From NCBI GenBank assembly GCA_024709955.1, contig JANJVS010000008.1:1-42236 (forward strand): a DNA stretch of 42,236 nucleotides, given 5' to 3'. The position numbers and the translations under genes are program-made. The first letter of the stretch is position 1; each line of letters begins with the position of its first letter. Below the pieces are notes generated by a model. The model was not told the DNA's origin, did not search any database, and saw only the letters and a program-made list of their open reading frames with translations. Origin of the DNA: Rhodocyclaceae bacterium. Its GTDB lineage: Bacteria; Pseudomonadota; Gammaproteobacteria; Burkholderiales; Rhodocyclaceae. Shown piece after piece: positions 1 to 42,236 of the stretch.

Positions 1-141
1 CGCGGTCAGCGCGAAGGTGCGCAATCCCGCCTTGGCGGCCGGGTTGCGCTCGCGCTCCAGCCCCATCAGCAGGCCGATGGCCAGCGCCGCGAGGTAGCGC
101 GGCAGGAATTCGAGTTCTTCGGGCAGCAGGTCGGGGATCAC
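1..141 (-). CDS. MgtC/DUF4010-like membrane protein, N-terminal fragment (continues off the left edge)
   Basis: Minus-strand frame reads (V/M)IPDLLPEELEFLPRYLAALAIGLLMGLERERNPAAKAGLRTFALTA; the GTG start overlaps the recJ stop (GTGA). Confidence 0.55.
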   Translation of the reverse strand, partial: MIPDLLPEELEFLPRYLAALAIGLLMGLERERNPAAKAGLRTFALTA

Positions 142-1832
142 GACAGGAATTCCCAGTATTGGAGCTTCAACTGGATGGATAGCCGGCCGTTGAATTCGTT
201 GAGCATGGGGGCGTACACGCCGACGAAACGGGCGGGCAGCGGCTCGTTGTGGAAGAAGGCCATGGCTTCAAAGCGCATGTCCTTGAGAGCCACGTCCAGC
301 TTGAGATGCTTCTCGCCGACCACGCGCTGGTTCAGCACGGCGAATTCGCCCTGGAACAGCGGTGCCGGGAAGCCCTGTCCCCATACGGCGTTCTCCATGG
401 TCCTCACCAGATCGAAATCGAGTTCGCCGGGGGCGAGTTCGCCGTCGGTCTCGATGGTTTCCTCGAGGTCGGCAGGGGACAGCCACTCGCGCGCCAGGGC
501 CTCGAATGCCGCCTGGAATTCGGCGAATCCTTCCTCCCGGATCGACAGTCCCGCCGCCATGGCATGGCCGCCAAACTTGAGGATGAGGCCGGGGTGCTTG
601 CGGTCGATCCAGTCGAGCGCATCGCGCAGGTGCAGCGCGGGAATGGAGCGGCCCGAGCCCTTGAGTTCGCCGTCGCTGCCGGGTGCGAAGGCGAACACCG
701 GTCGATGGTATTTTTCCTTCAGGCGCGAGGCGAGGATGCCGATCACGCCGGCGTGCCATTCCTGATGGTAAATGGCGAGGCCGTGCTTGCCCGCGCAGTC
801 CACTTCTTCCAGCAGGGCCAGCGCCTGCTCCTTCATGCCGGATTCGATGTCCTTGCGCGACTGGTTGATCTCGTGCAGCCGCTGCGCCAGCGGCAGCGCG
901 GTTTCAAGATCCGGCGCCAGCAGGCATTCGATGCCGAGGCGCATGTCCTCCAGCCGCCCGGCGGCGTTGAGGCGCGGCCCGAGCATGAAGCCGAGGTCGA
1001 ACACGCTGGCTTTTTCCATGCGGCGCCCGGCCACCTGCATCAATGCCTGGATGCCGGGCGAGGCGAGGCCGGCGCGCATGCGCTGCAGGCCCTGGTTGAC
1101 GAGGATGCGGTTGTTGGCGTCGAGCTTGACCACGTCGGCGACCGTGCCCAGCGCGACGCGGTCGAGCAGCACGCGCAGGTCGGGCTCGGGCTTGCCGTCG
1201 AAGGCGCCGCGGTTGCGCAGTTCCGCGCGCAAGGCGAGCAATAGGTAAAACATCACGCCGACACCGGCCAGGTTCTTGCTCGGGAACGGGCAGCCCGGCT
1301 GGTTGGGGTTGACGATGCCGGCCGCTTCGGGGAGCGCGTCGCCCGGCAGGTGATGGTCGGTGACGTAGACCGGGATGCCCAGTTCGTTGGCCGCATTCAC
1401 GCCGTCGATGGCGGCGATGCCGTTGTCCACGGTGATGAGCGCATCGGGCTCGAGGCGCGCAGCTTCTTCGACGATGGCAGGCGAGAGTCCGTAGCCGTGC
1501 ACGGCGCGGTTGGGCACGAGGTAATCCACCTGGGCGCCGAGCATGCGCAAACCCTGCACGCCGACCGCGCAGGCGGTGGCGCCGTCGGCATCGTAGTCGG
1601 CGACGATGAGGAAACGCGCGCCGGCTTCGATGCCGTCCGCGAGTTCGGCGGCCATGTCGTGGATGCCTTTCATGGATGCGAAGGGCAGCAGGCCGGCGAG
1701 CCTGGGCTGCAGCTCGACCGCATCGGCGACCCTGCGGGCGGCATACAGGCGCGACAGCAGCGGCGGAACGCCGGCGCCGGAAAGGCTTTCGTAGGCATTG
1801 AGGTCGATTTCGCGTTTCAGTATCCTGGGCAT
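138..1832 (-). CDS. recJ: Single-stranded-DNA-specific exonuclease RecJ
   Basis: 564 aa ORF with DHH-family motifs (VADYDADGATA, TVDNGIAA, VTDHHLPGD, GRLEDMRLGIECLL, FGGHAMAAGLSI). Confidence 0.97.
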   Translation of the reverse strand: MPRILKREIDLNAYESLSGAGVPPLLSRLYAARRVADAVELQPRLAGLLPFASMKGIHDMAAELADGIEAGARFLIVADYDADGATACAVGVQGLRMLGAQVDYLVPNRAVHGYGLSPAIVEEAARLEPDALITVDNGIAAIDGVNAANELGIPVYVTDHHLPGDALPEAAGIVNPNQPGCPFPSKNLAGVGVMFYLLLALRAELRNRGAFDGKPEPDLRVLLDRVALGTVADVVKLDANNRILVNQGLQRMRAGLASPGIQALMQVAGRRMEKASVFDLGFMLGPRLNAAGRLEDMRLGIECLLAPDLETALPLAQRLHEINQSRKDIESGMKEQALALLEEVDCAGKHGLAIYHQEWHAGVIGILASRLKEKYHRPVFAFAPGSDGELKGSGRSIPALHLRDALDWIDRKHPGLILKFGGHAMAAGLSIREEGFAEFQAAFEALAREWLSPADLEETIETDGELAPGELDFDLVRTMENAVWGQGFPAPLFQGEFAVLNQRVVGEKHLKLDVALKDMRFEAMAFFHNEPLPARFVGVYAPMLNEFNGRLSIQLKLQYWEFLS

Positions 1833-1860
1833 GGCGGCCTGTTCAAATCAAAAAGCATTT

Positions 1861-1974
1861 AAACCACGGGGGACACGGGGAAAAAGCGTGCAAATTTGAT
1901 GAAGTGTTTCTTGCGTGGAATGTCACAGTGCGATCAGGTACGACATCGAGTTTGCCCCGTGTTCCCCGTGGTGA
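1861..1974. repeat. REPIN-like intergenic element with inverted ends (copy 1, 3' side of glgA)
   Basis: Left end AAACCACGGGGGACACGGGG (1861-1880); inverted right end CCCCGTGTTCCCCGTGGT (1955-1972). Confidence 0.7.
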
Positions 1975-1988
1975 ACTGATTTCATTGC

Positions 1989-3434
1989 TCAAGCCCGGCA
2001 AATCTTTTTGTACACGCCGAGATACTGGTGCGCGCTTTTTGTCCAGCCGAAATCACGCGTCATGCCGTTGCGCATGAGCTTTTGCCATGCGTGCTTGTGG
2101 CGATAGAGCACCATGGCCCGGTTGACCGCATCGACCAGGGATGCGGCGTCGAGCCGGTCGAGCACGAAGCCGGTGGCCATCCCGCTGGCAAGGCTTGCCA
2201 GGCTGGCGTGGCTGACGGTGTCGGCCAGGCCGCCGACCTTGTGCACGACCGGCGGCGTGCCGTAGCGCTGGCTGTACATCTGGTTGAGTCCGCAAGGCTC
2301 GAAGCGCGAAGGCATGAGGAAAATGTCGGCGCCGGCCTCGATGCGGTGGCCGAGCCCTTCGTTGTAGCCGATTTTCAGGGCGATCCTGCCGGGATGGGCG
2401 GCGGCCAGGTCGCGCCATGCATTTTCCAGTTTGGCTTCGCCGCTGCCCAGCACGGCGAACTGCGCGCCCAGCTTCAGCAGCTGCGGCATCGCCTCGATAA
2501 CCACGTCCGAGCCTTTTTGCTGTGTCAATCTCGACACCATGCCCAGCAGCGGCGCCTTGGCATCCGGCTGCAGTCCCAGTTCATCCTGCAGCGCGCGCTT
2601 GTTGAGCGCTTTGCCGGCAAGATTGTCGGCGGAATAGGGGGCGGCCAGATGGGGGTCGGCAGCCGGATTCCACTCGCGCATGTCGATGCCGTTGAGGATG
2701 CCGGTGAGATCCTTGCCGCGCGTGGCGAGCAGTCCCTGCATGCCCATGCCGAAGGCCTCGGTCTGGATTTCGCCGGCGTAGGTCGGGCTCACGGTGGTGA
2801 GGTGGTTGGCGTAATACAGGCCGGCCTTGAGGAAGGAAAGCTTGCCGTAATACTCCATGCCGTCGATGGAAAAGCTTTCCGGCGGCAGCCCGAGTTTTTT
2901 CAAGTCTTCCGGCGGGAAAATGCCCTGATAGGCGAGGTTGTGCACGGTAAAGACCGTCGGTGTCGGTTTCGCGCCCTCGAAATGCAGGTAGGCGGGGGCG
3001 AGGCCGATTTGCCAGTCGTTGCAGTGCAGCACGTCGGGGCGAAAATCCAGCGGGGATTTCGGGCCTGCAAGCCAGGCCGCAAATTGCGACAGCAGGCCGA
3101 AACGCATTGCATTGTCGGGCCAGTCGCGGCCTGTTTCGTCCTGATACAGGCCTTCGCGTTCGAAGTAGCTCTTGTGTTCGATGAGGTAGACGGGTACGCC
3201 GTTGCCCGGGAACATGCCGCGCAGCAGCGAAGCCTCGCCATGTTCAGGCAGCCTGATGCGGAATACCCGTGACAGGTTCTGGGCCTTTTCCAGTGCGGAC
3301 GGATAGGCAGGCATCAGCACCCGCGCATCGACGCCGATCTCCTGCAGGGCGGCAGGCAGCGCGCCGCTGACGTCGGCCAGCCCGCCGGTCTTGGCGAGCG
3401 GATGCGCTTCGGAGGTGGCGAACAGGACTTTCAT
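1989..3434 (-). CDS. glgA: Glycogen (starch) synthase
   Basis: 481 aa; MKVLFATSEAHPLAKTGGLADVSGALP N-terminus and PSRFEPCGLNQMYSQRYGTPPVV motif typical of GT5 GlgA. Confidence 0.97.
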   Translation of the reverse strand: MKVLFATSEAHPLAKTGGLADVSGALPAALQEIGVDARVLMPAYPSALEKAQNLSRVFRIRLPEHGEASLLRGMFPGNGVPVYLIEHKSYFEREGLYQDETGRDWPDNAMRFGLLSQFAAWLAGPKSPLDFRPDVLHCNDWQIGLAPAYLHFEGAKPTPTVFTVHNLAYQGIFPPEDLKKLGLPPESFSIDGMEYYGKLSFLKAGLYYANHLTTVSPTYAGEIQTEAFGMGMQGLLATRGKDLTGILNGIDMREWNPAADPHLAAPYSADNLAGKALNKRALQDELGLQPDAKAPLLGMVSRLTQQKGSDVVIEAMPQLLKLGAQFAVLGSGEAKLENAWRDLAAAHPGRIALKIGYNEGLGHRIEAGADIFLMPSRFEPCGLNQMYSQRYGTPPVVHKVGGLADTVSHASLASLASGMATGFVLDRLDAASLVDAVNRAMVLYRHKHAWQKLMRNGMTRDFGWTKSAHQYLGVYKKICRA

Positions 3435-3492
3435 TCGGATCGCAAGGAATAAATGCGGAGTATAACGGTCGAGGAGTCGGAATACTCATTTG

Positions 3493-3614
3493 AAACCATG
3501 GGGCGCGCGGGGAACACGGGGAATTTCAATTCGCGGGAACAGTTCGCCCTGCTGCAGCGGAGAAGCCCCGGAATTCTTCCTTGGCGTATTGTTCTCCCCG
3601 TGTCCCCCGTGGTT
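3493..3614. repeat. REPIN-like intergenic element (copy 2, 5' side of glgA)
   Basis: AAACCATGGGGCGCGCGGGGAACACGGGG (3493-3521) and inverted CCCCGTGTCCCCCGTGGTT (3596-3614); same ends as copy 1 but unrelated interior. Confidence 0.7.
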
Positions 3615-3726
3615 GAAGATTTTGGGTTGGTCAGACCTGTCTGCCGACAGCAAGTCTGTTTTTTGCTTGGAATGCTCTGGGCGCAACATGCCTGGGCTAT
3701 GCTGTCGGAATAAATTGGAGACGGAC

Positions 3727-4644
3727 ATGCAGGAAATCGGACTCATTGGACTGGGGCGCATGGGCGCCAACATGGCGCGGCGGCTTTCCCGCGCGGGGCT
3801 GAAACTGGCGGTCTGCAACCGCACCGCCGAAGTCGCGCACACTCTGGCTGCGGAAGAAGCCAATCTGCGCGCGGTCGAAAGCTACGAAGCCCTGGTCGAC
3901 AGCCTGCCGGCGCCGCGCATCGTGTGGCTGATGCTGCCGGCTGGCGAAGCGACGGAGACCGCGCTGCAGGCGCTTTTCGGACTGCTGTCGCCGGGCGACC
4001 TGCTGGTCGACGGCGCCAATGCCTATTACCAGGACAGCATGCGCCATGCCGAGGATCTGGCGGCAAAAGGCGTCGAATTCGTCGATGCCGGCGTCTCGGG
4101 CGGGGTCTGGGGGCTGGACAACGGCTATGCACTGATGCTGGGCGGTGCGCCCCAATCGGTGGCGCGCCTCAGGCCGCTGATCGAGGCGCTGGCGCCGGCG
4201 CCGGACAAGGGCTGGGTGCATTGCGGGCCGGCGGGCTCGGGGCATTTCGCCAAGATGGTCCACAACGGCATCGAGTACGGCATGATGCAGGCGCTGGCCG
4301 AGGGCCTCGCGCTGATGAAATCCAAGACCGAGTTCGATTTCGATCTGGCCGAAGTCTCCGAAGCCTGGCGCCACGGCAGCGTGGTGCGCTCCTGGCTGCT
4401 CGACCTCACGGCCGAGGTGCTGAAGCAGGACCAGGACCTTGAGAAAATCCAGCCTTATGTCGCCGATTCCGGCGAGGGCCGCTGGACGGCGCTGGAGGCC
4501 ATCAACCAGAAGGTGCCGGCGCCGGTGATGTCGCTCGCCCTGATGATGCGCTACGCCAGCCAGGGCAACAACGACTATCCGGCGAAGCTGCTGGCCATGA
4601 TGCGCAACGCCTTCGGCGGTCACAAGGTTGAACCTGCCAAATGA
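3727..4644 (+). CDS. gnd: 6-phosphogluconate dehydrogenase (decarboxylating)
   Basis: MQEIGLIGLGRMGANMARRLSRAG Rossmann motif and DAGVSGGVWGLDNGYALMLGG; start placed at ATG 3727; ATGA overlap with zwf. Confidence 0.92.
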   Translation: MQEIGLIGLGRMGANMARRLSRAGLKLAVCNRTAEVAHTLAAEEANLRAVESYEALVDSLPAPRIVWLMLPAGEATETALQALFGLLSPGDLLVDGANAYYQDSMRHAEDLAAKGVEFVDAGVSGGVWGLDNGYALMLGGAPQSVARLRPLIEALAPAPDKGWVHCGPAGSGHFAKMVHNGIEYGMMQALAEGLALMKSKTEFDFDLAEVSEAWRHGSVVRSWLLDLTAEVLKQDQDLEKIQPYVADSGEGRWTALEAINQKVPAPVMSLALMMRYASQGNNDYPAKLLAMMRNAFGGHKVEPAK

Positions 4645-6122
4645 GCGACGCCCTCGATACCCCCTGCGCGCTGGTCATTTTCGGCGCGACCGGCAACCTC
4701 GCCAGCCTGAAACTGCTGCCGGCGCTGTTTCACCTGGAACAGGCCGGCCGGCTGCCCGACCATCTTTCCATCATCGCCTTCTCGCGCCGCGAGTGGGGCG
4801 ATGCGGAATGGCGCGTGCACCTGCTCGAAGTGCTGCGCGACCGCATCAGCGAACAATGCCCCGAGTCCACCTGCGAACATTTCCTGTCGCGCTTCAGTTA
4901 TGTGCAGGGCGAATTCCAGGACCCGGCGGCCTATAACCGCCTGCTGGAAGCGCTGGCCCGGCCGCGCATGGGCGCCTGCTCAAACGTGGTGTTCTACCTG
5001 GCGATCAAGCCGGCGGAATATCCCGCCGTGATCAGGAACCTCGACGAAGCGGGACTCAACAAGCCTCGCGGCCTGCACCGCATCGTCGTGGAAAAGCCCT
5101 TTGGCGAGGACCTCGAGTCGGCGCAGGTGCTGAACCAGATGCTGCACAAGAGCTTCAACGAGGAACAGATCTTCCGCATCGACCACTACCAGGGCAAGGA
5201 GACGGTGCAGAACCTCTTGGTGTTCCGTTTCGCCAATACCCTGATCGAACCCTTGTGGAACCGCAATTTCATCGACCACGTGCAGATCACCGTGGCCGAA
5301 TCCATCGGCATCGGCAAACGCGCGGACTACTACGATCGCGCCGGCGCGCTCAGGGACATGCTGCAGAACCACATGATGCAGTTGCTGACCCTGGTGGCCA
5401 TGGAGCCGCCGCCCGCGCTGGAGCCGGATGCGTTGAGGGATGAAAAGGTCAAGGTGCTGCGCTCCATCCGGCCCATCACACGCAAGGCGGTTCATGCGCA
5501 TGCTTTCCGTGCCCAGTACGCGGCTGGCAGCGTCGACGGCCAGCCGGTGCCGGGCTATGCGCAGGAGGCCGGGGTGGAAAAAGGCTCGACCACGGAAACC
5601 TTCGTCGCCGCCAAGTTCTACATCGACAATTGGCGCTGGCGCGGGGTGCCGTTCTACCTGCGTACCGGCAAGCGCCTGAAGGAACAGCAGTCGATGATTG
5701 CTCTCAGGCTGCGGCACCCGCCCCAGCAACTGTTCCGTGAAACCCCGCTGGAAACGCTCGACCCCAACTGGATATTGCTGTCCATCCAGCCGCAGGAGTC
5801 CATGCACATGGAGCTTCACGTCAAGCAGCCGGGGCTGGACATGAACACGCGGCTTTTGCAGCTGCATGCGGGTTTCCGCTCCATGCACGAGCGCGTGCTC
5901 GACGCCTACGAGGCGCTGCTGCTCGACGTGATCGAGGGCGACCGCACCCTGTTCATCCGCTTCGACGAAGTGGAATGGGCCTGGCGCGTGGTCGACCCCA
6001 TCCTCAAGTACTGGGCGCAGGAGCGCGAATTCATCCATGCCTACCCGGCGGGCAGCTGGGGGCCGCAGGAGGCCAACCGCTTGTTCGACGCGGAGGATCA
6101 GGAGTGGCGAAACAGTTTGTAG
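4641..6122 (+). CDS. zwf: Glucose-6-phosphate 1-dehydrogenase
   Basis: 493 aa; FGATGNLASLKLLPALF, RIDHYQGKETVQNLLVFRFAN, VPFYLRTGKRL. Confidence 0.98.
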   Translation: MSDALDTPCALVIFGATGNLASLKLLPALFHLEQAGRLPDHLSIIAFSRREWGDAEWRVHLLEVLRDRISEQCPESTCEHFLSRFSYVQGEFQDPAAYNRLLEALARPRMGACSNVVFYLAIKPAEYPAVIRNLDEAGLNKPRGLHRIVVEKPFGEDLESAQVLNQMLHKSFNEEQIFRIDHYQGKETVQNLLVFRFANTLIEPLWNRNFIDHVQITVAESIGIGKRADYYDRAGALRDMLQNHMMQLLTLVAMEPPPALEPDALRDEKVKVLRSIRPITRKAVHAHAFRAQYAAGSVDGQPVPGYAQEAGVEKGSTTETFVAAKFYIDNWRWRGVPFYLRTGKRLKEQQSMIALRLRHPPQQLFRETPLETLDPNWILLSIQPQESMHMELHVKQPGLDMNTRLLQLHAGFRSMHERVLDAYEALLLDVIEGDRTLFIRFDEVEWAWRVVDPILKYWAQEREFIHAYPAGSWGPQEANRLFDAEDQEWRNSL

Positions 6123-7900
6123 CCTGGTTGTGTCTGTTGTTCTCCCTGGGGATGGCGCAAGCTGAATCAGCCAAGCTGGAAAACCAGCTCGCAAACCATC
6201 CCTCGCCCTATCTCGCCCTGCACGGCACCGACCCCGTGGCCTGGCAGGAGTGGAATGCCGACACCGTGGCGCGCGCCAGGCGCGAGAACAAGCTGCTGTT
6301 CGTGTCGGTCGGCTACTATGCCTGCCACTGGTGCCATGTCATGCAGCGCGAGTCCTACAAGAACAGGGAAATCGCCGAGTTGCTGAACCGCGATTTCATT
6401 CCGGTCAAGGTGGATCGCGAACTCAACACCGGGCTGGACGATGCGCTGCAGGAATTTTCCGCAAGGCTCACGAAGGTTTCCGGCTGGCCGCTCAATGCCT
6501 TCGTGACGCCCGAGGGCTACCCCGCCTATGTGCTGCTGTACGCGCCGCCGGACGACTTCAGGAAAGCGTCGACTCGCCTGGCCGAACGCTGGAAAACCGA
6601 CAGCGCAGGGGTGAAGAAGCTGGCGCAGGAAGCCAGTCCGCCGCCAGGCAAGCAAGAGCTGCAGCGACAGACCTTGAATGCAGTCCAGCTCGCGCGCTGG
6701 GAAAGCGCTTTTATGCGACAGCTGCGCGCGGAAGAAGATGAATTGCGCGGCGGCTTCGGCGAGGTCGGCAAGTTTCCCATGGTGCCGCAATTGTCCCTGG
6801 CGCTTGAATTGCAGGCCGCCAAACCGGAGGCGAAGCTGGAAAGCTTTTTGCGGCTGACTCTCGACCAGATGGCCGCACGCGGGCTGATGGATCACGTCAA
6901 CGGCGGCTTCTTCCGCTACACCACCGATCCCGGCTGGGAAACCCCGCATTTCGAAAAAATGCTCTACGACAATGCCCAACTGGCGCAGCTTTACCTGCGC
7001 GCGGCACGGGTGCTGAAGGAACCGCGCTATCGCAGCGTGGCGCTCTCCGCGGTCGATTTCATGCTCGATACGCTGGCCGCTCCCGGTGGCGGTTTTTACG
7101 CCAGCACCTCGGCCGTGGACGAGGCGGGCAGGGAAGGGGCCTATTACCTGTGGGGCAGGGATGAACTCAAACGCCTGCTGAACGACGCCGAATTCGCCGC
7201 CGCGCGCCGCGTCTGGAAACTGGATGCGGCGGCACCCTTCGACCTCGGCTACCTGCCGGCCGAATGGGTCGCGCCGACCAGGGCCGAGGCGCCGCTACTG
7301 CAGTCGGCCGCCGCCAGGCTCAAACAGGCACGCAGGAACCGGCCCTTGCCCAGGGACGACAAGCGCAACGCCGGTTTGAACGGGCTGGCGCTGTCGGCGC
7401 TGGCTGTCGCCATGCGTGCCGAGCCGCGCTACCGCAAGGCTGCGGCCGATACCTATTGCTTCTTGCGCACGCAGATGATGGGCGCCGACGGCCTCTACAA
7501 GTCCATGGCCAAGGGCAAGAAGATTTCGGGCGCCGAACTGGAAGACTACGCCTTCGTGGCGAGGGGGCTGCTGGATTATGCCGAGGCGGCCGGTGTCGAA
7601 GCGGCGCGCAAGGATGCGCTGAAACTGGCGCTGTCGGCATGGAAACAGTTTGCCGACACGCAGGGATGGCGCCGGGAGAAACAGGCGCTGCTGGCGACCG
7701 TGCGCTCGGAGCCGGCACTGGCCGACGGCCCGGTGGCTTCGCCGTCGGCCGTGCTGATCCGGACCACCTTGAGATTGGGCGATCCGGCCCTGGTCGCCCG
7801 CGCGCGCGACGCCCTGCAATGGTATTCGCCGGCGATGGGCAACGACCCGTTCAGCTATCCCACGCAAATTCTTGCCTATCGGCAAATGGTGAATAAGTGA
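6104..7900 (+). CDS. Thioredoxin-domain (DUF255, YyaL/SSP411-like) exported protein
   Basis: GTG start at 6104 with signal peptide VAKQFVAWLCLLFSLGMAQA; NPVAWQEW-like region and YYACHWCHVMQRESY motif; overlaps the zwf 3' end. Confidence 0.9.
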   Translation: MAKQFVAWLCLLFSLGMAQAESAKLENQLANHPSPYLALHGTDPVAWQEWNADTVARARRENKLLFVSVGYYACHWCHVMQRESYKNREIAELLNRDFIPVKVDRELNTGLDDALQEFSARLTKVSGWPLNAFVTPEGYPAYVLLYAPPDDFRKASTRLAERWKTDSAGVKKLAQEASPPPGKQELQRQTLNAVQLARWESAFMRQLRAEEDELRGGFGEVGKFPMVPQLSLALELQAAKPEAKLESFLRLTLDQMAARGLMDHVNGGFFRYTTDPGWETPHFEKMLYDNAQLAQLYLRAARVLKEPRYRSVALSAVDFMLDTLAAPGGGFYASTSAVDEAGREGAYYLWGRDELKRLLNDAEFAAARRVWKLDAAAPFDLGYLPAEWVAPTRAEAPLLQSAAARLKQARRNRPLPRDDKRNAGLNGLALSALAVAMRAEPRYRKAAADTYCFLRTQMMGADGLYKSMAKGKKISGAELEDYAFVARGLLDYAEAAGVEAARKDALKLALSAWKQFADTQGWRREKQALLATVRSEPALADGPVASPSAVLIRTTLRLGDPALVARARDALQWYSPAMGNDPFSYPTQILAYRQMVNK

Positions 7901-8006
7901 AGGGTGAAGGGTTTACCCTTCCCCCTTGAGCGCCGCAGGCGCGGTCCCTTCCCCCTTCACATCATTCCCCTTGAGCGCCGCAGGCGCGGTCCCTTCCCCC
8001 TTCACT
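7896..8006. repeat. TIR-bounded intergenic element containing two 39-bp direct repeats
   Basis: CCCCTTGAGCGCCGCAGGCGCGGTCCCTTCCCCCTTCAC at 7922-7960 and 7967-8005 (45-bp period); ends AGTGAAGGGTGAAGGG (7896-7911) and CCCTTCCCCCTTCACT (7991-8006) are inverted with 15/16 identity. Confidence 0.85.
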
Positions 8007-9190
8007 CAATTGGCGTTCTCTTCCGACTGCAGGGCCAGCTGCGGCGGGCGGCGGGCGACTTTCACGTCGAACTCCAGGCTGTTGTTCTTGCGCGCGACCG
8101 ACAGCCTGGCGGTTTCGCCCGGTTTCAGCACCGCGATCAGGTTGAGCAGGGAAGAGGAATCCGACACCGGCTTGCCGTCGACCGCCACCAGCACATCGCC
8201 GGGCTTCACGCCGGCGCGATCGGCCGGGCCGCTTTTCAGCACACCGGCGATCAGCGCGCCTTCACCGGTTTTCAGGTCGAAGGACTCCATCAGTTCGGGC
8301 GACAGGTCCTGCACCTCGATGCCCACCCAGCCGCGGGTCACGCTGCCTTCGCGGACGATCTGTTCCATCACCTGCCTGGCCAGGCTCACCGGAATGGCGA
8401 AGCCGATGCCCTGCGAACCGCCGGTACGCGAATAGATCGCGCTGTTGATGCCGACCAGGTTGCCGGCGGCGTCCACCAGCGCGCCGCCGGAGTTGCCCGG
8501 GTTGATGGCGGCGTCCGTCTGGATGAAATTCTCGAAGGTATTGATGCCCAGGTGCGAGCGCCCCAGCGCGCTGACAATGCCGAGGGTCACGGTTTGTCCC
8601 ACGCCGAAGGGGTTGCCGATGGCCAGCACCCAGTCGCCCACGCGCAGGTTGTCGGACTGGCCGAAGGTGATGGCGGGCAGCTTGTCGGCATCGATCTTCA
8701 ATACCGCCAGATCGGTTTCCGGATCCGTGCCGACCACCTTGGCGGGCAATGTGCGGCCATTGGACATGGCAATCTGGATTTCGTCCGCACCATCGATAAC
8801 GTGATGATTGGTCAGGATGTAGCCGTTGGCACTGACGATCACGCCCGAGCCCAGGTTGGAAACTTCCTTGGGACGCGGATCGAAACGGTCACCGAAGAAG
8901 TGGCGGAACACCGGATCATCCATGAGCGGGCTGCGCAGGCCGCGCACCTGTTTCTTGGTGAAGACGTTGACCACCGCCGGGGTGGCGTGTCTGGCCGCTT
9001 CGGCGAAGGAGTCGGTCGAGCCCGAGGCCGTCCGTCCTTCGACCTGGCGTATGGTGAGGCCGTCGGTGGTCAGGCTCGTCTGCCAGCGCAGCAGGTCGGG
9101 CTTGAGCAGAAGCAGGACGAACAGCACGGCCAAAGCGATGGTGACAGTCTGGGCGAACAGCAGCCAGTATTTGCGCATAAGTTCCTGCAA
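8006..9190 (-). CDS. HtrA/DegS-type periplasmic serine protease (trypsin-like plus one PDZ)
   Basis: N-terminal TM; catalytic TNHHVIDGAD, DLAVLKID, TDAAINPGNSGGALVDAAGNLVGIN; C-terminal PDZ (GVKPGDVLVAVDGKPV). Confidence 0.93.
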   Translation of the reverse strand: MQELMRKYWLLFAQTVTIALAVLFVLLLLKPDLLRWQTSLTTDGLTIRQVEGRTASGSTDSFAEAARHATPAVVNVFTKKQVRGLRSPLMDDPVFRHFFGDRFDPRPKEVSNLGSGVIVSANGYILTNHHVIDGADEIQIAMSNGRTLPAKVVGTDPETDLAVLKIDADKLPAITFGQSDNLRVGDWVLAIGNPFGVGQTVTLGIVSALGRSHLGINTFENFIQTDAAINPGNSGGALVDAAGNLVGINSAIYSRTGGSQGIGFAIPVSLARQVMEQIVREGSVTRGWVGIEVQDLSPELMESFDLKTGEGALIAGVLKSGPADRAGVKPGDVLVAVDGKPVSDSSSLLNLIAVLKPGETARLSVARKNNSLEFDVKVARRPPQLALQSEENAN

Positions 9191-9315
9191 TTAAAGGAAA
9201 TAAGAAAATTATACCCTCCGCGAAGTGATAGAAATGGCGGGTCCATGCTTCCAGAGGGGACGCGAAATTAGTTAGAATAGCGAAATTTTGTAACCTACCT
9301 AGATCGGGTTAACTG

Positions 9316-9921
9316 ATGAGCCAACAAGAAGTGGATCGAGAGAGGCGCAAGTTTCTGGTCGCGGCAACTGCTGCCATGGGCACAGTCGGCGCTGCGGCCG
9401 TAGCCTGGCCGTTTATCGCAAGCATGCTTCCCAGCGCGCGCGCCAAGGCGGCCGGCGCGCCGGTTGAAGTGGATATCAGCAAGATCGAGCCGGGCGCCTT
9501 CGTTGCCGTGGAATGGCGCGGCAAGCCGGTCTGGGTCGTGCACCGCACCAAGGAGATGCTCGACCTGCTCGGCAAGCACGAAGACCAGCTGGCCGACCCG
9601 ATGTCGGACATGCCGCAGCAGCCCGACTATTGCAAGAACAAGACCCGATCCATCAAGGAACAGTATCTGGTAGCCGTCGGCATCTGCACGCATCTGGGTT
9701 GCTCGCCCACCTACCGCAAGGAAATCGGCGCGGCCGACCTCGGCGCGGACTGGCACGGCGGCTTCTTCTGTCCCTGCCATGGTTCGCGTTTCGACCTGGC
9801 GGCGCGCGTTTTCAAGGGGGTGCCGGCTCCGACCAACATGGAGATTCCTCCGCACAAATACCTCAGCGACGGCCTGTTGCTCGTGGGCGTCGACAGCAAA
9901 GTTGAAAGCGTGGGAGCCTGA
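9316..9921 (+). CDS. petA: Ubiquinol-cytochrome c reductase, Rieske iron-sulfur subunit
   Basis: Tat-like N-terminus RRKFLVAATAA; CTHLGCSPTY and CPCHGSRFD Rieske motifs. Confidence 0.97.
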   Translation: MSQQEVDRERRKFLVAATAAMGTVGAAAVAWPFIASMLPSARAKAAGAPVEVDISKIEPGAFVAVEWRGKPVWVVHRTKEMLDLLGKHEDQLADPMSDMPQQPDYCKNKTRSIKEQYLVAVGICTHLGCSPTYRKEIGAADLGADWHGGFFCPCHGSRFDLAARVFKGVPAPTNMEIPPHKYLSDGLLLVGVDSKVESVGA

Positions 9922-9924
9922 TAA

Positions 9925-11187
9925 ATGAATGCCTTGCAAAAACTCCTCGGCTGGGTCGACGACCGTTTCCCGCTGACCGCCACTTATAAAGCGCATCTTT
10001 CCGAGTATTACGCCCCAAAGAACTTCAACTTCTGGTACTTCTTCGGCTCGCTGGCGCTGCTGGTGCTGGTGTTGCAGATCGTGACCGGCATCTTCCTGGT
10101 CATGCACTACAAGCCGGACGCCTCGCTCAACGCGGCCGGCGTGCCGGTCGCCTTCGCCTCGGTCGAATACATCATGCGCGATGTAGAGTGGGGCTGGCTG
10201 ATTCGCTACCTGCACTCCACCGGCGCCTCGGCGTTCTTCGTGGTGGTCTACCTGCACATGTTCCGCGGCATGATCTACGGTTCCTACCGCAAGCCGCGCG
10301 AGCTGATCTGGATTTTCGGCGTCATCATCTATCTCGCGCTGATGGCCGAGGCCTTCATGGGCTACCTGCTGCCATGGGGCCAGATGTCCTACTGGGGCGC
10401 CCAGGTGATCGTGAACCTGTTCACCGCCATCCCCTTCATCGGTCCCGAACTCGGCGTCTGGATCCGCGGCGACTACGTGATCGGCGACGCGACGCTGAAC
10501 CGCTTCTTCTCCCTGCACGTCATCGCCGTGCCGCTGGTGCTGGTTGGCCTGGTCGCGGCGCACATCATGGCGCTGCACGAGGTCGGTTCGAACAACCCGG
10601 ATGGCGTCGAGATCAAGAAGAAGAAGGACGCCAACGGCGTGCCGCTCGACGGCATCCCCTTCCACCCGTATTACACGGTGAAGGACATCGTCGGCGTGGT
10701 CGTCTTCCTGATGGCGTTCTCGGTGGTGGTCTTCTTCATGCCCGAAGGCGGCGGCTACTTCCTGGAGTTCAATAACTTCTTCCCGGCCGACCCGATGGTG
10801 ACGCCGCCGCACATCGCGCCGGTCTGGTATTTCACCCCGTTCTACTCGATCCTGCGCGCCAACACGGTGAATTTCTTCTGGATCGACGCGAAGCTGTGGG
10901 GCGTGATCTTCATGGGCCTGGGCGTGATGGTGTTCTTCTTCCTGCCCTGGCTCGATCGCAGCCCGGTGAAGTCGATCCGCTACCGCGGCCCGCTCTACAA
11001 GGGCGCGCTGGCGATCTTCATCGTCTCCTTCTTCATCCTCGGCTACCTGGGCATGCTGGCGCCGACGCCGGGCCGCACGCTGGTATCGCAAATCTGCACG
11101 ATCATCTACTTTGCCTTCTTCGCGCTGATGCCGATCTACACATCGCTCGACAGGTGCAAGGCCGAACCGGAAAGGGTGACGGGATAA
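9925..11187 (+). CDS. petB: Cytochrome b of the bc1 complex
   Basis: 420 aa polytopic protein with LRYLHSTGAS-type, MGYLLPWGQMSYWGAQVI, PEWYF-like (APVWYFTPFYSILR) motifs. Confidence 0.97.
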   Translation: MNALQKLLGWVDDRFPLTATYKAHLSEYYAPKNFNFWYFFGSLALLVLVLQIVTGIFLVMHYKPDASLNAAGVPVAFASVEYIMRDVEWGWLIRYLHSTGASAFFVVVYLHMFRGMIYGSYRKPRELIWIFGVIIYLALMAEAFMGYLLPWGQMSYWGAQVIVNLFTAIPFIGPELGVWIRGDYVIGDATLNRFFSLHVIAVPLVLVGLVAAHIMALHEVGSNNPDGVEIKKKKDANGVPLDGIPFHPYYTVKDIVGVVVFLMAFSVVVFFMPEGGGYFLEFNNFFPADPMVTPPHIAPVWYFTPFYSILRANTVNFFWIDAKLWGVIFMGLGVMVFFFLPWLDRSPVKSIRYRGPLYKGALAIFIVSFFILGYLGMLAPTPGRTLVSQICTIIYFAFFALMPIYTSLDRCKAEPERVTG

Positions 11188-11897
11188 TGAAAAAGCTGCT
11201 TCTTGCGCTGCTGTGCGCACCGCTCGTGGCCTTCGCGGCCGGGGCCGAACTGCACCTCGACAAGGCGCCGGACCGTTCCCGCGACTTCCCCGCCCTGCAG
11301 AACGGCGCCAAGATCTTCATCAACTACTGCCTGAACTGCCATTCGGCCTCCTACTTCCGCTACAACCGGCTGACCGACATCGGCCTGACCGAGCAGCAGA
11401 TCAAGGATAACCTGCTGTTTGCCGCGGACAAGGTGGGCGAGACGATGACCATCGCGATGCGCCGCGCCGACGCCAAGCTGTGGTTCGGCGCCGCCCCCCC
11501 CGACCTGACCGTGATCGCGCGCGCGCGCGCGTCGGAGTTCGGCTCCGGCGCCGACTGGCTGTACACCTACCTGCGCGGTTTCTACCGCGACGACGCCCGT
11601 CCGACCGGCTGGAACAACACGGTGTTCGCCAACGTCGGCATGCCGCACGTGCTGTGGGAATTGCAGGGCGAGCAGGAGATGGGCCCCGACCACAAGCTGG
11701 TGCTGGCCAAGCCGGGCACCCTGAAACCCGAGGAGTACGACGCCATGGTCGCCGACCTGGTCGGTTTCCTCAACTACATGGGCGAGCCGATGGCCACCTT
11801 CCGCAAGGAACTCGGCGTCATCGTCCTCATTTTTCTTGCCGTCCTCTTCGTCTTCTCCTATGCGCTCAAACGTGAGTACTGGAAAGACATCCATTAA
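11187..11897 (+). CDS. petC: Cytochrome c1
   Basis: Start ATG 11187 overlaps petB stop (TAATG); signal peptide MKKLLLALLCAPLVAFAAGA; haem motif CLNCH; C-terminal TM anchor. Confidence 0.95.
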   Translation: MKKLLLALLCAPLVAFAAGAELHLDKAPDRSRDFPALQNGAKIFINYCLNCHSASYFRYNRLTDIGLTEQQIKDNLLFAADKVGETMTIAMRRADAKLWFGAAPPDLTVIARARASEFGSGADWLYTYLRGFYRDDARPTGWNNTVFANVGMPHVLWELQGEQEMGPDHKLVLAKPGTLKPEEYDAMVADLVGFLNYMGEPMATFRKELGVIVLIFLAVLFVFSYALKREYWKDIH

Positions 11898-11993
11898 TCA
11901 AACCCTGACCATTTCGCCATGGGGCATCGAGATATGAATCCACCCGTTCGTCGCGTGGTGCGTGATTCTGACTATTCGTGGGGAACGAGTGCC

Positions 11994-12590
11994 ATGATGA
12001 ACCTGTACTCGGGCACGACCTGTCCGTTCAGCCATCGCTGCCGCATCGTTCTCTACGAAAAGCAGATGGACTTCCAAGTGATCGACGTCGATCTCTTCAA
12101 CAAACCCGAAGACATCGCCGTGATCAATCCTTACAACCGGGTGCCGGTGCTGGTGGACCGCGATCTCGTGCTCTACGAATCGAACATCATCAACGAGTAC
12201 ATCGACGAGCGCTTCCCGCATCCGCAGCTGATGCCGCCCGATCCGCAGACGCGGGCCAAGGCGCGCCAGTTGCTGCACACGATGGAGCTGGAGCTGTTCA
12301 GCCACATCGACGCGCTGGAACGCAACCTCAAGTCGGCGGACAAGTCGCGCGCGCACATCCGCGACCGCCTGGTCGAGCTGGTGCCCCTGTTCGCCAAGCA
12401 GAAGTTCCTGCTCGGCGACGACTTCTCCATGCTCGACGTGGCGATCGCGCCGCTGCTCTGGCGCCTCGACCACTACGGCATCGAGCTGCCGAAGGCGGCC
12501 GCGCCGGTCATGAAGTTCGCCGAGCGCATCTTCGCGCGCCAGGGCTTCATCGACGCCCTGACGCCGTCGGAAAAGGTGATGCGCCGCTGA
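11994..12590 (+). CDS. sspA: Stringent starvation protein A (GST-fold)
   Basis: MMNLYSGTTCPFSHRCRIVLYEKQMDFQVIDVDL...INPYNRVPVLVDRDLVLYESNIINEYIDERFPHPQLMP. Confidence 0.95.
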   Translation: MMNLYSGTTCPFSHRCRIVLYEKQMDFQVIDVDLFNKPEDIAVINPYNRVPVLVDRDLVLYESNIINEYIDERFPHPQLMPPDPQTRAKARQLLHTMELELFSHIDALERNLKSADKSRAHIRDRLVELVPLFAKQKFLLGDDFSMLDVAIAPLLWRLDHYGIELPKAAAPVMKFAERIFARQGFIDALTPSEKVMRR

Positions 12591-12615
12591 TCCCGGCGGT
12601 GCGTCGCTTTTGGAG

Positions 12616-13044
12616 ATGGTGTCCACCAAGCCGTACCTGATCCGCGCCATCTATGAATGGTGCGGCGATCAGGGGTTCACGCCCTACCTGGCCGTCCAGG
12701 TGGATGAGCGCACGCGCGTGCCGCGCGAGTTCGTCCGCGACGGCCAGATCGTGCTCAACGTCAGCGCCGATGCCACCCACCAGATGCTGATGGGCAACGA
12801 GGAAATCACCTTCCAGACGCGCTTCAACGGGGCATCCTTCCCGGTCGTGGTCCCCGTGGAGGCGGTGCTCGCGATCTATGCGCGGGAAAACGGGCAGGGC
12901 ATGGCCTTCGAGGTGAGCCAGGAGCCTGCCGCAGCGGTCGCCGAGGCGCCGCCGGCGGAAGCCGCGCCGCCCTTGGCCGACGTCGCCGCCGGCCAGGAAG
13001 AGGCAGCGCCGAAACGTGGCGCCCACCTGACGCGCATCAAATAG
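12616..13044 (+). CDS. sspB: ClpXP protease specificity-enhancing factor SspB
   Basis: MVSTKPYLIRAIYEWCGDQGFTPYLAVQVDERTRVPREFVRDGQIVLNVSADAT; adjacent to sspA. The ORF track starts at an upstream TTG (12610). Confidence 0.93.
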   Translation: MVSTKPYLIRAIYEWCGDQGFTPYLAVQVDERTRVPREFVRDGQIVLNVSADATHQMLMGNEEITFQTRFNGASFPVVVPVEAVLAIYARENGQGMAFEVSQEPAAAVAEAPPAEAAPPLADVAAGQEEAAPKRGAHLTRIK

Positions 13045-13067
13045 CGCTCTCCGGCCAGTCGTCGCCG

Positions 13068-13094
13068 TGAAAAGTCGGCGCCGGCGGGACGGTG
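13068..13094. repeat. 27-bp dispersed intergenic repeat, copy 1
   Basis: TGAAAAGTCGGCGCCGGCGGGACGGTG, identical to 20604-20630. Confidence 0.7.
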
Positions 13095-15389
13095 TTATTT
13101 CGAATCCATCACCCAGACGCCGTTCCAGTCCGGCGTCGGCGGGTTGGCGGCGAAATGTTCGCAGCGCTCGACATAGAGCTGCGCCGCCTTGTCCCGCGCG
13201 TTGAGGCCGAGCACCTCGCGGAATTCGGCGCTCGCGGCCTGCCATTCCTGCTTGCGGTATTTGGCCAGGCCGGCCTTGAACAGCCGCAGGGCGTCGGTCA
13301 GGTGCGGATAGGTTTCCTCGCTGTGATAGTCGAGGATCTCGTAGATCGCCACCGGCTTGGTCTTGCCCTTGACGACGACCAGGTCGAGTTCGCGGCTGTA
13401 ATAGGTGCCGCGCAGCAGCTTGTAGGTGAATTCGCTGACGAGGATATGGGCGCCGTACTGCTTGCAGGCCGATTCGAGGCGCGACGCGAGATTGACGCCG
13501 TCGCCGATGATGGTGTAGTCCATGCGCTTCTTCGAACCGATGTTGCCTGACACGACGTTGTCGGTATTGAGACCGACGCCGATGTCCACCGGCAACTTGC
13601 CTTCGTTGACGCGCTGGCGGTTCCAGGCGGCGAGGGTGCGCAGCATGGCCACGGCGGCGCGCACCGCGCGGTCGGCGTCGTCGTCGTGGCCGACCGGAAT
13701 GCCGAAGGCGGCCATGATCGCGTCGCCGATGAACTTGTCGAGCATGCCGGCCTCGTGCTGGATGCAGTCCACCATCAGCGTGAAGTACTCGTTGAGCAGC
13801 GCCACCGTGCCCTGGGCGCCGAGCTGCTCGGTGATGGTGGTGAAGCTGCGCACGTCGGCGAACAGCACGGTCGCCGTGACGCTCTTGCCGCCGAGGGCTT
13901 CCGCGCCGGCCGCCAGCATCTGGTCGGCGATGCCCGGGTCCATGTAGCGCGACATGGTGGTCTTGAGGCGCTTTTCGTTCGAGATGTTCTCCAGCAGCAG
14001 CATCGAGCCGATGCGCTTGCCTTCGGCCGACAGCAGGGGCTGCAGGGTCAGGTTGACGGAAAGCTTTTCGTCGCCGACGGCCAGTTCGGCGTCCATCAGC
14101 AGTTCGGAATTCTGGGCCTCGGCGACGCGCTTGAGCTTGTCGAGCAGCCAGGCGTTGGCGCCGCTGAAGAACTCGGCGGCCGGTTTCTGCAGGATCTGCG
14201 TCGGGTGGAGCTTGAGCAGGCGCAGGCCGGCGGCGTTGCAGGTGGCGATCTTCTCGTTCTCGTCGAGGGTGATCACGCCGTTCGACATCGATTCGAGCAT
14301 CGCCTCGTTGTAGTTCTTCATCGCCTGCACGTCGGCGAACAGCTTGGCATTCTCCAGGGCGATCGAGATCTGCGCCGTGAACGCGCGCAGGCGCGATTCG
14401 TCCTCGCCGGTGAAGGGGCCGCCGCGCTTGTTGAGTACCTGGGTGACGCCGATCACCTTGCCGTGCTTGTTGACGATCGGCACGCAGAGGATCGAGCGCG
14501 TGAAGAAGCCGGTCTTCTTGTCGAAGGCCGGGTTGAAGCGCAGGTCGGCATAGGCATAGGGGATGTTGATCGCCTTGCCCGAGGTGAATACCGCGCCGGC
14601 GATGCCGAGATGGTTGGGCAGGCGGATCTGCACCGACTCCAGTCCCTGGCCGACCTCAGACCACAATTCGCCAGTCTTCTCGTCGTTGAGGAACAGGGTG
14701 GAGCGCTCGGCGTTCAGGAGGCGCGTCGCCTCGCCCATCACCTTCTGCAGCAGCGAGCCGAGCTTGATGTCGGCGGTGACCTCGGAGACGACGTCGATGA
14801 ATTCCATCTCCTGGCGGCGGATCGCCTGCATGCGCTCGATGAACTGGGCGGACTGCAGGGCGAGCGTGCCCTGGCTGGTCATCGCTTCCAGGAGGTTCAG
14901 GTCGTGCCGGGTGAATCTGCCGTTTTTCTTGTTGAGCGTCTGGGCGACGCCGATGATCTCGCCCTTCACCGTCTTGATCGGCACGCAGAGGATGCTGTGC
15001 GTGGTGAAACCGGTCTGCTCGTCGATGGAGCGGTTGAAGCGCTCGTCGGCGTAGGCGTCGTGGATGATCAGCGCCTCGCCGCTGGTGAACACGTAGCCGG
15101 CGATGCCGCTGGTGTTGAGGATGCGGATCTCGCGCTGGATGTTGCCCTGGGCGACGCGGGAATACAGCTCGTTGCTGTCCGGGTCGTTGAGGAACAGCGA
15201 GCCGCGCTCTGCGTTCAGCTCGCTGGTGGTCATGTCCACCAGGGCGTTCAGCACCTCGTCGAGGGTGCCGTAGCCGGCCATGCGGCGCGTCACTTCCAGC
15301 AGCAGTTCGGCATGGCGCAGGCGGCGACGCGTATCCGAACCTTCGGCGGCGGGCTTTTTCCTGGTCGGCGGCGGGGCGGCGGTATCCAT
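13095..15389 (-). CDS. GAF-GAF-PAS class III adenylate cyclase with C-terminal TPR-like tail
   Basis: Two GAF repeats (AERGSLFLNDPDSNELYSRVAQG / AERSTLFLNDEKTGELWSEVGQG); cyclase core TVLFADVRSFTTITE, DKFIGDAIMAAFG, MDYTIIGDGVNLASRLES. Confidence 0.93.
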   Translation of the reverse strand: MDTAAPPPTRKKPAAEGSDTRRRLRHAELLLEVTRRMAGYGTLDEVLNALVDMTTSELNAERGSLFLNDPDSNELYSRVAQGNIQREIRILNTSGIAGYVFTSGEALIIHDAYADERFNRSIDEQTGFTTHSILCVPIKTVKGEIIGVAQTLNKKNGRFTRHDLNLLEAMTSQGTLALQSAQFIERMQAIRRQEMEFIDVVSEVTADIKLGSLLQKVMGEATRLLNAERSTLFLNDEKTGELWSEVGQGLESVQIRLPNHLGIAGAVFTSGKAINIPYAYADLRFNPAFDKKTGFFTRSILCVPIVNKHGKVIGVTQVLNKRGGPFTGEDESRLRAFTAQISIALENAKLFADVQAMKNYNEAMLESMSNGVITLDENEKIATCNAAGLRLLKLHPTQILQKPAAEFFSGANAWLLDKLKRVAEAQNSELLMDAELAVGDEKLSVNLTLQPLLSAEGKRIGSMLLLENISNEKRLKTTMSRYMDPGIADQMLAAGAEALGGKSVTATVLFADVRSFTTITEQLGAQGTVALLNEYFTLMVDCIQHEAGMLDKFIGDAIMAAFGIPVGHDDDADRAVRAAVAMLRTLAAWNRQRVNEGKLPVDIGVGLNTDNVVSGNIGSKKRMDYTIIGDGVNLASRLESACKQYGAHILVSEFTYKLLRGTYYSRELDLVVVKGKTKPVAIYEILDYHSEETYPHLTDALRLFKAGLAKYRKQEWQAASAEFREVLGLNARDKAAQLYVERCEHFAANPPTPDWNGVWVMDSK

Positions 15390-15394
15390 GGCGG

Positions 15395-16060
15395 TTAGAC
15401 GGGGGAGGTGGGGCGTTCGAGTTGCTCGCGCAGCGCCTGGATGGTGGCGTGCAGCTGGGCGGTTTCGTCCGCGCAGAAACTTTGCTCGCGGCGCACGGCG
15501 TTATCGCGATCGAGCTGGGCCAGTTCCAGCGCCTCGCGCAGGGAGCCGACGGTCTGCTTGAGCTGGGCGATTTCGTTTTGCGCGGCGGTGATGGCGGCGC
15601 GCACGGCATGGTCTTTTTCGCCGCGCGCCCGTTCCAGTTCGTCGCGCAGGTTGCCGACCGTGGCCTTGAGCATTTGCGTTTCCTGGTGGCTCGCCGCGCG
15701 CTCCTGCTGCACGGCGGCAAGATGCGCGGCGTGCGCCTGCTCCAGCGCGGCGCGTAGCGCGGCGGCGGTCGCCTTCAGTTGCTGGGTTTCGTGAGCGGCG
15801 GCGGCGCGTTCCTGTTGCACCTGGTGTTCGCGTTCGCCGCGGGCCTGCTCCAGTTCCGCCCGCAGCGCGCCGACGGTCGTCTTGAGTTGGGCGATTTCGG
15901 CGGCGCCGGCCTGGGCCGCCTGCTGGACCTCGACGCGCCGCTGCAATGCCGCGCTTTCCAGTTCGGCGCGCAGCGCCATGACGGTGCGCTGCAGATCGCG
16001 CATCTCCGCCTTGGCCTGGGCCAGCTCATCTTCGACGGTCGCGGAGGAGACAATGCTCAT
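15395..16060 (-). CDS. Coiled-coil protein built of 36-residue repeats
   Basis: 221 aa = 18 aa + five 36-aa units + 23-aa partial unit (E-x-x-x-L-x-x-T-V-x-x-L-R-x-E-L-E); stop lies 5 nt before the cyclase start codon. Confidence 0.8.
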   Translation of the reverse strand: MSIVSSATVEDELAQAKAEMRDLQRTVMALRAELESAALQRRVEVQQAAQAGAAEIAQLKTTVGALRAELEQARGEREHQVQQERAAAAHETQQLKATAAALRAALEQAHAAHLAAVQQERAASHQETQMLKATVGNLRDELERARGEKDHAVRAAITAAQNEIAQLKQTVGSLREALELAQLDRDNAVRREQSFCADETAQLHATIQALREQLERPTSPV

Positions 16061-16123
16061 GGGAGATGGCGGCTGGCTGGTTGGTCTGGCGATCCAGAAA
16101 TCCTTTTCGTGCCGAGGCGTGCG

Positions 16124-16199
16124 TGGCGCCCAAGACAGGAATCGAACCTGTGACCTACCGCTTAGGAGGCGGTCGCTCTATCCACTGAGCTACAAGGGC
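16124..16199 (-). tRNA. tRNA-Arg (anticodon CCU)
   Basis: Minus strand GCCCTTGTAGCTCAGTGGATAGAGCGACCGCCTCCTAAGCGGTAGGTCACAGGTTCGATTCCTGTCTTGGGCGCCA; 76 nt with encoded CCA, anticodon loop CTCCTAA. Confidence 0.92.
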
Positions 16200-16250
16200 A
16201 TGGCGCGCATTTTAGCGGCTCCCGGCGTCCCCTGATGCATAATCGGCGCC

Positions 16251-16421
16251 ATGGACGACGAAATTGCCGACAAGCAGCGGTTGAGCATCGGCCGGGGCTG
16301 GCGCATTCTCGGCTGGGTGCTGCTCGGCGGCGTGATCGGCGGTGTGATGGTCGCGGCCTTCATCGCCTACGGCCAGCCGGAACTGCTGCTCGAACAGATG
16401 AATCTGCGCTACTGCGGCTGA
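16251..16421 (+). CDS. Small single-TM protein (56 aa)
   Basis: MDDEIADKQRLSIGRGWRILGWVLLGGVIGGVMVAAFIAYGQPELLLEQMNLRYCG; below the size cut-off of the supplied track; overlaps the HDOD gene 3' end by 13 nt. Confidence 0.6.
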   Translation: MDDEIADKQRLSIGRGWRILGWVLLGGVIGGVMVAAFIAYGQPELLLEQMNLRYCG

Positions 16422-17269
16422 TCGTCCGGCGGTGTCTCGCCCCCGGCTTCCGGTAAGTCGAGTCCCAGGCGGCGCATCACCGCATCCGTGCTCAGATGCA
16501 GGAGTTCGCCGATCGCCTTGTAATCGTCCGGCAGGGCGGCGTCGTCCCAGCCGTTGGCAGAGTGGCGCGCCAGATCGACGGCGAGCTTGACGTTGCGCAC
16601 GCGCGGATGCTCGGCGTTCTGCTGGTCCATCAGGGCGATCAGTAACTGGGGCAGATGCCAGGCCTGGGCGAGGGCCTGCTTGATCTGATAGAGCGGCACG
16701 GAGTAGATCTCCGCCTGGACCGCGACCGAGCGCAGGCTGCGGTTCGACTTCTGCTTGTCCACGACCTGCAATGCGAGCCGGGGCGCGAAGCACCACATCA
16801 GGATCTCGGCGAAATCGTAGAGCAGGGTGGCGACGATGATCTCGTCCACGTCGAGGTCGTGACGGTAAACCGCCCAGTCGCGCGCCCAGTACATCGCCTG
16901 GCGCGCGCGCTTGATCGTCTTCAGCAGTCCCAGGAGCGCGCGCGGATGCTCCTTGAGCTGGTCCTCGACCAGCGGCAGATCCTGAAAATCATGGAAGAAC
17001 GGCTCCATGCCGATCATCATCAGGGCGCGTTCGATCGTGGTGATGTCGGTGCTGCGGCTCTTGCTGCGCTTGGCCTCGATGTAGGCCAGCACGCGCAAGG
17101 TCATCAGCGGGTCGTGCAGGATGACCGACGAGATGCGGCGCGCGTTGGACTTGGTGGCGTTTTCCCGCAGTTCGGCCAGCTGATGCTGGGTGTGGCGCAG
17201 CACGGGAATCTGCGCCTGGCCGAAATAGGCGACCCAGGCGTCGAGATCGGGAAACGGGGTATCGAGCAT
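16409..17269 (-). CDS. HDOD-domain signalling protein
   Basis: 286 aa; IPVLRHTQHQLAEL, SVILHDPLMTLRVLAYIEA, LYDFAEILMWCFAP consistent with HDOD fold. Confidence 0.8.
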   Translation of the reverse strand: MLDTPFPDLDAWVAYFGQAQIPVLRHTQHQLAELRENATKSNARRISSVILHDPLMTLRVLAYIEAKRSKSRSTDITTIERALMMIGMEPFFHDFQDLPLVEDQLKEHPRALLGLLKTIKRARQAMYWARDWAVYRHDLDVDEIIVATLLYDFAEILMWCFAPRLALQVVDKQKSNRSLRSVAVQAEIYSVPLYQIKQALAQAWHLPQLLIALMDQQNAEHPRVRNVKLAVDLARHSANGWDDAALPDDYKAIGELLHLSTDAVMRRLGLDLPEAGGETPPDDQPQ

Positions 17270-17338
17270 CCGCGCATTATGGCCATGATCGAGCGAGAAG
17301 AGGCGGCAATCAGGCGGATTTCGCCAGTGGAAATCGTC

Positions 17339-17367
17339 TTGAATTGTCGGGCGGATACCGATAGAAT
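17339..17367 (+). promoter_or_regulatory. Candidate sigma70-type promoter of the rpsF operon
   Basis: TTGAAT (17339-17344), 17-nt spacer, TAGAAT (17362-17367). Confidence 0.55.
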
Positions 17368-17385
17368 CACGCCCCTTTCATCCTT

Positions 17386-17425
17386 GCCCCACCCGATACG
17401 CATGCGGGGGGGCTCAACCAGAGCC
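17386..17425 (+). promoter_or_regulatory. Candidate structured rpsF leader (possible S6:S18 binding motif)
   Basis: GCCCCACCCGATACGCATGCGGGGGGGC can pair C-tract with G-tract and carries an unpaired CCG; followed by GGCTC-AACCA-GAGCC hairpin (17411-17425). Confidence 0.4.
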
Positions 17426-17438
17426 AGAAGGAGCGTAC

Positions 17439-17822
17439 ATGCGACATTACGAAATCGTTTTCATCGTTCACCCGGACCAGTCCGACCAGGTGCCGGCCAT
17501 GATCGAGCGCTACAAGACCCTCGTCACCGGCCGCAGCGGCACGCTGCACCGTCTCGAGGACTGGGGCCGCCGCCAGCTGGCCTACCCGATCCAGAAGGTG
17601 CACAAGGCCCACTATGTGCTCATGAACATCGAGTGCGACGGCGAGACCCTCGCCGAGCTGGAGAACGCCTTCAAGTTCAACGACGCCGTGCTGCGCCACC
17701 TCACCATCAAGATGGACAAGGCCGAGACCGCGCCTTCACCCATGATGAAGGAAGAGAAGGCGCGCGCCCAGGCGCCGCAGGCCGATAGCAAGCCCGCCGA
17801 GGAGGCAGCGCCTGCCGCTTGA
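17439..17822 (+). CDS. rpsF: 30S ribosomal protein S6
   Basis: [26 protein letters not shown]...[28 protein letters not shown]. Confidence 0.98.
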
Positions 17823-18162
17823 GGCCGACGTCGCGGTAGCGGCGCATGCGGCCGCCAACCGCACCGAGCTGGCAGGCCGGCTGCTGGAGCGGGGCAGTCT
17901 GCGATACACCCCGGCGGGCGTTCCGGTCATCGAATTCCGGATCGACCACGCCTCGGAGCAGATCGAAGCCGAGCTTCCGCGCCGAGTCGAATGCGAGCTC
18001 GCCTGCGTGGCGCTCGGCACGACGGCCCTGCTGCTCAAGGAGGCGCAACCCGGCACGGAGCTCACGGCGCGCGGCTTCCTCGCCGCGCGCAGCCTGAAGC
18101 AGCGGACGCCAGTGCTGCACGTGACCATGGTCGAGTTCGCCGAACGAATTAGTGAAGATTGA
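17812..18162 (+). CDS. priB: Primosomal replication protein N (PriB); non-canonical start
   Basis: Open frame ...[102 protein letters not shown], in the conserved S6-PriB-S18-L9 position; no in-frame ATG/GTG/TTG. The start given is a candidate CTG preceded by GAGGAGG. Confidence 0.8.
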
Positions 18163-18177
18163 GAAAAGGATTCTGAA

Positions 18178-18450
18178 ATGGCTTTCAAGCCCAGCACCAA
18201 AAAGAAGGATGATCGCAACAAGAGCCGCAACCTGTTCAAGCGGCGCAAGTTCTGCCGCTTCTCCGCCGAGAAGATCGAGCAGGTCGATTACAAGGACGTG
18301 GACCTGCTGCGCGACTTCATCACCGAGAACGGCAAGGTGATGCCGGCGCGCATCACCGGCACCAAGACCCGCTACCAGCGCCAGCTGTCGACCGCCATCA
18401 AGCGGGCGCGCTTCCTGGCCCTGCTGCCCTACACCGACCTGCACCAGTGA
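18178..18450 (+). CDS. rpsR: 30S ribosomal protein S18
   Basis: [68 protein letters not shown]. Confidence 0.98.
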
Positions 18451-18464
18451 ACGAGGAGTAAACC

Positions 18465-18911
18465 ATGCAAGTGATTCTGATGGACAAGGTGGTCAACCTC
18501 GGCAATCTCGGCGACGTCGTCAAGGTCAAGGAAGGCTATGCCCGCAATTACCTGATCCCGAAGGGCTTCGCGAAGCGCGCGACCGCCGAGAACATGAAGG
18601 TGTTCGAGGCACGGCGCGCCGAGCTGGAGCGCATCGCCGCCGAGAAGCTGGCCGCCGCCCAGGCCAAGGCCGCCAAGCTGGAAGGCCTCAAGCTGGAAAT
18701 CGCCCGCAAGGCCGGCGTCGATGGCCGCCTGTTCGGTTCCGTGAGCCCGGCCGACGTGGCCGAGATGCTGACCGCCCAGGGCATCGAGGTCGAGAAGAGC
18801 GCCGTGCGCATGCCCGATCTCATCAAGACCATCGGCGACTTCCCGCTGGAGGTTGCGCTGCACCCCGACGTCGTGGCGAGCATCAGCATCGCCGTGGTCG
18901 GCGAGCAGTAA
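18465..18911 (+). CDS. rplI: 50S ribosomal protein L9
   Basis: [40 protein letters not shown]. Confidence 0.98.
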
Positions 18912-18930
18912 GACCGCGCGCATCATACGC

Positions 18931-18955
18931 AGGGGGCCGCCGCGGGCGGCCCCCT
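18931..18955 (+). terminator. Intrinsic-terminator-like hairpin after rplI
   Basis: AGGGGGCCGCC-GCG-GGCGGCCCCCT, perfect 11-bp stem followed by GTCGTTT. Confidence 0.7.
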
Positions 18956-18977
18956 GTCGTTTACGCGCGGCGGCGCG

Positions 18978-19030
18978 AAATGCACGGTCTTTCCACATCA
19001 TTTCCACCGCATATCCACAGCTTGTTCACT
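18978..19030 (+). promoter_or_regulatory. 11-bp-phased array of DnaA-box-like 9-mers upstream of dnaB
   Basis: AAATGCACG, CTTTCCACA, ATTTCCACC, ATATCCACA, TTGTTCACT start at 18978, 18989, 19000, 19011, 19022; all share a TNCAC core. Confidence 0.5.
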
Positions 19031-19092
19031 TCCCCCCGCAGGGGGCTCGCGAGTAGACTCGCGGGCTGCATGCATGGCATGAGGAGATCACG

Positions 19093-20496
19093 ATGGCCCA
19101 GGCGCAAGCCGCACAACCCTATTCTTCCGCATATGGGGATCCCCAAGTTGCTGCGCTCAAGCTGCCGCCGCATTCGATCGAGGCGGAGCAGTCGCTGATC
19201 GGCGGCCTGCTGCTCGACAACCAGGCCTGGGACCGCATCGCCGACCTGGTCAACGAGGCCGACTTCTACCGCGACGACCACCGCCGCATCTTCGCCCATA
19301 TCCGCAAGCTGATCGAGACCGGACGTCCGGCCGACGTGGTGACGGTGTTCGAGTCGATCGAGCACGCCAACCAGGCCGACCAGACCGGCGGCCTCGCCTA
19401 CCTGGGCGAGATCGCCAACGCCACGCCTTCGGCCGCCAATATCCGCCGCTACGCCGAGATCGTGCGCGAGCGCGCCGTGCTGCGCCGGCTGGTGACGGTC
19501 GGCGACGAGATCGCCGGATCCGCGCTGAATCCGGCCGGACGCGACGTCAAGACCCTGCTCGACGCCGCCGAGCAGAAGGTGTTCGAGATCGCCGAGGCGG
19601 GCAACCGCTCGGTGCAGGGTTTCCGGGCGATCACGCCGCTGCTCGGCGACGTCGTCGAGCGCATCGAGGTGCTCTACAACCGCGAGAATCCCTCGGACAT
19701 CACCGGCACCGCCACGGGCTTCCACGACCTCGACAAGATGACCTCCGGCCTCCAGCCGGGCGACATGATCGTCGTTGCCGGCCGCCCGTCGATGGGCAAG
19801 ACCGCCTTCGCCCTCAATATCGCCGAGTTCGTCGGCATGGAACTGCGGAAGCCGGTGGCGATCTTCAGTCTGGAAATGTCGGGGCCGCAGCTGGCCATGC
19901 GTATCCTGTCCTCCGCCGGCCGGCTCAACCAGACCAACATCCGCACCGGCAAGCTCAGCGACGAGGACTGGGAGAAGATGTCGATGGCCCTCGGCAAGTT
20001 GCACGAGGCGCCGATCCATATCGACGAGACCGGCGCGATCAATGCCTCCGACCTGCGCGCGCGCGCGCGCCGCCTGCACCGCCAGTGCGGCCAGCTCGGC
20101 CTGATCGTCATCGACTATCTGCAGCTGATGACCTCGGTGAAGGACAACGAGAACCGCGCCACGGAAATCTCCGAGATCTCGCGCTCGATCAAGGCGCTCG
20201 CCAAGGAGCTGCAGGTGCCGGTGATCGCGCTCTCCCAGCTTTCCCGCAAGGTCGAGGAGCGCAACGACAAGCGCCCGCTGATGTCCGACCTGCGCGAATC
20301 GGGCGCCATCGAGCAGGACGCCGACATCATCCTGATGATGTACCGCGAGGAGTACTACAAGCCCGACACCACTGAGAAAGGCATCGCCGAAGTCATCGTC
20401 GGCAAGCACCGCAATGGCCCGACCGGCACCGTCAAGCTGACCTTCCTCGGCGAATACACCCGCTTCGAAAACTTCGCATCGCCCGGCTCGTATTGA
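19093..20496 (+). CDS. dnaB: Replicative DNA helicase DnaB
   Basis: 467 aa; LPPHSIEAEQSLIGGLLLDN, VVAGRPSMGKTAFALNIAE, IVIDYLQLM, LSQLSRKVEERNDKRPLMSDLRESGAIEQDADIILMMYREEYY. Confidence 0.98.
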   Translation: MAQAQAAQPYSSAYGDPQVAALKLPPHSIEAEQSLIGGLLLDNQAWDRIADLVNEADFYRDDHRRIFAHIRKLIETGRPADVVTVFESIEHANQADQTGGLAYLGEIANATPSAANIRRYAEIVRERAVLRRLVTVGDEIAGSALNPAGRDVKTLLDAAEQKVFEIAEAGNRSVQGFRAITPLLGDVVERIEVLYNRENPSDITGTATGFHDLDKMTSGLQPGDMIVVAGRPSMGKTAFALNIAEFVGMELRKPVAIFSLEMSGPQLAMRILSSAGRLNQTNIRTGKLSDEDWEKMSMALGKLHEAPIHIDETGAINASDLRARARRLHRQCGQLGLIVIDYLQLMTSVKDNENRATEISEISRSIKALAKELQVPVIALSQLSRKVEERNDKRPLMSDLRESGAIEQDADIILMMYREEYYKPDTTEKGIAEVIVGKHRNGPTGTVKLTFLGEYTRFENFASPGSY

Positions 20497-20599
20497 GCCG
20501 GGCGATGCGAAGTTTCGGCGCAGGCTAACTTCGCGTAGCGAAGTTAAGCGCCCGCAGGGCGCGGCCGAAGCCCAAACACCCAAGTCCGGCTCGTATTGA
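20469..20599. repeat. Structured insertion-like element at the dnaB 3' end
   Basis: 21-bp inverted repeat around the dnaB stop (20469-20489 / 20495-20515), hairpin TAACTTCGC-GTA-GCGAAGTTA (20526-20546), hairpin GCGCCC-GCA-GGGCGC (20548-20562), and a 14-bp direct repeat CCGGCTCGTATTGA at 20483-20496 and 20586-20599. Confidence 0.75.
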
Positions 20600-20603
20600 T
20601 TCT

Positions 20604-20630
20604 TGAAAAGTCGGCGCCGGCGGGACGGTG
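20604..20630. repeat. 27-bp dispersed intergenic repeat, copy 2
   Basis: TGAAAAGTCGGCGCCGGCGGGACGGTG, identical to 13068-13094. Confidence 0.7.
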
Positions 20631-20652
20631 CGGATGTCCCGTCGCCGGTCGC

Positions 20653-22086
20653 CTACAGCACCTCGGCGGCGTGGTCGGCCAGCCGCGAGCGCTCGCCGCG
20701 CTGCAGCGTGATGTGGCCGGAGTGCGGCCAGCCCTTGAAGCGGTCCACCACGTAGGTCAGGCCCGAGGAGCCCTCGGTCAGGTAGGGGGTGTCGATCTGC
20801 GCGATGTTGCCGAGGCAGACCACCTTGGTGCCCGGACCGGCGCGCGTGATCAGGGTCTTCATCTGCTTCGGCGTCAGGTTCTGCGCCTCGTCGATGATGA
20901 GGAACTTGTTGAGGAAGGTGCGGCCGCGCATGAAGTTGAGCGACTTGACCTTGATGCGGCTCCTGATCAGGTCCATGGTCGCCGCGCGGCCCCAGTCGCC
21001 GGCGTAGCCGCCGGATTTCTCGCTTTCCTCGGCCGGCTTGGTGAGCACGGCGAGGTGGTCCTCCAGCGCGCCCATCCAGGGCGTCATCTTCTCCTCCTCG
21101 GTGCCCGGCAGGAAGCCGATGTCCTCGCCGACCGGCACGGTGACGCGCGTGATGATGATCTCGGAGAAGCGCTTGTGTTCCAGGGTCTGCGTCAACGCCG
21201 CCGCCAGGGTCAGCAGCGTCTTGCCGGTGCCGGCCTGGCCGAGCAGGGTGACGAAATCGATCTCCGGGTTCATCAGCAGGTTGAGCGCGAAGTTCTGTTC
21301 GCGGTTGCGGGCCGTGATGCCCCAGACGGCATTCTTGGCGTGGCTGTAGTCGGTCAGGGTTTCCAATTCCGCCGTCCGTCCGGCACCGACTTTCACCCAG
21401 GCCTGCAGCGGCTGCGGGCCGTCCTGCCAGACGAATTCGTTTACCAGCAGGTCGGGGCAGAGGGGGCCGCGGACGCGGTAGTAGGTGCGGCCATCCTTCT
21501 TCCAGGATTCGAGGCCCTTGCCGTGGCTGTCCCAGAAGTCGGCGGGCAGTTCGCGGCTGCCGGTGTAGAGGAGGTCGGTATCCTCCAGCACCTTGTCGTT
21601 GAAGTAGTCCTGCGCGTCGAGGCCCAGCGCGCGGGCCTTGATGCGCATGTTGATGTCTTTGGTGACGAGGATCACCGGGCGCTTCGGGTGCAGTTCGTGC
21701 AGGTGCAGGGCGACCGCGATGATCTGGTTGTCGGCGCGCGAGGTGGGCAGCGAGGAGGGCAGCACACCGTTGATGGCGTCGGTCTGCAGGTAAAGGCGCC
21801 CGCTCGCCAGGCCGCGCGAGGGACCTGCCAGCTCGATGCCGTGCTTGATGGCCTCCTCGCTGCCGGAGACGATCTCGTCGAGCAGGCGGCTGGCCTGGCG
21901 CGCGTTGCGCGCGACCTCCGACATGCCCTTCTTGTTGGCGTCGAGTTCCTCCAGGGTCATCATCGGCACGTAGATGTCGTGTTCCTCGAAGCGGAACAGG
22001 CTGGTCGGGTCGTGCATCAGCACGTTGGTGTCGAGCACGAACAGCTTGGTCGGCTTGCTGGGCTTGGCGGAGCGCTTGGCGTTCAT
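20653..22086 (-). CDS. PIN-PhoH family ATPase/ribonuclease
   Basis: N-terminal PIN (LFVLDTNVLMHDPTSLFRFEEHDIYVPMMTLEELD); C-terminal PhoH P-loop LLGQAGTGKTLLTLAAAL and IIDEAQNLTPKQMKTLITRAG. Confidence 0.95.
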   Translation of the reverse strand: MNAKRSAKPSKPTKLFVLDTNVLMHDPTSLFRFEEHDIYVPMMTLEELDANKKGMSEVARNARQASRLLDEIVSGSEEAIKHGIELAGPSRGLASGRLYLQTDAINGVLPSSLPTSRADNQIIAVALHLHELHPKRPVILVTKDINMRIKARALGLDAQDYFNDKVLEDTDLLYTGSRELPADFWDSHGKGLESWKKDGRTYYRVRGPLCPDLLVNEFVWQDGPQPLQAWVKVGAGRTAELETLTDYSHAKNAVWGITARNREQNFALNLLMNPEIDFVTLLGQAGTGKTLLTLAAALTQTLEHKRFSEIIITRVTVPVGEDIGFLPGTEEEKMTPWMGALEDHLAVLTKPAEESEKSGGYAGDWGRAATMDLIRSRIKVKSLNFMRGRTFLNKFLIIDEAQNLTPKQMKTLITRAGPGTKVVCLGNIAQIDTPYLTEGSSGLTYVVDRFKGWPHSGHITLQRGERSRLADHAAEVL

Positions 22087-22116
22087 GGGATTCCGATCGA
22101 GGTGACGAGGTTCTGG

Positions 22117-22596
22117 TTACAGCGACTTGAGCGCGGCGAGCACCTCCGCCGCATGGCCGTCGGCCTTGACGCCGCGCCATTCGCGGGCGAGACGGCCGTC
22201 ACGGTCGATGAGGAAGGTGCTGCGTTCGATGCCCTTCACCTGTTTGCCGTACATGTTTTTCAGCTTGATGACATCGAAGAGGCGGCAGGCCGTCTCCTCG
22301 GCGTCGCTCAGTAGTTCGAAAGGCAGGCCCAGCTTGGTCTTGAAGTTCTCGTGCGACTTGATGCCGTCGCGCGAGACACCCCAGACGCTGCCGCCGGCCG
22401 CGGCGAATTCCGCGTGCAGGTCGCGGAACTGCTGCGCCTCGGTGGTGCAGCCGGGGGTGCTGTCCTTCGGATAGAAGTAGATCACCAAGGGCTTGCCGCG
22501 CTGCGCGGCAAGCTGGAAGGTCAGCCCGCCGGTGGCGGGCAGGGAAAAGTCGGGCACTTCGAGGCCGACGGCGGACGGGGCTGGGGAATTGCTCAT
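22117..22596 (-). CDS. bcp: Thioredoxin-dependent thiol peroxidase (Bcp/PrxQ)
   Basis: PDFSLPATGG, YFYPKDSTPGCTTEAQQFRD, GVSRDGIKSHENF; an alternative start lies at 22611. Confidence 0.94.
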   Translation of the reverse strand: MSNSPAPSAVGLEVPDFSLPATGGLTFQLAAQRGKPLVIYFYPKDSTPGCTTEAQQFRDLHAEFAAAGGSVWGVSRDGIKSHENFKTKLGLPFELLSDAEETACRLFDVIKLKNMYGKQVKGIERSTFLIDRDGRLAREWRGVKADGHAAEVLAALKSL

Positions 22597-23519
22597 GCGG
22601 GGCGTCTCCATGCAGACAGGAACTCGTCGCCTTGCAGCAGCAGGGTGCCGCTACGGCCCGGCACCTTGCCAACCACGATCTCATGCCGGGGCAGTTTATC
22701 CATGTCGAGCGCGGCGGCCAGGGACTGAATAGAGGTCACTTCGTACCCCTGTTCGCGCCAGCCGGTCAGCAGCTCCTCGACGGCCTCGGGATGCCGGACG
22801 ATGTCGGGGCCGGCGCGCAGGGTGAATACGTGGCCGGCAGGTGCCGGCGCCGCGGTCAGGGCCAGCAGTTTCGCGCGCACTGCCTGCGGGTCGGGACGCG
22901 GCCCATCGGCAAGTTCCTCGAGTGTCGGCAAGGTGGTGGGGATCTGCGGGCAGCGCACGATCTCGCCATGCCAGACCGGGACGAAGGGATGGCGGCCGCG
23001 CGTGTCGCTGGCGTAGGTGAAGCCGAGGCGCTGGGTCAGGCGCATGGCGTGGGGATTGGAACGCCAGGCCGGGGCGGCATGCAGTTTCGGCGGCGCGGCG
23101 AAAACCTGTTCGAAGGCGGCGATGGCCTGCTTGAGCTGGGTTGCGCTCCAGTCCGCACCGCCTAGTTCGGCTTGCATGGCCCAGGCCAGGCCGTCCCAAC
23201 CATGCACGCCCACCTCGAAACCGTCGTCGCGCGCCTGGCGCAGGATGTCCGCGCAGCGGCGGCCGACCCGGGGGGAGGGCAGCAGGCTGCCGTAAAACAG
23301 CGAGCGCAGGCCGAAATGGGCGCGCAGCGAGGCGTGCGCGGCGCGGCCATGCAGATGCGGGCGCCAGGGGTGGCCGAGGGCATGGCCGGAACGGTCGGGA
23401 CCGAGGGAAACGACGAAGCTGGCGCCGGCGCGATGGCGGCGCAGGATGTCGGTCAGCACCGGCACGGCTTCCAGGGCGGCGCGGTAGGTCGGGACATCGA
23501 TTTTCAGGGCGATGCGCAT
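22593..23519 (-). CDS. Polysaccharide deacetylase family protein (ArnD-like)
   Basis: MRIALKIDVPTYRAALEAVPVLTDILRRHRAGASFVVSLGPDRSGHAL; VGVHGWDGLAWAMQ; HEIVVGKVPGRSGTLLLQGDEF. Confidence 0.82.
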   Translation of the reverse strand: MRIALKIDVPTYRAALEAVPVLTDILRRHRAGASFVVSLGPDRSGHALGHPWRPHLHGRAAHASLRAHFGLRSLFYGSLLPSPRVGRRCADILRQARDDGFEVGVHGWDGLAWAMQAELGGADWSATQLKQAIAAFEQVFAAPPKLHAAPAWRSNPHAMRLTQRLGFTYASDTRGRHPFVPVWHGEIVRCPQIPTTLPTLEELADGPRPDPQAVRAKLLALTAAPAPAGHVFTLRAGPDIVRHPEAVEELLTGWREQGYEVTSIQSLAAALDMDKLPRHEIVVGKVPGRSGTLLLQGDEFLSAWRRPA

Positions 23520-23543
23520 GGGGAATGAATCGGTCGGGAGAAA

Positions 23544-24002
23544 TCAGGGGGCGCGGGCGGATTCGACGATCAGGGCGGCGGCGACCGCGCGTCCCTCCGC
23601 CAGGAGGATGTTATAGGTGCGGCAGGCGGCGCCGGTGTCCATGATTTCCACGCTGCGGCCAGCCTCGATCAGTGGGCGCAGCAGGGCAGCGGGAGGGAAG
23701 CGCTGGCGCCGGCCGGTGCCGAGCAGCAGCACGTCGCAAGGCAGGGCGGCCAGCGCCTCCAGATGCGGCAGCGCCAGGGCCGTGAAGTCGGCGGGTCCCC
23801 AGGTCTCGTCGATGCGATCGGGCAGCAGCAGGAGGCTGCGCTCCAGCATCCGGCCGTTGATGGCGACGTGCGCGTCACCGTAGGCGGTGATGCTGAAGCT
23901 GGCGGTGCTGCGCGTATCGGCGTGGAGTTTCAAGGGTGGAGAAGGCTGGGCGGACGGGGCGAATGCCTTGCCGCGACTGGGTTTCGATTTGCAGCGCGGC
24001 AT
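23544..24002 (-). CDS. Mth938-like (DUF498/NDUFAF3-type) domain protein
   Basis: LKLHADTRSTASFSITAYGDAHVAINGRMLERSLLLLPDRI...LLLGTGRRQRFP...VEIMDTGAACRTYNILLAEGRAVAAALI; true start may be TTG at 23933. Confidence 0.85.
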   Translation of the reverse strand: MPRCKSKPSRGKAFAPSAQPSPPLKLHADTRSTASFSITAYGDAHVAINGRMLERSLLLLPDRIDETWGPADFTALALPHLEALAALPCDVLLLGTGRRQRFPPAALLRPLIEAGRSVEIMDTGAACRTYNILLAEGRAVAAALIVESARAP

Positions 24003-24058
24003 GGCATTCGGTAGGATTATAACCTTTCACTTTTGCCGCCTCCGGGCCATCCATCGCC

Positions 24059-25285
24059 ATGCAACCCGTCACCAAGTCCGCCAAGCTCGCCAACGTCTGC
24101 TACGACATCCGCGGACCGGTGCTTGCCCGTGCGCGGCAGATGGAGGAGGAAGGCCACAAGATCATCAAGCTGAACATCGGCAACCTGGCGGCCTTCGGTT
24201 TCGACTCGCCGGAGGAGATCCAGCAGGACATGATCCGCAACCTGCCCAACGCGGCGGGCTATTCCGACTCCAAGGGCATCTTCTCGGCGCGCAAGGCGGT
24301 GATGCACTACACCCAGCAGAAGCACATCAAGGGCGTGGGCATCGAGGACATCTACATCGGCAACGGCGTCTCCGAGCTGATCGTCATGGCGATGAACGCG
24401 CTGCTCAACACCGGCGACGAGGTGCTGGTGCCGGCGCCCGACTATCCGCTGTGGACCGCCGCGGTGAGCCTCTCGGGCGGCACGCCGCGCCACTATTTGT
24501 GCGACGAGGGCGCCGGCTGGCTGCCCGACCTCGACGACATCCGCGCCAAGATCACGCCGCAGACGCGCGCCATCGTCATCATCAACCCGAACAACCCGAC
24601 CGGCGCGCTCTATCCGGACGACCTGCTCCGGGAGATCGTCGAGATCGCCCGCCAGAACGACCTGATCATCTACGCCGACGAGGTGTACGACAAGGTGCTC
24701 TACGACGGCGCGACCCACACCGCGATCGGTTCGCTGTCCGAGGACGTCCTGACCATCAGCTTCAACGGCCTGTCGAAGAACTACCGTTCCTGCGGCTACC
24801 GCGCCGGCTGGATGGTGGTCTCCGGAGACAAGAAGCATGCGAAGGACTACATCGAGGGCCTCGACATCCTCGCCTCGATGCGCCTGTGCGCCAACGTGCC
24901 CGGCCAGTGGGGCATCCAGACCGCCCTCGGCGGCTACCAGAGCATCGACGACCTGGTCGCCCCGACCGGCCGCATGTGCCGCCAGCGCGACATCGCCCAC
25001 GAACTGATCACCGCGATTCCCGGCGTCAGCTGCGTCAAGCCGAAGGCGACGCTCTACATGTTCCCGCGCCTCGACCCCAAGGTCTATCCGATCACCGACG
25101 ACCAGGAGTTCATCGCCGAACTGCTGACCGCCGAGAAGGTGTTGCTGGTGCAGGGCACGGGATTCAATTGGCCGCATCCCGACCATTTCCGCCTGGTTTT
25201 CCTGCCCCACGAGGACGACCTGCGCGAGGCCATCGGCCGCGTCGCGCGCTTCCTCGACGGCTATCGCAAGCGCCACGGCACCTGA
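24059..25285 (+). CDS. alaA: Alanine transaminase, AlaA-type PLP aminotransferase
   Basis: KSAKLANVCYDIRGPVLARARQMEEEGHKIIKLNIGN...GNGVSELIVMAMNALLNTGDEVLVPAPDYPLWTAAVSLSGG...INPNNPTGAL; closely resembles E. coli AlaA. Confidence 0.92.
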   Translation: MQPVTKSAKLANVCYDIRGPVLARARQMEEEGHKIIKLNIGNLAAFGFDSPEEIQQDMIRNLPNAAGYSDSKGIFSARKAVMHYTQQKHIKGVGIEDIYIGNGVSELIVMAMNALLNTGDEVLVPAPDYPLWTAAVSLSGGTPRHYLCDEGAGWLPDLDDIRAKITPQTRAIVIINPNNPTGALYPDDLLREIVEIARQNDLIIYADEVYDKVLYDGATHTAIGSLSEDVLTISFNGLSKNYRSCGYRAGWMVVSGDKKHAKDYIEGLDILASMRLCANVPGQWGIQTALGGYQSIDDLVAPTGRMCRQRDIAHELITAIPGVSCVKPKATLYMFPRLDPKVYPITDDQEFIAELLTAEKVLLVQGTGFNWPHPDHFRLVFLPHEDDLREAIGRVARFLDGYRKRHGT

Positions 25286-25300
25286 TTCAAATTCAAATGC

Positions 25301-25382
25301 GCGAGGGGTCGGGAGTGAGGGGTGAGGAGCACCCCTGTGCTCCCAGCCTCTCGCTCCTCAGCCCTAACTCCTAACTCCTCAC
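25301..25382. repeat. Low-complexity GTGAGGGGTGAGGAG-type intergenic inverted repeat
   Basis: GAGGGGTCGGGAGTGAGGGGTGAGGAG ... CTCCTCAGCCCTAACTCCTAACTCCTCAC; central GGAGCAC-CCCT-GTGCTCC hairpin. Confidence 0.6.
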
Positions 25383-25389
25383 CGCACTT

Positions 25390-26700
25390 ATGAAACCCAT
25401 CAACGTAGGCTTGCTCGGCATCGGTACCGTCGGTGGCGGCACTTTCACCGTCCTTTCCCGCAACGAAGCCGAGATTACCCGCCGCGCCGGCCGGCCGATC
25501 CGCATCGTCCAGGTGGCCGACAAGAACCTCGAACTGGCGAAACAGGTCGCCGGCGGCAAGGTCGCCGTGACCGACGACGCCTTCGCCGTGGTGAGCAACC
25601 CGGAGATCGACATCGTCGTCGAACTGATCGGCGGTTACGGCGTGGCCAAGGATCTGGTGCTCAAGGCCATCGAGAACGGCAAGCACGTGGTCACCGCCAA
25701 CAAGGCGCTGCTCGCCGTGCATGGCAACGAGATCTTCGCCGCCGCTCAGCAGAAGGGCGTGATGGTCGGCTTCGAGGCCGCGGTCGCCGGCGGCATCCCG
25801 ATCATCAAGGCCTTGCGCGAGGGCCTGGCGGCCAACCGCATCCAGTGGCTCGCCGGCATCATCAACGGCACCACCAACTTCATCCTCTCCGAGATGCGCG
25901 ACAAGGGCCTGTCCTTCGACGCCGTGCTCAAGGAGGCGCAGCGCCTGGGCTATGCCGAGGCCGACCCGACCTTCGACATCGAGGGCATCGACGCCGCGCA
26001 CAAGCTCCGCATCATGGCCGCGATCGCCTTCGGCATTCCGATGCAGTTCGACAAGGCCTACGTCGAAGGCATCAGCAAGCTCGAGGCCGCCGACATCAAG
26101 TACGCCGAACAGCTCGGCTACCGCATCAAGCTGCTCGGCATCACGCGGCGCAAGGAGGCCGGCGTCGAGCTGCGCGTGCATCCGACCCTGATCCCGGCCA
26201 AGCGCCTGATCGCCAACGTCGAGGGCGCGATGAACGCCGTGCTGGTGCAGGCCGACGCCGTCGGCGCCACGCTCTACTACGGCAAGGGCGCCGGCGCCGA
26301 GCCGACCGCTTCCGCCGTGATCGCCGACCTGGTTGAGGTCACCCGTCTGCATACCGCCGATCCGCAGAACCGCGTGCCGCACCTGGCGTTCCAGCCCGAC
26401 CGCCTGTCGGACGTGCCGGTGCTGCCGATGGCCGAGGTCGAGACCGCCTACTACCTGCGCATGCGCGTGCAGGACAAGCCTGGCGTGCTCGCCGACATCA
26501 CGCGCATCCTCGCCGACAGCCAGATCTCGATCGACGCCATGATCCAGAAGGAACCGGCGGAGGGCGAGGGCGAAACCGACATCATCATCCTCACCCACGT
26601 CTGCAAGGAATCCGCCGCGAACACCGTGATCGGCAAGATCGAGGCGCTCGCCGCCGTGCTCGGCAAGGTGACGCGCATCCGCCTGGAAGAGCTGCAGTGA
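25390..26700 (+). CDS. hom: Homoserine dehydrogenase
   Basis: INVGLLGIGTVGGGTFTVLSRN; TANKALLAVHG; GIINGTTNFILSEM; C-terminal ACT domain. Confidence 0.97.
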   Translation: MKPINVGLLGIGTVGGGTFTVLSRNEAEITRRAGRPIRIVQVADKNLELAKQVAGGKVAVTDDAFAVVSNPEIDIVVELIGGYGVAKDLVLKAIENGKHVVTANKALLAVHGNEIFAAAQQKGVMVGFEAAVAGGIPIIKALREGLAANRIQWLAGIINGTTNFILSEMRDKGLSFDAVLKEAQRLGYAEADPTFDIEGIDAAHKLRIMAAIAFGIPMQFDKAYVEGISKLEAADIKYAEQLGYRIKLLGITRRKEAGVELRVHPTLIPAKRLIANVEGAMNAVLVQADAVGATLYYGKGAGAEPTASAVIADLVEVTRLHTADPQNRVPHLAFQPDRLSDVPVLPMAEVETAYYLRMRVQDKPGVLADITRILADSQISIDAMIQKEPAEGEGETDIIILTHVCKESAANTVIGKIEALAAVLGKVTRIRLEELQ

Positions 26701-26703
26701 ACC

Positions 26704-26740
26704 ATCCCGCGGGCGGGCCTGCGCCCGCCTAGTCCGGGAT
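26704..26740 (+). other. Nested hairpin between hom and the next ORF
   Basis: ATCCCG (26704-26709) pairs with CGGGAT (26735-26740); inner GGCGGGC-CTGC-GCCCGCC (26712-26729). Confidence 0.5.
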
Positions 26741-26746
26741 ACGCCG

Positions 26747-27892
26747 ATGCTGGTCTATCTCGGCTGCTGCGCGGTCCTGGCCTTCGCGGCGGCGCTGGTG
26801 GCCGCCCTGGCCACCGTCCCGCCAGCGCCGACATTCCATCTAGCCTTCGCCGCCGGTGCGCTGCCGCTGGTGTTCGGCGCCATCATCCATTTCGTGCCGG
26901 TGCTGACGCGCAGCGGCAAGCCACCGCGCGCCATCCGCCTGCTGCCGCTGCCCGTGCAGCTCGCTGGCGCCGTCACGCCGCTGGCACTTGCCGGCGTCCT
27001 GCCCTACTGGAGCCTGCATGCCGCAGCCAGCGCGGTGGCGCTGGCCGCGCTGCTCATGATCGCGTGGATTTCCCGCTGCCTGCGCGCCACCCTCGGCGCG
27101 CCGCATCCGGGGGCGCGCTGGTACGGCGCGGCGCTGCTCTGCCTGTTCTTCGCCGTCAGCCTCGTTCCGCTCTGGCTCGCCCTGCCCGAACTGCGCGCGC
27201 CCCTGCGGCTCTTCCACCTCCATCTCAATACCCTCGGCTTCATCGGGTTGGCCGCTCTCGGCACCCTGCCGGTACTGCTGCCGACCGCGCTCGGGCGTCC
27301 CGATGCGGACGCGGCGAACCGGCTGCGTCGCGATCTGGTGCCCGCCAGCGCCGGCGCGCTGCTGGTGGCCGCCGGCGCGGCCGGCGCATTCTGGCTGGCC
27401 TTGCCGGGAGCGGCCCTGTTGCTGTGGGTGGTCGGCCGCGATTTCGCGGCCTGGCGGCGCACTTTCGGCTGGCGGACGATCGGTCGCGACGGCGCGGCCT
27501 TGCCGCTCGCAGGCGCGACGTTCGGCTTCGCGCTGCTATTGCCGTTCGGGGCGGTGCATGGCCTGGGCTGGTTGCCGGCGCGGCCGGCGATCGCCGGCTT
27601 TGCCGTGCTGTTCCTGCTGCCGCTGGTCACCGGCGCGCTGAGCCAGCTGCTACCCGTCTGGCGCCATCCCGGTCCGGATTCGCCGCGCCGCCGCGCGTTG
27701 CGCGCGCGGCTCGTTCGCGGCGGCGGCTGGCGCGCCGCGCTGTTCTTCGCCGGCGGCCTGCTGCTGGCGCTCGACGTCCAGTCCGGGCTGGTGGGGGCGG
27801 GGGCCGGACTGGCCTGGTTCGCCGTCGACCTGCTGCGGGCCTTCCGGCTGGACAGGCCCGGGGCCAGCGACGATAATCGCGCCCTGCCTTAG
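26747..27892 (+). CDS. Polytopic membrane protein of unknown function between hom and thrC
   Basis: 381 aa, strongly hydrophobic, about 11-12 TM-like segments; His-containing GAIIHFVPVLTR and RLFHLHLNTLGFIGLAALGTLPVLLP. Confidence 0.75.
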   Translation: MLVYLGCCAVLAFAAALVAALATVPPAPTFHLAFAAGALPLVFGAIIHFVPVLTRSGKPPRAIRLLPLPVQLAGAVTPLALAGVLPYWSLHAAASAVALAALLMIAWISRCLRATLGAPHPGARWYGAALLCLFFAVSLVPLWLALPELRAPLRLFHLHLNTLGFIGLAALGTLPVLLPTALGRPDADAANRLRRDLVPASAGALLVAAGAAGAFWLALPGAALLLWVVGRDFAAWRRTFGWRTIGRDGAALPLAGATFGFALLLPFGAVHGLGWLPARPAIAGFAVLFLLPLVTGALSQLLPVWRHPGPDSPRRRALRARLVRGGGWRAALFFAGGLLLALDVQSGLVGAGAGLAWFAVDLLRAFRLDRPGASDDNRALP

Positions 27893-27914
27893 CCACGAAC
27901 CTCTTTTTCTTCCC

Positions 27915-29342
27915 ATGAAATACATCTCGACGCGCGGCGGCGCCGCTCCGCAGGCCTTTTCCGACATTCTCCTCGGCGGCCTGGCCCCAGACGGCGGTCT
28001 CTATCTGCCCGAAAGCTATCCGCAAGTCTCCGCCGCCGAACTCGCCGAATGGCGCGAGCTGCCCTATCACGCCCTGGCCCTGCGCATCCTGCAGAAATAT
28101 ATCGACGACATTCCCGCCTGCGACCTGAAGACGCTGGCGGACCGCACCTATACCGCGCAAACCTATCGCCATTGCCGCCCCGGTCGCGACGCGGCCGACA
28201 TCACGCCGCTGACCACGCTGGAGCCGGGCTTCCACCTGCTCGAACTTTCCAACGGCCCGACGCTCGCCTTCAAGGACATGGCGATGCAGCTGCTCGGCAA
28301 CCTGTTCGAGTACGTGCTGGCCAAGCGCGGCGAGACCATCAACATCCTCGGCGCCACCTCGGGAGATACTGGCTCGGCCGCCGAGTACGCGATGCGCGGG
28401 AAAAAAGGCGTGCGCGTCTTCATGCTCTCGCCGGACGGCAAGATGTCCGCCTTCCAGCGCGCCCAGATGTATTCGCTGCCGGACGAGAACATCACCAACA
28501 TCGCGATCCGCGGCATGTTCGACGACTGCCAGGACATCGTCAAGGCGGTGTCCAACGACGCCGCCTTCAAGGCCAGGTACAAGATCGGCGCGGTGAACTC
28601 GATCAATTGGGCGCGCGTGCTGGCCCAGATCGTCTACTACTTCAAGGGCTATTTCGCCGCGACCAAGTCGAACGACGAGCAGGTGGCCTTCTGCGTGCCC
28701 TCGGGCAACTTCGGCAACATCTGCGCCGGCCACATCGCGCGCATGATGGGCCTGCCGGTCGCGCGTCTGGTGCTGGCGACCAACGAGAACGACGTGCTCG
28801 ACGAGTTCTTCCGCTGCGGAGTCTATCGGCCGCGCGGCACGGCGGATACCTATGTGACCTCGAGTCCGTCGATGGATATCTCCAAGGCCTCGAACTTCGA
28901 GCGCTTCATCTTCGACCTGGTCGGGCGCGATCCGGCCGTCGTCAGGGAACTCTGGAACAAGGTGGATGCCGGCGGCAGCTTCGACCTCAACGGCACGCCG
29001 TTCATGGCGCGCCTGCCGGAATTCCGCTTCGCGTCGGGCCGGAGCACCCATGCCGATCGCATCGCGACCATCCGCGCGGTCTGGAACACCTACCGGCTGA
29101 TGATCGACACGCACACCGCCGATGCCGTCAAGGTGGCGCGCGAACACATGCTGGCGGGCGTGCCGATGGTGGTGCTGGAGACGGCTCAGCCGGTCAAGTT
29201 CGCCGAAACGATCCAGGAGGCCCTGGGCTGCGATCCGGTGCGGCCGAAGGAACTGGAGGGGATCGAGGCGCTGCCGCAGCGCGTCGAGGTGATGGATGCC
29301 GACGCGGCGGCGGTCAAGGCGCTGATTGCCGCGCGCTGCTAG
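27915..29342 (+). CDS. thrC: Threonine synthase
   Basis: MKYISTRGGAAPQAFSDILLGGLAPDGGLYLPE; LELSNGPTLAFKDMAMQLLG; GATSGDTGSAAEYAM. Confidence 0.97.
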   Translation: MKYISTRGGAAPQAFSDILLGGLAPDGGLYLPESYPQVSAAELAEWRELPYHALALRILQKYIDDIPACDLKTLADRTYTAQTYRHCRPGRDAADITPLTTLEPGFHLLELSNGPTLAFKDMAMQLLGNLFEYVLAKRGETINILGATSGDTGSAAEYAMRGKKGVRVFMLSPDGKMSAFQRAQMYSLPDENITNIAIRGMFDDCQDIVKAVSNDAAFKARYKIGAVNSINWARVLAQIVYYFKGYFAATKSNDEQVAFCVPSGNFGNICAGHIARMMGLPVARLVLATNENDVLDEFFRCGVYRPRGTADTYVTSSPSMDISKASNFERFIFDLVGRDPAVVRELWNKVDAGGSFDLNGTPFMARLPEFRFASGRSTHADRIATIRAVWNTYRLMIDTHTADAVKVAREHMLAGVPMVVLETAQPVKFAETIQEALGCDPVRPKELEGIEALPQRVEVMDADAAAVKALIAARC

Positions 29343-29361
29343 CGCAGGGGGGGGCTGGCGT

Positions 29362-29499
29362 CTAGAGGTAGATCACGGCCGGGAAAACCGTGACCGCCAG
29401 CGCCAGCACCAGCCATTCGAGGTTGTAGCGGGCCAGCACGCCGGTGAAGTGCAGGACCAGAATCACGATGGCGACGAGGTAATACAGAATGAACAGCAT
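29362..29499 (-). CDS. Small hydrophobic protein (45 aa)
   Basis: MLFILYYLVAIVILVLHFTGVLARYNLEWLVLALAVTVFPAVIYL; two TM-like segments; upstream GGGAGA possible ribosome-binding site. Confidence 0.5.
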   Translation of the reverse strand: MLFILYYLVAIVILVLHFTGVLARYNLEWLVLALAVTVFPAVIYL

Positions 29500-29629
29500 G
29501 GCGGCGATCTCCCGGGGCTGGCAGCTGACAGCTGAAGCTGACTCGGTATTGTTACGATCGATTATATGCATAAGTGTCGCATAGTGCCTATTCATGGGCA
29601 TCTCGCGCAAAAAATCTTCGCTTTCCCCC

Positions 29630-29660
29630 TTGACGAGCGGGTCGGTTATCCAGTTAGAAT
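29630..29660 (+). promoter_or_regulatory. Candidate promoter of the HU gene
   Basis: TTGACG (29630-29635) and TAGAAT (29655-29660), 19-nt spacer (longer than ideal). Confidence 0.4.
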
Positions 29661-29703
29661 GATTTCTGGCTATGTAGCCTTTCATCTTGAGGAGCAGACC
29701 AAT

Positions 29704-30000
29704 ATGAACAAAGGGGATCTCATCGAAATCGCCGCCAAGGAAGCCGACATCAGCAAGGCTGCCGCCGGCAAGGCGCTGGACGCGATCATCGATGCCGTCG
29801 TCAAGTCCGTCGCCAAGGGCAATGCCGTGACGCTGGTGGGTTTCGGTACCTTCAAGGCCGCCAAGCGCGCCGCGCGCACCGGCGTGAATCCCAAGACCGG
29901 CGAGAAGCTGAAGATCGCCGCGACCACCGTGCCGCGCTTCACCGCCGGCGCCGGCTTCAAGACCGCGGTGGCGGGCAAGAAGAAGGTCGCCAAGAAATAA
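29704..30000 (+). CDS. HU-family nucleoid DNA-binding protein
   Basis: MNKGDLIEIAAKEADISKAAAGKALDAIIDAVVKSVAKGNAVTLVGFGTFKAAKRAARTGVNPKTGEKLKIAATTVPRFTAGAGFK. Confidence 0.95.
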   Translation: MNKGDLIEIAAKEADISKAAAGKALDAIIDAVVKSVAKGNAVTLVGFGTFKAAKRAARTGVNPKTGEKLKIAATTVPRFTAGAGFKTAVAGKKKVAKK

Positions 30001-30026
30001 TCGGTCGCACAGGTTTTGCACACCCG

Positions 30027-30061
30027 CAGGGGCGCGGTCAACCACCGCGCCCCTGTTGTTT
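30027..30061 (+). terminator. Bidirectional terminator between the HU gene and the MFS gene
   Basis: CAGGGGCGCGGT-CAACC-ACCGCGCCCCTG followed by TTGTTTTTT; MFS stop codon (30038-30040) lies inside the hairpin. Confidence 0.85.
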
Positions 30062-31255
30062 TTTGAGCTGGCCGAAGTAGGCGATGCCGAGCAGCAGCGC
30101 CAGCAGACCGCAGCCCAGCAGGGATTGGCGCACGCCGATCCGCTCGGCGAGGGCGCCGACCGTCAGGCTGCCGAGGGGCGCGATGCCGAGGAAGGCGGTG
30201 GAGAAGATCGCCATCACGCGGCCGCGGTATTCGTCCTCCACCACCGTCTGGATCAGCGTGTTGCTGCCGGCGACCATCAGGATGGTCGCGAAGCCGAGCA
30301 GCGTCAGCAGCGGATACGCCCATGGCAGCGCGGGCACGAGGGCGAAGCAGGCGAGCGCCGCGCCACCGCCGAGGGCGGCGCCCGCCACCAGCCGGTCGAG
30401 GCCGTGACCCTTGCCGAGACCGCCGCGCAAGGCGAGGAAGAGGGCGGCGCAGAGCGAGCCGGCGCCCGCGCTGCCGATCAGGTTGCCGTAGGTGCTGGCG
30501 TCGCCGAGGAACAGGTCGCGCGCGAACACCGGCATCATCACCGCGTAGGGCGTGACGAGGAAGCTGAAGCCGGCCACCATCAGCAGCGGCAGGCGGATGC
30601 GCGGTTCGCCGAAGGCATGGGCGAGTCCGGCGCGCAGGGCGGCGAGGGGGTGCTGCGGCCGCCGGGGCGGACTGCGCTCCACCCGGATCGCCGCGAGCGC
30701 GGCCAACACCCCGAGGTAGGACAGGGCGTTGAGCAGGAAACAGGCGGCTTCGCCGACGCCGGCCACCAGCAGTCCGGCCAGGGTCGGACCGATGAAGCGC
30801 GAGCCGTTCATCAGCAGCGAGTTGAGGCCGATGGCGTTGGCCAGGTCGGCCTTGGCCTGCACCAGCTGGGCGATGAAGGCCTGGCGCGCCGGCAGGTCCA
30901 CGGCGTTGATGCAGCCGAGCAGGAAGGCGAGCGCCACCAGCAGGGCGGGCGTCGCGCTGTCCGTGGCGGCGAGGCCGAACAGCGCCAGCGCCTGCAGCAT
31001 CGACAGGAACTGGGTCCACAGCAGCAGCCGGCGCCGGTCGACGCGGTCGTTCCATACGCCCGCCACGGTGCTGAACAGCAGGATCGGAATCTGGCTGGCG
31101 AAGCCGACCAGGCCGAGCACCGTGGTCGAGCCGCTCAGCCGGTAGGCCAGCCAGATCATGGCGATCTGCTGCATCCAGGTGCCAACCAGGGAGATCAGCT
31201 GGCCGACGAAGAACAGGCGGAAGTTGCGCGAGCGCAGCGCGGGAAGGGCCTTCAT
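30038..31255 (-). CDS. MFS transporter (EntS/enterobactin-exporter-like)
   Basis: MKALPALRSRNFRLFFVGQLISLVGTWMQQIAMIWLAYRLSGS; WNDRVDRRRLLLWTQ; PARQAFIAQLV. Confidence 0.9.
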   Translation of the reverse strand: MKALPALRSRNFRLFFVGQLISLVGTWMQQIAMIWLAYRLSGSTTVLGLVGFASQIPILLFSTVAGVWNDRVDRRRLLLWTQFLSMLQALALFGLAATDSATPALLVALAFLLGCINAVDLPARQAFIAQLVQAKADLANAIGLNSLLMNGSRFIGPTLAGLLVAGVGEAACFLLNALSYLGVLAALAAIRVERSPPRRPQHPLAALRAGLAHAFGEPRIRLPLLMVAGFSFLVTPYAVMMPVFARDLFLGDASTYGNLIGSAGAGSLCAALFLALRGGLGKGHGLDRLVAGAALGGGAALACFALVPALPWAYPLLTLLGFATILMVAGSNTLIQTVVEDEYRGRVMAIFSTAFLGIAPLGSLTVGALAERIGVRQSLLGCGLLALLLGIAYFGQLKKQQGRGG

Positions 31256-31395
31256 GGCCCCATGCTAAGCGAAATCGCCGCGCGCCGATCGCTTGAAAAG
31301 GCCGCCCGGCAAGGACTGGCGGCTTGCATGGCCTGCGATTAGAATGTCCGCGTGCCTTTACTCGGCCGGTCGGAACGGCCGGCCCATGATCCCTC

Positions 31396-32508
<1,113 letters not shown>

Positions 32509-32569
32509 GGACAGGCGGAGCGGCCCGGCGGCACCGTGCCGCCAGCGCCGACTTGCGCGAGGGAACGCG

Positions 32570-35500
32570 ATGAAGCTGCGCACGAAGATGTGGCTGGTGC
32601 TGGGGCTGGTGGTGGCGGCGGTGCTGACGATCGATATCGTCGCCGCCTATCAGAAGATCGCCGCCGACCATCGCGCCGAACAGGAATTCGACGCCAAGAC
32701 CATCCGGGCGATGCTGATGGCGACGCGGCGCGTCTACCAACAGCAGTTCCTCGCCAGCGGCCTGCCGGTGAATGACGAGACCGTCGGCTTCCTGCCGGCG
32801 CACGCCCTGTCGCGCATTTCGCGGGACTTTTCCCACTGGGATGCTTCGGGCATCGTCTTCAACAACGTCTCCGACCGGCCGCGCAATCCCGCCAATCGCG
32901 CCGACCGCTTCGAGCTGGAGGCGATGGAGTGGTTCCGCGCCAACCCGCAGGCGGAGGAACGCATGCTGCCGATCCGCGACGACCGTGGCACCGGCTGGTT
33001 CCTCTATACCGCGCCGATCTGGATCGAGGGCTACTGCCTGCGCTGCCACGGCGCCGAGGAGGACGCGCCCGCGAGCATCCGCCAGAACTACGCGGAGTCC
33101 TACGGCTACCGGGAGGGCGAGCTGCGCGGCGTGATGAGCATCAAGCTGCCGCTGGCGCGCTACGAGGAAAGCCTGCGGCAGCGCTGGCTGGAACGAATGA
33201 CGCGCGACCTGCTCGGCTTCGCGGTCCTGTTCGGCGTGCTCGGAATGCTGATGGACCGCCTGGTGCTGCGCCGCCTGCGGAACCTCAACGAGGGCACGCG
33301 GCGCCTGGCGGCGGGGGACCTGCGCGCGCGCGCGCAGGTCGATGGCGCGGACGAGATGAGCGAGCTCGCGCGGGGCTTCAACCGCATGGCCGAGGAGGTG
33401 GCGGCGCGCGAGCAGATGCTGGCGCTGCAGCACCGCAAGCTCGACGCGATCCTGCAGGCGGTGCCGGTGGGCATCGGTGTGGCGGTCAATCGCGTGTTCA
33501 CCGAGGTGAACAGCCATCTCAGCGAGATGCTCGGCTATAGCCGCGACGAGCTGCTCGATCGGGACGCGCGCGTGGCCTACGATGACGACGCCGAATACGC
33601 GCGCGTCGGCCGCATGATGGTCGAGCGGGTCGGCGGCGCGGGCTTCGGCAGCATCGAGACGCGCTGGCGGCGCAAGGACGGCCAGGCGATCGACGTGCTG
33701 CTCAGCGCGGGGGCGCTGGCGGCGGACGACCTGGCGCAGGGCGTGGTGTTCGCGGCCCTCGACATTTCGGCGACCAAGCGCAACCAGGCCGAGCTCGAAC
33801 GCCACCGCCTGCACCTGGAGGAGCTGGTGCGCGAGCGCACGCGCCAGTTCGAGGAGGCGCGCGCGGCGGCGGAGGCGGCCAGCCGCGCCAAGAGCGCCTT
33901 CCTCGCCAACATGAGCCACGAGATCCGCACGCCGATGAACGCCATCATCGGCCTGACGCACCTGCTGCAGCGCGACAGCGCCGATCCGGTGCAGCAGGGC
34001 CGCATCGCCAAGGTGGGCGAGGCGGCCCAGCACCTGCTGGCGCTGATCAACGACATCCTCGACATCTCGAAGATCGAGGCCGGCCGCATGTCGCTCGAAG
34101 TGGCCGACTTCGAGCTCGACCACGTGCTGGAGAACGTCTGCGCCCTGGTCGCGGAAAAGGCGCAGACGCGCGGCCTGGAACTGATCGTGGACATCGATGC
34201 GGCGCTGATGCGCGCCACCCAGCTGCGCGGCGATCCGACGCGGCTCACCCAGGCGGTGCTCAACTACGTCGGCAACGCCGTGAAATTCACCACCGCGGGC
34301 AGCATCACCGTGCGCGCGCGGCTGGTCGAGGAGGGCGCCGAGGACATGCTGGTGCGCATCGAGGTCGAGGATACCGGCATCGGCATCGCTCCCCAGGACA
34401 TGGCGCGCCTGTTCATCGCCTTCGAGCAGGCCGATACCTCGACGACGCGCAAGTACGGCGGCACCGGCCTCGGTCTCGCCATCAACCGCCGCCTCGCCGC
34501 GCTGATGGGCGGCGAGGTCGGCGCGACGAGCACGCCGGGCGTCGGCAGCTGCTTCTGGATCACCGCGCGCCTCGGCAAGAGCAGCCGCTCGGCGCGCCAG
34601 GTCAGCGCCAGCCTCAAGGAGCGCCGCGCCCTAGTGGTGGATGGCCTGGCCGGCGCCCAGGCCGTGCTGCGCAGCATGCTCGCGAGTCTCGGCCTGCGCG
34701 TCGAGACGGTGGCGGACGGGGCCGGCGCGCTCGCCGCGATCAGCGAGGCGGACGGCGAAAACCTGCCCTACGACTGCGTGCTGGTGGATTGGCGCACGCC
34801 GGACATCGAGGCTGGCGCTCTGGCGCGCCGCATCCTGCAGCTCGACCTGCGCCATGCCTTCCCCCGCCTGCTGGCGGTGGCGCCGCCGACCGACGACGTG
34901 CGCGCGGCGGCGCGGGCGGCGGGCTATGCCGCCCTGCTCGGCAAGCCGGTGAGCCTGTCCTCGATCCACGACAGCCTGCTGCGCCTGTTCGCCGCCAGCG
35001 CGGTGCCCCCGATCGCCGCCGGCCAGACCAGCGCGGCCGAGCAGACGCTGCGGCGCACGCACGGTGGCGCCAGCATCCTGCTGGCCGAGGATAACCCGAT
35101 CAACCAGGAGGTGGCCCTGGACCTGCTGCGCACGGCCGGCCTCGACGTATCGCTTGCCGCCAACGGCGTCGAGGCGGTGGCGCAGGCACGGACGCGTCGC
35201 TTCGACCTGATCCTGATGGACGTGCAGATGCCCGAGCTCGACGGTCTCGACGCGACGCGCCAGATCCGCGGCCTGCCCGGTTACGCCGAGGTGCCGATCC
35301 TGGCGATGACGGCCAACGCCTTCGACGACGACCGTGCCCAGTGCCTGGCCGCCGGCATGAACGACCATATCGCCAAGCCGGTCATGCCCGAAAGGTTCTA
35401 TGCCAAGCTGCAGCAATGGCTGCCGGCGCATGACGGTCTCCCCATGCTCCCGCCGGCGCACCCCGCGGGAAGCACCCTGGGGACGCCGGCTTCCGCGACG

Positions 35501-35875
35501 CCCGGCGCGGCCGCACCGCGCATTCCCGGCCTCGACGTCGCCGCCGGGCTGGCCTCGGTGGGGGGGCGCCTCGCGGGCTACCGGCGCGTGCTCGACCTGT
35601 TCGTCACGCACCATGGCGACGACGCTGCGCGCCTGCGGCAGGCGCTGCGCGACGGCCAGGCCACCGAGGCGCGCCGGCTCGCCCACACCCTGAAGGGCGC
35701 GGCGGCGACCCTGGGGGCGACGGAGGTCTCCGCCCTGGCCAAGGAACTCGAAGCGGGCCTGCACGATGGCGCCGGCAGCGCCGAGCTCGACGGCAGCCTG
35801 GCGCGGCTGGATGACGCGCTGCGCGCCCTGCTGGCCCCGCTGCGGGAGTATCTCGCCGCCGCCAGCGCGGAGTGA
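32570..35875 (+). CDS. Hybrid histidine kinase with periplasmic c-haem (DUF3365/Tll0287-like) sensor: sensor-TM-HAMP-PAS-HisKA-HATPase-REC-REC-HPt
   Basis: Start ATG 32570; [12 protein letters not shown] haem motif; [23 protein letters not shown]-box; [18 protein letters not shown] ([12 protein letters not shown]...[13 protein letters not shown]); HPt [16 protein letters not shown]. Confidence 0.93.
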
Positions 35876-35882
35876 CTTCGTC

Positions 35883-38800
35883 ATGTATCCGAGGCGCTTG
35901 CTGACCTGGCTGCTGGCCTGCTGCATCCTGGCCGGCGCGGCCCTGCCGGCCTGGGCGCAGTCGCGCCCCTGGGTGATCGGCGTGTTCGCCTACCGGGACA
36001 AGGCGGAGACCCAGGCGCGCTGGCAGCCGCTCGCCGATTACCTGAGCGGCGCGGTGGGCAGCGTGCGGTTCGAGCTGCATGCCCTCGATTCCCACGAGAT
36101 CGAGGCGGCGCTGCGCCAGAACGCCCTCGATTTCGTGTTCACCAACCCGGGGCACTACATCGAGCTCAAGCACAAGAACGCGCTTTCCGGCGCCCTGGCG
36201 ACGCTGGTCGAGCAGCAGGATGGCCAGCCGGCGGAACGCTTCGGCGGCGTGATCGTCGTGCGCGGCGAGCGCCGGGACATCGCCGGGCTCGCCGACCTGA
36301 GCGGCAAGCGCGTGGCGATTCCCGGCACCAGCCGGTTCGGCTCCTTCGCCACGCAGGCCTACGAGCTGGAACGCGCCGGCGTGGCGCGCGCCTCCCTGCG
36401 CCTCGTGGATGTCGGCCTGCCCCAGGACCGCGTGGTGGAAACCGTGCTCGCCGGCGGCGCGGATGCCGGCTTCGTGCGCACCGGCATGCTCGAACGCATG
36501 GCCGCCGAAGGGCGGCTCGATCCCGCGCGCCTGCGCGTGCTCAACCCGCAGGCGGCGCCCGGGTTTCCCTTCGCCGTGTCCACCGCCCTGTATCCCGAAT
36601 GGCCCTTCCTCAGCCTGCCGCACGTGGATGAGCGCGTGGCGCGGCGCGTCGCCGCCGCCCTGCTGCGGATCGAACCCGGCGACGCCGTGGCGCGCGCCGG
36701 CCGCTTCCACGGCTTCACGATCCCGGCCGACTACCAGTCCGTCGAGCATCTGATGCAAAACCTGCATATGGCACCCTTCGACACCGTGCCGGAAGTCACC
36801 TTGGCCGACGTCTGGCGGCGCTACCGTCCGGCCCTGATCGCGCTGTCCCTGAGCTTGGCCGGCGGCGCGCTGTTGCTGCTGGTGCTGCTGCTCACGGTGC
36901 GGCGCCTGGCGCGGGCACGTCGTCAGGCCGAGATCCACGCCTGGCAGCTGGAGATCGAGCGCGGCCAGTTGCGCACGCTGATCGAGACCCTGCCCGACCT
37001 GGTCTGGCTCAAGGACGCCGAGGGCGTGTACCGGGCCTGCAACGCCTTGTTCGCGCGCTTTCTCGGCGTCGCCGAGGAGCGCATCATCGGCGCGCGCGAC
37101 GAGGACTTCATGGACGCGGAACAGGCCGCCGCCAGCCGCGCCGCCGACGCGGCGGCCGTCGCCGCCGGCGGGCCGACATCGCGCGAAGTCTGGCTGAGCT
37201 TCGCGGCGGACGGCTACCGCAGCCTGTTCGAGATCGTCAAGACGCCGGTGCGCGCGGCCGACGGCCAACTGGTCGGCGTGCTCGGCGTCGCCCGCGACAT
37301 CGGCAAGTCGCGCGCCGACCACATCGCCCGCCAGGAGCGGGTCAAGGAACTGACCTGCCTCTACGCGGTGTTCCAGCTCACCGAGGATCACGACGGCGAC
37401 CTGGCGAGCATGCTGCACGCGGTGGCGCGTCGCATTCCGGCGGCCATGCAGCATCCGGAACTGGCCGCCGCTTGCATCGAGTTCGATGGCCACCGTCTCG
37501 CCAGCGCCGACTTTTGCGAAACGCCCTGGCGCATCGACATCGAGTTCGACGGCACTCCCGGCCATCCCGACCGCCTGACGGTCGCCTACCGCGCGGCGCC
37601 GCCGAGTCTCGCGCATCCGGCGGACGATCCGTTCTTCCCCGAGGAGCGCGACATGCTGGGCGCCATCGGCGAGCGCCTCGCCGGCGTCATCGACGGCCGG
37701 CGCGCCCACGCCGAGTTGCTCCAGCAGCGGGAACGCTTCGCCGTCGCCTTCCAGTCCAGCCCGGAGGCGGCCTCGATGGCGCGCCTCGACGACGGCGTGT
37801 TCGTCGAGGTGAACGACAATTTCGTGCGCGACTTCGGCTGGGGCCGGGAGGAACTGGTTGGCCGCTCGGCGCTCGACGTCGGCCTCTGGCCCGACCCGGC
37901 GCTGCGCGCCCCCTGGGTGGAGCGGCTGCGGCGCGCGGGCCGCGTGCTGCAGTGGGAGACCGAGTGGCGCCACCGGGACGGCTCGCGGCGCGTGGTCAGC
38001 CTGTCGGCGGCGACCATCGACATCGACGGCGTGCCCTGCATCCTCGCCTTCATCACCGACATCACCGAGCGCAAGCGGAGCGAACGCGAGCTTGAGCGCC
38101 ACCGCCATCACCTGGAAGAGCTGGTGCGGGAGCGCACCGGCCAGCTGGAGGAGGCGAAGGAGGCGGCGGAGGCGGCCAGCCGCGCCAAGAGCGCCTTCCT
38201 CGCCAACATGAGCCACGAGATCCGCACGCCGATGAACGCCATCATCGGCCTCAACCACCTGCTGCTGCGCGATATCGCCGAGCCGCGCCAGCACGGCCGG
38301 CTGGTGAAGATCGGCGAGGCGGCCCAGCACCTGCTGGCCATCATCAACGACGTGCTCGACCTGTCGAAGATCGAGGCCGGCCGCCTGAGCCTGGAGCAGT
38401 CCGACTTCGACCTGATGCGCGTGATCGAGGGCGTCGATGGCCTGATGCGCGACAAGGCGGAGGAAAAGCAGCTGCAATGGAGCATGCGCCTCGACCCGCG
38501 CCTGCCGCGCCATGTTTTCGGCGATCCGCTGCGGCTCTCCCAGATCCTGCTGAACTTCGTCGGCAACGCCGTCAAGTTCACCGAACGGGGCGGCATCGTC
38601 CTGGCGGTGGATCTGCTCGAAGAGGGGGCGGGCATGGTGCGCCTGCGCTTCGCTGTCAGCGACACCGGCATCGGCCTCACCCCGGAGGCGAAGGCCCGCC
38701 TGTTCCAGCCCTTCGAGCAGGCCGACAGTTCGACCACGCGCAAGTACGGCGGCTCCGGCCTTGGCCTGGCGATCAGTCAGCGGCTCGCCCATCTGATGGG

Positions 38801-40325
38801 CGGCGCCGTGGGCGTGGACGACATGCCGGGCGGCGGCAGCACCTTCTGGCTGGAGGCGAGCTTCAGCCGCGGCCGCGCCGAACTGCGGGACGGCGCCCGG
38901 CCGCGCCTGGCGGGACGGCGCGCCCTGGTGGCCGACGACGATGCCGCCGCCGCGGCATCCCTGCGGGGGCTGCTGTCCGACATCGGGCTGCGGGCCGATG
39001 CGGCGGGCGGCGCCGAGGCCCTGGCCCGGGTCGCGGCGGCCGACGCGGCGGGCGATCCCTACGACGTGGTGCTGCTCGACTGGGGCATGGAGGGGCTGGC
39101 GCGAGAACTGCGCGCGCGCGCCCTGACGCGCCAGCCCGTGCTGATGCTGCTGACGGCCGTCGATGCGCGGCCGCCGGCGGACGCGCCGGGACTGGCGGAA
39201 TTCGCGACCGTCCTCGCCAAGCCGGTGAACCCTTCCCTGCTGCACGACGCCCTGGCGGGCGTCTTCGCCGGCGACGGGGCGGGCGGGAACGCGGCGCCCG
39301 CCGCCGATGGCGTCCTCGCCGGCTGCCGCGGCGCGCGCATCCTGCTGGTCGAGGACAATCCGGTCAATCAGGAGGTCGCCCGCGACCTGCTCGAAGCCGC
39401 CGGCCTGTGCTGCGACACCGCGGAAAACGGCGCGGCGGCGCTGGCGCTGGTGGAGTCGCGCCCCTACGACCTGATCCTGATGGACATGCAGATGCCGGTG
39501 ATGGACGGCATCGAGGCGACCCGGCGCATCCGCCGCCTGCCCGGACGGGATGCGCTGCCCATCCTGGCGATGACCGCCAACGCCTTTGACGACGACCGCC
39601 GCCGCTGTCTCGACGCGGGCATGAACGACTACGTGCCCAAGCCCGCCACACCCGCCAGCCTCTACGCCGCCCTGCGGCGCTGGCTGCCCGGCCGCGCCCC
39701 CGAGGTTCTTCCCGCGCCGGCGGCCGCTCCCGCCCAGGCGGCGCCTGGCGATGCGCTCGTCGTCCCGGGCATCGACGTCGCCGCCGGGCTCAAGTGCGTT
39801 GGCGGCCGCATGGGCACCTATCGCCGCCTGCTCGACATGTTCGTCGAGCACCATGCGCGGGATGTCCCGGCCATCCGCGCCGCGCTGGCGGCGGGGCAGG
39901 GCGAGGAGGCGCGCCGGCTCGCCCATTCGCTCAAGGGCGCCGCCGCTAGCCTCGGCGCCGGGGAGTTGCGCGAACGCGCCCTCGCTGTCGAGACGGCCGT
40001 CCGCGCCGGCCAGACCGGCGCCAGGCTGGAGGCCGGCCTCGCCGAGCTCGACGCGGCGCTGGGGCGGATTCTGGCCGGACTGGCCGCGCTCGCGGCGCCG
40101 TCCGTCCCCGCCGCCGTGGCGCCGCGGGACGACGCGGAAGACCTGGCGCGGCTGGCGACCCTGCTGCAGGCCGACGATATCGAAGCCGAGCGCTTCTGGC
40201 AGGGCCGGGCGGAGCGCTTCGCCGCGGCGCTCGGCGCGGCGGCCGGCCCGCTCGGCGCGGCCATCGGCCGCTACGACTACGCCGAGGCGCTCAGGCTGCT
40301 GCGGGCGGCGCGCCCTCCCGCATGA
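35883..40325 (+). CDS. Hybrid histidine kinase with PhnD-like periplasmic binding-protein sensor: SBP-TM-PAS-(GAF-like)-PAS-HisKA-HATPase-REC-REC-HPt
   Basis: Start ATG 35883; signal peptide; [31 protein letters not shown]...[44 protein letters not shown]...[29 protein letters not shown]. Confidence 0.93.
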
Positions 40326-40360
40326 CTTAAAATGCGCGCTTTTTCCCGGGCCGCATCCCC

Positions 40361-41752
40361 ATGACCGTCAAGACCCGCTTCGCCCCCAGCCCCACCGGCT
40401 ACCTCCACATCGGCGGCGCGCGCACCGCGCTGTTCGCCTGGGCCTATGCCCGCCGCCACGGCGGCAAGTTCGTGCTGCGCATCGAGGATACCGACGTCGA
40501 GCGTTCCACGCCCGAGGCGGTGCAGGCGATCCTCGACGGCATGACCTGGCTTGGCCTGGCCCACGACGAGGGCCCCTACTACCAGATGCAGCGCATGTAT
40601 CGCTACAAGGAAGTGATCGGCCAGATGCTCGCCGCCGGCAGCGCCTACCACTGCTACATGTCGCGCGAGGAGCTCGACGCGCTGCGCGCCGCGCAGGAGG
40701 CGCGGAAGGAAAAGCCGCGCTACGACGGCAGCTGGCGTCCCGAGCCGGGCAAGACGCTGCCGGTGCCGCCCTCGGGGGTGCAGCCGGTGGTGCGCTTCCG
40801 GAATCCGGTCGACGGCGTCGTCGCCTGGGACGACCAGGTCAAGGGCCGCATCGAGATCGGCAATGCCGAGCTCGACGACTTCATCATCGCGCGCGCCGAC
40901 GGCACGCCGACCTACAATTTCTGCGTCGTGGTGGACGACTGGGACATGGGCATCACCCACGTCATCCGCGGCGACGATCACGTGAACAACACGCCGCGCC
41001 AGATCAACCTGCTCAAGGCCCTCGGCGCGCCGGTGCCGCTCTACGGCCACCTGTCGATGATCCTCGGCGACGACGGCACCAAGCTGTCCAAGCGCCACGG
41101 CGCGGTTTCGGTGATGCAGTATTTCGAGGAAGGCTACCTGCCGGAAGCGGTGATCAACTATCTCGCACGGCTGGGCTGGTCGCACGGCGACGCGGAACTG
41201 TTCAGCCGCGAGCAGTTCGTGCAGTGGTTCGACCTCGACCACATCACCCCCTCGGCAGCGCAGTTCAACACCGAAAAATTGCGCTGGCTCAACCAGCAGT
41301 ACATCAAGGCCGCCGACAACGCGCGTCTGGCCGAGCTGGCTCGCCCCTTTCTCGTGCGCAACAATGCCGATCCCGACAACGGGCCCGATCTCGCCGCGGT
41401 CGTCGCCCTGGTGAAGGAGCGCGCCGCCACCGTCGTGGAACTGGCCGATGCCGCCACCCTGTTCTACCGCACCCTGCATCCAGCGCCAGAACTGCTGGCG
41501 CAGCACGTCACCCCCGATGTCCTGCCGGCGCTGGCCGACCTGGCGGGCCGACTCGAAGGTATCGACTGGGAACGTGGCGCGATCAGTGCCGCATTCAAGG
41601 AAACCCTCGCCGCACACGGCCTCAAGATGCCGAAGCTGGCGATGCCAGTGCGTGTGCTGGTGACCGGCGAAACGCAGACACCCGCGATCGACGCCACGCT
41701 GGCCCTGATCGGCAAGGAGAAAGTGCTCGCCCGCCTGAAGGCCGCCCTGTAG
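40361..41752 (+). CDS. gltX: Glutamyl-tRNA synthetase
   Basis: [39 protein letters not shown]. Confidence 0.98.
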
Positions 41753-41771
41753 CCCGGCGCAAGGAATCCGC

Positions 41772-41777
41772 TATAAT
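41772..41777 (+). promoter_or_regulatory. -10 element of tRNA-Thr promoter with GC-rich discriminator
   Basis: TATAAT followed by GCGCGC; no good -35 hexamer. Confidence 0.5.
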
Positions 41778-41791
41778 GCGCGCTGTTTTTC

Positions 41792-41867
41792 GCCGGCGTA
41801 GCTCAGTTGGTAGAGCAGCGCATTCGTAATGCGAAGGTCGTCAGTTCGATTCCGATCGCCGGCACCA
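41792..41867 (+). tRNA. tRNA-Thr (anticodon CGU)
   Basis: GCCGGCGTAGCTCAGTTGGTAGAGCAGCGCATTCGTAATGCGAAGGTCGTCAGTTCGATTCCGATCGCCGGCACCA; 76 nt, encoded CCA. Confidence 0.96.
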
Positions 41868-41876
41868 GTTGCCCAA

Positions 41877-41901
41877 AAACGCCGCTCATCGAGCGGCGTT
41901 T
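41877..41901 (+). terminator. Terminator hairpin after tRNA-Thr
   Basis: AAACGCCGCTC-ATC-GAGCGGCGTTT, perfect 11-bp stem. Confidence 0.8.
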
Positions 41902-41960
41902 CCATTTACCCCTTTGCCCCGCAGGATGCCGATACAGCGGATGCCGCCGCCGCGGACCGC

Positions 41961-42236
41961 TCAGGCCGGCTTTGCCGGATGGATCAGCAGCACATCGCAC
42001 GCGGTTGCAAACGCGACGTCCTTGCTCACGCTGCCGAGCATCCAGTCCTGCAGCCCGCCGCCGTAACCATGCCGGCCGAGCACCGCGAGCTCGACGCCGT
42101 TGGCCTCGATGTCCTGGCAGATCGCGGCGGAGGCGAGTCCCGGCAGGAACCGGCGACCGGCGGCCGCCGCGCCCGCGACCGATGCGAGCAGCGCATCCAT
42201 CTGGCGCGCCGCCTCGGTGCGCCGACCATCGAGCCA
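41961..42236 (-). CDS. Universal stress protein (UspA family), C-terminal part (gene runs off the right edge)
   Basis: ...WLDGRRTEAARQMDALLASV...ICQDIEANGVELAVLGRHGYGGGLQDWMLGSVSKDVAFATACDVLLIHPAKPA; conserved GRHG...GSVS..V...CDVL. Confidence 0.85.
   Translation of the reverse strand, partial: WLDGRRTEAARQMDALLASVAGAAAAGRRFLPGLASAAICQDIEANGVELAVLGRHGYGGGLQDWMLGSVSKDVAFATACDVLLIHPAKPA

Follow-up and report, generated by a model that had tools for sequence, protein, structure and literature searches.

The oriC region of E. coli contains clusters of four weak DnaA sites that lie 2 bp apart, and most of these weak arrayed sites favour DnaA-ATP (PMC6070618). Across the E. coli genome, DnaA prefers paired boxes with a gap of 2 or 3 bp; binding to them needs more than one subunit and is disrupted by mutation of either box or by widening of the gap (PMC11317965). 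Even for E. coli, that article describes the way in which DnaA activates transcription as poorly understood. According to PMC7738170, DnaA of Mycobacterium tuberculosis binds upstream of the dnaB helicase gene, a DnaA mutant with reduced binding also under-expresses dnaB, and this binding is said, second-hand, to agree with Caulobacter.

The five repeats described here lie upstream of dnaB in a Rhodocyclaceae genome. They are like the low-affinity E. coli oriC arrays R5M-tau2-I1-I2 and C3-C2-I3-C1, which also consist of sub-consensus 9-mers with 2-bp gaps and an 11-bp step (PMC6070618), but they are a dnaB promoter element, anchored to the -10 hexamer and without an unwinding element. The paired DnaA boxes at the promoters of E. 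coli nrdA, polA, purH and mioC, with gaps of 2 or 3 bp, are similar in spacing and placement, whereas here up to five or six boxes stand in a row, and the accessible part of PMC11317965 does not list dnaB as an E. coli target. The likeness to M. tuberculosis and Caulobacter lies in the placement, here predicted, of the initiator before the helicase gene; those lineages are unrelated, and the accessible part of PMC7738170 describes no phased array. Our literature search, with most subscription journals outside it, found neither DnaA control of dnaB in Betaproteobacteria nor a phased array at a dnaB promoter. The original prediction called the arrangement not textbook, which holds for the array as a whole and not for its parts, since the 11-bp step is a known DnaA spacing (PMC6070618 and PMC11317965) and binding upstream of dnaB has been reported. 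What looks new is the conserved phased array at the dnaB promoter; that DnaA binds in front of dnaB had been reported in Mycobacterium and attributed to Caulobacter.

The repeats and their position in the window

The window (the whole 42,236-nucleotide stretch that was analysed) contains rpsF, rpsR and rplI upstream of the array and dnaB downstream of it, as identified by Pfam domains. The array lies between the rplI stop codon (18911) and the dnaB ATG (19093). Its features are as follows, with columns named by the distance of the core start from the first T of the -10 hexamer.

18465 to 18911, + strand: rplI, ribosomal protein L9 (Pfam L9), a neighbour that lies outside the element
18931 to 18955, no strand assigned: GC-rich hairpin 3' of rplI, a possible terminator, ending about 20 bp before the array
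18978 to 18986, + strand: box 1, AAATGCACG, core at 18981, the weakest, 6/9 to TTWTNCACA
18989 to 18997, + strand: box 2, CTTTCCACA, core at 18992, 8/9
19000 to 19008, + strand: box 3, ATTTCCACC, core at 19003, 7/9
19011 to 19019, + strand: box 4, ATATCCACA, core at 19014, 8/9, the -39 column
19022 to 19030, + strand: box 5, TTGTTCACT, core at 19025, 7/9, the -28 column, abutting the -35 position
19030 to 19035, + strand: poor -35 region TTCCCC, best match 3/6, 18-bp spacer
19054 to 19059, + strand: -10 hexamer TAGACT of the dnaB promoter, conserved, predicted start near 19066
19093 to 20496, + strand: dnaB, replicative helicase, 467 amino acids (Pfam DnaB N and C domains)

The cores, TGCAC, TCCAC, TCCAC, TCCAC and TTCAC in order, follow one another on the + strand in exact 11-bp steps. 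The original prediction had placed all five correctly, and 9-mer matching returned the same five scores that it had given; none of the five is a perfect DnaA box. It had also put the array between the rplI terminator and the dnaB start, of which the interval between the two genes stands, while the hairpin was not called by a terminator scan because no T run follows it. A consensus promoter scan called no dnaB promoter. At the far end of the gene, the short inverted and repeated runs CGAAACTTCGCATCG, GCGATGCGAAGTTTCG and GCTAACTTCGCGTAGCGAAGTTAAGC straddle the dnaB stop codon (window positions 20465 to 20555) and are possibly a terminator or a dispersed repeat.

Within any one genome, chance can produce arrays of a five-letter core, and phased T tracts can also bend DNA. 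In the window, the triple TNCAC-N6-TNCAC-N6-TNCAC is found only at the array (0 in 100 shuffles), and by pattern search it is unique to the array in the entire 3.5-Mb genome, with three overlapping matches against none for the reversed pattern. The original prediction had proposed shuffled sequence as a control, and here the array has four 11-bp pairs where dinucleotide shuffling of the local region, repeated 20,000 times, never gave more than one. These shuffles, together with the phasing and the conservation given below, contradict both chance periodicity and bending, and bent DNA was also rejected because the conserved letters are CCACA and not T tracts alone; we consider this pair of explanations negligible.

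Genome-wide, the 11-bp pair pattern has nine sites, of which two are within the dnaB array and six overlap an open frame of at least 90 codons; the exception is at position 11216 of contig C216 (locus L170). The pair in that locus (L170 1501), TTCCACAACCTTTACAC, is apparently non-coding and may be a further DnaA target.

Conservation and linkage to dnaB

We gathered 101 distinct dnaB upstream regions in a first set and 40 more later; the nearest relatives by rplI are Rhodocyclaceae metagenome-assembled genomes. From the first 101, a set of 54 was made whose dnaB is at least 70% identical and whose -10 hexamer is recognisable. Relative to the first T of that hexamer, cores in this set begin at -28 in 21 sequences, -39 in 40, -50 in 25, -61 in 26, -72 in 18 and -83 in 7, an 11-bp ladder. 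The window is 1 bp longer between array and -10 than the majority of relatives, and its box 1 core falls at -73, where 23 of the 54 have a core in the -72 or -73 column. The 54 regions contain 82 core pairs at 11 bp (shuffle mean 0.45, maximum 4) and a single such pair on the opposite strand, and the density of 11-bp pairs is 3.3 per kb in the rplI-dnaB gaps versus 0.008 per kb elsewhere in the same loci, a difference of about 430-fold. The array is not a product of chance.

Column by column, the 45 closest relatives give the profile ATTTCCACA-GC-TTGTTCaCT, followed by some more conserved bases, a weakly conserved spacer and GTAGACT. In the -10 hexamer the letters T, A, A, C and T are invariant and the G is present in 40 of the 45. 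Letters of the -39 box carry about 1.0 to 1.6 bits per base, versus 0.1 to 0.4 in the spacer between -35 and -10, and this column (box 4) is the best-conserved position of the array. Since the box letters have been held while the spacer has drifted, selection is indicated over recent common descent. The original prediction had named loss of core or spacing in close relatives as the outcome that would speak against it, and both the core and the 11-bp phase are kept.

Arrays are usual at a dnaB identity of 76% or more: two or more cores share one frame in 45 of the 52 sequences at that level, with up to six. Methyloversatilis members mostly have one TNCAC core, with a core of the NCCAC type lying one or two steps further upstream. 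Two cores, often including a perfect TTATCCACA, are present in many Thiobacillus; this perfect box occupies the -39 position in many Thiobacillus and some Methyloversatilis. No array was found in the dnaB upstream regions of family members whose dnaB is about 64 to 70% identical, and their -10, where recognisable, is mostly of the TAGAAT or TAAAAT type. The phased array is not universal in the family, and many of its members are without it.

At five loci (L006, L008, L010, L018 and L078) rplI precedes a different gene, and none has an array after rplI. In the first four of these genomes dnaB is located elsewhere (L085 to L088), and there the array is present, with three to five cores that share an 11-bp frame, as is a -10 of the same type (GTAGACT, or GTAAACT in L088); no full dnaB was found in the L078 genome. 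A search of 151 family genomes for two boxes and TARACT at a set distance gave nine matches, all nine before dnaB. Absence after an rplI that lacks dnaB and presence at a dnaB located elsewhere mean that the array is a dnaB promoter element. Clusters of DnaA boxes away from oriC act in E. coli to titrate DnaA or exchange its nucleotide (PMC11317965), so the array could be a datA- or DARS-like site that stands before dnaB by chance; such a site needs neither a fixed distance to a conserved -10 nor to travel with dnaB, and we regard this as very improbable.

DnaA as the predicted binder

Each 11-bp step is made up of one 9-mer and a 2-bp gap, the published spacing of E. coli DnaA sites. The genome that contains the window encodes one DnaA C-terminal domain, whose recognition region (VARPRQ ...) is nearly the same as its counterpart in E. 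coli DnaA domain IV (1J1V), and in two other genomes of the order 11-bp triples adjoin dnaA, upstream of it in L107 and between dnaA and dnaN in L109. Because of this spacing, the single DnaA with a near-E. coli recognition region and the triples beside dnaA elsewhere, DnaA is probably the protein that binds the array, a strong prediction. The locus also has what is expected of a DnaA-regulated promoter, namely TTWTNCACA boxes in the promoter region (8/9 at best, perfect in relatives), at least two of them 2 or 3 bp apart (here five, 2 bp apart) and a fixed, conserved position relative to the promoter elements. That a different protein might recognise the TTTCCACAGC repeats is suggested by the imperfect boxes of the window and by the GC that fills the 2-bp gap preceding the last box, which is likewise conserved. 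The consensus grades, however, into the perfect box at the same promoter position in Thiobacillus and Methyloversatilis, the step is DnaA's own and the genome has no second DnaA-type domain; a non-DnaA binder is improbable.

The original prediction also raised an accessory loading or strand-opening site, and phased DnaA boxes do serve in this way at oriC. No AT-rich unwinding element stands beside the boxes, and strand opening was rejected on composition, the G+C content being 53 to 58% over the array and 67 to 75% on either side; nor is this the usual origin neighbourhood, as the array is flanked by rplI and dnaB. The dnaA-dnaN gap of the same genome (L130 6158 to 6371) is AT-rich and contains three consensus or near-consensus boxes, TTATCCACA, TTGTCCACA and CTTTCCACA, which are scattered with no 11-bp array; judged by sequence, it is the probable oriC. 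An AT-rich gap with boxes there and no AT-rich element here make an origin role of the dnaB array unlikely, and an accessory origin or helicase-loading site highly so; that part of the original prediction did not hold up. Its label "iteron-like" is apt only loosely, for head-to-tail repeats: no replication initiator gene of a plasmid lies alongside, and a plasmid iteron array was ruled out by the chromosomal flanking genes rpsF, rpsR, rplI and dnaB. We note that a perfect TTATCCACA lies upstream of dnaA (L130 7896 to 7904, contig C11) in the orientation opposite to the gene, near a TAGAAT -10-like hexamer, and is likely an autoregulation site.

Probable control of dnaB by DnaA

The proposal in the original prediction that weak phased boxes could tie dnaB expression to DnaA is well supported by the conservation, by the anchoring to the promoter and by the presence of the array at dnaB where that gene is located elsewhere. 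DnaA control of dnaB, of either sign, is a highly probable prediction. The five repeats would be DnaA boxes of low to moderate affinity that all point the same way, are separated by 2 bp and together make up the regulatory region of the dnaB promoter. DnaA would nucleate at the best box (19011 to 19019) and fill the neighbouring weaker boxes cooperatively along one face of the DNA; it would probably do so mainly as DnaA-ATP, a preference in which we have moderate confidence. The -39 box is the likely anchor because it is the best conserved and is a consensus box in distant relatives, and so box 4 is probably the anchor site in the window. The last DnaA protomer would then abut RNA polymerase at the -35, in a promoter whose -10 is the conserved TAGACT and whose -35 is weak. 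Abundant active DnaA would most likely activate dnaB transcription, so that helicase synthesis would coincide with the readiness of the initiator to load the helicase.

The direction of control is less firm than the control itself. All boxes are upstream of, or at the edge of, the -35, which is the layout of activator sites, and the -28 box extends to the -35 position, where a class II activator would sit; box position alone favours activation. The -35 is poor, but arrayless promoters are no better, and comparison of promoters with and without arrays did not support a link between arrays and a worse -35. Its quality therefore does not decide between activation and repression. DnaA might instead bind the array and repress dnaB, in a negative feedback on helicase level as at its own promoter; box 5 abuts the -35 position, and numerous E. 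coli promoters are DnaA-repressed (PMC11317965). Against this, no box lies over the -10 or the start, and the arrays reach upstream to about -95, as activator sites do. We think repression unlikely and, given DnaA control, activation likely, a preference that we put at weak to moderate strength. The complete proposal, a DnaA array on the dnaB promoter that activates it, is rather probable.

A more speculative extension is a feed-forward circuit shared across the lineage: an oligomer of several DnaA-ATP protomers, of the type known at oriC, would sit on the dnaB promoter as a graded sensor, activating helicase synthesis at initiation potential, with two to six boxes tuning the threshold; we offer this tentatively, as somewhat short of even. 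The arrangement suggests that the protein which loads the helicase may also control its amount. The relatives provide a natural series of promoters of an essential replication gene, in which the phased boxes number two to six and keep a fixed distance to the -10. This series allows a direct test both of the mechanism of DnaA activation and of the idea that the initiator controls helicase supply.

In a further genome of this order, near-perfect DnaA boxes form two inverted 11-bp triples (L100 1501 to 1586). They are located between glycosyltransferase-like and heptosyltransferase-like genes, in a 3-kb locus with no dnaA, and are possibly a titration site or an origin.
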